From the NCBI GenBank assembly GCA_944358895.1, contig CALVSB010000005.1, positions 1 through 64,000 of the forward strand: DNA of 64,000 nt. Reading direction: 5' to 3'. Shown here one piece after another: positions 1-64,000 of this stretch; positions within the stretch are counted from its first letter, which is position 1, and every line of letters starts with the position of its first letter. This DNA comes from an uncultured Bacilli bacterium (GTDB taxonomy: Bacteria; Bacillota_I; Bacilli_A; RFN20; CAG-826). A program made the translations under genes and the position numbers. The notes beneath the pieces were generated by a model that worked only from the letters and a program-made list of their open reading frames with translations, was not told the origin of the DNA and made no database searches.

Positions 1-50
1 CCAATCACATTGTAATCGGAGGCAATCTTTTGGTCGTGGTTTTTTCTAGA

Positions 51-85
51 CTGTCCGAATTACGGGGTCCAGTTTAGGCTGTCCG
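51..85. repeat. Direct repeat, possible insertion-sequence edge
   Basis: The 7-mer CTGTCCG occurs at 51-57 and again at 79-85, flanking a GGGGTCCAG-containing core. The layout recalls the multiple short terminal repeats at the ends of some insertion sequences. No transposase is visible because the window starts here, so this is only a hint that a mobile element may lie just to the left. The rest of 1-104 holds no gene I can support. Confidence 0.2.
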
Positions 86-104
86 CTTTTATGATGGCTA
101 GCGA

Positions 105-1301
105 CTAGGCGTTGTAAGTCGGGCGGAGGCTCTTCATGCTCATCCACATGATCCGCATGCCGAAGAGGAAGATGTAGAAGAGGATGCCCCAGGCCGGAAT
201 GAGGAAGGAAGCGATCATCGCCAGGACGGATGGCGAGAAGGAAGCCCAGTAGGCGATCTTCTGGCCGTCCCAGAAGGTGTAGCTGTTGAACGGGTTCCGC
301 TTGCCCCTCGTCATGAGGAAGACGGTGAGGCCGAGGATGAAGGTGAGGGCCACGAAGATGGCCGCGTAGATGCCGATCCAGGTGAAGCCGCTGATGAGAA
401 GGGTGTAATAGGCCGCCTCGGTGAAGACCTTTTGCCAGGTGGCACTTACTTCGGTGACGTATTCCCGCGGATTGTCTTCGTAAGAAACCGGATACGCTCC
501 GCCTTCGAAGTCGCGGACGGCGATTTTGCCGAGGCTCAGTCCCTCGAGGCTCGGGTTGTTCCACTCGCCGGTCGCGCTGCCTCTTACGGCGTTGCTGTTT
601 TCACCGTCATAGTTGGGCCGGAGGTAGATGACGTAGGCTTCTTTGGAAAGGACCATGAACGAGGTCGTCTTCAGGTTGTAGTTCTCATTGCCGGAAGTGG
701 CCCGGTCGAGGACGACCTGGACGGCGAATTCCTGGGCGGTGTACTGGACGTCGTTGCCGAGGTAATAGACGGCGAAGTCGACGGTCGTTACCGTTTCGGC
801 GACCGGCGGTTTTTCGTCGATGATGACAGAACTCGAATTCGAGGTTTCGACGGTCGGGATGTCGACGACCGTGTGAGTGTAGCTATGCAGGTAAACCGGC
901 CGCCACGCGTTGCCCTCGTAGGCCTCGTCCCACGAGGTGCCTTCGTTGACCAGCTCCCCGTCTTTTACGACGAGCTCAACGCCCTTGGCTTCGAGATCGC
1001 GCGAGAAGTCGGCAAGGGCGGTATTGAGTCCGTATGTCGGGCTGTTGAGGATCGCTCCGCCCGATTGGGTAAAACTCGTCACGGTGAAGGGAATGAGGGC
1101 GATGATGACCGAAAGGATGGCGATGCCGACCGGGGCATACCATTTCTTTTTCCGTCCTTCGACGCAGTAGTCGTTGCTGACCCAAGTTTTGAGCCAGAAA
1201 AGAATCGCCGGCCAGATCCTGGCTTTCCAAACATTGGTCTTTTTTGAACTCTTGGTCGGGTTGTTGACCTTTTTCGCTTTGATTTTCTTCTTGTTCGACA
1301 T
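105..1301 (-). CDS. DUF1189-like multi-pass membrane protein
   Basis: This 398-residue protein has a very basic, lysine-rich N-terminus (about residues 1-30). One membrane segment follows near 57-77, then an extracytoplasmic region of roughly 210 residues, and three or four hydrophobic segments at the C-terminus. The end of the chain reads MRIMWMSMKSLRP. That topology (one TM, large external domain, C-terminal TM bundle, end containing an MxWxxxK-type motif) fits the DUF1189/MalA-type membrane proteins of Firmicutes, which lie near maltodextrin genes. The family match is from memory and tentative. It stands alone on the minus strand, 100 bp from the next minus-strand gene, with a terminator between them. 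No function can be assigned. Confidence 0.75.
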   Translation of the reverse strand: MSNKKKIKAKKVNNPTKSSKKTNVWKARIWPAILFWLKTWVSNDYCVEGRKKKWYAPVGIAILSVIIALIPFTVTSFTQSGGAILNSPTYGLNTALADFSRDLEAKGVELVVKDGELVNEGTSWDEAYEGNAWRPVYLHSYTHTVVDIPTVETSNSSSVIIDEKPPVAETVTTVDFAVYYLGNDVQYTAQEFAVQVVLDRATSGNENYNLKTTSFMVLSKEAYVIYLRPNYDGENSNAVRGSATGEWNNPSLEGLSLGKIAVRDFEGGAYPVSYEDNPREYVTEVSATWQKVFTEAAYYTLLISGFTWIGIYAAIFVALTFILGLTVFLMTRGKRNPFNSYTFWDGQKIAYWASFSPSVLAMIASFLIPAWGILFYIFLFGMRIMWMSMKSLRPTYNA

Positions 1302-1354
1302 GTCTATTCCTTAACTAGAGGCTAGGTAACAATACACCGAAGAAGGCGCGGGGA

Positions 1355-1379
1355 CAAAGAAAACCCGCTTAAGCGGGTC
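1355..1379 (-). terminator. Intrinsic terminator
   Basis: The perfect stem ACCCGCTTAAGCGGGT lies at 1363-1378. Read on the minus strand it is followed by TTTTCTTTG. It sits directly after the stop of the minus-strand SHOCT protein gene. Confidence 0.75.
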
Positions 1380-1401
1380 TTCTTCTTGAAAATTATCGCG
1401 G

Positions 1402-1968
1402 CTACTTTTTGGTCGTCTGGTCCTTTTGAAGGCCGAGGACTGCCGAGCGTTTCTCTTCGTACTCTTCGGCCGTGATGATTCCTTCCTCTTGAAGCTTTTT
1501 ATACTCCTTGAGGGTGGCGATCCGACTTTCGAGCTGGGCGTTCTTGTAGGTTGGTGAGAGGAGAAGGAGGACGAGCAAACGGCAGCCGAGACTTAGGAGG
1601 ACGCAGGCAGCGGCAATGATCTCGAAGATGGAGCCGAGGCCGAGGTTGTAGGTTATCGGAGTTTTGCTGGTGGCCTGGAAGGCCATGGACAGCATGGCGA
1701 CGATCGGGCCAAGGAAGAGGCCGTAGCCGGCCAGCTCGACGGTGTAGTTCTTCGAGAAGATTAGAAGGCCGCCGACGAAGAGGGCGATTATCGCGATCGT
1801 AGAGGTGAGAGGGAGGAGGCCGGCGATGAAGACTTGTTCGGTCGGAATGCCGGTCGTTCCGTCGATCGTGATGGCATCGACGAAGGAGAAGAAGCAGGCG
1901 CCGATCCCGAGGATGACGGCAAGGACTTTGAAGCAAGTCGCGAGGATGGTGAAGACTTTGTTAGCCAT
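1402..1968 (-). CDS. Four-TM membrane protein with C-terminal SHOCT-like domain
   Basis: The protein has 188 residues with hydrophobic segments near 7-32, 46-70, 78-98 and 108-135. A short C-terminal helical hairpin follows, with LKEYKKLQEEGIITAEEYEE, which is the SHOCT (short C-terminal domain) pattern of a leucine-rich helix, a G-I-I/L-T turn and an E/F-rich helix. SHOCT domains are found at the ends of many bacterial membrane and secreted proteins and probably mediate oligomerisation, but no biochemical role is established. The start is supported by an AAAGGGG ribosome-binding site about 8 nt upstream. A TTTACT-18 nt-TATCAT promoter is possible near 1994-2025 on the minus strand. The gene is divergent from the tmRNA gene. 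Confidence 0.8.
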   Translation of the reverse strand: MANKVFTILATCFKVLAVILGIGACFFSFVDAITIDGTTGIPTEQVFIAGLLPLTSTIAIIALFVGGLLIFSKNYTVELAGYGLFLGPIVAMLSMAFQATSKTPITYNLGLGSIFEIIAAACVLLSLGCRLLVLLLLSPTYKNAQLESRIATLKEYKKLQEEGIITAEEYEEKRSAVLGLQKDQTTKK

Positions 1969-2040
1969 GTGAAATAGCCCCTTTCATGGCGAAATGATAC
2001 CGGATGTGTCATTTATGAGTAAAGCGCTTACATGCGCGTG

Positions 2041-2070
2041 TTCACAACGTTGCCAAATGGCTGTTATAAT
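2041..2070 (+). promoter_or_regulatory. ssrA promoter
   Basis: A -35 box TTCACA (2041-2046) and a perfect -10 box TATAAT (2065-2070) are separated by 18 nt. The predicted transcription start, about 2077, leaves a leader of about 20 nt before the mature tmRNA 5' end, to be removed by RNase P. Confidence 0.7.
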
Positions 2071-2095
2071 AATCAGGCTCCGCAAAGGAGCGAAT

Positions 2096-2498
2096 GGGGT
2101 CGTTCTGGTTTTGACGGGGAATGATTCCGGCTTGGACAGCAGTGGCGTGGCGAGCCTAAACGCCAACCAACAATAACTGACAACAGTTATCTCTATGCGA
2201 AGCCCGCGATGCGCGCTTCGTATGCTTGCGCCTGATCGGTAGCCTACGGGTTCCTCGGCATTGATCCGAGGGCAGCACGTCTCCCGGCCATTTAGCGCCT
2301 ATTGGCCGGTGCGGGCGTCATTAAAGGCGATAAGCGCTTAGCCTCGGCTGAGGCGAAGCGACGAAAATTCTGTCCAGCCTAGCCCTTCCGACTTTGGCTT
2401 TGTCAGTCGGGTGGGCGAAGTCCTAGACCTAGCCTAAACTGTAGGCGTTCTCGTCGGGTCTTCTTCGGACAGGGGTTCGATTCCCCTCGGCTCCACCA
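2096..2498 (+). ncRNA. ssrA: Transfer-messenger RNA (tmRNA)
   Basis: tmRNA rescues ribosomes stalled on broken mRNAs and tags the nascent peptide for proteolysis. The 5' end (GGGGTCG followed by TTCTGGTTTTGACGGG) pairs with the 3' end CGGCTCC-ACCA to form the alanine-tRNA-like acceptor stem. The T-arm GGACAGGGGTTCGATTCCCC and an encoded CCA are present, and the ~400 nt length is normal. The most plausible tag frame runs from about 2179 to the TGA at 2233-2235 and reads DNSYLYAKPAMRASYACA. It is longer than usual and ends in YACA, not ALAA, which recalls the long Mollicutes tags ending in FAFA-type sequences. A hairpin (CGAAGC/GCTTCG) spans the tag region, as in helix 5 of known tmRNAs. The resume codon is inferred; the gene identity is secure. 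Confidence 0.96.
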
Positions 2499-2511
2499 AC
2501 AAGCAAGGATC

Positions 2512-2537
2512 GCTCGAGAAATCGAGCTTTTCTTTTT
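2512..2537 (+). terminator. Intrinsic terminator of ssrA
   Basis: The stem GCTCGA-GAAA-TCGAGC (2512-2527) is capped by a GAAA tetraloop and followed by TTTTCTTTTT, 14 nt after the CCA end of the tmRNA. Confidence 0.9.
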
Positions 2538-2672
2538 GCCTTGGCATCTGCTTCGAAACGACAGGCGAAGCGTGATAAACGCCCGCAAAAGGGGCTTCTT
2601 TAGAACGCTTTGACAACAATCAGCCAAAGCCAAGAGACTCTCGGCAATACTCGTTTTCCTTTGGAAGGATGG

Positions 2673-2912
2673 CTAGAAACGTCCTCTGAGGGCTGGGTAA
2701 AGCCTACGCCAATTGAGATATCGTTCTTCGTAGGCCTTGACGAGATTGCTCGACGGCAAAACGACGGTCTCGCCTTGAAGCGGCAGGACGCCTTCATTCT
2801 TGAGGAGGACGATTCCTTCCTCGGCCGCTATCTTGGAGAGCTTGCGGTTGAAGAGCTCCCGCTCGGTCGCCTTGAGGCTACGCTCCCCGTAGACGCGAAA
2901 TTTCTCTTTCAT
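2673..2912 (-). pseudogene. Truncated glycoside hydrolase family 3 gene
   Basis: The predicted 79-residue product begins like a family 3 glycoside hydrolase. AAEEGIVLLKNEGVLPL at about 29-45 is the GH3 signature preceding the first Rossmann-like strand. GH3 enzymes are normally 700-900 residues, so almost everything including the catalytic aspartate is missing. After about residue 50 the sequence no longer looks like GH3, and a stop follows. The start overlaps the stop of the upstream GH2 gene in an ATGA, so the two were once translationally coupled partners in glycan breakdown. The 174 bp between this gene and the tmRNA terminator hold no other coding sequence. I infer decay by deletion. Confidence 0.65.
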
Positions 2913-5239
2913 TTTCTTACCTCGAATTCGATGCTCTTGGCCGGAAGCCCCGGCGAGGAAACCTTGATGGTTGCCTTGCCTTCGCTGTCCGTCGTCATGA
3001 AGACGGCTTCGGCCCGACCCCGATAGGCACGGTGGGTCGTTGCCGAGAAGGTCTCGTCGGTTTTGCAGAGGCCGCTTCCGAGCCCAAGGAAGCGGAGGCT
3101 CTTCCCCTCGACTTCGACCTTCACCGGGTTCTCGATGTAGGGAAGGAGGTTGCCGTCTTGGTCGCGGAACTCGATCTCAAGATGGAGGAGGTTCCCTTCC
3201 TTGGCCTTTAGTTCCCGATATTCGGGAAGCAAAGCGATGACGGGCTCCTGGCCGCCGGTTCTTAGGGTGGTTTCGCCCGTTTCGTTTCCACTTTCGTCAA
3301 GAGCGACGGCTTTGAGAATCCCCGGTTCATATTTGAGTTTGAAAGAAGTCCGGGCATTCTTCGTCTTTTTCTCCCCAATCGTCTTTCCGTTGAGGACAAG
3401 CCGCACTTTAGGAGCTAGCGAAAAGACGTCGGCGACGGTCTTTTTCCCTTCGTAGCCATGCCAAGTCCAGGAAGAGACGGCATCGGTGAACTGCCAAGCG
3501 CCTTTCGAGGGCCGCTCGCCGCTGTGGTTGAGGGGGCGGACGCCGAGATAGGGGTTCTTTTCAAAGCCCCAGACGATGCGCATGTAATGCATCGACGCCT
3601 TGGCATTCCCAGTGATGTCGAGCATCCCTTGGCCCGCGAGAAGCGGGAGTCCCTTGTAGGAGTGGTAAGTCCAATCCCCGATGCAGGCCTCCCCGAGGTA
3701 GTCCCAGGCCGACCAGACGAAATCGCCGAGGAGAGCAGGGTATTTCTTGACCCGTTCCCAGTTGTAATAGAGGTCGCCGGCCATCGTCTCGGTCCCGAGG
3801 AGCAGGCGGTCGGGCTGCCTGGCAATGTCGATGTCGTAGCGGGAAGAAGCATAATTTAGGCCCATGATGTCGATGGCGGGCGAAATGGCGTCGACGATCT
3901 TCTCGGCACTCTTTGACTTCGACATCATGAACATTAGTTTCCCGAGGCGACAGGTCCAGTAATTGAAGAAGGCCGAGCCGGCTCTCTTCTCGTGGTAGCC
4001 GCGTTTCTCGGGAAGAGGCACCGGCTTATATTTTCCAATGTCCCGATAGATGCCGAGGCCATGCTTGAAGTAGACGTCGAGGAGAACATTGATGGCGACG
4101 GTGCAAGGCCTCGTATCGTCGAGCGAATGGACGTAACGGCGCATTTTGTCCAAAAGGGCAACGCCCTTCTTAGTTCCCGTTTCCGTAACCTCGTTCCCGA
4201 GGGAATACATGATGACCGAGGGATGGGAATAGTCCTTTTCGACCATCGCCTTCAACTCTTTCTCATAGTCGGAAAAGAAGTAACGGGCGTGGTCGTGGTA
4301 GTTTTTGGGAAGGTACCAGCCGTCGAAGCACTCGTCGAGGATGAGCATCCCGAGGCGGTCGGCCGCCTCGAGGAGGTAGCGGGAGGCGGGGTTATGGGAG
4401 ATGCGGAGGCAGTTGAAGCCTTCTTCCTTCAGCTTTTTGATCCTCCGGTATTCGGCGTCGTAAAGGGAGACGGCCCCGATGATCCCGTTGTCGTGGTGGA
4501 GGCAGCCGCCGCGAAGAAGGGTTCGCTCTCCGTTGAGGAGAAAGCCGGTCTTGGCATCGTAGGAAATGGTTCGGAGGCCAAAGGCCGTCTCCTTCTCGCC
4601 ACCGTCCTTTTTGCTGACGGCCCGGTAGAGATGCGGGGTATCCGGCGACCACACATGAGGATCGGAAATCAAAATTTCGCCTGCATAACCCTTATAAAGC
4701 AAAGCATTTCCGTCATAAATCTCGATTTCGCTTCCTTCGTCGGAAGTAACTTCGATTTTCGCCGGGCTGAGGCTAAGCGTCCTGACTTTGAGGAAGGTCG
4801 GGGCCCCTTTGGGGAGAACAAAGAGGCGGACGGGGCGGTAGATGCCGCTTCCGCTGTACCAGCGGCAATTGGGAACGAGGGAATTGTCCGCCTTGACGCG
4901 GAGGATGTTTGCTCCTTCGTGGACTTTGCCCGTTAGGTCGACGGTGAATTCCCCATAGCCATAGGTATTCCGGGCGATTTCCTCATCGTTCAGGTAGACA
5001 GCCGCGAGTTGATAGACCCCTTCAAAGAGAAGTTCGATGCGCTTGTCGAGGTCTTCATGGGTGAAATGAAGCTCCCGCGAATAGACGTAAATGCCACCGG
5101 GAAAATAGCCGCCGTCCTTGCCGGTGCGCGAGGTAGCCCGGCGCTTTTCCTCGATCATGGCGTCGTGGGGCAGAGAGACCGGAATCCTTTCGCCGGTTTC
5201 CCTTTCTAGCGTCCACCCGTCTTTCAGGATCTTTTCCAT
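2909..5239 (-). CDS. Glycoside hydrolase family 2 (beta-galactosidase-like)
   Basis: The 776-residue enzyme belongs to GH2, exo-acting retaining glycosidases that remove beta-linked galactose, glucuronate or mannose. An N-terminal jelly-roll sugar-binding domain (about 1-150) contains CRWYSGSGIYR. An immunoglobulin-like domain, a TIM barrel and C-terminal beta domains follow. The acid/base glutamate is E350 in SLGNEV and the nucleophile is E484 in GTETMAG. There is no signal peptide, so it acts in the cytoplasm on imported oligosaccharides. Galactosidase is the most likely activity, given the neighbouring galactose-type sensor and mgl transporter, but glucuronidase is not excluded. The start has an AAGGAG site about 8 nt upstream. 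The gene overlaps the truncated GH3 gene by 4 nt. Confidence 0.9.
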   Translation of the reverse strand: MEKILKDGWTLERETGERIPVSLPHDAMIEEKRRATSRTGKDGGYFPGGIYVYSRELHFTHEDLDKRIELLFEGVYQLAAVYLNDEEIARNTYGYGEFTVDLTGKVHEGANILRVKADNSLVPNCRWYSGSGIYRPVRLFVLPKGAPTFLKVRTLSLSPAKIEVTSDEGSEIEIYDGNALLYKGYAGEILISDPHVWSPDTPHLYRAVSKKDGGEKETAFGLRTISYDAKTGFLLNGERTLLRGGCLHHDNGIIGAVSLYDAEYRRIKKLKEEGFNCLRISHNPASRYLLEAADRLGMLILDECFDGWYLPKNYHDHARYFFSDYEKELKAMVEKDYSHPSVIMYSLGNEVTETGTKKGVALLDKMRRYVHSLDDTRPCTVAINVLLDVYFKHGLGIYRDIGKYKPVPLPEKRGYHEKRAGSAFFNYWTCRLGKLMFMMSKSKSAEKIVDAISPAIDIMGLNYASSRYDIDIARQPDRLLLGTETMAGDLYYNWERVKKYPALLGDFVWSAWDYLGEACIGDWTYHSYKGLPLLAGQGMLDITGNAKASMHYMRIVWGFEKNPYLGVRPLNHSGERPSKGAWQFTDAVSSWTWHGYEGKKTVADVFSLAPKVRLVLNGKTIGEKKTKNARTSFKLKYEPGILKAVALDESGNETGETTLRTGGQEPVIALLPEYRELKAKEGNLLHLEIEFRDQDGNLLPYIENPVKVEVEGKSLRFLGLGSGLCKTDETFSATTHRAYRGRAEAVFMTTDSEGKATIKVSSPGLPAKSIEFEVRK

Positions 5240-5300
5240 CGTGGTGCTCCTTGCTGTCGGAAGAGGAGGGTGCCGAAGCCCCCGTCCATACTATGCCTTC

Positions 5301-5501
5301 CTAGTGTCCCATCCAGGACCGGAAGGCACGATACTTTTGAAGCTCTTTTTCGCGCCAAGCGGCTTCTTCGTCCGCTTTTTTGGCCTTCTTTTCAGCCAAA
5401 GCGTCGAAGTACTTTTTGTTTTCGGCCTCGAAATCGAGTCCTTGCTTTCCACATTTGGCTTTGAGAGCGGTGACGCGTTTCGCTTCTTTGCTTTCCGCCC
5501 T
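5301..5501 (-). pseudogene. Possible small or broken coiled-coil gene
   Basis: On the minus strand an open frame running from after a TGA (5502-5504) to a TAG at 5301-5303 has the Glu/Lys/Ala composition of a real coiled-coil protein. It includes FDALAEKKAKKADEEAAWR and ends YRAFRSWMGH. There is no ATG, GTG or TTG in its first half. An ATG at 5505 lies in a different frame, so it may be a frameshifted remnant or the 3' end of a truncated gene. It lies upstream of and co-directional with the GH2 gene. The remainder of the 5240-5582 gap holds only the promoters of the flanking genes. Confidence 0.3.
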
Positions 5502-5566
5502 TCATTGTAGTAGGAATATTTTACAAAACACCTGTCACGGTATGGATGCCATTCTTCAGTCTTCTT

Positions 5567-5575
5567 TGCTAACAT
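5567..5575 (+). promoter_or_regulatory. Extended -10, near-leaderless start
   Basis: TG-C-TAACAT (TG at 5567-5568, hexamer 5570-5575) lies only 7 nt before the ATG at 5583. The expected transcript would start at or within a few bases of the start codon. Confidence 0.45.
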
Positions 5576-5582
5576 AGGGGCG

Positions 5583-7157
5583 ATGTACAGCGTCATCGTC
5601 GTGGACGACGAAGCCTCCGTGCGGGAGCGCATCGTTTCCTTTCTCAGGAAGGAAGCCAAGTCCTTTCGGCTGCTCGGGGAATACGAGAACGGCTACGACG
5701 CCTTGATGTATGGGGTCCCGAAGAGCCCAGATCTCATCATCACCGACGTTAAGATGCCGTTCGTAAACGGGCTGGACTTGATTGAGCAAGCCCAAGAGGA
5801 ACTGCCGGTCGTCCAGTCGATTATCATCTCCGGCTTCGACTCGTTCGATTATGCGAAAAAGGCCATCGACCTAGGGGTCATCGGCTATCTCAGCAAGCCT
5901 ATCGATTATGAGGAAATGGCTTCTTGCCTCGGAAAAGCCAAGGAAAAATTGGACGCCTTTTTCAACGTGGATTCTGGCGTTCAAGAAGAGGAGGCCCCTG
6001 ACTACGAAGGAGACCTTCAAAAATTGCTAACCCTCCGCGATGTTCCGCCCTCTTTCTCTGCCAAGTTGAGAAGCGATGGAATCGTGATCGAAGGAGAAGG
6101 AGTACTTGTCGTTTCCTTCGACCCCGATAAGGACGAGGCCGACCTCTCGCTTGAAGAAGCGGAAGCCATCGAACACGATCTCTCGCGCCTGCTCAATGAA
6201 GAGTTCGTTGACCTTGCTGGCTATTCGTTCGATGCCCCTCCTCAAAAGATTTGCTTGGTCGTTTCCGATCATCCCTACGACAAAGACCGTTTTGCCAGGC
6301 GGCTCCGCCTAGTCATTGGTCGCTTCAAAAAAGCGACGGGGCTCGAAATATCGGCCGGGGTGAGCGAATGGGCCCCTCTTTCGTCTTCGTTTTCCTACCG
6401 GAAGCTTTACCGCCATTCCAAATGGGCACTCGAATACCGGACCGTCGTTGGGGACGGCGTCGTCCTCTTCTACGACGATCTTCAAAAGAAGCCGTCGGCC
6501 GTCGGCAAGGTCGATGACAACGAGTACCGGCGGCTGACCAACCTTATTTCCTATGGGCACGAGAAAGAAGCCAAGGAAGCGATGAGGAAACTGGTCAAGA
6601 ACATCTCGAAGGAAGAGTTCCGCGATTCATATTTCCTCATTCTCAACAACATTCTCGATGCCATTCTCAAAGCCTGCGTGGCCCTCGACGAGTTCTATGC
6701 CAATTTCATGACCCACATCGAGATTACCCAACGGGTCTTTTCCTCTAGAGGGCCGGAGGCGGTGGGCGACTTCCTTTCGCTCATCATCGATCGTGTGTTG
6801 GAAATCAACCGCGAGCGCCGGACCGGCGGGGTCGACGAGGCCTACGAGGCCATCATGGACTACCTCCATGCCCATTACCGGGATCGAAATCTCAATCTTT
6901 CCGGCATGGCTGCTTCCCTCGGCTATAGCGTTTCCTACGTCGCCGTCATCCTCAAGCGCCACGACGATTCATTTACCAAGGCTTTGTCCTCGCTTCGGAT
7001 GGAAGAGGCAAAGAAACGCCTGCTTGAAAGCGGCCAGCCGATTGCCGAGATTGCGTTGGAAGTCGGTTACGACGATCCTTATTATTTCAGCCATTGTTTT
7101 AAGAAAATCGTAGGCAAATCCCCTTTGGAGTTCCGGAAAAATGCGGAAGCCTCCTAA
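5583..7157 (+). CDS. YesN-type response regulator (REC plus AraC HTH)
   Basis: This is a 524-residue two-component response regulator. The N-terminal receiver domain (1-120) has the acidic pair D8/D9, the phosphoacceptor D55 in LIITDVKMP, and K104 in YLSKPIDY. A variable linker of about 270 residues follows. The C-terminal AraC-type double helix-turn-helix (about 420-520) has the family signature SLRMEEAKKRLLES followed by IAEIALEVGYDDPYYFSHCFKK. It overlaps its cognate kinase gene by 17 nt. In this architecture the regulator activates a linked sugar-uptake operon by binding tandem repeats, and a matching pair lies upstream of mglB (9920-9948). The ATG has no clear ribosome-binding site and a -10 box lies 7 nt before it. 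Confidence 0.92.
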   Translation: MYSVIVVDDEASVRERIVSFLRKEAKSFRLLGEYENGYDALMYGVPKSPDLIITDVKMPFVNGLDLIEQAQEELPVVQSIIISGFDSFDYAKKAIDLGVIGYLSKPIDYEEMASCLGKAKEKLDAFFNVDSGVQEEEAPDYEGDLQKLLTLRDVPPSFSAKLRSDGIVIEGEGVLVVSFDPDKDEADLSLEEAEAIEHDLSRLLNEEFVDLAGYSFDAPPQKICLVVSDHPYDKDRFARRLRLVIGRFKKATGLEISAGVSEWAPLSSSFSYRKLYRHSKWALEYRTVVGDGVVLFYDDLQKKPSAVGKVDDNEYRRLTNLISYGHEKEAKEAMRKLVKNISKEEFRDSYFLILNNILDAILKACVALDEFYANFMTHIEITQRVFSSRGPEAVGDFLSLIIDRVLEINRERRTGGVDEAYEAIMDYLHAHYRDRNLNLSGMAASLGYSVSYVAVILKRHDDSFTKALSSLRMEEAKKRLLESGQPIAEIALEVGYDDPYYFSHCFKKIVGKSPLEFRKNAEAS

Positions 7158-8850
7158 GCTCAAAACCCTTCTTATCCTTCCGTCTTCGGCTCTTTTCCTC
7201 CTGCTCGTTGCCATTTTGACCGGGGCGGCGTTTTTCATCTATTCGAGCAATGTCCGTGATTCTTCGTATCGCCAGATGGAAGCCACTTCCGAGCAAGTGC
7301 TACGCAATTACGAAACCTATTTTGCTTCGGCCGTCCAGGTCAGCGACGGCATCTACGCCCGCTATTCGGACCTCGCGCCGGATGATGTCGCGTCTCTTCC
7401 TTCCTACTTCGATACCATCATCGAGTTGAAACCTGAGATCATTTCCGTTTCGATCTATTCGGCGGACGGCGGGAAACCGCTCGCCAAGAACACGTCCTCT
7501 TCCTTTTCAATCAATGCGGCGGAGCAAGAATGGTTTCTCCGGGCTATCGCCGACCCTTATATCAATGTCTTTTCCCAAGGGGCTTCCAGCGAAGCGGTTC
7601 CCTATTCGTTTGTTCTCTCCCGCTTTTTGGTGAGTGATGTCGACGGCGGGCGCGATGCGGTTGCGCGGATTGGGTTTGATTTTACCCAGATCGTCGAAAC
7701 CATTTCCCCGGTGTCCCTTGGCGAAGGCGGGCGCTTCATCATCTACGACCGGGACTACGAGACGATCTACGCCTCGAACAGCCACGAGCTGGAGCAGGCC
7801 CTTTCCTATGTAAAAGAACTCGTCGTCGGCTCGACGACTATCTACTTCGGCGGGCACAACTATTACCTTTATTCGATGACGATCTCCAACACAACGTGGC
7901 GGGTTGCCATCCTGACCAACATCGACTCGATCACGACGGCCATTTCCACCTTTGCCATCGCCGTTTCGGCCACGGCGATTGTCATGGTCGTCATCTTTGT
8001 CGTCTTCGTGGTCTTGGTGGCCAATCGGATTACCCGGCCGATCCGGCTCCTTCAGCGCGAGATGAGCCGCGTCGAAGGTCTGGCTTACGAGTCATATCTC
8101 GCGACGGGCAACGCCGGCTCGCGGGAGGTAGCCGATCTCTCCCATAGTTTCGAAAACATGATGAAGCGGATTCGCCAGTTGATGGATGACGTGGTGAAGG
8201 AAAAGGAAGAGCAGCGGAGGAGCGAGCTTAAGGCTCTCCAAAATCAGATCAATCCCCACTTTCTCTACAACACGCTGGACTCCATCATCGCGCTTATCGA
8301 CCGCGGGGAAGGGGAAAAGGCCCAGAGGATGGTCGTGGCCCTTTCGCGGTTCTTCCGCATTTCCATCTCTAGAGGCCACAACATCATTCCTCTCAAGGAT
8401 GAAATCGAGCATGCCCGAAATTATCTTTTGATCCAGAAGATGAGGTTTGGCGATTCCTTCGATTTCCGCATCGAGAAGATGGAAGGGCTGGACGGCCTCT
8501 ATGTCGTGAAGCTCATCCTGCAGCCAATCATCGAGAATTCGATTGCCCATGGAATGAAAGAAGGGGAACCCGGATCGATTCTCATCAAGGCCTTCAAAGA
8601 CGAGAAATTCCTTTATCTCGCGGTCCAGGACAATGGATACGGGATGCTGAAAGACAAGCTCGAAGCCCTCGATGCATCGATGAGAAGCCGCGAATCGTAT
8701 CAAGGCGTCGGACTCAAGAATGTCTATGAGCGGCTACGCGTCTACTACGGCGAGGAGGCCGATGTGGTCATCGAGTCGGAACCGGATGTCGGAACGAAGG
8801 TCACGCTGGTCATTCCTTTGAAAGGAGCAGTACAAAATGAAGGCAAATAA
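7141..8850 (+). CDS. YesM-type sensor histidine kinase
   Basis: The 569-residue membrane kinase has TM1 at about 10-33, an extracytoplasmic dCache-like sensor of about 240 residues, TM2 at about 275-300 and a HAMP linker. The HisKA-7TM/LytS-type domain carries ALQNQINPHFLYNTLDSI with the phosphoacceptor H373. A HATPase domain with DNGYGM follows and the C-terminus contains GVGLKNVYERL. It phosphorylates the upstream YesN-type regulator, whose gene it overlaps by 17 nt. It also overlaps the downstream sugar-binding lipoprotein gene by 14 nt. The tight coupling of regulator, kinase and binding protein suggests that the lipoprotein presents the sugar signal to the kinase, as XylFII does for LytS in clostridia (known precedent; inference here). 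Confidence 0.92.
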   Translation: MRKPPKLKTLLILPSSALFLLLVAILTGAAFFIYSSNVRDSSYRQMEATSEQVLRNYETYFASAVQVSDGIYARYSDLAPDDVASLPSYFDTIIELKPEIISVSIYSADGGKPLAKNTSSSFSINAAEQEWFLRAIADPYINVFSQGASSEAVPYSFVLSRFLVSDVDGGRDAVARIGFDFTQIVETISPVSLGEGGRFIIYDRDYETIYASNSHELEQALSYVKELVVGSTTIYFGGHNYYLYSMTISNTTWRVAILTNIDSITTAISTFAIAVSATAIVMVVIFVVFVVLVANRITRPIRLLQREMSRVEGLAYESYLATGNAGSREVADLSHSFENMMKRIRQLMDDVVKEKEEQRRSELKALQNQINPHFLYNTLDSIIALIDRGEGEKAQRMVVALSRFFRISISRGHNIIPLKDEIEHARNYLLIQKMRFGDSFDFRIEKMEGLDGLYVVKLILQPIIENSIAHGMKEGEPGSILIKAFKDEKFLYLAVQDNGYGMLKDKLEALDASMRSRESYQGVGLKNVYERLRVYYGEEADVVIESEPDVGTKVTLVIPLKGAVQNEGK

Positions 8851-9865
8851 ACCGCTTTTGCTAGGGATATTGACTTCTCTTTGCCTTGTTTCGTGCGCCA
8901 AGGAAAGCCTTCCGGAAGTTGCCATTTTCATCTATGACAGCCAAGACACGTTCATGCTCAGCCTTCAAGAGAGCATCCAGAAGAAACTATCGGGCAAGTT
9001 TGCCTCCTCTTTGTCCTATGCTGAGCGGAACCAGGTCCAGCAGACCTTGGCAGCCATTTCCGCGATTGAGGGTGGGGCCGACGCCCTTGTCATCAATTTG
9101 GTCGACCGCCTTTCGGCCGGCGCCCTCATCGAGAAAGCCTATCAAGAGGAAGTGCCGATCGTCTTTGCCAACCGCAAGCCATTGATGAGCGATCTCGACC
9201 CCGAGAAAAAAAGCGACTATGCCTCTTGGGTGAAAGAAAATTGCTTTTATGTCGGCAGCTATCCCCTTTACGAAGGGGCGACCCAATCGGAAATCGTCGA
9301 CAGTTTCTTCGGCGGGCCAGAGGGCTTTGCCGCCTCTTCCTACGACAAAAACGGCGACGGCATCGTCCAAGTGGCCGTCATGAAAGGGGAGCAGGGACAC
9401 CAGGATGCTGAGGAACGGACGATGGCTTGCCTCCAAAAACTTGAGGAGCTCGGCTATTCCTACCAGCTGGTCGCGACCGCGTATGGCAATTGGGAACGGA
9501 CGGCGGCTTTTGCCGAGACATCGAAGTTCCCGCTCGACGAGATCGAACTCCTTTATTCCAACAACGATGACATGGCCCTGGGCGTCATCGACTTCCTGAA
9601 AACGCTTCTTCCGGGCGGCAACGGCTTCATTTCCGAGTCCTTCTTCCCGATTGTCGGCGTTGATGCGACCCCGGCCGGACGGGCCGCGGTCGATGACGGA
9701 AACATGATCGGAACCGTCATCAACGATGCCGCCATCCAGAGCGAGTGGATTGGCTATCTGCTCTCGGAACTTCTCCTGAGTGAGGAACTTCCGCCCGTTA
9801 CCGCGAATGTCGTTCGCGAGGGCAACTATTTCTATGTGGAAGGAGGAATTTATTCCTCCTTTTAG
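8837..9865 (+). CDS. MglB-like sugar-binding lipoprotein, probable kinase co-sensor
   Basis: This is a 342-residue periplasmic-binding-protein family 1 (galactose/glucose type) lipoprotein. The signal peptide ends in the lipobox LVSC (acylated Cys about 20). DKNGDGIV resembles the calcium-binding loop of MglB, and YSNNDDMALG and GVDATPAG are typical ligand-domain motifs. It is a paralogue of the mglB product encoded 190 bp downstream. Unlike that gene, it is fused by overlap to the kinase gene and separated from the transporter genes by a regulated promoter. I therefore infer a sensing role, with delivery to the transporter as the alternative. Its codon use is less extreme than that of mglB, consistent with lower expression. 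Confidence 0.88.
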   Translation: MKANKPLLLGILTSLCLVSCAKESLPEVAIFIYDSQDTFMLSLQESIQKKLSGKFASSLSYAERNQVQQTLAAISAIEGGADALVINLVDRLSAGALIEKAYQEEVPIVFANRKPLMSDLDPEKKSDYASWVKENCFYVGSYPLYEGATQSEIVDSFFGGPEGFAASSYDKNGDGIVQVAVMKGEQGHQDAEERTMACLQKLEELGYSYQLVATAYGNWERTAAFAETSKFPLDEIELLYSNNDDMALGVIDFLKTLLPGGNGFISESFFPIVGVDATPAGRAAVDDGNMIGTVINDAAIQSEWIGYLLSELLLSEELPPVTANVVREGNYFYVEGGIYSSF

Positions 9866-9919
9866 GAAACGATTGTTCAGGTTTCATCGATTCTTTTTAC
9901 AATTCGCTTTTGCTTGCGA

Positions 9920-9948
9920 GTAGAGAATTTTCCGAATTGTGTAGAGAA
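9920..9948 (+). promoter_or_regulatory. Candidate response-regulator operator
   Basis: The octamer GTAGAGAA occurs at 9920-9927 and 9941-9948, exactly 21 bp apart. Two direct half-sites two helical turns apart are the usual target of dimeric AraC-type regulators. It precedes the cre box and the mglB promoter. No binding evidence exists beyond position and spacing. Confidence 0.5.
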
Positions 9949-9962
9949 AATCGCATTTTCCG

Positions 9963-9976
9963 TGTAAGCGCTTTCC
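9963..9976 (+). promoter_or_regulatory. Catabolite-responsive element (cre)
   Basis: TGTAAGCGCTTTCC matches the CcpA consensus TGWAARCGYTWNCW at 13 of 14 positions. It lies 78 bp before the mglB ATG, between the repeat pair and the start codon, where CcpA binding would repress mgl expression when preferred sugars are present. No ccpA gene is in the window. Confidence 0.7.
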
Positions 9977-10053
9977 TTAAAAATCTTTAACGTAGACAGG
10001 GGTCGCATGCGTCAGCAGCTTGCCCCCGTAAAGCAGGAATAAAGGAGGAAAAA

Positions 10054-11100
10054 ATGAAAAAGAAACTTATTCCGCTCCTCGCCTTAGGCCTCGTCGGCGT
10101 CCTTGCCGCTTGCTCCACCCCGAAAAACGGTGAAGCCAGCGTCTTCATCTATAAGTACAGCGACACTTACATCACCACCGTCCGGACCGCTCTCGAAAGC
10201 GAGTACGAGACCCTTCAGATCAAGGCCACCTTCCAAGACGCGGACAACGTCCAGCAGACCCAGACCCAGCAGATCGATGCTGCCATTGCCGCCGGCTCGA
10301 GCCTCCTGGTCGTCAACACGGTCGACGTCGCGACGGGCGAAGCCGTTCTCGAAAAGGCCAAGACGGCCGACACCCCGGTCATCTTCTTCAACCGCGAGGT
10401 CAATGATGCCGCGGTCAATTGGGAAAAAGCCGCCTTCATTGGAACCGATCCGGACGAAGCTGGCGTCATGCAAGGCGAAATTCTTGCCCAGGCCCTCATC
10501 GTCGACGGCAAGCTCAACCCGACTTGGGACCAGAACGGCGACGGCAAGATTAACTACGTGATGCTCCGCGCCGAACCGGGCAACCCGGAAGCCGACGGAC
10601 GGACCAAGTACTCGGTCGACGTCTGCAACGAAGCCCTCGAAAAAGCCGGCCTCGAACCCCTCAACCTCCTGACCCCGGCCTTCAACGCCAACTGGAACAA
10701 GGATACCGCCCAGCAGACGACCGCCAACTGGATCTCGACCTACGGCCTCCCCGGTGAATCGGGCAAGGATACCCCGATCGAGCTCGTGATCGCCAACAAC
10801 GACGACATGGCCCTCGGCGCCATCGCGGCCCTTGGCCAGAAGAACTGGAACGCTGCCGGCAGCAAGAACAAAGTCCTCGTCATCGGCGTCGATGCCACGG
10901 CAGCCGGCCTGAGTGCCATCCAAGAAGGCACGATGTACGGCACCGTCAAGCAGGACGGCGAAGCGATGGCCAAGTGCATTGCCGCCCTCTCGAAGAACGC
11001 GCTCGACGGGAAGGACTTCCTCGACGGAACCTCCTACAAATGGGAATCCGAATCGGTCCGGAAGATCCGTATCCCCTACAGCATGATCACCGCTGAATAA
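10054..11100 (+). CDS. mglB: Galactose/glucose-binding lipoprotein MglB
   Basis: This 348-residue substrate-binding lipoprotein of the Mgl (CUT2) sugar ABC transporter captures galactose, glucose or methyl-galactoside outside the membrane and delivers it to MglC. The signal peptide ends VLAAC, giving an acylated Cys near residue 20. DQNGDGKIN matches the MglB calcium loop, and ANNDDMALG and GVDATAAG are conserved ligand-domain motifs. The strong AAAGGAGG ribosome-binding site and highly biased codons indicate abundant expression. A 9-bp hairpin after the stop probably sets a high MglB-to-MglA ratio. The cre box and repeat pair upstream suggest carbon-catabolite and two-component control. Exact sugar specificity is inferred from family and context. 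Confidence 0.93.
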   Translation: MKKKLIPLLALGLVGVLAACSTPKNGEASVFIYKYSDTYITTVRTALESEYETLQIKATFQDADNVQQTQTQQIDAAIAAGSSLLVVNTVDVATGEAVLEKAKTADTPVIFFNREVNDAAVNWEKAAFIGTDPDEAGVMQGEILAQALIVDGKLNPTWDQNGDGKINYVMLRAEPGNPEADGRTKYSVDVCNEALEKAGLEPLNLLTPAFNANWNKDTAQQTTANWISTYGLPGESGKDTPIELVIANNDDMALGAIAALGQKNWNAAGSKNKVLVIGVDATAAGLSAIQEGTMYGTVKQDGEAMAKCIAALSKNALDGKDFLDGTSYKWESESVRKIRIPYSMITAE

Positions 11101-11119
11101 GCCAAATCACTGACCTTTT

Positions 11120-11147
11120 GGGAGGGCGAGCCAATCGCCCTCCCTTC
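11120..11147 (+). terminator. Intercistronic hairpin between mglB and mglA
   Basis: The perfect 9-bp stem GGGAGGGCG/CGCCCTCCC (11120-11128 and 11136-11144) is followed by TTCT. The weak U-tract suggests an attenuator or 3'-stabilising structure that lets some transcripts continue into mglA. Confidence 0.7.
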
Positions 11148-11172
11148 TACACGCGAACCTAAGGAGATAGAC

Positions 11173-12729
11173 ATGGAAGGACAAGAGAGAGAAGAAGCAA
11201 AGCTCCTGGAAGAGGAAGCCGAAGGCGGAAATTCTTACCTCTTACAGATGCTCGACATCTGCAAGTCGTTCCCGGGCGTCAAGGCCCTCGACCATGCCCA
11301 GCTCAAGGTTCGGCCCGGCTCCGTCCACTCGCTCATGGGCGAGAATGGTGCCGGCAAATCGACGCTTATGAAGTGCCTTTTCGGCCTTTATACGCGCGAC
11401 AGCGGAGATGTCATCTTCAACGGCCGCTCGGTAACCTACCACTCGTCCAAAGAGGCCCTTGAAGATGGAATCGCCATGGTTCAGCAAGAGTTGAACCAAG
11501 CCCAGAAGATGTCCGTCATGGACAATCTTTGGCTCGGGCGCTATCCGATGCTCGGCGGGGTGATGATCGATTCCCGGCGGATGTTCCAGATGACGAACGC
11601 CGTCTTCCAGGAACTCGGGATCGACTACATCGACCCCCATGTCGTCATCTCAAGCCTTTCGGTCGCCGACCGGCAGATGATCGAAATCGCCAAAGCCGTT
11701 TCCTATAACGCCAAGATCGTCGTCTTCGACGAGCCGACCTCCTCGCTTTCCGACAACGAAATCGAGCGCCTCTTCCAGATCATCGCCAACCTGAAGAAGA
11801 AGGGATGCGGCATCATCTATATCTCGCACAAGATGGACGAGATCCTTCGCATTTCCGACGAAGTCACCATCATGCGAGACGGCAAGTGGGTTTCGACCGA
11901 TAAGGCCAAAGACCTCACGATGGGCGACATCATCAAGAAGATGGTCGGCCGGGAACTTACCAACCGCTTCCCGCCCAAGCGCAACAAGCCGGGGGAAGTG
12001 AGCCTCGAAGTGAGCCACCTGTCCTCCAAATACGGCAACAATGCCATCCACGATGTTTCCTTTTCCGTCCGCAAGGGCGAAATCTTCGGACTCGCGGGCC
12101 TCGTCGGAAGCGGTCGCTCGGAGCTCCTCGAAACCATTTTCGGTGTCCGGACCAAGGCGGCCGGCCACGTCCTGCTCGACGGCCGGCTCTGCCATAACCA
12201 CGACTCGATCGCAGCCATCAAAAACGGCTTCGCCCTCCTGACCGAGGAGCGGCGGGCGACTGGGATTTTCGGAGCGCTTACCATCAAGGAAAACGCGACG
12301 ATTGCCAACCTCTCGGCCTATCGTTCGATCCTTGGCCTCAACAATGGCAAGATGACCAAGGACACGAACTGGGTCATCGACTCGATGAACGTCAAGACGC
12401 CTTCCCAGAAGACGCAGATCCGCTCGCTCTCGGGCGGCAACCAGCAGAAGGTCATCTTGGGCCGCTGGCTTCTTACCGAGCCGGAAGTCCTCCTTCTCGA
12501 CGAGCCGACCCGCGGCATCGACGTCGGGGCCAAATACGAAATCTACCAGCTCATCATCAAAATGGCCGAGGAAGGCAAGACCATCGTCATGTGCTCGAGC
12601 GAAATGCCTGAGCTCCTCGGCATTTGCGACCGGATCGGCGTCATGAGCGGACATCGCTACGCCGGGACGCTCGACATCAAGGACGCCACCCAGGAGAAGC
12701 TCATGAGCCTCTCCCTCAAATACATGTAA
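11173..12729 (+). CDS. mglA: Mgl sugar ABC transporter ATPase
   Basis: This 518-residue protein with two fused nucleotide-binding domains powers CUT2-type sugar uptake. NBD1 has Walker A GENGAGKST (56-64), a signature region reading LSVADRQMIEIAKAV and Walker B VVFDEPTSSL. NBD2 has the degenerate Walker A GLVGSGRSE, the signature LSGGNQQK and LLLDEPTRGIDVG, the standard asymmetry of MglA/RbsA. An additional ~20-residue acidic N-terminus precedes the first domain. The gene lies 72 bp after mglB and its SD AAGGAG is clear. It is followed 14 bp later by mglC, so mglBAC form one operon. Confidence 0.95.
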   Translation: MEGQEREEAKLLEEEAEGGNSYLLQMLDICKSFPGVKALDHAQLKVRPGSVHSLMGENGAGKSTLMKCLFGLYTRDSGDVIFNGRSVTYHSSKEALEDGIAMVQQELNQAQKMSVMDNLWLGRYPMLGGVMIDSRRMFQMTNAVFQELGIDYIDPHVVISSLSVADRQMIEIAKAVSYNAKIVVFDEPTSSLSDNEIERLFQIIANLKKKGCGIIYISHKMDEILRISDEVTIMRDGKWVSTDKAKDLTMGDIIKKMVGRELTNRFPPKRNKPGEVSLEVSHLSSKYGNNAIHDVSFSVRKGEIFGLAGLVGSGRSELLETIFGVRTKAAGHVLLDGRLCHNHDSIAAIKNGFALLTEERRATGIFGALTIKENATIANLSAYRSILGLNNGKMTKDTNWVIDSMNVKTPSQKTQIRSLSGGNQQKVILGRWLLTEPEVLLLDEPTRGIDVGAKYEIYQLIIKMAEEGKTIVMCSSEMPELLGICDRIGVMSGHRYAGTLDIKDATQEKLMSLSLKYM

Positions 12730-12743
12730 GGAGGATCGATCAG

Positions 12744-14627
12744 ATGGAAGCGACGATCAAGGAAAACGCCGTCCCCGAAGCGAAGCCCGAAGAGCTTCCC
12801 TTGGTTCGGCAGAAAGCGAACCTGAGGGCGGACCGGCGGGAAATCAAAGGCCGGATCTACGACCTCCAGTTCGATGGTTTAAGCGAGGCTGATTTCGAAG
12901 CGGCCAAGCAGGGAATCTACGACGAATACGCCCGCAAAGAGGCCGTCTTCAAGGAAAACGTCGTTAAGGCAAAGGAAGCCCTCGACGCGAAAAAACTCGA
13001 AATCGGCAAGGCCACGGCCTCCTATAAGGCGGCCATCGAGGAAATCAAGTCCTCGGAGTTCAACACCGCGACCCCGGAAGAGCTCGAAAAAGCCAAGGAA
13101 ACCTTCGATGGTTTGATGGCTAAAGAGAAAGAGTCGTACGAGACCGCTCTTGCGGCAATCAAAGCCGATATTGTTGCCATCAGGGAAGAAGCCAAGCAGC
13201 GGGTGAGCGATTTGAAGAGGGAATATGCCGAGGTCAAGAAGACCCCGATGAAGCGGGCCGATAAGGCGAGCAAGCTCGATACTCTCAAATCCGAAATCTA
13301 CCACGTGTCGGGAGAAGCTGACCTGAAGGTCCTAAGCAAAGAACACGAGATGAAGGCCCTCGTCGCCTCCCACAAGGAAAAACTCGCTGCCTATAAAAAC
13401 GACTACAACCTCGTCCGGACCCGGATGAAGACCCTCATCAAGAACAAGCGGGCCGAGATGAAAAAGGAACTGGCCCCGTTGAAGGCCGAGGCTGATTCGA
13501 TCAGGCAGAACTACACCAACGTCGCTCCAATTTGGTATCGCTTCGGCGTCTGGTGGCGGAACTGGGGCATTCGCTTTGCAAACCGTCAGAAGAACGCCTT
13601 CACTTCCTGGAATGGCTTCAAGGACTGGTTCGTTCACAACGCCGTCTACCTTATCGTCTTGATCTTGGCCATTGTCACAGCGGCCAACCGCCCAGGCTGG
13701 CTGAACATTCCGACGATCATCGTCATCATCAAGAACACGGCAGCCCTCTTGCCGCTCTCCCTTGGCGTCGCCGGCTGCATTGTCTTGGCCGGCACCGACC
13801 TCTCGCTCGGCCGGGTATGGGGCCTGACCGCTCTCATGTCAGGCATCCTTCTCGGCTTCGGCTCGACGGATGGGGCCGTCCTGCCATGGACGACCAGCAT
13901 GCCGTGGATCTGGATTCTCGTCGTTCTCGTCATCGTCATGGCCATCGGCGGTCTCTGCGGGGCCTTCAACGGCTTCTTCACGGCCAAGTTCTCAATCCAC
14001 CCCTTCATCGTTACCCTGGCGAGCCAACTCATCGTCTACGGCGTCATTCTCTTCCTTGGCAACAACATGGGCTTCTCGGTTCTCTACCGGGATTCCTCTG
14101 TCCAGATCTCGGCTGACTACCATAACTTTGTTGCCGGCGGCTTCACCGTCATGAACACGAAGATCGAGTGGTATGTCTTCTATGCCATCATCCTCGTCGG
14201 CATCATGTGGTTCGTCTGGAACAAGACGAAGTTCGGCAAGAGCATGTTCGCGGTTGGCTGCAATCCCGAAGCCGCCAACGTCTCGGGCATCAGCTCCTTC
14301 AAGACGATCATCCTCACCTTCACCCTGGCCGGCATCCTATACGGCTTCGGCGGCTTCATCTACAACCCGATCAACGGTGGCGCTCAGTTAGGCACCGGTC
14401 AAGGCGGGGAACTCGACCCGATCACGGCAGCCGTCATCGGGGGCGTCTCCTTCACCGGCGGCATCGGGAAGATCTCCGGCGTCGTCCTCGGCTCGGCCCT
14501 TCTCAAGATCATCGATAGCTGTCTATTGGCCCTTGGCGCCGACACGGCTTACATGAACATCGTCAAGGGCGCGATCATCCTCATCGCCGTCTCTCTCGAC
14601 ATGAAGAAGTACGTCGTCAAGAAGTAA
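12744..14627 (+). CDS. mglC: Mgl permease with N-terminal coiled-coil extension
   Basis: The 627-residue membrane component of the galactose-type ABC transporter has a C-terminal ~330 residues (from about V297) that are an ordinary BPD_transp_2 permease. It has about 8-10 TM segments, with GTDLSLGRVWG, TLASQLIVYG and GGVSFTGGIGKISG. The first ~290 residues are highly charged and helical, without hydrophobic segments. They are rich in Lys, Glu and Ala heptads and should form a long cytoplasmic coiled coil. Known MglC/RbsC proteins are about 320-350 residues, so the extension is unusual. The start at 12744 is fixed by AAGGAGG 9 nt upstream; longer readings overlap mglA out of frame with it. The extension may tether the transporter or contact MglA. 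Confidence 0.93.
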   Translation: MEATIKENAVPEAKPEELPLVRQKANLRADRREIKGRIYDLQFDGLSEADFEAAKQGIYDEYARKEAVFKENVVKAKEALDAKKLEIGKATASYKAAIEEIKSSEFNTATPEELEKAKETFDGLMAKEKESYETALAAIKADIVAIREEAKQRVSDLKREYAEVKKTPMKRADKASKLDTLKSEIYHVSGEADLKVLSKEHEMKALVASHKEKLAAYKNDYNLVRTRMKTLIKNKRAEMKKELAPLKAEADSIRQNYTNVAPIWYRFGVWWRNWGIRFANRQKNAFTSWNGFKDWFVHNAVYLIVLILAIVTAANRPGWLNIPTIIVIIKNTAALLPLSLGVAGCIVLAGTDLSLGRVWGLTALMSGILLGFGSTDGAVLPWTTSMPWIWILVVLVIVMAIGGLCGAFNGFFTAKFSIHPFIVTLASQLIVYGVILFLGNNMGFSVLYRDSSVQISADYHNFVAGGFTVMNTKIEWYVFYAIILVGIMWFVWNKTKFGKSMFAVGCNPEAANVSGISSFKTIILTFTLAGILYGFGGFIYNPINGGAQLGTGQGGELDPITAAVIGGVSFTGGIGKISGVVLGSALLKIIDSCLLALGADTAYMNIVKGAIILIAVSLDMKKYVVKK

Positions 14628-14633
14628 CTGACA

Positions 14634-14861
14634 ATGGAGGATAGCGACAAGAAATTCGTCGTCGATTCCAAGGAAAAAGCCACCCCGTTCGGTTCGGGAT
14701 GGCTTTTCTTCAATCGGCGGCTCATGGGAAAATTCTCCAGCCTTGGCAGTTGGATTCTTCTCTTCATTGGCCTTGCGGCCATCGTGACGGTCGTCGTCTT
14801 GCTCCTCACCGGGACGATCGGCTCGGGCGAGGAGGTTGCAAGCGCCCTCCGGGCGTTATAG
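14634..14861 (+). CDS. Small single-TM protein in mgl operon
   Basis: The predicted 75-residue protein starts 6 nt after the mglC stop. A polar N-terminal half of about 38 residues is followed by one strong membrane helix (about 39-60, ILLFIGLAAIVTVVVLLL) and a short tail. No family is recognised. The tight spacing and codon use match the operon, so it is probably real and possibly a transporter accessory. Confidence 0.6.
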   Translation: MEDSDKKFVVDSKEKATPFGSGWLFFNRRLMGKFSSLGSWILLFIGLAAIVTVVVLLLTGTIGSGEEVASALRAL

Positions 14862-14870
14862 GCTTGCCCT

Positions 14871-15200
14871 ATGGAATTCTATTGGATAGTTTTGGCCGTC
14901 GTCTTCATGACCTTTTCGGTCATCGTTCTTTCGACGCGTTATGCGGTTGAGCTCAAACACCTTTACGACGAGGACTACAAGCCCTCCTTCCATGTCAACG
15001 AGGGCGAGGTCCTCGTCTGCGGCTTCCTCCTTGGAAGCCTCGGCCTTCTTATCTCCTACCTCTCCTTTAAGGAAATCCGGAACGAGGATTCGCTGAACGG
15101 CCGTCGCTTCCTTTGGCTGAGCTTGGCCTTCTTCGTCTTGCACACCCTGCTCATCTTTCTCCTCAGCTATTACGGACTCATTGTTTACACGGGGTTCTGA
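14871..15200 (+). CDS. Three-TM hypothetical protein at end of mgl operon
   Basis: The 109-residue protein has hydrophobic helices near 4-22, 48-66 and 82-105 and a charged loop around 28-46. It is the last gene before a strong terminator and is probably co-transcribed with mglBAC, 9 nt after the preceding small ORF. I do not recognise a family. Confidence 0.6.
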   Translation: MEFYWIVLAVVFMTFSVIVLSTRYAVELKHLYDEDYKPSFHVNEGEVLVCGFLLGSLGLLISYLSFKEIRNEDSLNGRRFLWLSLAFFVLHTLLIFLLSYYGLIVYTGF

Positions 15201-15223
15201 TTTTAGGGTATTCAAGCAAAAGA

Positions 15224-15246
15224 AGCGGCCTTTGCGGCTGCTTTTT
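15224..15246 (+). terminator. Intrinsic terminator of the mgl operon
   Basis: The stem AGCGGCC-tttgc-GGCTGCT (15224-15242, one G-T pair) is followed by TTTT. It ends the mglB-to-15200 transcription unit. Confidence 0.8.
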
Positions 15247-15323
15247 GCTGTCTAGCACTGCCTATTTCGGTTCAAAGAAGCAATAAATGCCAAGGCTTTT
15301 CCCCATATTTGCTCTTATGCTCC

Positions 15324-15329
15324 TATAAT
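15324..15329 (+). promoter_or_regulatory. -10 box of antiporter gene
   Basis: A perfect TATAAT lies 29 nt before the ATG at 15359. The leader contains GGGGA as a modest ribosome-binding site. No convincing -35 is visible. Confidence 0.45.
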
Positions 15330-15358
15330 CGGTTGTCTCTAAGCGGGGATAACACCAT

Positions 15359-16720
15359 ATGACATTTGCTTCTACCATCGATCTTGGCTCGCCCTTCGAG
15401 GTCCTGCTTCCCGTTGCCCTCATCCTCATCGCGGCCAAACTCATTTCCGTTTTCCTTTCCCATTTCAAGATTCCGCAGGTCATCGGCTTTCTTCTGGCTG
15501 GGCTCTTGGTCGGGCTTGTTACCTTCATTCCGGGCGAAACAATCTTGACTCCCTACACCGAAGAAGGAATCAACATCCTGGCGAAGTTCGGGGTCGTCTT
15601 GATTCTTTTCAGCGCCGGCATTGAAACGAACATTAAGCAAATCAAAGCCGTCGGCAAGGCTTCGGTCATCATCACGGTCCTTGGCGTTATCTTTCCCCTC
15701 GTTTTTGGCTTTGGGGCGGCGGCTCTCTTCCGGATCTACGGGGGCCTATCGACCGATTTCCTGCCATCCGAGGTTTCCTCGCCCATCTATAGCGACATCT
15801 ATTACGGCGTCATCCTGACGGCCACCTCGGTTTCGATTACCGTCGCGACCCTCAAGGAGATGGGCCGCCTTGAAAGCCCGGTCGGCTCGGCTCTCGTCGC
15901 TGCGAGCATCATCGACGACATCATCGGCATCGTTCTCCTTTCCCTTGTCGTTTCCCTTTCGGGAACAAGCCAGGGAACGACCGATTTCAATCTTCTCGGG
16001 TACGTCGTTTCTCTCCTTGGAGGCCAGCTTGACGCCGCGACCGAAGTCATCGTCATTGTGGTTAATATGGCGGTCTTCTTCGCTCTTTCCTTCGGGGTCG
16101 GCTTTCTTATCAAGAAGGCCTTCAATTGGCTTGGGCAGCGGTACCCTCATCACATCCGCATCCCTATCCTGGCTTTGGCTTTTGCCTTTCTTTGGGCTTA
16201 TCTTGCCCAGGCATTCTTTCAGATTGCCGACATCACCGGCGGCTACGTTGCCGGGCTCATGCTGGCCGGGACCGTCTCTTCCGACTACATTGACCACCGG
16301 ACCGAGACGACGAGCAATGTCTTCTTCATCCCGATTTTCTTTGCCTCCGTCGCTCTAAAGATGTACTCGGCCGACTTCGATGTGACGAATTGGGTGTTCA
16401 TTGTCTTCGGGCTCGTCTGGGTAGTGCTCGGAATGCTCGGGAAAGTCATTGGTGCCGGCACTGGTGCCTTGATCGGCCGCTTCAAGGGAAAGGACGCCCT
16501 TCGGATCGGCGTCGGGATGATGGCCCGGGCCGAGGTTCTTATCGTCACGACTCAGACGGGGATCGATGCCGGCCTGGTCAGCTCCGGCATCATGCCATTT
16601 GCCCTCATTCTCATCGTCGCCACTTCGTTCCTAACCCCGATATTCCTGAAGCTCCTTTACCGGAACGAGCCGCCGGCGGAAAGCAAGGAACTCTCGAGGG
16701 ACGGCGCGCAGGCTTCTTGA
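15359..16720 (+). CDS. CPA2-family cation:proton antiporter (KefB/GerN type)
   Basis: This 453-residue integral membrane protein has about 12-13 TM segments. The family hallmarks are present: FKIPQVIGFLLAGLLVG in the second helix, FGVVLILFSAGIE, and the ion-coupling Asp pair in ASIIDDIIGIVL. CPA2 proteins exchange Na+ or K+ for protons and serve pH, salt or potassium homeostasis. The length matches single-domain members without RCK/TrkA regulatory domains, so regulation by NAD(H) or glutathione is not expected here. It appears to be a single-gene unit between the mgl terminator and the next small gene. The ion transported cannot be told from sequence. Confidence 0.92.
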   Translation: MTFASTIDLGSPFEVLLPVALILIAAKLISVFLSHFKIPQVIGFLLAGLLVGLVTFIPGETILTPYTEEGINILAKFGVVLILFSAGIETNIKQIKAVGKASVIITVLGVIFPLVFGFGAAALFRIYGGLSTDFLPSEVSSPIYSDIYYGVILTATSVSITVATLKEMGRLESPVGSALVAASIIDDIIGIVLLSLVVSLSGTSQGTTDFNLLGYVVSLLGGQLDAATEVIVIVVNMAVFFALSFGVGFLIKKAFNWLGQRYPHHIRIPILALAFAFLWAYLAQAFFQIADITGGYVAGLMLAGTVSSDYIDHRTETTSNVFFIPIFFASVALKMYSADFDVTNWVFIVFGLVWVVLGMLGKVIGAGTGALIGRFKGKDALRIGVGMMARAEVLIVTTQTGIDAGLVSSGIMPFALILIVATSFLTPIFLKLLYRNEPPAESKELSRDGAQAS

Positions 16721-16764
16721 GCGTTTTCCTTGTGCTTCCGGACCCTTTTCCCTAAAAAAGAGGC

Positions 16765-17013
16765 ATGGAACTTCAAATCAGGAACACGGCCATCTACCTT
16801 CTCGACGGAATGAAGGTAGCCGGCTACGTCTCGTGGTCGAAAGAAAACGACGCGATGATCATCGAACACACCTTCGTCGATCCCGCCTATCGTGGGCAGG
16901 GGCTAGCCGGACGCCTCATGGAAGAGGCCGTTAAGAAAGCCAAAGGCGAAGGCTGGCACATTGTGCCCATCTGCTCCTACGCGAAAAGCTATCTCGAAAA
17001 GAATCCGATGTAA
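16765..17013 (+). CDS. Small GNAT-family acetyltransferase (YidJ/YjdJ type)
   Basis: The 82-residue protein is a minimal GNAT fold of the COG2388 type. FVDPAYRGQGLAGRLMEEAV carries the acetyl-CoA pyrophosphate-binding R-G-Q-G-L-A motif. The preceding strand region contains IIEHTFVD and the end IVPICSYAKSYLEKNP is typical of the family. These proteins are common in Bacteroidetes and Firmicutes; their substrates are unknown. AAAAAGAGG provides a ribosome-binding site. The gene is 44 nt after the antiporter stop and is followed by a terminator. Confidence 0.9.
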   Translation: MELQIRNTAIYLLDGMKVAGYVSWSKENDAMIIEHTFVDPAYRGQGLAGRLMEEAVKKAKGEGWHIVPICSYAKSYLEKNPM

Positions 17014-17021
17014 GAAGAGCT

Positions 17022-17047
17022 GGCCCCCAAAAGGAGGCCTCTTTTTT
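17022..17047 (+). terminator. Intrinsic terminator
   Basis: The stem GGCCCCC-AAAA-GGAGGCC has one mismatch (17022-17039) and is followed by TCTTTTTT. It lies between the convergent GNAT and DUF4143 genes. Confidence 0.7.
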
Positions 17048-18323
17048 ACTTTTGGCCAAGGAGGAAATCGAGGACGTTGATGACGAGATATCCCTTTTCG
17101 GTATGGTACGGCGCGACGTTGTCTTGGGTCGCGATGACCTTGGGGAAAGAGTCGGGGACGCTATTCAAAGAAGACGTTTCCTGATTCATTTTCTCAACGG
17201 TCGGGATCGAATAGGCCGATTGGACGTAGAAGCGTTCGTTTCCTTTGTTGCAGACAAAATCGATCTCGAGGTTCTTGAGTTCTCTTTTGCCCTCGTTGTC
17301 TTTGCTTTCCTTCCGGACGATTCCGACATCGACTTCGTAGCCGCGGGCAACGAGTTCGTTGTAGATAATGTTCTCCATGATGTGGGTCGGCTCTTGCTGA
17401 CGGAAGCGGAGGCGGCTGTTCCTAAGTCCGATATCGGCGAAGTAGTACTTGAAGGGCGAGTCGATGTATTTCTTTCCTTTGACGTCGTAGCGGGCGGCTT
17501 TTTGAATAAGGAAAGAATCGATTAGTCTTTCGATATCGAGGGAAATGGTCACGTCGCTGGCCTTGATGCCTTTGCTTTCGAAGGTCTTGGCCAGCCTTGT
17601 CGGGTTGGTGAGCGACCCGACATTGGAAGCCAAAATGTCGGTCAGGGTGCTTAAGATTTCGTCGCCTTGGAGGGAAAAACGTTCGACGATGTCTTTGAAA
17701 TAGATGTTGGAGAAGAGATTGGATAAATAATTTCTCTTATCTTCTTCATTGTCGACGAAGGCTAGATAAGGAAGACCGCCGTAAGTCGAGTAGTCACGCC
17801 AGGCTTGGAGTTTGTCCTGGTGGCGGCAGGAAGAGAAATACTCGGCAAAGGTCAGGGGATAGACTCTTATTTCGTCGCTCCGACCGCGGAACTCGGTCCG
17901 GATGTCGCTCGAAAGGAACTTCGAGTTTGAGCCGGTGACATAGACATCCGCGTTCCTCCGCTTGATGAGGTCGGTCAAGATGCCATAGAGACGAATGGGC
18001 TCATCGCTTTTCAACTCACTTTTCTGGATGGCCATTTGGGCCTCATCGATAAGGACGTAACACCTTCCCTGTCCTTCGTGGATGTGTGTTTTGAAATAGG
18101 CACTTAGTTCATCGGGATTCCGGAGAGCCCGGTTGTCGTCCGATTCGAGATCGATGGCCAAAATATTTTCAGACTTTACTCCGGTTTCCAGAAGCCAGTT
18201 CTTGAAGAGGGTCATGAGAAGGAAGCTCTTGCCTGAGCGCCTTAAACCTGTGACGACTTTGACAAGTCCGTTGTTTGCCTTCCGCTTTAGCCGGTCCAGA
18301 TACAGGTCTCTTGTGATGATCAT
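17046..18323 (-). CDS. AAA_14/DUF4143 ATPase
   Basis: The 425-residue protein has Walker A GLRRSGKS (about 26-33) and Walker B YVLIDEAQM in an N-terminal AAA_14 domain. Sensor-like TGSNSKFLSS and the RVYPLTFAEYF segment are typical of this group. The C-terminal DUF4143 (about 200-400) is a PD-(D/E)XK-like fold, with ENIIYNELVARGYEVDVG, EIDFVCN and YVQSAY. Such proteins are abundant and multicopy in anaerobes. Their function is not established, and mobile-element or defence roles have been suggested. The promoter region contains a 16-bp direct repeat. No Shine-Dalgarno sequence precedes the ATG. The flanking A+T-rich intergenic DNA suggests insertion relative to the G+C-rich neighbours. Confidence 0.92.
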   Translation of the reverse strand: MIITRDLYLDRLKRKANNGLVKVVTGLRRSGKSFLLMTLFKNWLLETGVKSENILAIDLESDDNRALRNPDELSAYFKTHIHEGQGRCYVLIDEAQMAIQKSELKSDEPIRLYGILTDLIKRRNADVYVTGSNSKFLSSDIRTEFRGRSDEIRVYPLTFAEYFSSCRHQDKLQAWRDYSTYGGLPYLAFVDNEEDKRNYLSNLFSNIYFKDIVERFSLQGDEILSTLTDILASNVGSLTNPTRLAKTFESKGIKASDVTISLDIERLIDSFLIQKAARYDVKGKKYIDSPFKYYFADIGLRNSRLRFRQQEPTHIMENIIYNELVARGYEVDVGIVRKESKDNEGKRELKNLEIDFVCNKGNERFYVQSAYSIPTVEKMNQETSSLNSVPDSFPKVIATQDNVAPYHTEKGYLVINVLDFLLGQK

Positions 18324-18355
18324 AAGAATATTTGCTTTGAAGTTTTATGTACTTC

Positions 18356-18445
18356 CATATTTTTCCAAAGTCATTTTATCCAATTCGCAAGCAACAGGCA
18401 AACAATTGACTTGGAAAACATTGGAAATACATATTTTTCCAAAGT
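18356..18445 (-). repeat. Promoter with 16-bp direct repeats
   Basis: ACTTTGGAAAAATATG (minus strand) occurs twice, at 18356-18371 and 18430-18445. Between them lies a minus-strand promoter with -35 TTGCCT (18396-18401), a 17 nt spacer and -10 TAAAAT (18373-18378). The upstream copy also forms an inverted repeat with TTGGAAA at 18421-18427. The near copy covers the transcription start, suggesting an operator for the DUF4143 gene. Confidence 0.55.
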
Positions 18446-18474
18446 GAAACATTTTGTTTACCCTTCGAGGCAGC

Positions 18475-18503
18475 AAAAAAGCGGCCCGTTTTCGGGAGCC
18501 GCT
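18475..18503 (-). terminator. Intrinsic terminator
   Basis: On the minus strand the stem AGCGGCtCCCG-AAAA-CGGGCCGCT is followed by TTTTTT. It ends the DUF6088-like gene just upstream. Confidence 0.8.
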
Positions 18504-18517
18504 AAAGTGATTGAGAA

Positions 18518-19129
18518 TCAAAGGGCGAGGCCTTTTTCGAGGATGAGACGGATTTCCTCGTAAATCCAGGCGTAGGTCTTTTCCGTTTCGTCGAGGATCT
18601 TTTCCCCCTTGGCTTTCCTTTCGATCAGGGTCTTGCGGATGGCTTCGCGGTCCTCGTCGGTCATCTGGTCTTTGCCTTTGGCATCGATGGCTTGGACAAG
18701 AAGGCCGCTTGTTTCGCTAAGTCCGTCCATCAAGCGGTTGGAACGGTGGTGGAAGGCAATCTTCACGCCGGCATAGTCGTATTCGCGGTTCGGCCCCGAG
18801 GAAGCGAACTTGATGTCGGTTGTGTCAGAGGTTTGAAGGCCCATGGCCCGAAGTGCCATCTCCTCGGCCGGGAAGATGGTCCAGGAATTCTTCTTGGCGA
18901 TTTTCTTGGCGAGATCGAGGGGGTTCGCTTGGGCGCTCGAACCGTCTTCGCCTTTCCGGGGCTTCAGGTAAATGCCACAGATGACCGGGACGATCTTTTC
19001 TTTTTTGGCAAGGCGGGAGAGGGCTTGCCGGACAGCTTCGTAGGAAGCGGCCTTCTTAAAATCAGAGGCCATGATCAAGCTCCCGGCCGGCACCGAGAGG
19101 ATTTTTTGATTGAGCGATAGGTTTTCCAT
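18518..19129 (-). CDS. AbiEi/DUF6088-like winged-helix protein
   Basis: The 203-residue protein has an N-terminal winged helix-turn-helix (ASYEAVRQALSRLAKKEKIV followed by GIYLKPR). A central region contains IFPAEEMALRAMGLQTS, the layout of DUF6088 and AbiEi-type antitoxin/transcription-regulator proteins. In AbiE systems a nucleotidyltransferase toxin AbiEii is normally encoded next to it; none is present here, so it is an orphan. I chose the ATG at 19129 because a clear TTGCCC-18 nt-TATAAT promoter ends only 9 nt upstream of it and excludes the more upstream ATGs from the transcript. A terminator follows the gene. A role as DNA-binding regulator or residual antitoxin is inferred. Confidence 0.75.
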   Translation of the reverse strand: MENLSLNQKILSVPAGSLIMASDFKKAASYEAVRQALSRLAKKEKIVPVICGIYLKPRKGEDGSSAQANPLDLAKKIAKKNSWTIFPAEEMALRAMGLQTSDTTDIKFASSGPNREYDYAGVKIAFHHRSNRLMDGLSETSGLLVQAIDAKGKDQMTDEDREAIRKTLIERKAKGEKILDETEKTYAWIYEEIRLILEKGLAL

Positions 19130-19138
19130 GTCACACTG

Positions 19139-19168
19139 ATTATATTTATCATTCATCGACGAGGGCAA
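19139..19168 (-). promoter_or_regulatory. Leaderless promoter
   Basis: A -35 TTGCCC (19163-19168), an 18 nt spacer and a perfect -10 TATAAT (19139-19144) lie on the minus strand. Only 9 nt separate the -10 from the ATG at 19129, so the transcript would have a leader of 0-4 nt. Confidence 0.65.
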
Positions 19169-19184
19169 TAGTCTAATTTGCGTT

Positions 19185-19213
19185 AAAAAAAGGCCGCGGT
19201 TCAATCCGCGGCC
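19185..19213 (-). terminator. Intrinsic terminator of eno
   Basis: The perfect 8-bp stem GGCCGCGG/CCGCGGCC (19192-19199 and 19206-19213) is followed on the minus strand by seven T residues, 15 nt after the enolase stop. Confidence 0.92.
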
Positions 19214-19228
19214 CCTTTTTGGACGGTT

Positions 19229-20545
<1,317 letters not shown>

Positions 20546-20552
20546 TTACCAT

Positions 20553-20604
20553 TGCTTGCAAAGCAAGCATAAAGAATTATAGACAAGGCCCCATTTGGTT
20601 GAAA
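20553..20604 (-). promoter_or_regulatory. eno promoter with 5'-terminal stem-loop
   Basis: A minus-strand -10 TATAAT (20576-20581) with a weak TTTCAA (20599-20604) 17 nt upstream predicts a start near 20569. The transcript would open with the perfect hairpin TGCTTGC-TTT-GCAAGCA (20553-20569), about 14 nt ahead of the ribosome-binding site. Confidence 0.5.
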
Positions 20605-20695
20605 GAGCCGATAATTGATTACCGGTTAGAAGGATAGGGGCTGACTTGGGCGATTGTCCGAGGGCGGCTCGCTCTTCTCTAATAAGGAAGCCGGG

Positions 20696-20704
20696 TGCTA
20701 ACAT
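20696..20704 (+). promoter_or_regulatory. Extended -10, near-leaderless start
   Basis: TG-C-TAACAT lies 9 nt before the ATG at 20714. There is no Shine-Dalgarno sequence between them. Confidence 0.45.
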
Positions 20705-20713
20705 TCCATCGAA

Positions 20714-22147
20714 ATGAAAATAACGTCATTGTTAAAGAAGGAGAACGCGCTCTCGCTTGCGGGATGCGCTCTTTCGCTTCTTCTGGCTTTTTCCTTTGGG
20801 GAAAAGCTTCTCGTGAGCGTCGTCGGGATGATTCTCTTGGCCTTATCGATCCTGATGCTCCTTTTGACTAATCGAAAGAAAACGAAAACGGAGAAAAAGG
20901 CTCTTTATCTCTATGCGGGACCGCTTCTGCTCTTCTTTGCCGTCATTTCGCTGGGTGTCTTCTCGCTCAATAGCTACGCCGACGCTTTCTCCGGCATCGT
21001 CTCCGGGCTCCTCTCCCTCATGGGGCTGGCCGGGTCTTTCCTTTTCGGGCTCGCGGCCCGGGAAGACGGGAAGCTCAATCCTTGGTTCTTCGTCTATTCG
21101 CTTCTAGGAGGCTTGGCCCTCCTCGTTTTGGCGAGCTGGCTCTCCACGATGATCCTTTATGGTCCGTGGCACACGCTCATCTATAGCGGGAAGCAGTACT
21201 ACATCAATGGCGTCGCCTATCCGATCGACGAAGAGGTCGTCTTCCTCCTCGGAACGAAGATGACCCGGGTATCCCTTATGTACGCGGGCGGTTTCAGCAC
21301 GGTCCTGGCTGCCTCCGGGGCCGGGCTCATGTTCGTCGATTTCCGCGAGGAGAAGGAAAAAGGAATCTTCCTATCCGTCGTGGCCGCGATCGGTCTTCTC
21401 TTCATCGTGACCGTTCCTCTCATCGAGGCTCTCATCGTTACGGTTCTTGTCTATCTCGTTGCCCTCGGCCTCCGCTTTGCCTGTTTCAAAGAGGAAGCCC
21501 CAAAGTGGCTGATCATTGTTTCGGCGGCCGTGGTGGGATTGATCGTCTCGGTGCTGGCCGTTTACTTCGCAATCATCCTTTCCAATCAAACTTCCCTATT
21601 TTCGACGGGACTTTTGCGGAAGATTTTCAACAACGGGCGGTGGACGAAGCCGATCAATGACATCATCTCGGCCACCTTCTACCACGACGGCATTCCGAGT
21701 TTCTTGTCCCTCCTCTTCGGCATGAATCCTTATTACCAAAGCGGTTCGTCGTTCTTCTACAATTCGTCCCTTTGGTCGAGCGCGGCTTGGATCAATACCG
21801 ATCTAAAGACCTTCGAAATCGTTTCCTTCATGGAAGGCGGGCTCGTGGGCTTGTTGTCCTTCCTTATCGTTCTCTTCTCGACCGTCGTCCTTCTTTACCG
21901 CCTCGCCCACGACGAGAAACGGAGCCCCTTCGCGATGAGCGTCGCGATGATTCTCTTCTCCTACTTCGTTTACATGACCTTCTTCATGGACATGACGCCA
22001 TATATCACAAAAGGCGAAAGCCAGACCTACGTCTCGCCTTTCGGGGGCAATGCCCTCTTTGCCGTGATCCTCGTCCTGATGGGACTTAGCTATCGCCCCA
22101 TCTATTTCCGTAAGGCCATCGAGGCCGAAGGAGGGGAAAATGACTAA
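20714..22147 (+). CDS. Polytopic membrane protein, possibly polysaccharide polymerase
   Basis: The 477-residue protein has about 10-11 hydrophobic segments and a large, Tyr/Ser-rich extracytoplasmic loop (about 310-370, including FGMNPYYQSGSSFFYNSS). Topology and length resemble Wzy/O-antigen-polymerase-like proteins, and the flanking genes (ATP-grasp, glycosyltransferases) favour an envelope glycan role, but no diagnostic motif was found. It overlaps the downstream lipoprotein gene by 8 nt, so the two form an operon. The promoter is of the extended -10, leaderless type. Confidence 0.75.
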   Translation: MKITSLLKKENALSLAGCALSLLLAFSFGEKLLVSVVGMILLALSILMLLLTNRKKTKTEKKALYLYAGPLLLFFAVISLGVFSLNSYADAFSGIVSGLLSLMGLAGSFLFGLAAREDGKLNPWFFVYSLLGGLALLVLASWLSTMILYGPWHTLIYSGKQYYINGVAYPIDEEVVFLLGTKMTRVSLMYAGGFSTVLAASGAGLMFVDFREEKEKGIFLSVVAAIGLLFIVTVPLIEALIVTVLVYLVALGLRFACFKEEAPKWLIIVSAAVVGLIVSVLAVYFAIILSNQTSLFSTGLLRKIFNNGRWTKPINDIISATFYHDGIPSFLSLLFGMNPYYQSGSSFFYNSSLWSSAAWINTDLKTFEIVSFMEGGLVGLLSFLIVLFSTVVLLYRLAHDEKRSPFAMSVAMILFSYFVYMTFFMDMTPYITKGESQTYVSPFGGNALFAVILVLMGLSYRPIYFRKAIEAEGGEND

Positions 22148-23132
22148 GAAGAAACTCTGGCTCGTCCCCTTGATGGGACTGGCTCTTGGCGGCTGCACCT
22201 ATGTTCAAGGCCTGATGGATCCTTCCATCAACGTGAATGCTGATTTCACGGCCTATTACTATCTCGGCCATCACGACTTTGATGAGCGGCCGACGGCTGA
22301 AAAAGAATTCCTGCCCCTTACCTCCGACAACACCGTCGAGGGTTTCTTCAACGGAGGCGGCACTTCGCTACAGGGAGACGGCGCCCTTTCCTTCGACCCG
22401 TCCCAGCCGACCCGCGGCAATCCCGGGGGCGTCCATGCCCTTTCGGAGGACAAATCGCTGCCAATTCACCTGGGCCTCAAAGACACTGGCTATGATGACA
22501 TGCTCGCCTACGGCGAAACGACTCTCAGCACGACCTTGGCCGGCAGTTGGATCCTCACGGCTGAAGGGCAGGATCTTAGCCCTTACATCGGCCACGATTT
22601 TGGGAAGACCAAGTGTCTCTCGACGGTCGACGAAGCTTTCTCTTTGGGATATCTCTCGAAACTCTACAACGGGCAGATGTATTGCTACGGAACCCATTCG
22701 CTTGCCTTCGTCTCGATTGACGAGGACGGCTTTTCGACGAAGCTGCCCAAGACCTTGGTCGAGAGCGATTATTTCCTCGTCTCTTTCCGAGGGGGAAGCA
22801 ACGACGATTCCAATGGCGGGGATACGACTCCCCGGCTCGTCCAGCTCGATCTCCTGGTCGATTTCTACTATGAAGACGGAACCTCGGCTTCCTTCCGCCT
22901 GAAAGACACCTACGTGAACACCGACAACGGCGGCGAGGCCGTTTCCTTTACCGGCTTCAAGTTGGACGGCATCAGGCAAAAAGGCCTGATTGGCTATGGC
23001 CTTTCCTTCGAGAACTACCGCGACCCGCTTAGCGAAAAAGAAAGCATTTCCGCTCGTGCGAGCGACGATAGCGACTACCACTTTGGGCTTCTTCTCTACG
23101 AGGTGATGTTCGTCGACTCTACTTGGCGTTAG
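22140..23132 (+). CDS. Predicted lipoprotein of unknown function
   Basis: The 330-residue protein has a lipoprotein signal peptide with lipobox LGGC (Cys about 19). The mature part is Asp/Ser/Gly-rich and mostly beta, with SFRGGSNDDSNGGDTTPR near the middle and GFKLDGIRQKGLIGYGLSFE towards the end. I recognise no family. It overlaps the upstream polytopic membrane protein gene by 8 nt and has a GGAGGGG ribosome-binding site, so the two products may work together at the cell surface. Its 3' end overlaps the convergent TupA-like gene by 14 nt. Confidence 0.75.
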   Translation: MTKKKLWLVPLMGLALGGCTYVQGLMDPSINVNADFTAYYYLGHHDFDERPTAEKEFLPLTSDNTVEGFFNGGGTSLQGDGALSFDPSQPTRGNPGGVHALSEDKSLPIHLGLKDTGYDDMLAYGETTLSTTLAGSWILTAEGQDLSPYIGHDFGKTKCLSTVDEAFSLGYLSKLYNGQMYCYGTHSLAFVSIDEDGFSTKLPKTLVESDYFLVSFRGGSNDDSNGGDTTPRLVQLDLLVDFYYEDGTSASFRLKDTYVNTDNGGEAVSFTGFKLDGIRQKGLIGYGLSFENYRDPLSEKESISARASDDSDYHFGLLLYEVMFVDSTWR

Positions 23133-24024
23133 GAAGATTAAGCCACCGGCCTTGGATGAAGTCGGCCTCGTCGTCGTCGAAGACGAGGGTTCCTTTGGCC
23201 GGGGTGAAAGTCATCTCGGAGAAATAGATGTGCCCGTCGATTGAATAAAGATCGACCCGAACAAAGGGGAAGGGGGCAGCGAGTTTTTCGGCTATCGCGA
23301 CCATCTCCTCGAAGTTGGCCGGTTTCTCGGGCGGGACCTTTCCTTTGGTCCATCCGTTGAACTGGGAGGCATCGAAGGGCGTCCAGTCGATATAGAGCTG
23401 GTCGTAATGGATGTCCTGGCCCCGCCCCCTAACGACATAAAGGTTCCGGGCCTTGCCGTTGAAGACGTGGATCTTGTATTCGGTTGGCAGGTGGCCGTCT
23501 TCCTTTAAAAGAGGCTCGGCGACGATTTTCCTAGGAATCGGGGAGTAGTGCGGTTCGATGGTCATTTTGCCATAGTCAGTTTGAAGCCATTTGGTGAATT
23601 TTGCCCGCAAAAGGGGAATATTCATCGCGGATTTGTCTTCAATGATGGCATTGAAACCCGAGGCGTGATTGCATTTTAGAACGAAAGAAGTCGGCAGTTT
23701 CTCGAAATCGATCTCGTCGAACGAAGAGTAGGAACCAAGAAGGGGAACGAGAATGTTCTCGTAGCCTTGCTCTTTTACGTAGTCGCGGGCTCCGAGGCGG
23801 GAAGCGAGGCGGCTCACTTCGGGATTGTTCGGGTATTCGTAAAGACGAAGATGCTGGAGTTTCTCGGTGTAGCGGACCGGGTTCTTCAAGTTGAGTTTTC
23901 GGTGGGTCAGATAGCGGTATTGGAGCTTGACGTAAAGGACGGGTGAGAGCCGCTTTATGATTCCCCGGAAGGGTGTCACGAGGGCGCGCTTGAGATGGTT
24001 TTCGTGAAGAGCCGGCTTGAGCAT
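23119..24024 (-). CDS. TupA-like ATP-grasp protein
   Basis: The protein has 301 residues from the chosen start. LNLKNPVRYTEKLQHLRLYE, FVLKCNHASGFNAI, PTEYKIHVFNGK and FPFVRVDLYSIDGHIYFSEM are the ordered motifs of the TupA-like ATP-grasp family (PF14305). Its members sit in teichuronic-acid and capsule gene clusters and are thought to ligate or modify surface polysaccharide. The final motif carries the Asp/Glu metal ligands expected for ATP-grasp. A TATAAT only 7 nt before ATG 24024 argues against the longer reading to 24084. The neighbouring glycosyltransferases support an envelope-polysaccharide role. Confidence 0.85.
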   Translation of the reverse strand: MLKPALHENHLKRALVTPFRGIIKRLSPVLYVKLQYRYLTHRKLNLKNPVRYTEKLQHLRLYEYPNNPEVSRLASRLGARDYVKEQGYENILVPLLGSYSSFDEIDFEKLPTSFVLKCNHASGFNAIIEDKSAMNIPLLRAKFTKWLQTDYGKMTIEPHYSPIPRKIVAEPLLKEDGHLPTEYKIHVFNGKARNLYVVRGRGQDIHYDQLYIDWTPFDASQFNGWTKGKVPPEKPANFEEMVAIAEKLAAPFPFVRVDLYSIDGHIYFSEMTFTPAKGTLVFDDDEADFIQGRWLNLPNAK

Positions 24025-24031
24025 CGAGGGA

Positions 24032-24037
24032 ATTATA
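24032..24037 (-). promoter_or_regulatory. -10 box, leaderless start
   Basis: A perfect TATAAT on the minus strand is separated by 7 nt from the ATG at 24024. No Shine-Dalgarno sequence is present. Confidence 0.5.
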
Positions 24038-24164
24038 GCCACTGGGAAGCTCCCTGCGTGATAGCGAGGATTCCCAAGAAACAAGGCGACTTTGGGAAAG
24101 GTTTCCTAAGGGCTTATTTCTTCACGTTTCTTTTCGCCTTTTGGCGGTTTAGGGGCCGCGGTTG

Positions 24165-24173
24165 TGAGATAAT
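24165..24173 (+). promoter_or_regulatory. Extended -10, leaderless start
   Basis: TG-A-GATAAT (24165-24173) lies 9 nt before the ATG at 24183. The intervening CCCTCCTAG has no ribosome-binding site. Confidence 0.5.
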
Positions 24174-24182
24174 CCCTCCTAG

Positions 24183-25388
24183 ATGCGAATCCTCATCGTC
24201 TGCCAGTACTACTACCCGGAAAAGGTAACGATTACGCCGATTGCCGAAGACCTCGTGAAAAGGGGTCACGACGTGACGGTCGTGACCGGGCGGCCCAACT
24301 ATGGGCTCAATGGCATCCCAAAGGCTTACCGCCACCTTTCCTACGAAGAAAGGAACGGAGTCAAAATCCACCGCGTTTGGCTCTATCCCCGGAAGAAGGG
24401 GAAGGTTTCGCTCATTCTCAATTACCTGAGCTTCAATTTCTCTTCCCGGCGGTTCCTTTCCGGTTTGAAGGAGCAATACGACGTCGTCTATTCGATGTCG
24501 ATGTCGCCCGTTATGTCCGTGCAGGGAGCAGGGTGCTTTGCCAAGAAGCACCATATTCCCCACGTGCTTCATTGCCTCGACCTTTGGCCGGAGTCGGCCG
24601 TCGTGGCGGGAAACGTCAATCCCGAGCATCTTCTTTACCGGATCCTCTATCGCTGGTCGCGGAAAATCTATCTTGGGGCCGATGAGATCCTCATTTCGTC
24701 GCCCTCGTTCAAGGACTATTTTGTCTCGACGCTTCGGATGCCAGCTTCCAATATTTCCTATCTCCCCCAGCCTCCGTTAATCGAGGCTGATGACGGGCCA
24801 AGGGAGGCGAAGGCGGTTGAACTGCCTGCCGGCTTCAACCTCGTCTATGCCGGCAATGTTGGAAAGTTGCAGCTCATCGAAGAGATGATCGAGGCCATCA
24901 AGAAACTGCCGAAGGATTCCGCCTTCCATTTTCATGTCATCGGCACGGGAGCTAGTCTCGAAGCCGCGGAAAAGAAAGCCAAGGAACTTGGCATCCAGGA
25001 CAAAGTTGTTTTCCACGGCTCGAAAAGCGTGGCCGAAGTGGCTTCCTACTATGAGAAGGCCGACATGATCCTGGTCTCCCTCCGAAGCGGCGCCTCACCC
25101 GTTTACAAGACCATTCCCAACAAACTCATTACTTCCCTAGCCTATGGAAAACCGATTTTCGGGCTGATTGCCGGCGACGGAAGGGAACTCCTCGAGCAGA
25201 TTGGCGGCAGCCTCATCGTCGACGAGATCCGCGACCGGATCGTCATCGGGCTTCAAAAGGCCATGACGCTGACCAAAGAGCAAAAAGAGGCCATGGGAAA
25301 AGCCAACCGCGAAGCTTTCATAGATCGTTTCTCGTTTGAAAAAGTAATGGATCAGTTGGAGGCAGCCATTGTCTCTTCCAAGAAGTGA
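24183..25388 (+). CDS. GT4 glycosyltransferase (WbuB-like)
   Basis: The 401-residue GT-B fold glycosyltransferase has an N-terminal Rossmann start MRILIVCQYYYPE, with TVVTGRPNY and SMSPVMSVQGAG. LHCLDLWPESAV is characteristic of the WbuB/L-fucosamine transferase branch of GT4. The C-terminal GT4 domain has YAGNVGKLQLIEEMIEA and the donor-binding IPNKLITSLAYGKPI. It probably transfers an amino sugar from a UDP donor to a lipid-linked glycan at the inner face of the membrane. CapE and CapF, which make UDP-L-FucNAc, are encoded 38 kb away in the same window, so FucNAc is a plausible donor (inference). It overlaps tail-to-tail by 37 nt with the next gene. Confidence 0.9.
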   Translation: MRILIVCQYYYPEKVTITPIAEDLVKRGHDVTVVTGRPNYGLNGIPKAYRHLSYEERNGVKIHRVWLYPRKKGKVSLILNYLSFNFSSRRFLSGLKEQYDVVYSMSMSPVMSVQGAGCFAKKHHIPHVLHCLDLWPESAVVAGNVNPEHLLYRILYRWSRKIYLGADEILISSPSFKDYFVSTLRMPASNISYLPQPPLIEADDGPREAKAVELPAGFNLVYAGNVGKLQLIEEMIEAIKKLPKDSAFHFHVIGTGASLEAAEKKAKELGIQDKVVFHGSKSVAEVASYYEKADMILVSLRSGASPVYKTIPNKLITSLAYGKPIFGLIAGDGRELLEQIGGSLIVDEIRDRIVIGLQKAMTLTKEQKEAMGKANREAFIDRFSFEKVMDQLEAAIVSSKK

Positions 25389-26422
25389 AGAAGCGGTTTC
25401 GACCAGTGGGAAACACCATATTCATTGACGACCATCTTTCCGGAAGTATTCGGCTTCAAACCCTTGAGGCCGCCTTTTTCGTCTTTATGGGCAAGGAAGT
25501 ACTTTTCAAAAACTGATTCGTCGATGAAGTCGATGCTGTCTTTGTAGCGCGGATAGAAGTAGGGATGGCGGGTCGAAACGATCGGCCGTCCCGAGGCCAG
25601 GTACTCGAACATCTTGGAAGGAATTGATTCCTGGTCGAGTTCGGGATCGAGGGGCCGGGGATTAAGAAGGAGGGCAGCCCCTGCCTCATAGGAAGCGTTC
25701 TCTTTTTCCGTCAGCTGTCCAAGGAAGACAACCCGGCTGTCGTTGATTTGTAGATCGGAAGCGTGGCCGGCGACTAATAGGGGCCAGCGGAGGTCGGCCT
25801 TGAGATAGGCTTCAACGAGCGAAGGGCCGCCGAAACGACTGGACAGAGCCCCAGCAAAATAAAGATAGGGAGATTCTTCCTTATGGGGCACGGCCGCTTC
25901 TTCCCGGACGATACCCGGAAGGAGGAAGGACGGTTTATTGGGGAGAACGAGCGCCGGGCAAATGGCAATCGAAGCCGAAGCGCTTTTCCAAAGTTCGTTC
26001 ACGGCAATTCGAAAATAAAAAGGGGCTTTTGCGATGTTTTTTGGATGGTCAGTGATGATTCCGACGGCTTTTACGGCTCTTTCCTTGGCTTTGGCGATGG
26101 CTACTTGCCCGAGCTTAACAGCCAGGGTGTCAAAGAGGACGATATCAAAATCGTTAATGCCGAGATCGTTGAACTGATTGGCCAGGGGAAGGAGGATTCC
26201 GCGGGGGACAAGATAGTGCCAGCCCGGGCAACGGACGATGTCTTTGCTAGCGATGTTCGAGGGGAGGAGGGTTACGCACTCGACTTCGGCTCCTAAACGG
26301 AGGGAAGCGATGAGACGCGAGTGGAAATTCTGGTTGGAGGGGTTATTGAGAGCGTATCCCTCGTTGAGCAGCCGCTCGTAGAAGGGGTCGGGAAGAGCCC
26401 TCGTGAAGTAGAGGATTTTCAT
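25352..26422 (-). CDS. Glycosyltransferase
   Basis: The 356-residue protein (from ATG 26422) opens MKILYFTRALPD. In its second half it has YLYFAGALSSRFGGPSLV, VVFLGQLTEKENASYEAGA and SIPSKMFEYLASGRPIVS. That is the donor-binding C-terminal half of GT4-type glycosyltransferases. The N-terminal half is more divergent, so the sugar is unknown. The chosen start forms an ATGA overlap with the upstream glycosyltransferase gene, which indicates translational coupling; an ATG 18 nt upstream is possible but less likely. The two genes form a minus-strand operon facing the WbuB-like gene, whose 3' end it overlaps by 37 nt. Confidence 0.85.
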   Translation of the reverse strand: MKILYFTRALPDPFYERLLNEGYALNNPSNQNFHSRLIASLRLGAEVECVTLLPSNIASKDIVRCPGWHYLVPRGILLPLANQFNDLGINDFDIVLFDTLAVKLGQVAIAKAKERAVKAVGIITDHPKNIAKAPFYFRIAVNELWKSASASIAICPALVLPNKPSFLLPGIVREEAAVPHKEESPYLYFAGALSSRFGGPSLVEAYLKADLRWPLLVAGHASDLQINDSRVVFLGQLTEKENASYEAGAALLLNPRPLDPELDQESIPSKMFEYLASGRPIVSTRHPYFYPRYKDSIDFIDESVFEKYFLAHKDEKGGLKGLKPNTSGKMVVNEYGVSHWSKPLLHFLEETMAASN

Positions 26423-27555
26423 TTCGACGAGCCTTTCCAAAATTCGCTAAGAAGTTCGAGATGGGCCGTTACCATGGTCTCAACCGTATTGTGGCGGGCC
26501 ACCTCAATCGCAGCTTCGCCTTTTTCATCGCTCAGGGGTTCGTTGATCGCTTTGAGGAATGCCTCTTCACTTGATGGGTCGATGAGCCACCCAGCCCGGT
26601 CGTTGGCCAGGAGTTTCAAGGCCGCGTTGGAGTGGATGGAACCAATGACCGGCGTGCCTTGCGATAGCGATTCATTGACGACATGTCCGTAGATATCTTC
26701 CTTGGTCAGGAAGATCGATCCATTCGCATGGTAAAGAGCCTTGAGAATGCCCTCGTGGTTAAGGAACGGGTAGAGGACCACGTTCTTCAACCCGTGCTTT
26801 TGGATGAAGGAAAGATATTGTTCCTTCTGCCCGCCTTCTCCAATCATGATGAGCAGGTAGCTTGTGGGGACCTTGGTCCAATAGGCGAGAAGCTGCTGGC
26901 CGTTTTTCCGCTCGATGTAGGAACCGATGGCAAGATAGACGCGCTGGATGCCCGGCATGGCGGCCTTGGTCAAAGGGTCTTCCGACCAGTAGGCCATTTT
27001 TTGTTCGTGAGCGAGCGGCTTTTCGGGGATGTTTTCCTCGCGGATCGTCGAATAGGGGTAGGTCTTGATTTTCCCGAGGTCGGCTCCATAGTGAGCCAAA
27101 TAGGAACTGGAATGCTCATCGGGGGAGAGATACAAGGCGGCTCCCTTAATGAAGTGTTCTTTGAGCTTCTTCTTAAACCACGGCTCCCTGCCTTTCACGA
27201 TTCCTCCGTTGATGGCAAAGACATAGGGGATCTTTTTGCGCTTGAGGTAGGAAATGAGGCGCATTTCCGCCAAGGTGGAATAGCCGTTCACGACGATGAC
27301 ATCGGGCTTTTCAAATTCGACGATCTTGGGAAGTTCCCGGGAATAGACATTGTGCTTTCCGATGGGCCGGCCCTTCAGGTAGAGGGGGCGATAACCGGGG
27401 CAGCAAGCCTCCCGGTTTTCGTACCACTTGTCGTTCCGGTCGCTTTCCCCGCGGCGTTCGTACACGGCAACAACCTCGCCGACCCTCGGGCCGAGTTTTT
27501 TCAAAAATGCAACCTTGTAGGGGGCCGGATGATTGAAAACCCAAAGAACCTTCAT
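26419..27555 (-). CDS. GT4 glycosyltransferase
   Basis: The 378-residue GT-B glycosyltransferase begins MKVLWVFNHPAPYKVAFLK, a common start for GT4 enzymes. The central VYLAIGSYIERKNGQQLL and the C-terminal NGSIFLTKEDIYGHVVNESLS carry the E-x7-E-type donor site, followed by GTPVIGS. There is no membrane segment; it acts at the cytoplasmic face in surface glycan assembly. It is the first gene of a two-gene minus-strand operon. A TATAAT lies 11 nt before the ATG, without a Shine-Dalgarno sequence. Confidence 0.9.
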   Translation of the reverse strand: MKVLWVFNHPAPYKVAFLKKLGPRVGEVVAVYERRGESDRNDKWYENREACCPGYRPLYLKGRPIGKHNVYSRELPKIVEFEKPDVIVVNGYSTLAEMRLISYLKRKKIPYVFAINGGIVKGREPWFKKKLKEHFIKGAALYLSPDEHSSSYLAHYGADLGKIKTYPYSTIREENIPEKPLAHEQKMAYWSEDPLTKAAMPGIQRVYLAIGSYIERKNGQQLLAYWTKVPTSYLLIMIGEGGQKEQYLSFIQKHGLKNVVLYPFLNHEGILKALYHANGSIFLTKEDIYGHVVNESLSQGTPVIGSIHSNAALKLLANDRAGWLIDPSSEEAFLKAINEPLSDEKGEAAIEVARHNTVETMVTAHLELLSEFWKGSSK

Positions 27556-27566
27556 GTTCGGGGCTA

Positions 27567-27572
27567 ATTATA
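27567..27572 (-). promoter_or_regulatory. -10 box, short-leader start
   Basis: TATAAT on the minus strand lies 11 nt before the ATG at 27555. The leader would be about 4-5 nt. Confidence 0.45.
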
Positions 27573-27604
27573 AGGTCATTGACCGGTCTTTCTCAGTTAA
27601 GGTT

Positions 27605-27610
27605 TATAGT
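27605..27610 (+). promoter_or_regulatory. -10 box, leaderless start of ung
   Basis: TATAGT is 6 nt before the ATG at 27617. A TTGACC at 27579-27584 is 20 nt upstream of it, longer than ideal spacing. Confidence 0.4.
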
Positions 27611-27616
27611 TATCCC

Positions 27617-28279
27617 ATGCTAAGAGACTGGAAGGAACTTTTCGATCGGGTCAAAGCGGCCCCTTATTCCAAGACGCTCAACGCTTTTCTCGACCATGAA
27701 TATCAGACCAAGACCATCTACCCGCCGCGGGACATGATGTTCCAAGCCTTTCGCTTCACCTCGCCCAAGACCTTGAAAGCCGTCATCATCGGGCAGGACC
27801 CTTATCACAACCCCGCCGAGGCGATGGGAATGTCCTTTTCGGTCCCGATTGGCATCGACCCGCCTCCTTCCCTCATCAACATTTACAAGGAAATCGAGGC
27901 CGATACGGGAACGAAGATGGATTTCGAGCGCGGCGACCTGACTCCCTGGGCTGAGCAGGGCGTGCTCCTTTTAAACGCCTATCTGTCGGTCGAGGCTGGA
28001 AAACCGCTTTCCCATAAGCGCCCGGAATACGAGGCTTTCATGAAGGACACGATGGAGTACATCGATACTTTGCCCCAGCCGATTGTTTTCTTCCTTTGGG
28101 GAAGCTTTGCCCGGAAGTACAAATTTGACATCCATCATCCGAACCGGCTCATTCTTGAAAGCGTTCACCCTTCGCCTCTATCGGCCAATCGCGGAGGGTG
28201 GTTCGGCAACCATCATTTCTCGAGATGCAACGCCTTTCTCGTCGATAACGGATCGACCCCGATCGACTGGAAGATTTGA
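27617..28279 (+). CDS. ung: Uracil-DNA glycosylase (family 1)
   Basis: The 220-residue UDG removes uracil from DNA in base-excision repair. The water-activating loop GQDPYHNPAEAMGMSFSVP, LLNAYLSVEAGKPLSHK and the catalytic-His loop HPSPLSANRGGWFG are all present. The length is standard from the ATG at 27617. The longer in-frame reading to 27533 is rejected because it would run back through the promoter. It is divergent from the glycosyltransferase operon. Confidence 0.97.
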   Translation: MLRDWKELFDRVKAAPYSKTLNAFLDHEYQTKTIYPPRDMMFQAFRFTSPKTLKAVIIGQDPYHNPAEAMGMSFSVPIGIDPPPSLINIYKEIEADTGTKMDFERGDLTPWAEQGVLLLNAYLSVEAGKPLSHKRPEYEAFMKDTMEYIDTLPQPIVFFLWGSFARKYKFDIHHPNRLILESVHPSPLSANRGGWFGNHHFSRCNAFLVDNGSTPIDWKI

Positions 28280-28317
28280 TTAACAACAATCAACTCTCCT
28301 TAAGACATTAATAAAAA

Positions 28318-28326
28318 TGGTATATT
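28318..28326 (+). promoter_or_regulatory. Extended -10 promoter
   Basis: TG-G-TATATT lies 17 nt before ATG 28344, and the short leader contains GAGGTAA as ribosome-binding site. Confidence 0.45.
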
Positions 28327-28343
28327 CCCGACTGAGGTAACTT

Positions 28344-29645
28344 ATGGACAATAACAAGAAAACCATCGAGGAAAAGATCCTCGATGCCGAGGAAAGCGTC
28401 ATCGATCCCGACGTATCGGCGACCGAGGGCGGAGCCGCTTCCTCGATCGAGGAAACCGCGGAAACGGTCGCTCACGAAGAAAGCCCGGCCGTAACTTCGG
28501 CCGAAGGAAAGCCGGCTGCAGCCGACGATGACGACGGCTTTACCGACGAAGTAGACCTTAGCCAAGAGATCGCGGCCCAGGACGAAAAGAAGGTCGAGGA
28601 AGCCAAGCCGGCCGAACCGACGATCGACCTCTACAAAGAAGAAGAGGCCAAGGAAGAAGACCCGGCCGCGGCCAAGAAGGAACTCGAAGAAAAAAGTGCT
28701 CTCCTCGAAACCGAGGAAGACCTTCAGGCCATCGAGGCGGCTCGCCAGGTTTTCTATTCCTTTTACAAGAAGGCCAGTCGCATCAAATGGATCGTCACCG
28801 TCCTCATGATCGTCATCGTGGCGGTGGCCTGGATCGTCCCTAGCTTCATTCAGACCGGTGTCGACGAGGAAGGAAACGCCGTTGGCCTTCCGACCGAGGT
28901 TACCCTTGGCATCGGCATCGGCGGCATCGTCCTCATGCTCGCCATCCTGCTCGGCTTCAATGTCTACTACAAGAAGCGGGTCGAGAAGGCGATGAGCGAT
29001 TACTTCAACTCCTACTACACGGCCAATGACGACTATGTCTTCGGCGGACTCGTTTCCGACCGGACGGGGAACGTCGACTGCAAGATCAAAGACACTGATC
29101 TCACCGATGCCGGCCTCTACCGGGACGTCTTCAAAGTCGGAAGCCGGGATGCCATCGAGTTTACCTACAACGGCCACAAGGCCCTCTATTGCGACTGCTC
29201 GGCTTCGGTCAAAGGGCAGAAGAGCCTTGCGACTGTCTTCGTCGGCAAGATGATGCGGATCGACAACGACTTCCAAGGCAACGAACTCCTCGTCTACTTG
29301 AAGGGCAACAAGCGGGCTCTTCCTCCGACGACGCTTGAGGGACGTAACCTCATCGAAGACACGAAAACGACGCTCGTCTATGGCGAGCACGACAGCAAGC
29401 GCCTTCTCACCAAGGAAGTCCGCAACGCCATCGCGAACATCACGACGGACTCCATCCTGGTTGACTTGAGCATTCTCGTGAAGCCGGGCAAGACATACTT
29501 CTTCTTCGGCTACGAGGATTCCCTCATGGTTCTTCCTTACGATAAGCCCTTCGACCCGAAGCCGACGATGCATCTCAAGGAAGACACGAGGAAGACGTTT
29601 GCTTTGGTCGACGCCCTCGACAAAGCCATCTCCCATCTTAACTAA
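28344..29645 (+). CDS. DUF3137-like membrane protein with acidic disordered N-terminus
   Basis: The 433-residue protein has a low-complexity acidic N-terminus (about 1-120, rich in Glu, Ala and Asp), two adjacent TM helices near 150-170 and 190-212, and a cytoplasmic C-terminal domain of about 220 residues. That domain contains GHKALYCDCSASVKG, FVGKMMRIDNDFQGNELLVY, LTKEVRNAIANI and YFFFGYEDSLMVLPYD. The order of motifs is like DUF3137 proteins (two TMs followed by a predicted cytoplasmic domain). The family match is tentative and no function is known. It has its own promoter and terminator and is a single-gene unit. Confidence 0.8.
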   Translation: MDNNKKTIEEKILDAEESVIDPDVSATEGGAASSIEETAETVAHEESPAVTSAEGKPAAADDDDGFTDEVDLSQEIAAQDEKKVEEAKPAEPTIDLYKEEEAKEEDPAAAKKELEEKSALLETEEDLQAIEAARQVFYSFYKKASRIKWIVTVLMIVIVAVAWIVPSFIQTGVDEEGNAVGLPTEVTLGIGIGGIVLMLAILLGFNVYYKKRVEKAMSDYFNSYYTANDDYVFGGLVSDRTGNVDCKIKDTDLTDAGLYRDVFKVGSRDAIEFTYNGHKALYCDCSASVKGQKSLATVFVGKMMRIDNDFQGNELLVYLKGNKRALPPTTLEGRNLIEDTKTTLVYGEHDSKRLLTKEVRNAIANITTDSILVDLSILVKPGKTYFFFGYEDSLMVLPYDKPFDPKPTMHLKEDTRKTFALVDALDKAISHLN

Positions 29646-29651
29646 GAAAAG

Positions 29652-29681
29652 GCCGGCTTCCGTGAACGGAGCCGGTTTTTT
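29652..29681 (+). terminator. Intrinsic terminator
   Basis: The stem CCGGCTTCCG-TGAA-CGGAGCCGG (one bulged T) is followed by TTTTTT. Confidence 0.88.
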
Positions 29682-29767
29682 CATGCCTAGGCAAAATTTG
29701 TTTTCATAAAAAGAAAGGCCTTTTGCAAAGGTTTTGGAAGGAAGACTGCCATTTCTCACGTACGTGT

Positions 29768-29796
29768 GTGACAGGCGCGCATTGTTAGACGATAAT
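29768..29796 (+). promoter_or_regulatory. Promoter of the exported-protein pair
   Basis: -35 GTGACA (29768-29773), a 17 nt spacer and -10 GATAAT (29791-29796). The predicted start, about 29803, excludes the ATG at 29797 and leaves a GTG at 29803 or the ATG at 29818 as start codon. Confidence 0.55.
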
Positions 29797-29817
29797 ATGC
29801 TCGTGACGAAACGAGGT

Positions 29818-30468
29818 ATGGCATCGCGGAAGCGCCGCTTCCTTGCTCTCGGGCTGACCCTTCTATCGCTTTCCTGCGTCGGTCTCTTTTCCATTGCTTT
29901 TGCTTCTTGGAGTTTCGATGAGGCAGGGGCGGCGGGGCCGGCCGTTATCTCGGGAATCGATGCGAACGTAGGTACGGTCGTCGATTTCAGCGGCACGTCT
30001 TATCTACGTCTCACTACTTCTTCAGTTTCTGCCTTCAACGAGCAATATGGGTTTGTTCAACCAGATGGCTCCTTTGGGAATAGCGGATCGGTCGCGGCTC
30101 TCTTTTACGTAAATGGCAGCGGTATTTCAGATAAGCTTGGCGGCAGCCAGTTCGGCATTAAGGTTACCGGTGGCTTTGGAGATAATGCTTTTGCACTTTC
30201 CGGCAGCTACGACTACGCCTTTGGGGCGGGCAATATCTCTGAGATTGCTTCGGCAGAGCCGTATCGAGTCGACGGAAGCACAAAAACCCCGGGGAGCGAT
30301 GGGAGTGTAACGACTGACCTTCTTTCTGCGGCGGATATGACCACCGTCTCTTGGTTCTGCATTTGGTTTGATTTTAGCGTTCCGGATTCGTCGGCATGGC
30401 CGACTTTGGAATCGGATATTAAGGCTGCTGGGCTTAATTTGAGCATCCTTTTGGAGGCGAGGTCCTAG
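29818..30468 (+). CDS. Exported protein with TasA/camelysin-like signal region
   Basis: The 216-residue protein has a basic start (MASRKRRF), a hydrophobic signal segment to about residue 28, and then FASWSFDE. A short W/F motif just after the signal peptide is reminiscent of TasA/camelysin-type secreted fibre proteins, but no SipW peptidase is in the window and the rest is not diagnostic. The mature region is Gly/Ser-rich and predicted beta, with no cysteine-rich or catalytic motif. It is followed after 2 nt by the Hint-domain surface protein, which has a similar SSW motif after its own signal peptide. The two are therefore one operon and probably one surface system. GTG 29803 is an alternative start. 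Confidence 0.65.
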   Translation: MASRKRRFLALGLTLLSLSCVGLFSIAFASWSFDEAGAAGPAVISGIDANVGTVVDFSGTSYLRLTTSSVSAFNEQYGFVQPDGSFGNSGSVAALFYVNGSGISDKLGGSQFGIKVTGGFGDNAFALSGSYDYAFGAGNISEIASAEPYRVDGSTKTPGSDGSVTTDLLSAADMTTVSWFCIWFDFSVPDSSAWPTLESDIKAAGLNLSILLEARS

Positions 30469-30470
30469 CC

Positions 30471-33425
30471 ATGAGAAAGAAGCTCGGGCTCGCCTTCCTG
30501 CTTAGTTTAGGGATCGTTGCTACGACGACCCTTGGTTTTTCTTCGTGGGTCATACCGGCATTATCTTTTTCGGCCAGCCCATCAATAAATGATTCGTCGG
30601 ATGCCGTTGCATATGTTCGGACGGATGGAAATAGTGATAGATATTTTTGGGACCTTGGCAAAGCAATTAATTTCGCAAATTCGTTTTCTTCTGCATCCGT
30701 TTATGTGATTCCAGGAGTAGGAACTCGAGACGATCCGATTCTTCTTGAAGGTGGCCGTAATGTTTCATCAGGGAGAAACGTTGTGACCCTCTCTTCAGGC
30801 GTTTCGCTGTACCTTCCTTTTGAAGGTGAAAACTATGAGCAAAGAGGGTACGATGCAAACGGCTTTGCTGATTCTTCGTGGACGAAAGTACAGACAAATT
30901 TGAAGTCCAATGTGCTGCTTGCCAGTGAAACTGATTTGTACATTGAATCGGGTGCGAATCTTTTCATAGGTGGGCAAGTCGGGGATACCGGTTCCAATGT
31001 TATTGGAGTAACTTCTGGTTCATATGCTCAGTTGCTCTTAGGAGAGTCGTCATCGATTATTTGCAACGGCGGAAACATTCAATGTCTTGGATACATTAAG
31101 CCTCAATTTGAAGAGTACAACGGCGACTCCTCCTATGCCGTTGGTGAAAGCCTTGACGGCGTTCTTGTTCACATTAATAGCGGTACTCTTATTTCGCCAA
31201 TTGCATTTTATGATTTTCGTGGCGGTGCGCTTTTATCCGGTCTGAAAACTGCAAACATTTTTCCGCTTTCAGTGTTTGACTTGCCAAATATTTCTTGCCC
31301 TTTGTTAATTGAAAGTTCAGCTACCTATAAGGTCTATCTTGAGATGTATTCCGGTTCGATGAAACAACACTTTCAAGGCGATTTTATCTTTTCCGGGGAA
31401 GGTGGGGTCATCGACTTAGCTGATGGTGCATCCTTGCTTTTAGATTACACCCCGTCATTAACGCAAAATGTTGATGGCATGCATGTTGGGCTGACTTACA
31501 ACGACTATTCTTCTCCGGCCTATATCAAGGACGGGTCAAATGGCAATGAAGGACGGACAAAAGTCGTCATAGATGGTGGCGCCACGTTCAATAACATCAA
31601 AGCCAAGCTCTATATTGAAGTTTCTACAGAGGGAATGTTTGTTCCCTTTTCTTGGAAATGGGATATTATCGCGAAAGGCGGCGACTTCATATTTAATGTG
31701 AATACGAAATTTCTTCCTGGTGCTGATGTTTTGGTTGAAAAAGACGCGAATTTATTCTTAAACGGGATGACCATTTTCTACCAAAACTGGAATAGTTCAA
31801 TCGAAGCTTCTGCAAAGTACCCATCAAATTTGCCTGCCGCTAAATTAGTGAACAACGGCAACATTCATATCAATGGTTCTTTTGGGGGCATAATCGAAAC
31901 TTCTTTAAGAGGTGCCGAAATAAATTTGGAATCTGGTGCAAGCTTTTCGACATCGTCGCCTGAAGCAACTACCATGGGTGTCAATTTGGGCCTTATTCAA
32001 TTAGTTAATACAGAAAATGTTGTTGAGTCTGCTAGAGCTTATCTGAAGGACAGCGAGCAGGACACTAATTTTGAGCTTAAGGAACTTTCTTTGTATCAGG
32101 GATGCAGTCGTTTTATCAGCGACGGTTCTTGCTTCTACCCGTATTATAAGTTAACGAGCGTTCCTATCGAAGTCGCTGAGTACGTTGGTAGACCAAGCGG
32201 GGAATATGTGACATTCACAGTTGATTCAAATGGGCAATCCATCGATATGGACGAAAGCGGAGGAACGGTCGAAGCTTCGGGGGCGATTAGGCTTACCAAT
32301 CTCCGCAATGTGGCTTATGCGTATTATTCCGGACTAGAAAACGAAATTTACTTCCCGGACGCAAGTTCCGATACCATTACTGCTGCCATTGTTGAAGGAC
32401 ACTCTCTTATTGTTGTTCCGGCGTCGCCTGTTTCATCAATGAATGGGCAGGCAATAGGGAAACATTATACCGTAACTATGACCGTTGCCTCTTCGAGGAC
32501 CGGCAATTCTTGGAGTGTGGTATTCAATCAGACAGACAATAGCGATAACAACTCGACAAGCGCGTTCAGCGGCATTGATGTTAAAGTTGGCGATCTTTTA
32601 ACCGCTTCACTGGATTACCACGGGAAAGACGAGAACACTGGCACTTGGAGCACCAATGCCGGATTTGATATCAGTGGAAATTCTGAGAACGTTTATACAT
32701 TTAGAGTTCTTTATGGTGCAGCCACCAATGGCCTTACAGTTACTCATAGCTTTGACAATTCGGTATGCGTAATTGAGGGCACGCTGATAACGATGGCCGA
32801 CGGAAGCCAAAAACCGGTTGAAGATATTGTGCGTTCTGACATGCTCATGGTTTTCAACCACGAAACCGGACACCTTGATAAATCGCCTGTGTTCTTCGTT
32901 GAAGGAATAGAAGAGCAGTATGATGTCATGACCTTGACGTTCGATGACGGGACGACTCTAGGGCTCGTTAATGAACACGGATTGTTCGATGCAAAGATTA
33001 AAAAATATGTTTATGTAAATGAAATTAATTATGAAAGCTTCATTGGGGATCAATTCTTAAAACAAGATGGATCTCTGACAACTCTCCAAAATGTGTCTAT
33101 TTCGGAAAAAACAGTAAAGGCTTACCACATTGCTTCTGAGTATCACTTGAATGTGTTCACGAACGGCATTCTTGGAATTAATGGATCATTGAACGGACTT
33201 TTCAACATCTTTGATTTGGATGATTCCTTGAAATATGACGAGGAAAAGAAAGCAAGCGATATTGAGAAATATGGTTTGTTTACTTATGAAGACTTCAAGG
33301 ATTGGGGACCTTATGAGCTGTATGAGAAATTCCCCGCTTCCTATCTCAAAGTTTCTTTGGGGAAAGGCCTAACCACGTTGGAAAGTTTGGCGAGACGGTT
33401 CGAAGAATTCAGGTATCTATTATAA
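30471..33425 (+). CDS. Secreted beta-solenoid protein with C-terminal Hint domain
   Basis: The 984-residue exported protein has a signal peptide (about 1-24) followed by about 700 residues with repeated strand-turn motifs. These include IESGANLFIGG, LADGASLLLDY, IDGGATFNN and LESGASFSTS, typical of a beta-solenoid adhesin-like domain. From C766 the sequence is a Hint (hedgehog/intein) domain. Block A reads CVIEGTLITMADGSQKPVEDI, block B LVNEHGLF with H836, and the end YHLNVFTNGILGIN (H892 to N904). An 80-residue tail follows, containing GLFNIFDLDDSLKYDEE and YLKVSLGKGLTTLESL. Hint domains cleave their N-terminal peptide bond through a Cys thioester. Total Hint plus tail is 219 residues, like hedgehog C-terminal domains. 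The gene is more A+T-rich than its neighbours. GGAGGCGAGG is the ribosome-binding site. Confidence 0.88.
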   Translation: MRKKLGLAFLLSLGIVATTTLGFSSWVIPALSFSASPSINDSSDAVAYVRTDGNSDRYFWDLGKAINFANSFSSASVYVIPGVGTRDDPILLEGGRNVSSGRNVVTLSSGVSLYLPFEGENYEQRGYDANGFADSSWTKVQTNLKSNVLLASETDLYIESGANLFIGGQVGDTGSNVIGVTSGSYAQLLLGESSSIICNGGNIQCLGYIKPQFEEYNGDSSYAVGESLDGVLVHINSGTLISPIAFYDFRGGALLSGLKTANIFPLSVFDLPNISCPLLIESSATYKVYLEMYSGSMKQHFQGDFIFSGEGGVIDLADGASLLLDYTPSLTQNVDGMHVGLTYNDYSSPAYIKDGSNGNEGRTKVVIDGGATFNNIKAKLYIEVSTEGMFVPFSWKWDIIAKGGDFIFNVNTKFLPGADVLVEKDANLFLNGMTIFYQNWNSSIEASAKYPSNLPAAKLVNNGNIHINGSFGGIIETSLRGAEINLESGASFSTSSPEATTMGVNLGLIQLVNTENVVESARAYLKDSEQDTNFELKELSLYQGCSRFISDGSCFYPYYKLTSVPIEVAEYVGRPSGEYVTFTVDSNGQSIDMDESGGTVEASGAIRLTNLRNVAYAYYSGLENEIYFPDASSDTITAAIVEGHSLIVVPASPVSSMNGQAIGKHYTVTMTVASSRTGNSWSVVFNQTDNSDNNSTSAFSGIDVKVGDLLTASLDYHGKDENTGTWSTNAGFDISGNSENVYTFRVLYGAATNGLTVTHSFDNSVCVIEGTLITMADGSQKPVEDIVRSDMLMVFNHETGHLDKSPVFFVEGIEEQYDVMTLTFDDGTTLGLVNEHGLFDAKIKKYVYVNEINYESFIGDQFLKQDGSLTTLQNVSISEKTVKAYHIASEYHLNVFTNGILGINGSLNGLFNIFDLDDSLKYDEEKKASDIEKYGLFTYEDFKDWGPYELYEKFPASYLKVSLGKGLTTLESLARRFEEFRYLL

Positions 33426-33426
33426 T
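33421..33426 (+). promoter_or_regulatory. -10 box, leaderless start of ntdP
   Basis: A perfect TATAAT overlaps the stop region of the preceding gene and ends 7 nt before the ATG at 33434. There is no ribosome-binding site. Confidence 0.5.
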
Positions 33427-33433
33427 TTTGCCT

Positions 33434-34036
33434 ATGATGAGGCCCTCTTGTAATAATTCACGTCGTTTCTGGCGCTGGATCAAAGTCCAGGCCTACAAGC
33501 ATGATGGTTCTATCCACCGGGAATGGTCCCCAGCCTACTTGGTGGAAGAAACCGATCGCTACTACGCCCTTGCTTCGCGAGCCTCTTTGGTCACCGAAGC
33601 CGGAGGGCGGCGGTGGATGACGTCGGAAAACGCCATCTTCTTCCTCTTCAAGCACGAATGGATGAACGTCATCGCCATGATGAAGCCCGAACGGGGCATC
33701 GTCTACTATGTCAACATCGCCTCTCCGACCATCTTTGACGGAGGGTTCCTTCGCTACATCGACTATGACCTAGACGTCAAGCTTTTCCCCGATCATGTGG
33801 TCAAAGAGCTAGACGAGCAGGAGTTCCGCCGGCACTCGGCTAAGTACGGGTACGACGAAGAGACGATCGATATCTGCGTCAACATGGAGAAGCGGATCGA
33901 AAAGATGATGAGGGATGGCGAATTCCCCTTCATCGATGATGAAGTTCATCGTCTCTACAACCTGTTCCTAGCCGAGAACCGCCCTTACGAGGTCAATAAG
34001 AAGCGGCCGCAAGGGGATCGCTCGTCTAACGACTAA
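33434..34036 (+). CDS. ntdP: DUF402 nucleoside tri-/diphosphate phosphatase
   Basis: The 200-residue protein matches the staphylococcal/bacillar Ntdp (DUF402) family. IKVQAYKHDGSIHREWS at the N-terminus, RRWMTSENAIFFLFKHEWMNVI and GFLRYIDYDLDVKLFPDH are the conserved blocks. The last holds the Asp metal ligands. Ntdp hydrolyses nucleoside tri- and diphosphates. The ATG at 33434 is chosen because a TATAAT ends 7 nt upstream. It overlaps the convergent reductase gene by 11 nt at the 3' end. Confidence 0.92.
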   Translation: MMRPSCNNSRRFWRWIKVQAYKHDGSIHREWSPAYLVEETDRYYALASRASLVTEAGGRRWMTSENAIFFLFKHEWMNVIAMMKPERGIVYYVNIASPTIFDGGFLRYIDYDLDVKLFPDHVVKELDEQEFRRHSAKYGYDEETIDICVNMEKRIEKMMRDGEFPFIDDEVHRLYNLFLAENRPYEVNKKRPQGDRSSND

Positions 34037-34931
34037 GGAGATAAGAAGCGATGGCCCGCTCGGCTTCCTCGAAGCCGGGCTCCATCCTTTTTCTTTTGCC
34101 TTCCTTATAGGAAAGGTCGCCAATCACATAGACATTAGGCTCGACCATCGAGTGCTCATCGCTTAGATAGCCAAAGCCCGAAGAAGCTTTCTCATAAGGC
34201 AAAGGCAAGCTTTCGGGAACGAGTCCGAAGTTGACGAGGATAGCATCGCACGGCAAACGAAGATCAGTGTGGTCGATAACGGATTCGATATGAATTCCCG
34301 TGCAAATGTTCCCTCTTTTTTCGAGTTTTGCTGGAATGTACGAAAGATAGATCTTGATGGGAAGACCGGCGATTTTATGACCATCGCCCCGGAATTCGTT
34401 CCTTCGATGGACAAGCGAGACATCCGCGATCGGACAAAGTTCCTTGGCCCAGTCGAGAGCGCTGTCGCCGCCTCCGAAGACGATGACCTTTTTGCCTTCG
34501 AGGATGTTGGGGTCGCTAAGCGCATAGAAGATGTTGGCCGTTCCTTGTTCGCCTTCGAGTCCCATGGTTCGAGGGTGGTAGAAACCCAGCCCCGTGGCTA
34601 GGAAAAGGGCCTTGGCCTGATATTCGCCCTGAGTGGTCGTGAGACGAAACGTTTGATCTTCCTGCTTTTGGATTCCGGTCACCTTGGTGTTGCGGCGCAC
34701 GTGGGCTTTGTCGATTTCCGCGAGAAGGTTCAGGAAAAGCTCGTGCCCCTTCATCGGCTCGTAGCCCTTCACGTCGTCGACCGTCTTGGCCGGGTAAAGG
34801 CTATCTAGCTGGCCGCCGAGGACAGAACTGGCTTCCAGGAGAATGACGTCCAGCCCTTTCTTTTCGAGAAGGGCGAGGGCGTGCATTCCGACCGGTCCCC
34901 CTCCGACGACGATGACTTCGTGCCGTTCCAT
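34026..34931 (-). CDS. Ferredoxin/flavodoxin-NADP+ reductase (YumC type)
   Basis: This 301-residue FAD- and NAD(P)-binding reductase belongs to the thioredoxin-reductase-like (TrxB/YumC) group but lacks the redox CxxC. Motifs are the FAD dinucleotide fold VIVVGGGPVGMHALALLE, LGGQL, ATGLGFYHPR, the NADPH fold KKVIVFGGGDSALDWAKEL with HRRNEFRG, and the terminal FAD motif NVYVIGDLSYKEG. YumC-type enzymes supply reduced ferredoxin or flavodoxin. The start at 34931 is set by the beginning of the FAD fold; an ATG 6 nt upstream is equally possible. It diverges from tsaE across a 15-bp palindrome. Confidence 0.92.
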   Translation of the reverse strand: MERHEVIVVGGGPVGMHALALLEKKGLDVILLEASSVLGGQLDSLYPAKTVDDVKGYEPMKGHELFLNLLAEIDKAHVRRNTKVTGIQKQEDQTFRLTTTQGEYQAKALFLATGLGFYHPRTMGLEGEQGTANIFYALSDPNILEGKKVIVFGGGDSALDWAKELCPIADVSLVHRRNEFRGDGHKIAGLPIKIYLSYIPAKLEKRGNICTGIHIESVIDHTDLRLPCDAILVNFGLVPESLPLPYEKASSGFGYLSDEHSMVEPNVYVIGDLSYKEGKRKRMEPGFEEAERAIASYLLSR

Positions 34932-34994
34932 GCCCATAAGGGTAGGTGGCTTCTTTTGAAAAGGAAACAATCTTTTGCCATAAGTGCCGTTTTC

Positions 34995-35021
34995 TTCCCC
35001 ATAGGGGAAAAAGGCTATAAT
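34995..35021 (+). promoter_or_regulatory. Palindromic operator and tsaE promoter
   Basis: The perfect palindrome TTCCCC-ATA-GGGGAA (34995-35009) ends 6 bp before a perfect -10 TATAAT (35016-35021), which is 10 nt before the tsaE ATG at 35032. Its position over the -35/spacer region between divergent genes suggests a repressor site. Confidence 0.45.
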
Positions 35022-35031
35022 GCAGCCGCAT

Positions 35032-35490
35032 ATGTTAGAAAGAACCTGCTTAACCTCTTCGAAGGAAGAGACGATGCTCCTCGGGAAGAAGATTGCCTCC
35101 CTTGCCAAGCCCGGCGATCTCGTCCTCCTGAAGGGCGGCCTCGGAAGCGGCAAGACGACTCTCGTGAAAGGAGCCGGGGACGAGCTCGGGGTGAAAGACC
35201 CGGTCATCTCTCCGACGTTCAATATCCTGAAGTGCTACTTCAAGGGGAAACTTCCGATGTACCACATCGATGGCTACCGCCTCGAAGGGCAAAACCTCGA
35301 CATCGGCCTCGAGGAAGCCATCTACGGCGACGGCATCACCTTCATCGAGTGGCCTGAATACGTCGCGGCCATTCTCCCGGACGAGTACCTCGAACTTTCC
35401 TTCGAGAAGACCTCGGATGATGGCCGAAAGATCACCTTTACCGCCAGGGGCAAGCGGGCCGAGGAAATGCTAGGGGGGCTTTCGCTATGA
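35032..35490 (+). CDS. tsaE: t6A biosynthesis ATPase TsaE
   Basis: TsaE (152 residues) is the P-loop ATPase needed for the TsaBDE complex that makes N6-threonylcarbamoyladenosine at tRNA position 37. Walker A GGLGSGKTTLVKG, the switch region SPTFNILKCY, and YHIDGYRLEG are clear. ITFIEWPEYVAAILP is the typical C-terminal block. ATG 35032 is chosen over 35020 because the latter lies inside the -10 box. It heads the tsaE-tsaB-rimI-tsaD operon, overlapping tsaB by 4 nt. Confidence 0.96.
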   Translation: MLERTCLTSSKEETMLLGKKIASLAKPGDLVLLKGGLGSGKTTLVKGAGDELGVKDPVISPTFNILKCYFKGKLPMYHIDGYRLEGQNLDIGLEEAIYGDGITFIEWPEYVAAILPDEYLELSFEKTSDDGRKITFTARGKRAEEMLGGLSL

Positions 35491-36077
35491 CCGACATTCT
35501 GCTCGATACTTCCTTTACCCATCTCCGGGTTGTTTTAGCCCGTGACGGGAAGATTATCGCCTCCCTCGACAAATCGGCCTTCATGCGGCAAAGCGAGGAG
35601 ATGATCCCGACCCTTAGCCGCCTCATGGAAGAAACGAAGACCGAGCGTTCCGACATCGATTCGGTCATCGTGGCTCGCGGCCCCGGCTCCTATACCGGCG
35701 TCCGGATCGCGATGACGGCTGCCAAGGTCATGGCCTTGGCCCTCAACCGCCCGCTTTATCTTGTCTCGAGCCTTGCCATCCTCCGCGAAGGCAAAAAGAA
35801 GACGGCCATCATGATGGATGCCCGGGCCAAGCGGTCTTACTTCGCCGTCTACGAAGGGACGACGGCCCTCGTCGAGGATTGCATCAAGAGCAACGACGAG
35901 GTCCTAGCCTATTTGAAAGAGCACCCGGATTGCCTCATCGGCGGAGAGCCGGCTTACCTTGGGCTCGAAGCGACGGCCAAGCCGGATGTCTTCCTCAACA
36001 TGCTATCGGCCAAGGATGGGGAACCGGCCGACACCTTGAAGGCGGCCCCGGCTTATCTAAGGGGTCCGCTTCGGTGA
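35487..36077 (+). CDS. tsaB: t6A biosynthesis protein TsaB
   Basis: TsaB (196 residues) is the inactive ASKHA-fold partner that scaffolds TsaD and TsaE. The signature ARGPGSYTGVRIAMTAAKVMA is present, together with the N-terminal strand ILLDTS. The length is slightly short but within the family range. It overlaps tsaE by ATGA and rimI by GTGA, so the whole operon is translationally coupled. Confidence 0.95.
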   Translation: MTDILLDTSFTHLRVVLARDGKIIASLDKSAFMRQSEEMIPTLSRLMEETKTERSDIDSVIVARGPGSYTGVRIAMTAAKVMALALNRPLYLVSSLAILREGKKKTAIMMDARAKRSYFAVYEGTTALVEDCIKSNDEVLAYLKEHPDCLIGGEPAYLGLEATAKPDVFLNMLSAKDGEPADTLKAAPAYLRGPLR

Positions 36078-36520
36078 TCAGGGAAGCGACGATCGAGGAC
36101 CTCGACGCCATCGCCAAGGTCGAGAAGTCGGCTTTCGAGAAAGGAGCCTGGCCGAAGAAAGCCATCCTCTCCGAGTTCACTGAAAACGAGCTCTCCCGGA
36201 TCTACGTCGATGTCGAGGACGGCGAAGTCGTCGCCTGGCTCGACTTCATGATCACCTTCACCTCGGCCACCGTCATGGCCATCGGGGTCAAACCCGAATA
36301 CCGAAAGCGGGGCATTGCCACCTCCCTCATGAAGAAGATGGAGGAAATCTGCCGCGCCCAAGAGGAAACGGTGGAGTGGATCACCCTCGAAGTTCGGGAG
36401 TCCAACGAAGAAGCGATCGCCCTCTACAAAAAGCTCGGCTACGTCTACGTCACTAAGAAAGTGGCTTATTACGAGGACGGCGAAGACGCCCTCTATCTGA
36501 TAAGGAGCCTCATATCATGA
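36074..36520 (+). CDS. rimI: Ribosomal protein alanine N-acetyltransferase RimI
   Basis: This 148-residue GNAT acetyltransferase has IREATIEDLDAIAKVEKSAF at the start and the acetyl-CoA site VKPEYRKRGIATSLMKKMEE. LEVRESNEEAIALYKKLGY is the hallmark end of the RimI family. RimI acetylates the N-terminus of S18 in E. coli. The start is the GTG at 36074, which overlaps the tsaB stop in GTGA; longer readings lie inside tsaB. Position between tsaB and tsaD is the classic Firmicutes order. Confidence 0.94.
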   Translation: MIREATIEDLDAIAKVEKSAFEKGAWPKKAILSEFTENELSRIYVDVEDGEVVAWLDFMITFTSATVMAIGVKPEYRKRGIATSLMKKMEEICRAQEETVEWITLEVRESNEEAIALYKKLGYVYVTKKVAYYEDGEDALYLIRSLIS

Positions 36521-37548
36521 GCATCATTCTCGGAATCGAAAGCAGCTGCGACGAAACGGCCGCGGCCATCACGAAGGACGGAAAGCTCCTCGCGAGCGTC
36601 ATTTCCTCGCAGGCGGACATTCATGCCAAGTACGGCGGCGTCATGCCGGAAGTCGCTAGCCGCCTCCATGTGGAAAACATCGGGGTCGTCCTCAAGGAAA
36701 CGATGGAAAAGGCCGGGATTGGGTATGAAGACATCGATGCCATTGCCTTTACCCGCGGCCCGGGGCTCATCGGCTCATTGCACGCCGGGGTCGAGGCGGC
36801 CAAAGCCTTGGCTCTCCTTTACAAGAAGCCGCTCGTTCCGGTCCACCATTTGGCCGGCCACATTTACGCGAACGAGTATGTCGATTCCTTCTCATTCCCG
36901 CTCTTGGCGGTGGTCGTCTCGGGCGGCAATACCGAGCTTGTCCTCATGGAGAAAGACCTCGACTTCAAGATCATCGGTGAAACGAAGGACGACGCGGTCG
37001 GGGAGAGCTTCGACAAGGTTGCCCGCATCGTCGGACTGCCTTATCCGGGCGGCCTTCCGATCGACCAGCACGCCAAGAAGGGAAAGCCGGTCTATGATTT
37101 CCCGATTCAGAAGCTTCATCACATTCCGGGAACGGAGAAGTACGACTATTCCTTCTCCTATTCCGGCCTCAAGACGGCCGTCCTCAACTTCGTCGAGCAT
37201 AAGCGGGCGAAGGGCGAGTCCTACGATCTCGACGATCTGTGTGCCTCCTTCGAGAAGGCTGCGATCGACCCGGTCGTCGAGCGGATGCTGGCCGCGGCCA
37301 AGGAATACAAGGTCAAGCAGGTGGTGCTCGCCGGCGGGGTCAGCGCGAACTCCTATCTCCGGAGCGAAGCGGCCAAGGCCCTTGAGGGAACGGGCATCCA
37401 CCTCACCATCCCGCCCCTTTGGTGCACGACCGACAACGCGGCCATGATCGCGAAGGTCGGGGAAAAGCTTTTCGCGGCCGGGGTAACTTGCTCCCTCGAT
37501 GTCGACGTCGACCCGAACTGGCAGATCGAGGATTATAGGGAGTTCTAA
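36517..37548 (+). CDS. tsaD: tRNA threonylcarbamoyltransferase TsaD
   Basis: TsaD (343 residues, standard) transfers the threonylcarbamoyl group to A37 of ANN-decoding tRNAs. The start IILGIESSCDETAAAI, metal-ligand helix PLVPVHHLAGHIYAN, VVSGGNTELVLM, VGESFDKVARIVGLPYPGG and VLAGGVSANSYLR are intact, including the HxxxH metal-binding pair. It overlaps rimI by ATGA and ends the operon at an intrinsic terminator. Confidence 0.97.
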   Translation: MSIILGIESSCDETAAAITKDGKLLASVISSQADIHAKYGGVMPEVASRLHVENIGVVLKETMEKAGIGYEDIDAIAFTRGPGLIGSLHAGVEAAKALALLYKKPLVPVHHLAGHIYANEYVDSFSFPLLAVVVSGGNTELVLMEKDLDFKIIGETKDDAVGESFDKVARIVGLPYPGGLPIDQHAKKGKPVYDFPIQKLHHIPGTEKYDYSFSYSGLKTAVLNFVEHKRAKGESYDLDDLCASFEKAAIDPVVERMLAAAKEYKVKQVVLAGGVSANSYLRSEAAKALEGTGIHLTIPPLWCTTDNAAMIAKVGEKLFAAGVTCSLDVDVDPNWQIEDYREF

Positions 37549-37566
37549 AAGGACTCCTTTTTATTT
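37539..37566 (+). terminator. Intrinsic terminator of the tsa operon
   Basis: The stem GGAGTTC-TAAAA-GGACTCC (37539-37557, one G-T pair) overlaps the tsaD stop codon and is followed by TTTTTATTTTT. Confidence 0.85.
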
Positions 37567-37605
37567 TTGGCCGCAAAAGAGCCTTCTTTTTAACGAAATA
37601 TCCCA

Positions 37606-37671
37606 TTATCGAAGAAACTTTTCGTCAAAATTAGCCGTTTTCTCTTCGATAAGGGGATTTTTTAGTATAGT
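37606..37671 (+). promoter_or_regulatory. Promoter with 10-bp inverted repeat
   Basis: TTATCGAAGA (37606-37615) and its exact complement TCTTCGATAA (37643-37652) flank 27 bp. The right arm covers the expected -35 position of the -10 box TATAGT (37666-37671). The arrangement suggests an operator, possibly for the adjacent gene's own product. Confidence 0.45.
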
Positions 37672-37687
37672 TGCCTTGGGCAAGGCC

Positions 37688-39091
37688 ATGTTCGAGGGTT
37701 TGAAGAAAAACGAAAACGTCGAATTGATGACGGTAAAAGATCGGATTCCGGCCGCTTTTTGGAAAACATATTCGGCTTTTGCCAACACTTCTGGCGGAAC
37801 TATTTACCTTGATATCGGGGAAACCAACTCCAATAAGCAGCTTGCCGAAGCTGACCATAGTAGTCAGATGGTGAAGACTATTTTGGATGCGGCTGGCAAC
37901 TTAAGTAGGGTTTCCCACAATGCGCTGAGCGGTGATTCGGTGAAAGCGGAAACCATCGGTGGCCATGACGCAATCGTCGTTTCCGTTCCCGCCTGCCCGC
38001 CCGAAGCGAAGCCTGTCTATCTGAACGGCAACCCGGCCCTTTGCTATGAACGCGACGGCACGAAAGACCGCCAAATGGACCTTTGCAAAGTCCTTGGACT
38101 CTTCTTCTCTTCATCGTGCCTTCGGAAAGTCGATGGCCCCAACCCATTCGGCGTTCTTCTCGAGGATCTCGACCAAAGGTGCCTCGCCCGATATCGTTCC
38201 CTCTATGACCGGCTCTTTCCGACAAACCATTTGAAGAGCTTATCGATGGCCGATTTTTGCGCAGGCCTAGGCATTACGAGGAAAGCGCGCGATGGCTATG
38301 TGCCGACAACGGAGGCCATTTTGATGTTCGCTCCGTATCGGCTTATTTCCCAGTTCTATCCCAATTTCTATCTGGATTTTCAAATACTATCGGCTCGCGA
38401 CGAAAAGCGTCTGCTAAAGATTTCTTGTGATGACGGCCTCTGGTCGGGCAACGTTTTCGATTTCTACCTCAAAGTGAGCGACGAACTATTTCATCGCCTT
38501 CCTTCTCCTTACCTCCTCGTTAACGGAGTTGATCGGGGGCACGATACGTTGGTGGAAGCTGTCATCGAAGGCGTGGTCAATAGTCTTAACAATGCCGACT
38601 TCCAACATGGGACCAGTGTCCGTATCGTCCTCGATGGCCGGGGCATTTCCATCGAGAATTCGGGGTCGATGGGCATTAACCTGGAAGAAGCCTTCGAAGG
38701 TGGGCATTCGAATCCTCGGAACCGTGGGATTGTCTCCTTCTTCCGCTCAGTCAAAATCGGAGACCTTGCGGGGACGGGGATTCGCAAGATGATGGCTGCC
38801 CTTCGTTCTCTTCAGATGAGCGAACCGTTTTATCGAACCGACAACGTGTGTTTTGTCTCCGTCTACATTTCGTTCGCCAAGGGCCTTAGCCAGGAAGAAA
38901 AGAAGGTTTTTGCTGCTCTGAATAAGCTTGGAGCGGCCGGTATCAAGGACCTCGTCGCCGAAACAGGCTACAGCCGTTATCAAACCAATGCCGCCCTCGT
39001 TAAGCTGATGAACGCGGGCTTGGTCCGAACCAACGGGGCCGCGACCAAGGGTCGAACCTATGCCATTATTGGCCGCCACGCGAAAATCTGA
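37688..39091 (+). CDS. Schlafen/AlbA_2 and GHKL-ATPase-type regulator
   Basis: The 467-residue protein has an N-terminal AlbA_2 (Schlafen-like) domain (about 1-125, with NVELMTVKDRIPAAFWKTYSAFANTSGG as its core, followed by IYLDIGE). A middle region includes LTTEAILMF-like DGYVPTTEAILMFAP. The C-terminal ATPase-like part has EGVVNSLNNADF, IENSGSMGI and GDLAGTGIRKMM. The end is a winged helix (GIKDLVAETGYSRYQTNAALVKL). This is the domain order of the numerous putative ATP-binding transcriptional regulators (HATPase_c_4). The ATG at 37688 follows a -10 box by 16 nt without a clear Shine-Dalgarno sequence; TTG 37676 is an alternative. Inverted repeats upstream and phased palindromes downstream are candidate binding sites. 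Confidence 0.85.
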   Translation: MFEGLKKNENVELMTVKDRIPAAFWKTYSAFANTSGGTIYLDIGETNSNKQLAEADHSSQMVKTILDAAGNLSRVSHNALSGDSVKAETIGGHDAIVVSVPACPPEAKPVYLNGNPALCYERDGTKDRQMDLCKVLGLFFSSSCLRKVDGPNPFGVLLEDLDQRCLARYRSLYDRLFPTNHLKSLSMADFCAGLGITRKARDGYVPTTEAILMFAPYRLISQFYPNFYLDFQILSARDEKRLLKISCDDGLWSGNVFDFYLKVSDELFHRLPSPYLLVNGVDRGHDTLVEAVIEGVVNSLNNADFQHGTSVRIVLDGRGISIENSGSMGINLEEAFEGGHSNPRNRGIVSFFRSVKIGDLAGTGIRKMMAALRSLQMSEPFYRTDNVCFVSVYISFAKGLSQEEKKVFAALNKLGAAGIKDLVAETGYSRYQTNAALVKLMNAGLVRTNGAATKGRTYAIIGRHAKI

Positions 39092-39097
39092 CGGAAT

Positions 39098-39168
39098 CTT
39101 TCGAAAGAAAAAAGCCATTTTCGAAAAGAAAAATCAATCTTTCGCAAAGAAAAACGAATCTTTCGAAA
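39098..39168. repeat. Four phased near-palindromes
   Basis: CTTTCGAAAG (39098-39107), TTTTCGAAAA (39118-39127), CTTTCGCAAAG (39139-39149) and CTTTCGAAA (39160-39168) are centred at about 39102, 39122, 39144 and 39164. The 20-22 bp steps put all four on one face of the helix. They fill the gap between the AlbA_2 regulator and the asnS promoter. Confidence 0.6.
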
Positions 39169-39248
39169 CGATTCTTTTCCTCTCGCTCCTCAATGGCAAA
39201 AGTCCGTCCATGTTCTAAAATATCGAAGCAACTGCAAGGAGTGGTGCC

Positions 39249-40619
39249 ATGTCTAAGAAATTGACGGTCCGGGATCTTTACGAGCTCTATGCCGAGTGCC
39301 CGGACGAACTGACGAAAGAAGAGTGCATTGTCGACGGGTGGATTCGGACCAACCGCGACAACGGGAAAATCGGTTTCATCGAGCTTCATGACGGAACGGT
39401 TTTCAAAGGTGTCCAGATTGTCTACACCGAGGGAACCGGCTACGAGCGTTTGAAGACGGCCGCGGCCATCGAGGTCACCGGCGAGCTGCGCCTCACCCCC
39501 GAGGCCAAGCAGCCTTTCGAAATTCACGCGAGCAAGATCGACCTCATCGGCGACGTCGACGAGGATTACCCCCTTCAGAAGAAGCGGGCCTCTTTCGAGT
39601 TCCTCCGCGACCTGGCTTACCTCCGTCCGCGGGCCAATACCTTCCAGGCCCTCTACCGGGTCCGCTCGGTCCTTGCGATGAACATCCATCGCTACTTCCA
39701 GGACCGCGGATTCGTTTACGTGCATACCCCCGAGATCACGGCCAACGACGCCGAAGGGGCTGGGCAGGTCTTCTCGGTCGTGACCGATGCCAAGGATCCC
39801 TATAAGGATTTCTTCGGGCGGAAAGCTTCCCTGACCGTTTCGGGCCAACTCCACGTGGAGGCCTTCGCCCTCGCCTTCAAGGATGTCTATACCTTCGGGC
39901 CGACCTTCCGGGCCGAGAAGAGCAACACCCCGCGCCACGCCAGCGAGTTCTGGATGATCGAGCCGGAAATCGCCTTCGCCCATTTGAGCGACGACATGGA
40001 TCTCATCGAGGACTTCCTCAAGTACCTCATCAAGGAGACGATCGCCCGCTGCCCCGACGAGATGGCTTTCTTCGACAAGTTCATCCAGCCCGGCCTCGTC
40101 GCCAAGCTCAAGCACGTCGAGGAAACCCCGTTCCAGAAGATGACCTATACCGAAGCCATTTCCTACCTCGAAAAGGCGGTGAAGGAAGGCCACAAGTTCG
40201 AGTATAGCGACATCAAGTGGGGCATGGACCTCCAGTCGGAACACGAACGCTATTTGACCGAGAAGATCGTCGGAGGGCCGCTCTTCCTCATCGACTACCC
40301 GAAGGAGATCAAGGCCTTCTACATGAAGGAAAACGACGACGGCAAGACGGTCGCCGCCTGCGACCTCCTCGTTCCGGGCGAAGGAGAAATCGTCGGGGGA
40401 TCCGAACGCGAGGTTCGGCCCGAGATCCTTAGGGCCAAGATGGAGAAGCTCGGCAACTTCGAAGGGCTCGAGTGGTACTACAACCTCCGTCGCTTCGGCG
40501 GCTGCCCGCACGCCGGCTTCGGCCTTGGTTTCGACCGCTTCCTCATGTACATCACCGGCATCACCAACATCCGCGACACTGAGCCCTACCCGCGCACGGC
40601 CAACGCCCTCAAGTACTGA
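39249..40619 (+). CDS. asnS: Asparaginyl-tRNA synthetase
   Basis: AsnRS (456 residues, class IIb) charges tRNA-Asn. The N-terminal OB fold contains VDGWIRTNRDNGKIGFIELHDG. Motif 2 is FRAEKSNTPRHASEFWMIEPE and motif 3 is GFGLGFDRFLMYITG. RFGGCPHAGFG distinguishes AsnRS from AspRS. AAGGAG is 8 nt before the ATG. Because a direct AsnRS exists, the GatCAB amidotransferase encoded 9 kb downstream is more likely used for Gln-tRNA(Gln), provided no GlnRS exists elsewhere. Confidence 0.97.
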   Translation: MSKKLTVRDLYELYAECPDELTKEECIVDGWIRTNRDNGKIGFIELHDGTVFKGVQIVYTEGTGYERLKTAAAIEVTGELRLTPEAKQPFEIHASKIDLIGDVDEDYPLQKKRASFEFLRDLAYLRPRANTFQALYRVRSVLAMNIHRYFQDRGFVYVHTPEITANDAEGAGQVFSVVTDAKDPYKDFFGRKASLTVSGQLHVEAFALAFKDVYTFGPTFRAEKSNTPRHASEFWMIEPEIAFAHLSDDMDLIEDFLKYLIKETIARCPDEMAFFDKFIQPGLVAKLKHVEETPFQKMTYTEAISYLEKAVKEGHKFEYSDIKWGMDLQSEHERYLTEKIVGGPLFLIDYPKEIKAFYMKENDDGKTVAACDLLVPGEGEIVGGSEREVRPEILRAKMEKLGNFEGLEWYYNLRRFGGCPHAGFGLGFDRFLMYITGITNIRDTEPYPRTANALKY

Positions 40620-40633
40620 AATAGGAGCTAGAC

Positions 40634-40771
40634 ATGGAAGAAGAGAAGGAACTGAGCGAAGAAGAAAGAAAGGCGCTTTCCTACAAGCGCCTGACCTTTC
40701 TCGTTCTTGGGATATCTTTCGTGATGGTTGGCCTCATCGTGGCCGAGATCATCATGATTTTTGCTCGCTAG
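40634..40771 (+). CDS. 45-residue single-TM protein
   Basis: This small gene starts 14 nt after asnS with ATAGGAG 8 nt upstream. The product has an acidic N-terminus (MEEEKELSEEERKAL), then one TM helix (FLVLGISFVMVGLIVAEII) and ends IFAR. It overlaps the convergent membrane-protein gene by 20 nt. It is probably translated from the asnS transcript. Function unknown. Confidence 0.6.
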   Translation: MEEEKELSEEERKALSYKRLTFLVLGISFVMVGLIVAEIIMIFAR

Positions 40772-41468
40772 AAGCAGCGGCTTCTTCTTGCTTTATCTCG
40801 GCCTTCGCGGCTTCGCTCGCGAGGGCCTTTTCCTTATCGCCTTTGAGGGCATCGTAGAAGTTGTAACCCTCAAGGGTCTTCTCATAGACGGTCCGCATCC
40901 GGCTCCGGAGGGTGAGAGCCCTCGAGAGATAGGCCATGGCCGCGACGAGGTAATAGACAAGGAAGACAAGGAAGAGCGGGACGATGACATAGGAAGCCCA
41001 GTAGGAGGCTTCGAGATAGGGCGCATGGATGAGGGGCGGCCATTCGTTGAGGAGGCGCATGCCCCAAAGGGTCACGTAGATGCTCTCGTCGTTCCAGTCG
41101 TAGGCATAGAAGACGGTGGAGAAGCGCTCGAAGTGGTTGACGGCCCATTCCCCGGCGATGGAGGAATAGACGACATAGAAAGCCAAGAGGGCCAGGCCGA
41201 TGAGAATGGCGGGGCTGGCTTCTCTCACGAAGAGCTGGGCGTTTTTCTTCTTCCCGTATTTCTTGAGGTGCTCGGGGGAGGAAATGACGCGGTAGACGAC
41301 CGGATCGTGGAGGAAGGAATCGACCCGCTTGCCTTGCTTCTTGAAAAGGAGGCGGATCCCCATCCCGACGAGGCCAAGAATGATGAAAAGAACGAGGAGA
41401 AAGATGAGGAAGATGATGAGAAGCCGGCGGTCGTTCTCGTTCAGGGTGATACCGACGTAAAACATCAC
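40752..41468 (-). CDS. Three-TM hypothetical membrane protein
   Basis: The 238-residue protein has TM segments near 17-40, 86-106 and 156-180. Between the last two is an extracytoplasmic loop with FERFSTVFYAYDWNDESIYV. The C-terminal tail of about 55 residues is charged and Ala/Glu-rich, predicted cytoplasmic and helical. No family recognised. It overlaps the upstream gene by 4 nt and is the last of a three-gene minus-strand operon of membrane proteins. Confidence 0.7.
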   Translation of the reverse strand: MMFYVGITLNENDRRLLIIFLIFLLVLFIILGLVGMGIRLLFKKQGKRVDSFLHDPVVYRVISSPEHLKKYGKKKNAQLFVREASPAILIGLALLAFYVVYSSIAGEWAVNHFERFSTVFYAYDWNDESIYVTLWGMRLLNEWPPLIHAPYLEASYWASYVIVPLFLVFLVYYLVAAMAYLSRALTLRSRMRTVYEKTLEGYNFYDALKGDKEKALASEAAKAEIKQEEAAASSEQKS

Positions 41469-42013
41469 TCGTTCCCTCCTTCCTTCTTCTCGTCGTTAGG
41501 GGTTAGGTCACGGTAATCGATGGTCGGCGGGGGTGGGACGCTCGTTCCGCTGGAAACGAGGTCGGGAACCGGGACTTTGTCCGCGGCCGGAGCGGCAGCT
41601 TGTCCCGGGTTTTGCGGGGCGGCGATCGGGGTCGGGCTCACCCCGACGAAAGGCACGGCCCCGGGCATCGGGGCTCCCATCCCGGGGAACGGCATGCCCG
41701 GGGTCGAGGTATAGAAATTCTGCTGGACGTAAACTTGCTGGGGCTGCGGGGCGGCCGGGGCCTCTTCTTTTTTCTCTTCGGTCGTCTCCCCGATGAGTTC
41801 CTTGAGCTCCTTGGCTTGGATCTTCTTGACGAGCAAATCTTCCTCGAGGGGTGGGAAGAAGCTCTTGCCTTGGAAGAAGCGAATGAGGCACTTGAAACAC
41901 TCGATGAAATAGACGCCCAGGGCAAAGACGGCAAAAAGAGCCAGGATGGCGAGGAGAAGGGGCGAGAGGAACGCCCAGAGGAGGCCGAGGGCAAAATTCT
42001 TGAGGAACTTCAT
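41465..42013 (-). CDS. Membrane-anchored protein with Pro-rich tail
   Basis: The 182-residue protein has a long hydrophobic stretch at about 5-37 (one or two TM helices). It is followed by a charged helix and a Pro/Ala/Gly-rich low-complexity tail (about 85-182, with TPGMPFPGMGAPMPGAVP). The tail is predicted disordered and cytoplasmic. Such tails often bind proteins, but no motif gives a partner. It overlaps both neighbours by 4 nt, indicating translational coupling. Confidence 0.7.
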   Translation of the reverse strand: MKFLKNFALGLLWAFLSPLLLAILALFAVFALGVYFIECFKCLIRFFQGKSFFPPLEEDLLVKKIQAKELKELIGETTEEKKEEAPAAPQPQQVYVQQNFYTSTPGMPFPGMGAPMPGAVPFVGVSPTPIAAPQNPGQAAAPAADKVPVPDLVSSGTSVPPPPTIDYRDLTPNDEKKEGGNE

Positions 42014-42936
42014 GCTTTGCCCTTCATTTTAGGCCCTTGCCCTAGGTAGGGCAACGCGAGGGAAACAAGAGCGAAGAGCCCGACCGGCAAGAAGAAAACC
42101 GGAAGGAAGGCAAAGCCGTCTTTCCCTTGGGTCCCGCTTGAGAGGAAAGCGAAGAGGAAGAGGGCTCCGAACTCAAGGATTACCAGAAGAGTGTAAAGCC
42201 ACCACGGGTTGTGTCTGATAACGCTGGAAAGGCTGAGAAGGGTGAGAAGCAGGGCCATGGCCCCAAGGAGGAAGGACCAGGCAAGGGAAGACGTGTTGAT
42301 AGAAAGAGAAACGATCGAGAAAGCCAAGCCTAGAGCAACGACGAGGAATGAAGCCCACTTACGTTCATCACCGTCTTCAATGCCGATCCGGCGGGCCAGG
42401 TAGATGACGAAGAAAGAAGAAAGGGCCGTCCCGGCCGTTCCGTAGGCAAAGAAGAAGGCCGGAACGAGGTCTTTTATCCCTTCCATCGACGATATCCCCA
42501 GCAAATCGAGGGCGAATTCGACGAAATCGATGCCGGTCAGGGCCTTCGAGATCGGAAGGGAAAGATAGGCGCAGCCCATGTTGAGAAGCGACGATAAGAA
42601 GATGGCGAGGCCGAAGTCGAAGCGGGAGGACAGGAAGAAGCCGAGGAGGGCCCCGCTCAAGATGGCCGGAACGACGTAGAAAAGGCTGGAGGCCAAGTCA
42701 TGAAGTCCGAAAGCCACGGCCAGAAGCGACGAGCCGACGACATAGACGGGCAGGTATTTCTTTTCCGCCAAGATGGCTGCGAGGGCCGAGACTGAGGGGA
42801 GAAAGATCGTCACGAAAAGGGAAGCCAGCGGGAAGAAAGAGAGAACGAGCGACAAAACGGCCTCCACCGCGGTGAGGACCGCGAGGAAGGCCACGTTTTG
42901 AGCGAGGCCTTTCCGGGGGACGAAGATGTCTTTCAT
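42010..42936 (-). CDS. Polytopic membrane protein (DUF2232/YybS-like or ECF-like)
   Basis: The 308-residue protein has about 8 TM segments. The first 110 residues (VAFLAVLTAVEAVLSLVLSF, then LPSVSALAAILAEKKYLP) resemble the six-helix core of DUF2232/YybS and ECF S-components, but no ligand motif is visible. It is the first gene of the minus-strand operon with the Pro-rich and three-TM proteins. Assignment to a family is tentative. Confidence 0.7.
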   Translation of the reverse strand: MKDIFVPRKGLAQNVAFLAVLTAVEAVLSLVLSFFPLASLFVTIFLPSVSALAAILAEKKYLPVYVVGSSLLAVAFGLHDLASSLFYVVPAILSGALLGFFLSSRFDFGLAIFLSSLLNMGCAYLSLPISKALTGIDFVEFALDLLGISSMEGIKDLVPAFFFAYGTAGTALSSFFVIYLARRIGIEDGDERKWASFLVVALGLAFSIVSLSINTSSLAWSFLLGAMALLLTLLSLSSVIRHNPWWLYTLLVILEFGALFLFAFLSSGTQGKDGFAFLPVFFLPVGLFALVSLALPYLGQGPKMKGKA

Positions 42937-42989
42937 CGGGAAAATTATCCATCATGTGATGAAAAGGCAAAAGGAATCGCGAAATATCG

Positions 42990-43511
42990 TTAGCCTACAT
43001 TTTTCATTATTTCGTCAAAAACGGCTTTGAGGTTAGTGTGTCTGTAGTTACTAGATTCAATATCAACGTTCAAAAAGAATTGAAGATTCAAGGATTCTAT
43101 TTTTCTTTGGGAAACAAAGTTCTTTGCTTCCCTAACTTTTTGGTTGTCCTTGACGCGTTTTCCTATGAATACTTCCTCAATATCTCTATGAAACCAGACA
43201 AGCTCATAGCCATGTTTTTTGCAGAAAGCCGCGCATCGTTTATTTCGATTGGGGTCGCCGGTTTTACCGGTGTCAGTATCTAAACAGCAAACGACAAATT
43301 GCTTTTCACCAGGGTTCGTCAAAGCATAGGACTCCACTTTACGTTCTATTTGCTTCTGGCTGGCCTCCAGGCGTGTTTTGCTGTTGAGATTAATGTGGGT
43401 CAGTTTTACGTGGCGGTCTTGACTGGGGTAGTTCTTTTTGATGAAGGAGCGGATGTATTGGTAGTCGATATCGGCCGAGCTCTTGCTCTCAACCAAGATT
43501 ACTATTTGCAT
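42990..43511 (-). CDS. TOPRIM/RloB-like protein, partner of AAA15 ATPase
   Basis: The 173-residue protein opens with the strand IVILVES, then has FVVCCLDTDTGKTGD and later YELVWFHRDIEEVFIGKRV. A conserved Glu (E8) after the first strand and a D-x-D (D78, D80) after a later strand are the metal-binding pattern of TOPRIM nucleases. RDIEEVF corresponds to the S-x-P-x-F-E block of RloB proteins. It lies 13 nt downstream of the AAA15 ATPase gene with GGGGAG as ribosome-binding site. The ATPase-plus-TOPRIM pairing is that of OLD, PARIS (AriA/AriB) and RloAB systems, where the TOPRIM protein is the effector nuclease. It is shorter than AriB. Nuclease function is inferred. Confidence 0.75.
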   Translation of the reverse strand: MQIVILVESKSSADIDYQYIRSFIKKNYPSQDRHVKLTHINLNSKTRLEASQKQIERKVESYALTNPGEKQFVVCCLDTDTGKTGDPNRNKRCAAFCKKHGYELVWFHRDIEEVFIGKRVKDNQKVREAKNFVSQRKIESLNLQFFLNVDIESSNYRHTNLKAVFDEIMKNVG

Positions 43512-43524
43512 CTTTGCTCCCCAT

Positions 43525-44862
43525 TCAAGAAAACGCTTCGACTAGATCAAAGGTTTCAACATCAAAGTCGATATCTCCGATCATGCCTTCAGGGTAAAGG
43601 ATGTATGGTTTGTAATGAGCGTTCTTTTTCCAAGCGTAAATTTTGTTCGATGGGCTGAGAAAGTAGATTGATTTTCCGTGGTCGGCCAAAGCCTTCATGG
43701 CCTCAAGACTATGAGCGGTGAAAAGAAGCTGGCCCTTTCCGTAGTCATTTAGAAAACGGATCAGCTTTTCAAGATAGACGCCAGAAAGATAGGCATCTAG
43801 TTCGTCGATAACGGCAACCGCGCCACGATAGGCATCATAAACATAGGAGAAAAGCTTCATCAGTTTTTTGATGCCCGCACTCTCGAAGTCGATGCCAATG
43901 GTATACGTTCCGTAATCTAGAATCTCGGTGCAGAGGTAATAATCGCCGGCATCCTTCTTCTCATAGGAAATATTTTTTAACTTAGGCTTAAAAATCTTTA
44001 TGAACTTAGTCTTCTTCTTCAAAAAAGTTTCGAATGAATGAACTTGTGATTTATGTACGAAAAATTCGGATGTGTCTATGCGTCCGCGGCTAAGATTGGA
44101 CGATTGTGCTGAGTCTATTGAAAAAGTATTAATTCCTTTGCTTTGATGGATTGCAAAAATAAGATTTTGTGGATTTTCTGCGCTTTGAACGGCCACCCTC
44201 AGGTTTCTCACAAATAGCGGTGCCGCATACATCATGCTATCAGGAATATGTATCAGAGCTTCAGACCCCGGGTGGTTTGTCAAAAAGAGATTGAAGAACG
44301 GTAAAAAAGACTGCTTGCTGACGGTGTTAAGCCCTTCTTTTTTAATGAGTTGCGCAATACTGCTGTCGTTTGGAACCCAAAGGTGTTCGATTTGGCCGTT
44401 AGAAGTTTCAAAAACTGAAGTTAGGGAGGAGTATCCGTATTTACCGTTGAATTCAGAGAGCTTTTCGTTCGCAATGAAAAGATCGCCGCTCTCTCTAATC
44501 ACAATGGATATCTCATAGCGGTATGAACTTTTTAGCTTTAATTGGTTTTCTTCGACTTCTTGGAAAACACCATAGTCGATGGAAACATTTAGTGCTTTTG
44601 TTTCACAGTTGATAAGTTTCTTTAAGTCAGAGACGTTAGTCGCTCCTAGATAGTCTAAATTTCTAATGATGAAAGTAACGGTCCAGAGGGCCATAGCAAC
44701 TCCGGTTTTTCCACTGCCATTCGGACCATAGAGCGCGCGCACATTGTCGCCGTTAGATGGGATTAAAGAGACATCTTTTGTTCTACTGAAATCAATGGTC
44801 ACAGGCTCTTTGATGTTCTTCATGCCCGATATGGTTGTTGAAATAAGGCGAACTCTTTCCAT
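43525..44862 (-). CDS. AAA15/OLD-like ABC ATPase
   Basis: The 445-residue ATPase has Walker A YGPNGSGKT (G46-T53), a long helical/beta insertion typical of AAA15 (RloA/AriA-like) proteins, and a C-terminal half with SAGIKKLMKLFSYVYDAYRG. Walker B is AVAVIDELDAYLSG, followed by LLFTAHSLEAMKAL with the H-switch. In RloAB and PARIS-type systems this subunit senses phage proteins or DNA and controls a nuclease partner. The partner is the TOPRIM gene 13 nt downstream. Base and codon use is more A+T-rich than the housekeeping neighbours. The upstream AAGGAG and a TATATT -10-like box are visible, with a 6-bp inverted repeat (ATATTC/GAATAT) over the promoter. Confidence 0.85.
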   Translation of the reverse strand: MERVRLISTTISGMKNIKEPVTIDFSRTKDVSLIPSNGDNVRALYGPNGSGKTGVAMALWTVTFIIRNLDYLGATNVSDLKKLINCETKALNVSIDYGVFQEVEENQLKLKSSYRYEISIVIRESGDLFIANEKLSEFNGKYGYSSLTSVFETSNGQIEHLWVPNDSSIAQLIKKEGLNTVSKQSFLPFFNLFLTNHPGSEALIHIPDSMMYAAPLFVRNLRVAVQSAENPQNLIFAIHQSKGINTFSIDSAQSSNLSRGRIDTSEFFVHKSQVHSFETFLKKKTKFIKIFKPKLKNISYEKKDAGDYYLCTEILDYGTYTIGIDFESAGIKKLMKLFSYVYDAYRGAVAVIDELDAYLSGVYLEKLIRFLNDYGKGQLLFTAHSLEAMKALADHGKSIYFLSPSNKIYAWKKNAHYKPYILYPEGMIGDIDFDVETFDLVEAFS

Positions 44863-44890
44863 GTCTTATACTCCTTGTCCATAAAGAAAT

Positions 44891-44907
44891 ATATTCAAAA
44901 AGAATAT
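44891..44907. repeat. Inverted repeat at ATPase promoter
   Basis: ATATTC-AAAAA-GAATAT is a perfect 6-bp inverted repeat 29 bp upstream of the AAA15 ATPase start and overlapping its likely -10 region. It could be an operator or simply A+T-rich promoter DNA. Confidence 0.35.
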
Positions 44908-45528
44908 AAATATCTAGCAATACTCTGCACACATTTTTCGATAATAATTTAAAAAAGTCCGATAACAGCTCATTAATTTGCTGTTGTGAACAAATTGTGA
45001 ATATTGTTGGCTAAAAAACTTTTCCACATTTCCTTTCAATTTTTTGGCTCCTGGTAGAGGGCGGTCTTTCAGATAAATAAGAACGGCAATTGCCATTGCC
45101 AACCCGGCGATTGGTCGTATTTATGGTTGTTTTTTTACTCTGAACAATAGGTCAGCTATTGGCCGATTGGTATTAAACAAATGGTTGATGAGGGTTCTAG
45201 ACTTTGAAGGCTTATTCCCTAAAGAGGCGTGTCCTGTATATGAACATTTTAAATGAGACATCAAAAGCCGCGGATCCCAATTTCAAATAATCCGAAAACA
45301 GCAAAAATAATCAGCTTTTGCTAAGGAAAAACACTATTAAGTACAAATCGTCTTCGATGCTTTAATCTGTCGCTTCGCTTAAGGTCTGGGTGCTGGTTGT
45401 TGACCATCTCCGCAGCTGCTGGCAGCCTTGATTCCAAACGGCTATTTGGTTGGATGGCAAGGAAAAAGAGGCTTTGCCTCTTGTCAAGACTTCAAAAGAG
45501 AGCCGCGGCTACCTAGACTATTGCTGAC
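44908..45528. other. A+T-rich intergenic segment without supported gene
   Basis: More than 600 bp separate the ATPase from pcrA. One minus-strand ORF of 62 codons (44914-45102, basic, no clear ribosome-binding site) is possible but unsupported. No tRNA or known RNA was recognised. A hairpin at 45466-45482 with a T-run on the minus strand looks like an orphan terminator. The low G+C of the left part suggests the remains of inserted DNA. Confidence 0.5.
45462..45482 (-). terminator. Orphan terminator-like hairpin
   Basis: On the minus strand AAGAGGC-AAA-GCCTCTT is followed by TTTCC. No minus-strand gene lies directly upstream of it, because pcrA runs the other way. Confidence 0.4.
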
Positions 45529-49873
<4,345 letters not shown>

Positions 49874-49883
49874 GGAGAAAGCT

Positions 49884-50180
49884 ATGAAGAAAGTGGACAA
49901 AGACGTGCTCGTCGACGCGAGCTCGCGCCTCCTCTTCACCCTCAAGGAAGAGGAACTGGACACCCTGCTCGAGGAGTTCAAGATCCTCCAGGCCCAGATG
50001 GAAATGATGAAGGAAGTCGAAGGGCTCGAGAACTACGAGCCGATGACTTTCCCTTTTGACGTGAGCGTCGACTATCTCCGGGACGACGTCCCGAGCGAGC
50101 CGCTCAGCCGGGACGACGTTTTAAGGAACGCCGGCAGCGTCAAGGACGGGGAGATCAAGCTCCCGAAGGTGGTTGGATGA
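49884..50180 (+). CDS. gatC: Asp/Glu-tRNA amidotransferase subunit C
   Basis: GatC (98 residues) is the small subunit that stabilises GatA in the GatCAB complex. LLFTLKEEELDTLLEEFKIL at the N-terminal helix and LRDDVPSEPLSRDDVLRNAG near the end are characteristic. It overlaps gatA by 4 nt (ATGA). Confidence 0.93.
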   Translation: MKKVDKDVLVDASSRLLFTLKEEELDTLLEEFKILQAQMEMMKEVEGLENYEPMTFPFDVSVDYLRDDVPSEPLSRDDVLRNAGSVKDGEIKLPKVVG

Positions 50181-51649
50181 TGGGATACCTAGACAAAGGA
50201 ATGAAGGAGCTCCACGAGCTCCTCGTCATGAAGAAGATCACGCCGCTCGACCTCGCGAAGGAAGCAATCGAGCGGGCCAAAGCCGATAGCTGCAACAGCT
50301 TCGAGAAGATCCTCGAGCAAGAGGCTCTCGACGAGGCCGCCCGCCTCACCGAGCCGGAGGAAGACAATATCCTCTGGGGCCTTCCTTATATCGCCAAGGA
50401 CAACTTCTCGACCAAGGGGATTGAGACGACGGCCTCGAGCAACGTCCTCAAGGGCTACGTGCCCCTCTTCGACGCGAGCGTCATCTCCCGCCTCAAGGAG
50501 CGGAAATGCGTCCTCATCGCCAAGTCCTCGATGGACGAGCTGGCGATGGGCGGGACGGGAACGACTTCCCATATCGGCAAGGCCTATAACCCCTATGACC
50601 CCTCGCACGAGCGGATGGTCGGCGGCTCCTCGAGCGGCTCGGCCGCGGCGATGGCCGAAGGGATCGCGGCCTTTGCCCTTGGAAGCGACACCGGCGACTC
50701 GGTGAGAAAGCCGGCCAGCTACGCCGGCCTCGTCGGGATGAAGCCCTCGTGGGGACGGATCTCGCGTTACGGGCTTTTCCCGTTTGCTCCCTCCCTCGAC
50801 CACGTCGGCTATTTCACCCGCGACGTCGAAGGGGCGGCCTACCTCCTCGAGGCCTTGGCCGGCCATGACGACATGGACAGCACTTCGTCCTACCGCCCGG
50901 TCGAGGCCTACCACGAATATTTGAACAAGGGCATCGCCGAGAAGAAGTTCTGCTACTTCAAGGAAATCGTCGATTCCCTCTCCGACGAGGAAATGAAGAA
51001 GAAGTTCTTCGCCTCGCTCGAGGAACTGAAGAAGAAGGGCGCCTCCGTCGAGGAGGTCGCCTTCGGGCTCGACCTCTTGAGGGCCATCTACCCGGCCTAC
51101 ATGGTCATCTCGTGCGCCGAGGCGACAAGCAACGACGCTAACCTCGACGGCATCAAGTTCGGCCCCTATTACGAGGGCAAGACCTATCAGGAAAGCATGA
51201 ACGAGGCCCGGACCCGGGGCTTCTCGGAACTCATCAAGCGTCGCTTCGTCATCGGCTCCTATTGCCTCATGCGGGAAAACCAGGAAGAGCTCTTCTTACG
51301 GGCTCAGCGGCTCCGCCACATGATCGTCGACCGGCTGAATGCCATCCTTCGGGAATACGACTTCGTCTATCTCCCGGCCGCCCCGGGCATCGCTCCCCGC
51401 TTCGGCGAATCGAGCGACAAGCTCTCGAGCGAGTACCTCATCGACGACAATCACCTCGCCCTCGGGAACTTCGCCGGGCTTCCGAGCATCACCTTGCCCT
51501 TGGCCCTCGAGGAGGGCTACCCCCTCGGGGTCAACCTCATGGGCCGGGCCTATGAAGAAGGCGAGCTCTTCGCCGCGGCCAAGGCTCTTGAAGACATCAC
51601 GGGGCTTTCCGGGCTGAGCGCCATTAACAAGAAGGAGGGACGGCTATGA
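50177..51649 (+). CDS. gatA: Asp/Glu-tRNA amidotransferase subunit A
   Basis: GatA (490 residues) is the amidase subunit that releases ammonia from glutamine. The Ser-cisSer-Lys triad lies in GLPYIAKDNFSTKG (Lys), MVGGSSSGSAAAMAEG (cis-Ser) and LGSDTGDSVRKPASYAG (Ser). It forms a complex with GatB and GatC encoded on each side, overlapping gatC and gatB by 4 nt each. The complex converts Glu-tRNA(Gln), and possibly Asp-tRNA(Asn), to the amidated forms. Confidence 0.97.
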   Translation: MMGYLDKGMKELHELLVMKKITPLDLAKEAIERAKADSCNSFEKILEQEALDEAARLTEPEEDNILWGLPYIAKDNFSTKGIETTASSNVLKGYVPLFDASVISRLKERKCVLIAKSSMDELAMGGTGTTSHIGKAYNPYDPSHERMVGGSSSGSAAAMAEGIAAFALGSDTGDSVRKPASYAGLVGMKPSWGRISRYGLFPFAPSLDHVGYFTRDVEGAAYLLEALAGHDDMDSTSSYRPVEAYHEYLNKGIAEKKFCYFKEIVDSLSDEEMKKKFFASLEELKKKGASVEEVAFGLDLLRAIYPAYMVISCAEATSNDANLDGIKFGPYYEGKTYQESMNEARTRGFSELIKRRFVIGSYCLMRENQEELFLRAQRLRHMIVDRLNAILREYDFVYLPAAPGIAPRFGESSDKLSSEYLIDDNHLALGNFAGLPSITLPLALEEGYPLGVNLMGRAYEEGELFAAAKALEDITGLSGLSAINKKEGRL

Positions 51650-53073
51650 ACTTCGAAGCAGTCATCGGTCTCGAGATCCACGTCGAGATGAAGACGAGGA
51701 GCAAGATGTTCTCCTCCTCGCCGAATTCCTTCAGCCGGGCGGTCAATACTGAGGTCACGCCCTTCGACTTGGCCTTCCCCGGCACGATGCCGCGCCTCAA
51801 CAAAGAAGCGGTCCGGATGGCCATCCGGGTGGCCAATGCGCTCCATATGACGATCGACCACGAACTCCACTTCGACCGGAAGAACTATTTCTACCCCGAC
51901 CTTCCGAAGGGCTTCCAGATCACCCAGCAGCGGCGCCCCATCGGCTCCGACGGCTACCTCGAGATTAGGAAGGGGAACGAGAAGAAGCGGATCGGCATCG
52001 AGCGGATCCACATGGAAGAGGACACCTGCAAGCAGACCCACTTCGTCGACTACACCCTCCTCGACTACAACCGGGCCGGGGTTCCCCTCGTCGAAATCGT
52101 CTCCCGGCCGGAGATGCACGATGGCTACGAGGCGATGAAGTACGTCGAGGCCATCCGGAACATCGTCGTCTACTCGGGCACGTCCGACGGCAAGATGGAA
52201 GAAGGCTCCCTCCGGGTCGACGTCAACATCTCCCTCCGCCCCTACGGGCAGAAGGAGTTCGGGACGAAGGTCGAGATCAAGAACCTTAACTCCATCAAGA
52301 ACATCCAGGACGCGATCGACTTCGAGATCGAGCGCCAATCCAAGGCCCTCCTTTCGGGCGAGAAGATTAGGCAGGAAACCCGACGCTACGACGAGTCGAA
52401 GGGAGCGACGGTCCTCATGCGGGTGAAGACCGACGCCGTTGACTACAAGTACTTCCCGGAGCCGAACCTCGTGCCGATCAGGCTCTCCGATGCCTTCGTC
52501 CAGGACGCGATCGACACTTGCCCCGAACTCTACGACAGCAAGTTCGAGCGTTATCTCCAGATGGGGTTAACCGAGAAAGACGCCGAGATCATCCTTTCCG
52601 ACCCGGCGATGGCCTCCTACTTCGAGGCGGCCGCCCCGTCGGGCGCCGACATGAAGGAAGTGGCCAACTTCCTCATCGTCGAGGTCAATAGCTACCTCAA
52701 CAAGACGGGGAAGGGCATCAAGGAAATCAAGATGCCGGCCACCGAGCTCGGGAAGCTGACCCTCATCCTCAAGAAGGAGAAGCTCACCCACAAGCAAGGG
52801 GCGGACATCCTCTTCAAGTGCCTCGAGGACGGCATCGGGGTCGAGGAGGCCAAGAAGGCCCTCCACATCGAGGCGATGGTCGACGACGAGGGAGCGATCC
52901 TCGCCTTCGTCACCGAAGCCCTCGACAAGAATCCCCAGTCGATTGCTGACTACAAGGCCGGCAAGGACCGGGCCATCTCCTTCCTCGTCGGCCAGGTCAT
53001 GAAGCTCTCCAAGGGCAAGGCCAAGCCTTCGGCCGTCATGGCGAAGCTCAAGGAAGAGATCGCCAAGCGTTAA
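51646..53073 (+). CDS. gatB: Asp/Glu-tRNA amidotransferase subunit B
   Basis: GatB (475 residues) is the tRNA-binding kinase subunit that phosphorylates the misacylated amino acid and receives ammonia from GatA. The start FEAVIGLEIHVEMKTRSKMF and the core IERIHMEEDTCKQTH, DYNRAGVPLVEIVSRPE and SLRVDVNISLRP are diagnostic. The C-terminal YqeY-like helical domain ends the protein. It is the last gene of pcrA-ligA-gatCAB and is followed by a strong terminator. Confidence 0.97.
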   Translation: MNFEAVIGLEIHVEMKTRSKMFSSSPNSFSRAVNTEVTPFDLAFPGTMPRLNKEAVRMAIRVANALHMTIDHELHFDRKNYFYPDLPKGFQITQQRRPIGSDGYLEIRKGNEKKRIGIERIHMEEDTCKQTHFVDYTLLDYNRAGVPLVEIVSRPEMHDGYEAMKYVEAIRNIVVYSGTSDGKMEEGSLRVDVNISLRPYGQKEFGTKVEIKNLNSIKNIQDAIDFEIERQSKALLSGEKIRQETRRYDESKGATVLMRVKTDAVDYKYFPEPNLVPIRLSDAFVQDAIDTCPELYDSKFERYLQMGLTEKDAEIILSDPAMASYFEAAAPSGADMKEVANFLIVEVNSYLNKTGKGIKEIKMPATELGKLTLILKKEKLTHKQGADILFKCLEDGIGVEEAKKALHIEAMVDDEGAILAFVTEALDKNPQSIADYKAGKDRAISFLVGQVMKLSKGKAKPSAVMAKLKEEIAKR

Positions 53074-53087
53074 GGCTAAAAGCGATG

Positions 53088-53114
53088 GGCTGCCCTTCGG
53101 GGCAGCCTTTTCTT
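53088..53114 (+). terminator. Intrinsic terminator of pcrA-gatB operon
   Basis: The stem GGCTGCCC-TTCG-GGGCAGCC (53088-53107) has the stable UUCG loop and is followed by TTTTCTT. Confidence 0.93.
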
Positions 53115-53168
53115 ATGGAGGAATCTTGCTTCCTGACAGGAAGCGGGGACTTTAGGGGGACTTTGGTC

Positions 53169-53174
53169 TATCAT
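53169..53174 (+). promoter_or_regulatory. -10 box, near-leaderless start
   Basis: TATCAT is 8 nt before the ATG at 53183. The intervening TGAGGGGC holds GAGGGG, which is too close to the ATG to act as a normal ribosome-binding site. Confidence 0.4.
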
Positions 53175-53182
53175 TGAGGGGC

Positions 53183-53932
53183 ATGGAAGACCGTTACGAG
53201 AAGCTGCGCGCCTACCTCGAGACTCTCTCTTCTTTCGAGTTGCCTTCCTATAAGGAACTTCCGGGGATCGGCCTCTACATGGAGCAGGTCCTCGACTATG
53301 TGCGCGATACCTTGAACCCGGCGATGCCGGAAGGGGAATCGCCCCTCACGTCCTTCATGGTGAATAACTACGTGAAGGCGAGGATCATCGCCGAGCCGGC
53401 CGGGAAGCGTTATTCCAAGGACCAAATCGGGTATCTACTGGCTATCTCGACCCTCAAGAAGAGCCTTTCGATGAGCGAGATCGCCCTCCTCATCGAGATG
53501 GATGCGGCGGTGAGCAAGGACAAGAGCATCCTCTACGGCTTTTACAAGGTCATGAGCGATGACCTCGCCCACGAGGCGGCCTCGAAATTGCTCCGCCGGG
53601 TCGAGGAGTTCCATCGTAGTTACGAGAAGGAAAAGGAACGGGGCGCGGAAGATGCGGAGGAGGCCCTCCGCGACCGGCTGGGCTTATTGGCCCTCCGGAC
53701 GGCCATCCAGTCCTCGATCTACCGCAATATGGCGGGGGCCATCCTCCGCCTCCTCGACGAGGAACTCCACGGGGGAGAGGGAACGGCTCCCGACCTCAAG
53801 GTAGCCAAGAAGGTCACCAAGAGCGAGGAAGCGGAAGCCCGGAGCCTCGAGAAGAAGCGCGAGAAGGCACTCAAACGCAAGAAAAAGGAAGACGAAAAGA
53901 TAGCCAAGAACAGGGAGGAAAAGAAGAAATGA
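53183..53932 (+). CDS. DUF1836-family protein
   Basis: The 249-residue protein has the DUF1836 N-terminal half (about 1-150). It contains ELPSYKELPGIGLYMEQVLDY, LTSFMVNNYVKA and KRYSKDQIGYLLAISTLK, features of a winged-helix/MerR-like regulator typical of Firmicutes. The C-terminal 60 residues are a highly basic Lys/Glu helix. Function is unknown, possibly DNA-binding. It overlaps galE by ATGA, so it forms a two-gene operon with it. Confidence 0.85.
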   Translation: MEDRYEKLRAYLETLSSFELPSYKELPGIGLYMEQVLDYVRDTLNPAMPEGESPLTSFMVNNYVKARIIAEPAGKRYSKDQIGYLLAISTLKKSLSMSEIALLIEMDAAVSKDKSILYGFYKVMSDDLAHEAASKLLRRVEEFHRSYEKEKERGAEDAEEALRDRLGLLALRTAIQSSIYRNMAGAILRLLDEELHGGEGTAPDLKVAKKVTKSEEAEARSLEKKREKALKRKKKEDEKIAKNREEKKK

Positions 53933-54945
53933 AAACGATTCTGGTTACCGGCGGCCTCGGCTTCATCGGAAGTGAGACGACGATCGAGCTCATCAAGAAT
54001 GGCTACGACCCGATCGTGGTGGACAATCTCTACAACGCCAAGCGGAGCGTCCTCGACCGGATCGAGGAAATAACCGGCAAGAAACCGGCCTTCTATGAGA
54101 TCGATGCCTGCGACGAGGAGGCCCTCGAGAAGGTCTTCGAAGAGCACCGTATCGATGCGACGATTCATTTCGCCGGCTATAAGGCAGTGGCCGAAAGCAC
54201 CAGGAAGCCGCTTGAGTATTACCAGAACAACCTTGGCTCGGCCCTGGCTGTCCTCAAGGTCATGAAGCGGCACGATAGCCACGGCTTCATCTTCTCCTCT
54301 TCGGCGACCGTCTACGGGGTGCCGGAGCATCTTCCCCTCGTCGAGACCGACCCGGTCGGCTCGGCGACCAACCCCTATGGCGAGACCAAGATCATGATCG
54401 AGCGGATCCTCGAGGATGCCGCGAAGGCCGATAGTAGCCTTCAGGTTATCCTTCTCCGCTATTTCAACCCGATTGGAGCTCATCCCTCCGGCCTCCTCGG
54501 GGAAGACCCGAACGGGATCCCGAACAATCTCATGCCGTATGTCACCCAGGTGGCGATCGGAAAGCTCGACCATCTCAATGTTAATGGCGACGATTATCCG
54601 ACGCCGGACGGAACGGGTGTACGGGACTACATCCATGTCGTCGACTTAGCCAAAGGCCACGTGGCCGCGTTGAAGCGTCTCGAGACCCTGAAGGGACTCG
54701 ATATCTATAACCTTGGGACGGGAAAAGGGACTTCGGTCCTCGAGGTCGTCCATGCCTTCGAGAAGGCGACGGGGGTGAAGATTCCTTATGTTATTGCTCC
54801 GCGGCGGCCGGGCGACGTGGCCGCGAACTACGCGGATGCCTCGAAGGCCGAGCGGGAACTCCATTGGAAGGCGACCCTCACGGTCGAAGATGCATGCCGG
54901 GATGCCTATAATTTTCAGAAGAAGAACCCGAACGGGATCATCTAA
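53929..54945 (+). CDS. galE: UDP-glucose 4-epimerase
   Basis: GalE (338 residues) interconverts UDP-glucose and UDP-galactose with bound NAD. The Rossmann motif GGLGFIGSETTIELIKNGYD, FAGYKAVAEST, the catalytic SSSATVYG and NPYGETK (Tyr-x3-Lys), and RYFNPIGAHPSG are all conserved. It supports both galactose catabolism (compare GH2 and Mgl upstream) and surface glycan synthesis (downstream locus). Confidence 0.96.
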   Translation: MKTILVTGGLGFIGSETTIELIKNGYDPIVVDNLYNAKRSVLDRIEEITGKKPAFYEIDACDEEALEKVFEEHRIDATIHFAGYKAVAESTRKPLEYYQNNLGSALAVLKVMKRHDSHGFIFSSSATVYGVPEHLPLVETDPVGSATNPYGETKIMIERILEDAAKADSSLQVILLRYFNPIGAHPSGLLGEDPNGIPNNLMPYVTQVAIGKLDHLNVNGDDYPTPDGTGVRDYIHVVDLAKGHVAALKRLETLKGLDIYNLGTGKGTSVLEVVHAFEKATGVKIPYVIAPRRPGDVAANYADASKAERELHWKATLTVEDACRDAYNFQKKNPNGII

Positions 54946-54961
54946 ACAAGCATAGAAAAGG

Positions 54962-54985
54962 AGCCGGCCAGAGGCCGGCTTTTCT
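54962..54985 (+). terminator. Intrinsic terminator of galE
   Basis: The perfect stem AGCCGGCC-aga-GGCCGGCT (54962-54980) is followed by TTTCTT. It lies between convergent galE and the sugar transferase gene. Confidence 0.9.
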
Positions 54986-54997
54986 TGTTGCTTGCTT

Positions 54998-55621
54998 TTA
55001 CCGACCCGGTTCGTAGCCGAAGAGGACGGCGAAGGAGAGAAGGAAGAGTTTGACGTCGAGCCAGAGGCTCAGCTTTTTGACGTACTCGCTGTCTAGCTCG
55101 GCCTTTTTGACGGGATCGTGATTGCGGTCGAGATAAATCTGGGCCATTCCGCTTAATCCCGGGCGGACTTCATAGGGAGAAGGGTCTTTGCTTTCACGGA
55201 GGTGGATCAACTCTCCTTCGACGGCTTCGCCTTGGGAAGGACGGGGGCCGATGAAAGACATGTCGCCTTTAAGAATATTGAAGAGCTGGGGAATTTCGTC
55301 GAGGGAGGTCTTACGCATGAAGTGGCCCCATTTGGTAATGAGCGATTGCTGGGTTTTGACGGTAATGTCCGAAGGGGCAACCTGCGGGGCATCGACACGC
55401 ATCGAACGGAATTTGTAGAACATGAACTCTTTTTTGTAGAGCCCGACGCGGGCTTGCCGAAAGAGAATCGGCCCTTTGGAAGAGCACCTGGTGCCGATCG
55501 CGCAAATCAGTAGAAGGGGCGAAAGAACGATAATCCCAAAGAGAGAGCCCCCGATGTCGATTAGTCTTTTAAGAACAAGATAGGCCCGCTTGGACCTCGA
55601 TAAGTGTTTCCCTGCTCGCAT
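54998..55621 (-). CDS. Initiating sugar-phosphate transferase (PF02397)
   Basis: This 207-residue bacterial sugar transferase transfers a sugar-1-phosphate from a UDP-sugar to undecaprenyl phosphate, starting capsule or exopolysaccharide repeat units. One N-terminal membrane-embedded segment (about 22-45) precedes the catalytic domain, with FRQARVGLYKKEFMFYKFRSM, RKTSLDEIPQLFNILKGDMS, IGPRPSQGEAVEGE and RPGLSGMAQI. The Pro-rich IGPRPS and the DE pair are conserved. A TATACT lies 11 nt before the ATG. It belongs functionally to the polysaccharide genes at 57-64 kb although it is read on the opposite strand. Confidence 0.95.
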   Translation of the reverse strand: MRAGKHLSRSKRAYLVLKRLIDIGGSLFGIIVLSPLLLICAIGTRCSSKGPILFRQARVGLYKKEFMFYKFRSMRVDAPQVAPSDITVKTQQSLITKWGHFMRKTSLDEIPQLFNILKGDMSFIGPRPSQGEAVEGELIHLRESKDPSPYEVRPGLSGMAQIYLDRNHDPVKKAELDSEYVKKLSLWLDVKLFLLSFAVLFGYEPGR

Positions 55622-55694
55622 AAATCCCGGTCAGTATATCAAATATTGACGTCGGTAAATTACTCAAAAGCAAAGGCTCGACGAGTCCTACATG

Positions 55695-55910
55695 TCATTT
55701 TCTCTTTCCAGAAGAGTGAAGAGGCTTTATTTTTCGGCGCTTGTCTTCTTTCCTGACCAAATCGAAGGGCAAGCCACCATCCCGTATCGATCTTTTTAAG
55801 AAGATGTTTATGGCAGCCGAAAGGGATAATCCAAGCTCTTCGAACAGCTCGGTGGCCTTTTCTTTCGTTTCGTCGTCAACTCTGACCGTGATGATTCCCT
55901 TGCCTGCCAT
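55695..55910 (-). CDS. RelB/DinJ-family antitoxin (orphan)
   Basis: The 71-residue protein is a ribbon-helix-helix antitoxin. ITVRVDDETKEKATELFEEL and LGLSLSAAINIFLKRSIRDGG are classic DinJ motifs, and LPFDL marks the start of the toxin-binding tail. RelE/YafQ-type toxins are usually encoded directly downstream. Here only the sugar transferase gene follows, so the antitoxin is an orphan. I chose ATG 55910, with TTGGAGG 6 nt upstream, over 55946. Two TACAA repeats 11 bp apart upstream may be its own operator. Confidence 0.85.
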   Translation of the reverse strand: MAGKGIITVRVDDETKEKATELFEELGLSLSAAINIFLKRSIRDGGLPFDLVRKEDKRRKIKPLHSSGKRK

Positions 55911-55930
55911 CAGAACGCCTCCAAAACCAA

Positions 55931-55946
55931 TACAATGTCTATACAA
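55931..55946. repeat. Helically phased repeat upstream of antitoxin
   Basis: TACAA occurs at 55931-55935 and 55942-55946, one turn apart, within ATACAATG and ATACAACG contexts. RHH antitoxins bind tandem short repeats of this kind, so autorepression is plausible. Confidence 0.3.
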
Positions 55947-55987
55947 CGTATGCTAGAAGATAAAGATACGTTGCCTATGTATATCTT

Positions 55988-56027
55988 ATTGGTCGGACGG
56001 CGGTCTTAAAAGGGCCGTAGGACCAAT
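55988..56027. repeat. Unexplained imperfect hairpin
   Basis: ATTGGTC (55988-55994) and GACCAAT (56021-56027) form a perfect outer stem, and GGC/GCC segments inside can pair. There is no T-run, so it is not a simple terminator. It lies just upstream of the promoter of the alpha/beta hydrolase gene. Confidence 0.4.
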
Positions 56028-56040
56028 TGCCTATTAGCCT

Positions 56041-56046
56041 TATAAT
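56041..56046 (+). promoter_or_regulatory. -10 box of hydrolase gene
   Basis: A perfect TATAAT lies 38 nt before ATG 56085. The leader contains GAGGAG as a normal ribosome-binding site. Confidence 0.5.
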
Positions 56047-56084
56047 GACCGTGTAGATTTTTCTTAAATGAGGAGTGCCCATTA

Positions 56085-56999
56085 ATGGATATCTATTTTC
56101 TTGATAACGGCCGTGGCAAGACGATTAAAGGCCGAGCTTTTGTCGCCCAGGAACCGAAGGTCAACATCGTCTTTCTTACCGGCATGTGCGAACACGCGAC
56201 GCGGTATGGTCAATTGGGCAAGTTCCTGAATGAAAAAGGAATTAGTCTTTATGTTCAGGATGCACCTGGACAGGGGCTAAACATTGATAAGACAAATGAC
56301 AAAGGCCCGCAGGAATGGGAACTAAACGATTTTGACGACACGGTAGATTTTGCATTCCAGAAGATTGAAGAATTGAAGAAAGACACCTCGCTTCCGACTG
56401 GCATCATGGGCCACTCCATGGGGTCGTTCATGGTCCAACGCTATCTAGAAAGACATCCTGGCACGGTTAGTTTTGTTGGTCTCATTGGCTCTAATGGACC
56501 CTGTTTGGCTAAGATGAAAATTAGCTTTGCTCTTGCTTCATTCATCGTTAACAAAAGGAATTGGGATAGGCCATCTCACTTTATCCAGTCGATGGGGCTC
56601 GGAGCCTATTCGAGAGCCATCAAAGGAGCTAAGACACCACTGGATTGGCTGTCCTATAACGAAGATAACGTTAAAGCCTACGCCGATGACCCGCTTTGCG
56701 GCGTAAGGAACACCAATGGCTTCTGGAAGGAGTTCCTGAGAGGAATGAGCCACCTCTATGAAAAGAAGGAGCTCAGGAAAATTAGCCGAGACGAAAAGAT
56801 TCTCCTTTTGGCCGGTGAAGGCGATCCGGTTGGCGAGTTTGGGAAAGGCATTCGCCGTCTATACGACATGTATAAAAAAATAAAGGTTAAGGATGTCAAA
56901 TGTATCGTCTATCCAAACATGAGGCATGAGATTATCAACGAAAGGGAAAATAAACAGGTCTATGACGAAATAGCCAATTGGGCTTTGCATTCTTTGTGA
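56085..56999 (+). CDS. Alpha/beta hydrolase (serine aminopeptidase/monoglyceride lipase type)
   Basis: The 304-residue cytoplasmic hydrolase has the nucleophile elbow GIMGHSMGSFM (catalytic Ser), a downstream acid in LLLAGEGDPVGEFG and the catalytic His in MRHEIINERE. IVFLTGMCEHATRYGQLGKFL at the N-terminus is the oxyanion-loop region of the S33/Hydrolase_4 family (compare HGxxEHxxRY in monoglyceride lipases, here with GMCEH). It hydrolyses an ester or lysophospholipid; the substrate is unknown. It lies 19 bp ahead of the ligase/polymerase-like gene but has an individual promoter. Confidence 0.9.
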   Translation: MDIYFLDNGRGKTIKGRAFVAQEPKVNIVFLTGMCEHATRYGQLGKFLNEKGISLYVQDAPGQGLNIDKTNDKGPQEWELNDFDDTVDFAFQKIEELKKDTSLPTGIMGHSMGSFMVQRYLERHPGTVSFVGLIGSNGPCLAKMKISFALASFIVNKRNWDRPSHFIQSMGLGAYSRAIKGAKTPLDWLSYNEDNVKAYADDPLCGVRNTNGFWKEFLRGMSHLYEKKELRKISRDEKILLLAGEGDPVGEFGKGIRRLYDMYKKIKVKDVKCIVYPNMRHEIINERENKQVYDEIANWALHSL

Positions 57000-57018
57000 A
57001 GAGGTGCAAGCGGCTTAA

Positions 57019-59157
57019 ATGGGTGGTAATGTAGGGCCTAACATGTCAAAAAGACTTGCGCTTTTTCGTCGAGGCCCCATTGTTCCGCGTCGCCGGCAGG
57101 GGATTCTAAGCGGCATCCTTCTTGGGCTCGGAGCCTTCATTTTCTTCTTTCTTGAAGAAGGAACAGGCCTTTTGAGCGGTGGCCAGCTTGTCAGCTACAT
57201 CAGCAATGAACAATTCCTCTTCCTGTCCATTTTGGAGTTTCTGATAATTGCTGCCATTTTGATTATTGCCTACGCCGGCTATCGAACGACGACGAATTGG
57301 GGATGGCTGGCCGTTGCTTTGATAATGGCGGTCGGGAACACCATCGCGGTTTTGTTCAACTGCTCCGAAATTGTCTACAAAGACACCGTTATCTATACCT
57401 TCGGCGCTATCGAAAAGGCGCGATTCATTATTTTGGGTATCTTGAATGCCGGGTTCTTTTTCGTGGCATTTTCGGTCGTTCCGCGAACTATCACCACATC
57501 ATTCTGGATTAGGCTTCTATATCGAGTCATTGTTGCTTTAGCACTCATATCGATGCTCTTCTCGTTCCTAGATGAATTTGATCTTTGGAAGACTTTCTTT
57601 GAAACGTGGAAACTCAACGGATCATTCGGCAGTTTCTACCACAACAAGAATATTTTCGCGACCGTCATTTTCTTTGGCTTCTGTGCCGAGGCTTTGCTCT
57701 TGGCAAGAACTCCGCGCTGGTGGCGGTGGATTCTTTTTCTTTTCTTGGCCGTTTGCCAAGTTCCCCTTCTCTCGCGAACCCAGTCTTTGCTTACCGTTGC
57801 GATGGTCATCATCGTTCCCGTCGTTTGCTATGCTAGGAGCCTTTCTTCCCACAAGATCAGGAACAACGTGGCCTTGGCTCTTATTCTCACGATAGTTGCA
57901 GGGGCTATCGCTTTAACGGCCATGCCGAGCCGAGAAGGAAACAGCGTCCTGTTGACATTGATGGCCGATTTCTTCCACAGCATCATTACAACCGGAGGAA
58001 ACACCCTTACCGCTCGCGTTGAGATAGCTGAACGAATTTTCAACTTTGTTAATTCCTCAGGTCCATTGGGAACTGCCTTTGGTTTGGGATTTAAATCCAG
58101 CCTTTATTGCTACTGTGGCTGGATGAATGGTGGTGTGCATGCTTCCACCCCTGTTGATGGCGAGTACATCTATTCGTTCTTGGCGGGAGGCTGGGTCGGA
58201 GCCATTTTGGAATTCGTTGTCTGGATTGCCGTTCTCATTGTGATTCTTAGAGCTATGAACAAAGGCCTAAAGGAAGGAGCCGTAAGCCTTACTCTTTGGT
58301 GCATCTTTGGGATTAGAAGCTTCGTTGAAATGAGCGGCCTCCTTTATTTCGAATCGTTTTCGATGGGAGTTTATGCCGTTGTGGCTTTGACGCCCCTTTG
58401 CTATAGCTTCTTGCGCGACCATAAAGAGCTTAACGAGACAATTGCCGCTTCCTTGGCAACGCCTGTTAGGGAGAAACAAGTTAGGATTAATCCTCCTTTT
58501 ACTTCTTTTCGCCGGGTGCTCTGCCTTTCGTCAATTGCTGTCTCGATTGCTCTTATGGTAATTTCAGTTCAGAAAGATCCTCTTTCTGCGGCAAATCTCT
58601 CCTCAATCTTCGGAATTATCGTATTTGGCTTCCTAGGAACCGCTCTCTTTACTACCTTTGATTACAAAAAGGAGCGAGTTGCAGGCAAAATCCTTTCAAG
58701 CATTGGCGGTTTGCTGGTGTTTTTCCTCGGATTCTTTGGGTCGCTATTTATTCCTGCGCCGCTGAATGCGCTGCTCGTTATCACAATAGCAGTCGTTTTC
58801 TTGGCCGTCCTGTCTTACATGCGACTGATGCCTAATTTGCTGGACTATATCGCCCTTTACTTCCCGTTCGTGGCGGTTGTAAGCCTTTCGCTTATCTTTG
58901 CCGAAATTGGACTTCTTTATCTTGAGGCCGACGGCTTCTTCTGGCTTACGTCCTTTGGCACTTTGATGGCTCTTTGGACGATCGTCTACCTCCTTTCGCC
59001 GGTTCGCCTCTTCAATAGCGGTTTAGATCGGACATTTCTCTCCATGGAAGATTCATTCGATCGTTGGAGTCTCGTCAACGAAGCCAAGATGGAGGACCTT
59101 TACTTCCGAAAGGTTATCCGCAAGAAGCCGTTGCCGTTTAGGAGAAAGTCTTCGTGA
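57019..59157 (+). CDS. O-antigen ligase/polymerase-like membrane protein
   Basis: The 712-residue protein has about 16-18 TM segments in two halves. The first contains a large loop between 180 and 375 with GSFYHNKNIFATVIFFGFC, resembling the H-K/N-N-x-F-A motif of WaaL/Wzy (O-antigen ligase family). The second half (from about 490) has additional TM helices and a charged tail. It is larger than typical Wzy proteins (about 400-450 residues), suggesting an extra membrane module. The start is unresolved between 57019 and 57043. It overlaps the next gene by GTGA. In the locus it would polymerise or attach the surface polysaccharide. Confidence 0.8.
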   Translation: MGGNVGPNMSKRLALFRRGPIVPRRRQGILSGILLGLGAFIFFFLEEGTGLLSGGQLVSYISNEQFLFLSILEFLIIAAILIIAYAGYRTTTNWGWLAVALIMAVGNTIAVLFNCSEIVYKDTVIYTFGAIEKARFIILGILNAGFFFVAFSVVPRTITTSFWIRLLYRVIVALALISMLFSFLDEFDLWKTFFETWKLNGSFGSFYHNKNIFATVIFFGFCAEALLLARTPRWWRWILFLFLAVCQVPLLSRTQSLLTVAMVIIVPVVCYARSLSSHKIRNNVALALILTIVAGAIALTAMPSREGNSVLLTLMADFFHSIITTGGNTLTARVEIAERIFNFVNSSGPLGTAFGLGFKSSLYCYCGWMNGGVHASTPVDGEYIYSFLAGGWVGAILEFVVWIAVLIVILRAMNKGLKEGAVSLTLWCIFGIRSFVEMSGLLYFESFSMGVYAVVALTPLCYSFLRDHKELNETIAASLATPVREKQVRINPPFTSFRRVLCLSSIAVSIALMVISVQKDPLSAANLSSIFGIIVFGFLGTALFTTFDYKKERVAGKILSSIGGLLVFFLGFFGSLFIPAPLNALLVITIAVVFLAVLSYMRLMPNLLDYIALYFPFVAVVSLSLIFAEIGLLYLEADGFFWLTSFGTLMALWTIVYLLSPVRLFNSGLDRTFLSMEDSFDRWSLVNEAKMEDLYFRKVIRKKPLPFRRKSS

Positions 59158-59597
59158 GGCTAAAAAGCCGCCTTGCCCTCGGACACCTCTTTGCCTTTTT
59201 CCTTGGGGCCTCGTCTTCTCTCGGAGCCTTGTTTGGCTCAGCTTATGCGAGCATCGACGGCTGGTTTTTCTATGTCCTGATCGCCCTGGTCGTGATGATC
59301 AATAGCGTCGTCTTTACCTTGTATTTGCTTCGTCCTTGCCAAGGCGAACGCGGGTATCGGGCTTACAAAGGACGCTTGATCGCAACCTTTGCGCTCACAT
59401 TTGTCTTAGTTGCCCTTTTCAGCTACCTATTTTTGTCCAATACGCCGCTCTATGAGGAAAAAGAGATGCTTCCCTACTTCGTTTCCTATATCATCTTCGG
59501 CGGCCTTGCCCTCCTAGCCTGCTCTTTATCTCCTGGCTTTGCCCAGGATTGGGCTGACGACGAAGATAATGTCGACAAGGCGACCGAGGAGCATTAG
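59154..59597 (+). CDS. Four-TM hypothetical protein
   Basis: The 147-residue protein has TM segments near 9-32, 37-60, 75-96 and 105-125 and an acidic C-terminus (DWADDEDN). It starts with GTG in a GTGA overlap with the upstream ligase-like gene and is followed 2 nt later by wzx. Translational coupling indicates a role with them. No family recognised. Confidence 0.7.
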   Translation: MRLKSRLALGHLFAFFLGASSSLGALFGSAYASIDGWFFYVLIALVVMINSVVFTLYLLRPCQGERGYRAYKGRLIATFALTFVLVALFSYLFLSNTPLYEEKEMLPYFVSYIIFGGLALLACSLSPGFAQDWADDEDNVDKATEEH

Positions 59598-59599
59598 AA

Positions 59600-61174
59600 A
59601 TGCCTACTAAGATCAACGAGCCCCGGCATGGGGCTTCCATCAAAACCGGGATTGTCATGAGTCTCGTGGCTGTTTTCGTCAGCCTTGTCGTTTCTCTTCT
59701 TTACCCCCCGTACTGCCTCTCTGTTGTCGGGGAGACCAAGGACGGCATTTACCAATACGCGGCCTCGATCATTCTCTTCATGACCCTTCTTTCCTTCGGC
59801 GTCGAGAACTCTTACGTTCGCTTTGCCGCTAGGGCCGAAAAGGAAGGGCCGGATGCCATTAGAAAGCTCAATACTCTTTATCTAATGGTCTTTGGGACCA
59901 TCGGCCTTGCTGAAATCGTTGGCACCCTGATTGTCTATTCTCTTTTCAAGACGGGCGTTGTCGTGACCGGTTATGACCCGGTTGAGCACGAGCTCATGAC
60001 GAACTATGTCCTCATCCTCGGCCTTTCCCAAGGCGTTGGCTTTGTCCTTTCGCTTTTTTCTTGGCACCTGTTCTTCAAAACGCATTTCATCGTCTATCAG
60101 AGCGCACACATCCTAACCAAGATCCTTAGCGCGTCGATCGGCGCGATTGCCCTTGCCGTTGGCGGTGACGCCATCTGGGTTGGGATTGCCGCACTGGCTG
60201 CCAATATTCTCTCTGGCCTCCTTTGTCTTATTGCCTCCTTCTTCCATCATGAGATGCGCTTCGAGCGTCTTTCGTGGAGCGAGGCCAAGCCCATCCTTAA
60301 AGAGATTCTTTCCTTCTCCGTCTTTGTTTTCTTGTCGATGGTCGTCTCCGAACTCAATGCCGGGTTTGGCCGCTGGGCCATTGGTGCCTTCGGTGAAGTC
60401 GAAGACTGCACCCTCATTGGCTACGGCATCGAGTTCTACGTTTATGAATCTCTGTTTGTTCTTGCGGTCTCTCGGGTCTTCATCCCGAGCATTAACGAAG
60501 CCATTGCCAGCGGCGATGAAGCCAAGGCCAAAGAGCTCTACAAAAAATGCGCCTTTGTTTCTGCCATTCTTGTTTTCCTGATCGCCGGTGGATTTACGGC
60601 GGCCGGGCGTCAGTTTGTCTATACCTGGCTTGACCACACTCCGCTCGATAGTTGGGCCAAGGACACCGTTTACTATCTTGGGTGTGGCTATCTCTGGTGC
60701 TTCGCTCTTCCTCTTACCAGCAACGCCGCTATGGAAATTGCCCGGGCCGAGAACAAACATCATCTCATTGCTGTAATAGACCTAGCCATCTGCTTAGTTG
60801 GGGCAGTTGTTAGCGCTTTGCTCGTTATTTATTTGCCGGCCGACCTCAAGGTTTACGGTCCTTTGATGGGCCTCGGAAGTGCCTCGTTCATTGCCTTCGG
60901 CATCGTGAACAACATCATTTACGGGGTTCACCTCAAGCTCCCGCTGGGGCAGCATTTGATAAAATGCGTCCTTCTGGTTGCATACGCCGTCATTGCCATT
61001 GCGGTGGTCTATGTCGTTAACACCTATGCCATCCCCAAGAATGCTGTTCCTTATGTTGGCATGTTCTTCATCAACGCGGCCATCTTCGTAGTCATCTACG
61101 GCGGCATTACATTTGCTTCTTACCATCGCAGCATTCGTTCCCTCCTATCCTTCAAGAAGGATAAAGGGGTATGA
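59600..61174 (+). CDS. Wzx-type polysaccharide flippase
   Basis: This 524-residue MOP-superfamily flippase has 14 predicted TM segments (RfbX/Polysacc_synt type). The first helix region SIKTGIVMSLVAVFVSLVVS is followed by PPYCLSVVGETKDGIYQYAA, FGVENSYVRFAAR and, around the middle, SFSVFVFLSMVVSELNAGFGRWAIGAFG. It moves lipid-linked repeat units across the membrane, after which the ligase/polymerase-like protein acts. It is in the same operon with intergenic gaps of 2 and 10 nt. Confidence 0.9.
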   Translation: MPTKINEPRHGASIKTGIVMSLVAVFVSLVVSLLYPPYCLSVVGETKDGIYQYAASIILFMTLLSFGVENSYVRFAARAEKEGPDAIRKLNTLYLMVFGTIGLAEIVGTLIVYSLFKTGVVVTGYDPVEHELMTNYVLILGLSQGVGFVLSLFSWHLFFKTHFIVYQSAHILTKILSASIGAIALAVGGDAIWVGIAALAANILSGLLCLIASFFHHEMRFERLSWSEAKPILKEILSFSVFVFLSMVVSELNAGFGRWAIGAFGEVEDCTLIGYGIEFYVYESLFVLAVSRVFIPSINEAIASGDEAKAKELYKKCAFVSAILVFLIAGGFTAAGRQFVYTWLDHTPLDSWAKDTVYYLGCGYLWCFALPLTSNAAMEIARAENKHHLIAVIDLAICLVGAVVSALLVIYLPADLKVYGPLMGLGSASFIAFGIVNNIIYGVHLKLPLGQHLIKCVLLVAYAVIAIAVVYVVNTYAIPKNAVPYVGMFFINAAIFVVIYGGITFASYHRSIRSLLSFKKDKGV

Positions 61175-61184
61175 TGAGCACTAG

Positions 61185-62195
61185 ATGAGGACTCTTACCT
61201 ACCTATTGAAAAGAAAGGATGAGCCTAGCAAGGTCCTTTCTTTTGTTTCCGGCATCAACGACGTTGGCGAAGAAGGACGGGACGTCGTTGGCTTTACTTC
61301 GCCTTATTATGAGGACGGACAGGTCCTTCTTTCTCAAGACGACAAGACTCTTTTTGACTCACAAAAGGTAGAATCGCCTTTCTTCGAACTGAATGTCTTG
61401 GTCAAAGACTTTCTTGAAATGAAGGCAGTGTTCCTTGTCTCTCAAAAAGGAGCCGAAATTAGAGAAATCACCCGCAAAGTCGCTTCCATTTCGCCTGAAA
61501 AAGGCGAGCCTGATAAAAGTTCGGAAGAGAAGACGGAGGAATTAATCAGCATTCTGCTCGAAACTAATTGTCTTTATCTTTCGATTGATTTGGACTCCAA
61601 ACTCAACAGGAATCATCTCGAAGAAGCCAAGGAAGTTTTTTACGGATGTGAAATCCCCATTTTGATTCTTAGAAGTAAAAAAGAAACTCCGATGCCGATG
61701 CCGCGCGTGGTTAGACATCAGAGGTCCACTGGCACTAAAGATTCATTCGATTTCAAAAAGTTTATCAATAAAGAATGGCCGACAGCTTGCTTCCTTATCC
61801 TCTTTCCGTTCATTGGATCTCTTTCTTTGACTATAGCTGGCGCTTTGTTTGGAGAGGGCGAGACCGGGATCGCGGCCTTGCTTTTGATTCTCTCCCTCTT
61901 TGTGTATGGGATGTTCGTTTTCATTGGGCAATCGCTCTTCAAATCGTATCCGACGAGAAAGGGGCTTTTAGCTTCGGCCCTTGCTTCTTTTGCCTGTGCC
62001 GTTGCTGGGTCGATGATTTCCGTTCTTCTATCGCTTGTTCTTTCTGGCGCCTTAGAGGTTGAACCGTTCCTGGAGCTTACGTCTTATTCCTATTTAGGAA
62101 TCGTGATTATGGCGGTTTCCTCTCTGATTTTGGCTGTATTGGCCTACATAAAACAGGGAGTTCCGAGTATCTTTAACAAGAAAGGGAAATGTTAA
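61185..62195 (+). CDS. Hypothetical protein with C-terminal TM bundle
   Basis: The 336-residue protein has a soluble N-terminal domain of about 195 residues, with EEGRDVVGFTSPYYEDGQVL and LETNCLYLSIDLDSKLNRNHLEEAKEVF. The C-terminal half has four TM helices (about 205-320). The N-domain may bind a nucleotide or protein, but no motif is evident. It lies between wzx and capE in the same operon, so a regulator or accessory role in polysaccharide export is likely. It has no strong ribosome-binding site (AAGGGG, 15 nt upstream). Confidence 0.65.
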   Translation: MRTLTYLLKRKDEPSKVLSFVSGINDVGEEGRDVVGFTSPYYEDGQVLLSQDDKTLFDSQKVESPFFELNVLVKDFLEMKAVFLVSQKGAEIREITRKVASISPEKGEPDKSSEEKTEELISILLETNCLYLSIDLDSKLNRNHLEEAKEVFYGCEIPILILRSKKETPMPMPRVVRHQRSTGTKDSFDFKKFINKEWPTACFLILFPFIGSLSLTIAGALFGEGETGIAALLLILSLFVYGMFVFIGQSLFKSYPTRKGLLASALASFACAVAGSMISVLLSLVLSGALEVEPFLELTSYSYLGIVIMAVSSLILAVLAYIKQGVPSIFNKKGKC

Positions 62196-62200
62196 GAGTT

Positions 62201-63202
62201 ATGCACAGTTACAAAGACCAAATCCTTCTTATCACCGGCGGGACCGGAAGCTTCGGCCATGCGGCCGTCGACCGCTTCCTTAAGACTGACATCAAAGAGA
62301 TTCGTATTCTCTCCCGCGACGAAAAGAAGCAGGACGACATGCGGAAGCATTACAACAACGACCGCTTGAAATTCTACATTGGCGACGTCCGCGATCTCTC
62401 TGCCATCGATGGGGCTTTCCGCGGAGTTGATTTTGTCTTCTCAGCCGCTGCTTTGAAACAGGTTCCTTCCTGCGAGTTCTATCCGATGGAAGCGGTGAAG
62501 ACCAACGTCATCGGATCGAACAACGTGATGACGGCTTGCCTCCGCAATCATGTTAAGAAAGCAGTTTTCCTTTCGACTGACAAGGCCGCTTATCCGATCA
62601 ACGCGATGGGCATGACCAAAGCGCTCATGGAAAAGAACGTTATTGCTCGTTCCCGGCAGTGCCTTGAAGGCGATACGGTATTCTGCCTTACTCGTTATGG
62701 CAACGTTATGGCTTCACGTGGAAGCGTCATTCCTCTCTTCCTCGATCAGATTGCCGCCGGGAAGCCGCTTACCATTACCAATCCGGAGATGACCCGCTTC
62801 ATGATGACCCTTGAAGATGCTGTCGAGCTCGTCCTTTATGCCTTCGAGCACGGGGAGCAAGGTGACCTCTTCGTCCAGAAAGCCCCGGCCGCGACCATCG
62901 ATACGCTTGCTAAGGCCGTTCTTGAACTCAAGCATTCCAATGTTGGGGTTGAGTACATTGGTACCCGTCATGGGGAGAAACTCTATGAGACCTTGGTCAC
63001 CTCGGAAGAAATGGTTAGGGCGGTGGACGAAGGCAACTTCTTCCGTATCAAGGCTGATAATCGCGACCTCAATTATGACAAGTACGTTGAGAAGGGTAAC
63101 AAGCACATCGACATGGCTGAGTCCTACACTTCCCATAACACCGGCCGTCTTGACGTTGAAGGCATGAAGAAACAGCTCCTTCGCCTTACGGATCTTTTCT
63201 AA
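62201..63202 (+). CDS. capE: UDP-GlcNAc 4,6-dehydratase/5-epimerase CapE
   Basis: CapE/WbjB (333 residues) converts UDP-GlcNAc to UDP-2-acetamido-2,6-dideoxy-beta-L-arabino-hexulose, the first step to UDP-L-FucNAc. The Rossmann motif ILLITGGTGSFGHAAVDRFL, FSAAALKQVPSCEFYPMEAV and STDKAAYPINAMGMTKALME identify it. The unusual MxxxK in place of Tyr-x3-Lys is a CapE signature. RTRHGEKLYETL-like GTRHGEKLYETLVTSEE closes the domain. ATG 62201 matches the family start; ATG 62189 is an alternative. capF follows directly. Confidence 0.92.
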   Translation: MHSYKDQILLITGGTGSFGHAAVDRFLKTDIKEIRILSRDEKKQDDMRKHYNNDRLKFYIGDVRDLSAIDGAFRGVDFVFSAAALKQVPSCEFYPMEAVKTNVIGSNNVMTACLRNHVKKAVFLSTDKAAYPINAMGMTKALMEKNVIARSRQCLEGDTVFCLTRYGNVMASRGSVIPLFLDQIAAGKPLTITNPEMTRFMMTLEDAVELVLYAFEHGEQGDLFVQKAPAATIDTLAKAVLELKHSNVGVEYIGTRHGEKLYETLVTSEEMVRAVDEGNFFRIKADNRDLNYDKYVEKGNKHIDMAESYTSHNTGRLDVEGMKKQLLRLTDLF

Positions 63203-64000
63203 ATGAAAGTCCTCGTTACTGGTTCATCTGGCTTCATTGGCCAACACCTTGTTCGTGCCCTCAAAAGAAGAGGGCATGAAGTTATTCTTTTCGATCGGGA
63301 GAATACTGGTGCTGAACTTTTAAAGGACATCGAAGAGGCTGATGCCATTTGCCATCTTGCTGGTGAGAATCGACCGAAAGATTTGGCTGATTTCGAAAAG
63401 GTCAATCACGGTTTAACGGAGACGATTTGCTCTGCAATTCTGGCCTCAAATAAACAAAAACGCCTGCTTTTTGCTTCTAGTATCCAGGCTGATTTGAATA
63501 ACCCCTATGGCGTTAGCAAGAAAGAAGCTGAAGTCTGCATTGAGAAACTTGCAAAGGAAACCAATACTCTTTGCTCTATCTTTAGGCTTCCTAATGTTTT
63601 TGGAAAAGGATGCCGTCCTTTCTACAACTCTGTGGTGGCCACGTGGTGTTACCAGATTGCCCGTGGCGAACAAACAACGATAAGCAATCCAAGCAATGAA
63701 CTTCACCTCGTTTACGTATGTGATGTTGCTGATGCTTTTGTGAACTCCCTTGACGAGGCCAAGCCGTCTTTGTGGCCTTCGGTGTCGCCCGTTTATGACA
63801 CGACACTAGGAGAACTTAACAAGCTGATTCATGAGTGTGCCGATAGTCGCAAAACAAGGGAAATTCCTGTCCAGGAAGGCCTCTCCAAAAAGATGTATGC
63901 GACTTATATCAGCTACATTCCCGAAGATGCAATCTCGTATGAGATTAAGGTAGCCAAGGAGCCTCGCGGTTCTTTTAACGAAATCATTCGTTTGAAGAAC
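63203..64000 (+). CDS. capF: Reductase CapF (partial, runs off window)
   Basis: The visible 266 residues match CapF/WbjC, the bifunctional enzyme that epimerises and reduces the CapE product towards UDP-L-FucNAc. MKVLVTGSSGFIGQHLVRAL is the NADPH fold, with HLAGENRPKDL, NPYGVSKKEAE (catalytic Tyr-x3-Lys), FRLPNVFGKGCRPFYNS and SPVYDTTLGELNKLI. The C-terminal cupin epimerase domain would begin near residue 245-250 and is cut at the window edge. The ATG is 1 nt after the capE stop. A third gene, capG/wbjD (UDP-FucNAc 2-epimerase), is expected just downstream. Confidence 0.92.
   Translation, partial: MKVLVTGSSGFIGQHLVRALKRRGHEVILFDRENTGAELLKDIEEADAICHLAGENRPKDLADFEKVNHGLTETICSAILASNKQKRLLFASSIQADLNNPYGVSKKEAEVCIEKLAKETNTLCSIFRLPNVFGKGCRPFYNSVVATWCYQIARGEQTTISNPSNELHLVYVCDVADAFVNSLDEAKPSLWPSVSPVYDTTLGELNKLIHECADSRKTREIPVQEGLSKKMYATYISYIPEDAISYEIKVAKEPRGSFNEIIRLKN

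Follow-up and report, generated by a model that had tools for sequence, protein, structure and literature searches.

What a non-splicing Hint domain does to the bacterial protein that it ends is a long-open question, and we know of no settled role for such domains in bacteria. The question is raised, and made directly testable, by a gene in the window (the whole 64,000-nt stretch of DNA analyzed here, contig C5 of the 1.46 Mb source genome G000), whose predicted surface protein closes with a Hint domain and a helical tail (Table 1). The answer that we consider probable is that residues 766-984 form a Hint-plus-tail module that processes itself, cleaving at its N-terminal side without splicing, its thioester being resolved by water or by an acceptor.

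Table 1. The two-gene locus and the parts of its Hint-bearing protein, in window positions.
Feature	Position	Strand	Basis
Upstream partner gene, ~215-aa predicted secreted protein; GFaSW-type signal region, C/Y..GFv.dg motif	29818..30468	+	Recurs upstream in family loci
GGAGG ribosome-binding site for Hint gene, within 3' end of partner gene	30453..30457	+	Sequence read directly
Hint-bearing surface protein, 984 aa	30471..33425	+	ORF read
Putative signal peptide, residues 1-27, MRKKLGLAFLLSLGIVATTTLGFSSWV	30471..30551	+	By eye; pattern common to family
N-terminal surface part, residues 28-765; own family; solenoid-like by appearance only	30552..32765	+	N-part profile; Hint-less homologues exist
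Cys766, Hint Cys1; predicted N-S acyl shift at V765-C766	32766..32768	+	Cys in 62/62 members
Hint domain, residues 766-904	32766..33182	+	Profile and structure matches
Glu811, position 46 counted from Cys1 (Asp46 in Hedgehog)	32901..32903	+	Acidic in 23/61 members
His836, block-B His	32976..32978	+	His in 57/59 members
Ser889	33135..33137	+	Thr or Ser in 55/57 members
Asn894, block-F Asn	33150..33152	+	Asn in 54/57 members
C-terminal tail, residues 905-984, helical in model; motifs GLFNiF, DIekYGL, KG	33183..33422	+	Alignment and AlphaFold2 model

The Hint domain and its active-site residues

Read directly, the open reading frame is intact, with an ATG start and a GGAGG 13 nt upstream of it. 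Most of what the original prediction had read from the letters stands: CVIEGTLITMADGSQ begins at C766, VNEHGLFD contains the block-B residue H836, counting gives 219 residues from the cysteine onward (766-984) and 80 in the tail (905-984), and the putative signal peptide is plausible by eye, its pattern recurring in homologues. The stretch YHLNVFTNGILGIN is also present, at 891-904 instead of the predicted 892-904, an error of one position. The beta-solenoid repeats proposed for the N-terminal part are not demonstrated: no repeat unit was found in the DNA, and the N-terminal part matches neither Pfam nor PDB.

Taken singly, the 984-aa protein has its best Pfam match, below the cut-off, to PT-HINT (E 3e-4) and a weak match to PDB entry 6y75 (E 0.03). 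A 33-member family profile matches the solved Hint domains of BIL2 (6y75, E 5e-13) and Hedgehog (1at0, E 3e-5), and 25 of the 33 members individually match the Pfam Hint family PF01079. An AlphaFold2 model of residues 756-984, built on an alignment of the window and related-loci sequences only, shows the Hint beta-fold (pLDDT 84, pTM 0.78) and is matched by Foldseek to Hint structures at E 1.6e-10, with DALI-scale Z of 13-18.6: about residues 761-907 align with BIL2 over 142 residues at 2.2 A (Z 18.6), and the same model reaches Z 16.9 to the Clostridium thermocellum BIL domain and Z 15.4 to Hedgehog. Together, the family profile and the modeled structure matches settle the predicted Hint fold at the C-terminus, and both checks proposed at the outset, by Hint profiles and by structure prediction, thus came out in its favor.

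Residue counts were taken over 65 non-redundant related sequences (column totals 57-62). The residues by which the HINT superfamily is recognized, a Cys, Ser or Thr at position 1 and the block-B His, are present as C766 and H836; Cys1 is invariant among members down to about 26% identity and the His nearly so, and the family alignment holds no other conserved Cys column. Position 889 and Asn894 are also strongly conserved there (Table 1). On the Hint domain, omega is about 0.06 in the closest pair with G030, a rough value given high dS, and dN/dS on Hint plus tail is 0.17-0.19 in two closer pairs, placing the Hint domain under purifying selection. The residue preceding Cys1 is free to vary, and several members carry a Gly/Ser-rich linker before it, as would suit cleavage at this point, although in the window protein the residue is Val, versus Gly in Hedgehog.

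Other residues fit cleavage less well. The block-B Thr (TxxH), usual but not universal in the HINT superfamily, and the F-block Asp usually assist the Hint reaction. The window protein has Val833 in place of the former, which is Thr or Ser in only 8/60 members, and the latter is replaced, mostly by Ser, in the family alignment. Loss of the Thr speaks against easy thioester formation, and the two losses, along with the clean gain and loss of the module, would suit an inert Hint that stays uncleaved as a structural or binding C-terminal domain. We regard this as unlikely: an absolute Cys1 and a near-absolute His in widely diverged members point to residues that serve chemistry rather than fold.

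Splicing had been judged improbable from the outset, and the family alignment agrees. The terminal Asn is gone in 55/57 members (kept in 2/57), the penultimate His is absent and the F-block Asp is lost, so Asn cyclization and splicing are not expected. The C-terminal His-Asn and +1 Cys, Ser or Thr of class 1 inteins are lacking, the +1 residue being Gly or other, as is the conserved C-terminal His-Asn of A-type BIL domains; the motif pattern of B-type BIL domains, which have intein motifs without the C-terminal motif and cleave N-terminally, fits in part, the block-B Thr being missing. Blocks A, B and F are intein-like, and the window protein does have Asn904 at the block-G position, but a degenerate or active splicing intein is highly improbable given these C-terminal losses and a host protein that is not a conserved essential one. 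Equally improbable is a polymorphic-toxin module that frees a C-terminal toxin, despite PT-HINT being the best single-sequence Pfam match: about 60 proteins share a conserved tail instead of a variable one, the family loci show no gene recurring downstream that might confer immunity, and the window's next gene encodes a DUF402/NtdP-like phosphatase. We reject both readings, since the tail is conserved, an immunity gene is absent and the C-terminal residues are missing.

The tail, its distribution and the host envelope

A search with a profile of only the tail gave matches at 62 places, spread over 46 genomes of the order. Every intact one coincides with a Hint match, and the tail matches apart from Hint are few and broken remnants; the Hint domain and the 80-residue tail therefore form one obligate unit, as Hint and SRR do in Hedgehog. 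Residues 905-984 match nothing in Pfam or in PDB sequences, and the tail modeled alone (AlphaFold2 pLDDT 70) lacks a Foldseek match, which is weak evidence and does not imply a new fold. No description of the Hint-tail family was found in open PMC papers, and the tail is newly recognized and apparently undescribed. Homologues in other gut Bacillota bear out the predicted conservation of its GLFNIFD motif.

About 65 related sequences were collected. The source genome holds three copies of the module, which occurs in 49/279 genomes of the order, in other families of the class, and in Clostridia MAGs from horse and goat and a Ruminococcaceae bin; MAG contigs may be mis-binned, and frames are broken in G030 and a few others and were left as they are. 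In nearly all members the Hint-tail unit lies at the extreme C-terminus, as expected of a module that cleaves itself from what precedes it.

Several other architectures were observed. In L069:45-6962 the Hint-tail lies mid-protein, at about residues 971-1178 of a 2,326-aa ORF, and in L140:1-14000, from another family of the class, it ends a 4,168-aa open frame. A second architecture, an N-terminal TM-like segment followed by Hint-tail, is found in L144, L145, L155, L058 and L067 (L154 is similar), with Listeria-Bacteroides repeats confirmed ahead of the Hint-tail in L144. These genes have a gene of about 900-950 aa directly upstream, whose products in the first five loci are mutually related and, where scanned, match nothing in Pfam. 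In L035:3310-6699 (Ruminococcaceae UBA1734) a Hint-tail protein with a prepilin-like N-terminus and five Flg_new repeats follows a prepilin-like gene. The Hint gene is broken, by a frame break or as remnants, in L046, L059, L072 and L073, so the module is often lost.

The original prediction had likened the Hint domain and its tail to the Hedgehog unit in size, and had named a lipid or a wall sugar as possible acceptor. The tail is indeed SRR-like in size, but membership in the Hedgehog family is not borne out: there is no detectable SRR homology, and position 46, Asp in Hedgehog (D243 in human SHH; PMC7906309), is acidic in only 23/61 members (D 12, E 11). A catalytic Asp or His at this position is thus ruled out as a family feature. 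What resembles Hog is an obligate helical tail after Hint, which matches nothing in sequence or fold; the SRR itself is without a solved structure (PMC7242414).

In the source genome, searches in which the controls gave matches find no sortase and no PBP transpeptidase, and the bacterium appears to lack a cell wall. Sortase occurs in 4/279 genomes of the order and PBPs in 30/279, mainly in other families, a pattern that seems to resemble that of RFN20 as described in PMC10868615. A wall sugar is an unlikely acceptor, since the genome has neither enzyme, and the module is found in the order with and without PBPs. The share of genomes with PBPs is about 7/49 among Hint genomes versus 23/230 among others, so PBPs and the module are unlinked, and wall-dependent anchoring is rejected. 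The module as a sortase replacement within the order is rejected too: three of the four sortase genomes also carry it, so the two are not mutually exclusive.

These observations bear on whether the tail might recognize an acceptor, a membrane lipid or a similar alcohol or amine, and bring it to the thioester, anchoring the surface part without wall or sortase. We hold this Hog-like conjugation as a tentative possibility. The obligate helical tail, the missing sortase and transpeptidase and the rarity of sortase in the order are in keeping with it, as are Glu at the Hedgehog Asp46 position and an equal-length alignment of positions 1-72 to Hedgehog; the variability of position 46, the Clostridia MAGs that carry both the module and PBPs, the lack of a replacement anchor in Hint-less alleles and a tail not homologous to SRR argue against it. 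The stricter claim of a bacterial Hog counterpart, in which Hint and a dedicated acceptor-recognition tail conjugate a surface protein to membrane lipid and replace sortase anchoring in wall-less gut Bacilli, seems to us decidedly doubtful.

The operon partner and alleles without the module

The partner gene stops 2 nt before the Hint gene's ATG, and a small protein of this type lies directly upstream in 22 first-set loci, mostly at -15 to +9 nt. With a partner profile built without the held-out loci, 14/14 further genes combining N-part and Hint were directly preceded by a partner, one copy being truncated and about 210 nt away. Within the genus, strong partner matches (E < 1e-10) occur in 11/12 Hint genomes, a figure partly so by construction, versus 1/25 others (Fisher p 2e-7); the sole exception, G006, has the partner with a Hint-less N-part. 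The Hint gene is the second gene of a conserved two-gene operon. The partner also accompanies Hint-less alleles, so it is tied to the N-part and not to Hint, which rules it out as the acceptor. Nor is it TasA/camelysin or another known family by Pfam, NCBIfam or PDB matches.

Other neighborhoods were recorded. L136:4009-8502, L138 and L139 have a conserved gene set in common: two of the products are exported and have GfSaW-type signal regions, and the others are a membrane protein and an AAA-like protein. One of the set is distantly similar to the partner. In L159:1076-6119 and L151:13420-18316 the Hint-tail is on a protein with a partner-like N-terminus (small search, E about 1e-6 to 1e-5), and an 800-aa exported protein that lacks Hint is encoded upstream; a transfer of the module between the operon's two proteins is possible. 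In G188 and G194 the first genes, 800 aa long, match no N-part profile, which leaves any relation to the surface protein unproven. A gene that begins VDATVYQHGEEECGYAALRSFL and recalls C39 peptidase domains adjoins the operon downstream of the surface gene in G025 and G032 (L133 and L066). A tmRNA gene whose tag is DNSYLYAKPAMRASYACA lies at window positions 2096-2498; no other tRNA-type gene was detected in the 64 kb.

Four matches to the N-part profile, in G006, G025, G029 and G035, lack Hint; they fall in at least two places of the N-part tree. The G025 protein is 85% identical over 824 residues to the Hint protein of G032 and stops two residues before Cys1, the DNA for Hint and tail missing; from about 115 nt on the flanks are 86% identical, so the locus is the same. 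In G035, from a sister species, a Hint-less version occupies the window's own locus, between the uracil-DNA glycosylase and 433-aa genes on one side and the DUF402 gene on the other. Hint-less alleles at the same loci mean that the N-part is retained as a product even where the module is absent. Such persistence of N-part and partner is expected if the module removes itself, and also if it is an optional domain, a dispensable accessory that is never cleaved; only one of the four alleles ends clearly at the Cys1 boundary.

For the N-cleaving module that we favor, we infer the chemistry, the cleavage, the order of export and the fate of the thioester as follows. The surface system would be exported and consist of two components, one of which carries the Hint-tail as its C-terminus. 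Once that protein is exported, the V765-C766 bond would undergo an N-S acyl shift through attack by Cys766, with His836 assisting, and residues 28-765 would be left as a thioester. Either water would then release the surface part, or the conserved helical tail would bring in an acceptor nucleophile to be conjugated to it, two outcomes that we judge about evenly balanced; no Asn cyclization or ligation would follow. The mature product would be the N-part acting with its co-encoded partner, as in the natural Hint-less alleles.

Comparison with known Hint systems

The closest fold and profile matches to the window Hint are BIL domains (Tetrahymena BUBL1 BIL2, PDB 6y75/6tmm; C. thermocellum BIL, 2lwy), which likewise place Hint in variable or secreted proteins; the window Hint differs in lacking the C-terminal His-Asn that defines the A-type, in its conserved 80-residue tail and in its fixed C-terminal position. 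Hedgehog Hog, called singular for its covalent ligation to cholesterol (PMC7242414), likewise has its Hint at the C-terminus, with an obligate helical region of similar size behind it, and shares the Cys1 and block-B His and the absence of Asn and a +1 nucleophile, but the bacterial family has no detectable SRR similarity and no block-B Thr, and conserves neither Asp46 nor the -1 Gly. The PT-HINT domains of polymorphic toxins also lie near the C-terminus of bacterial exported proteins, whereas the window family has no variable toxin tip or immunity gene. From other phyla (Myxococcus, Yersinia and others), Buerglin 2008 (PMC2362128) reported bacterial Hint-like proteins with motifs A and B; these too are secreted and have a Hint region of roughly Hog-like length. 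The window system joins a Hint domain to an obligate tail, in a conserved two-gene operon, with alleles that have and lack the module at one locus.
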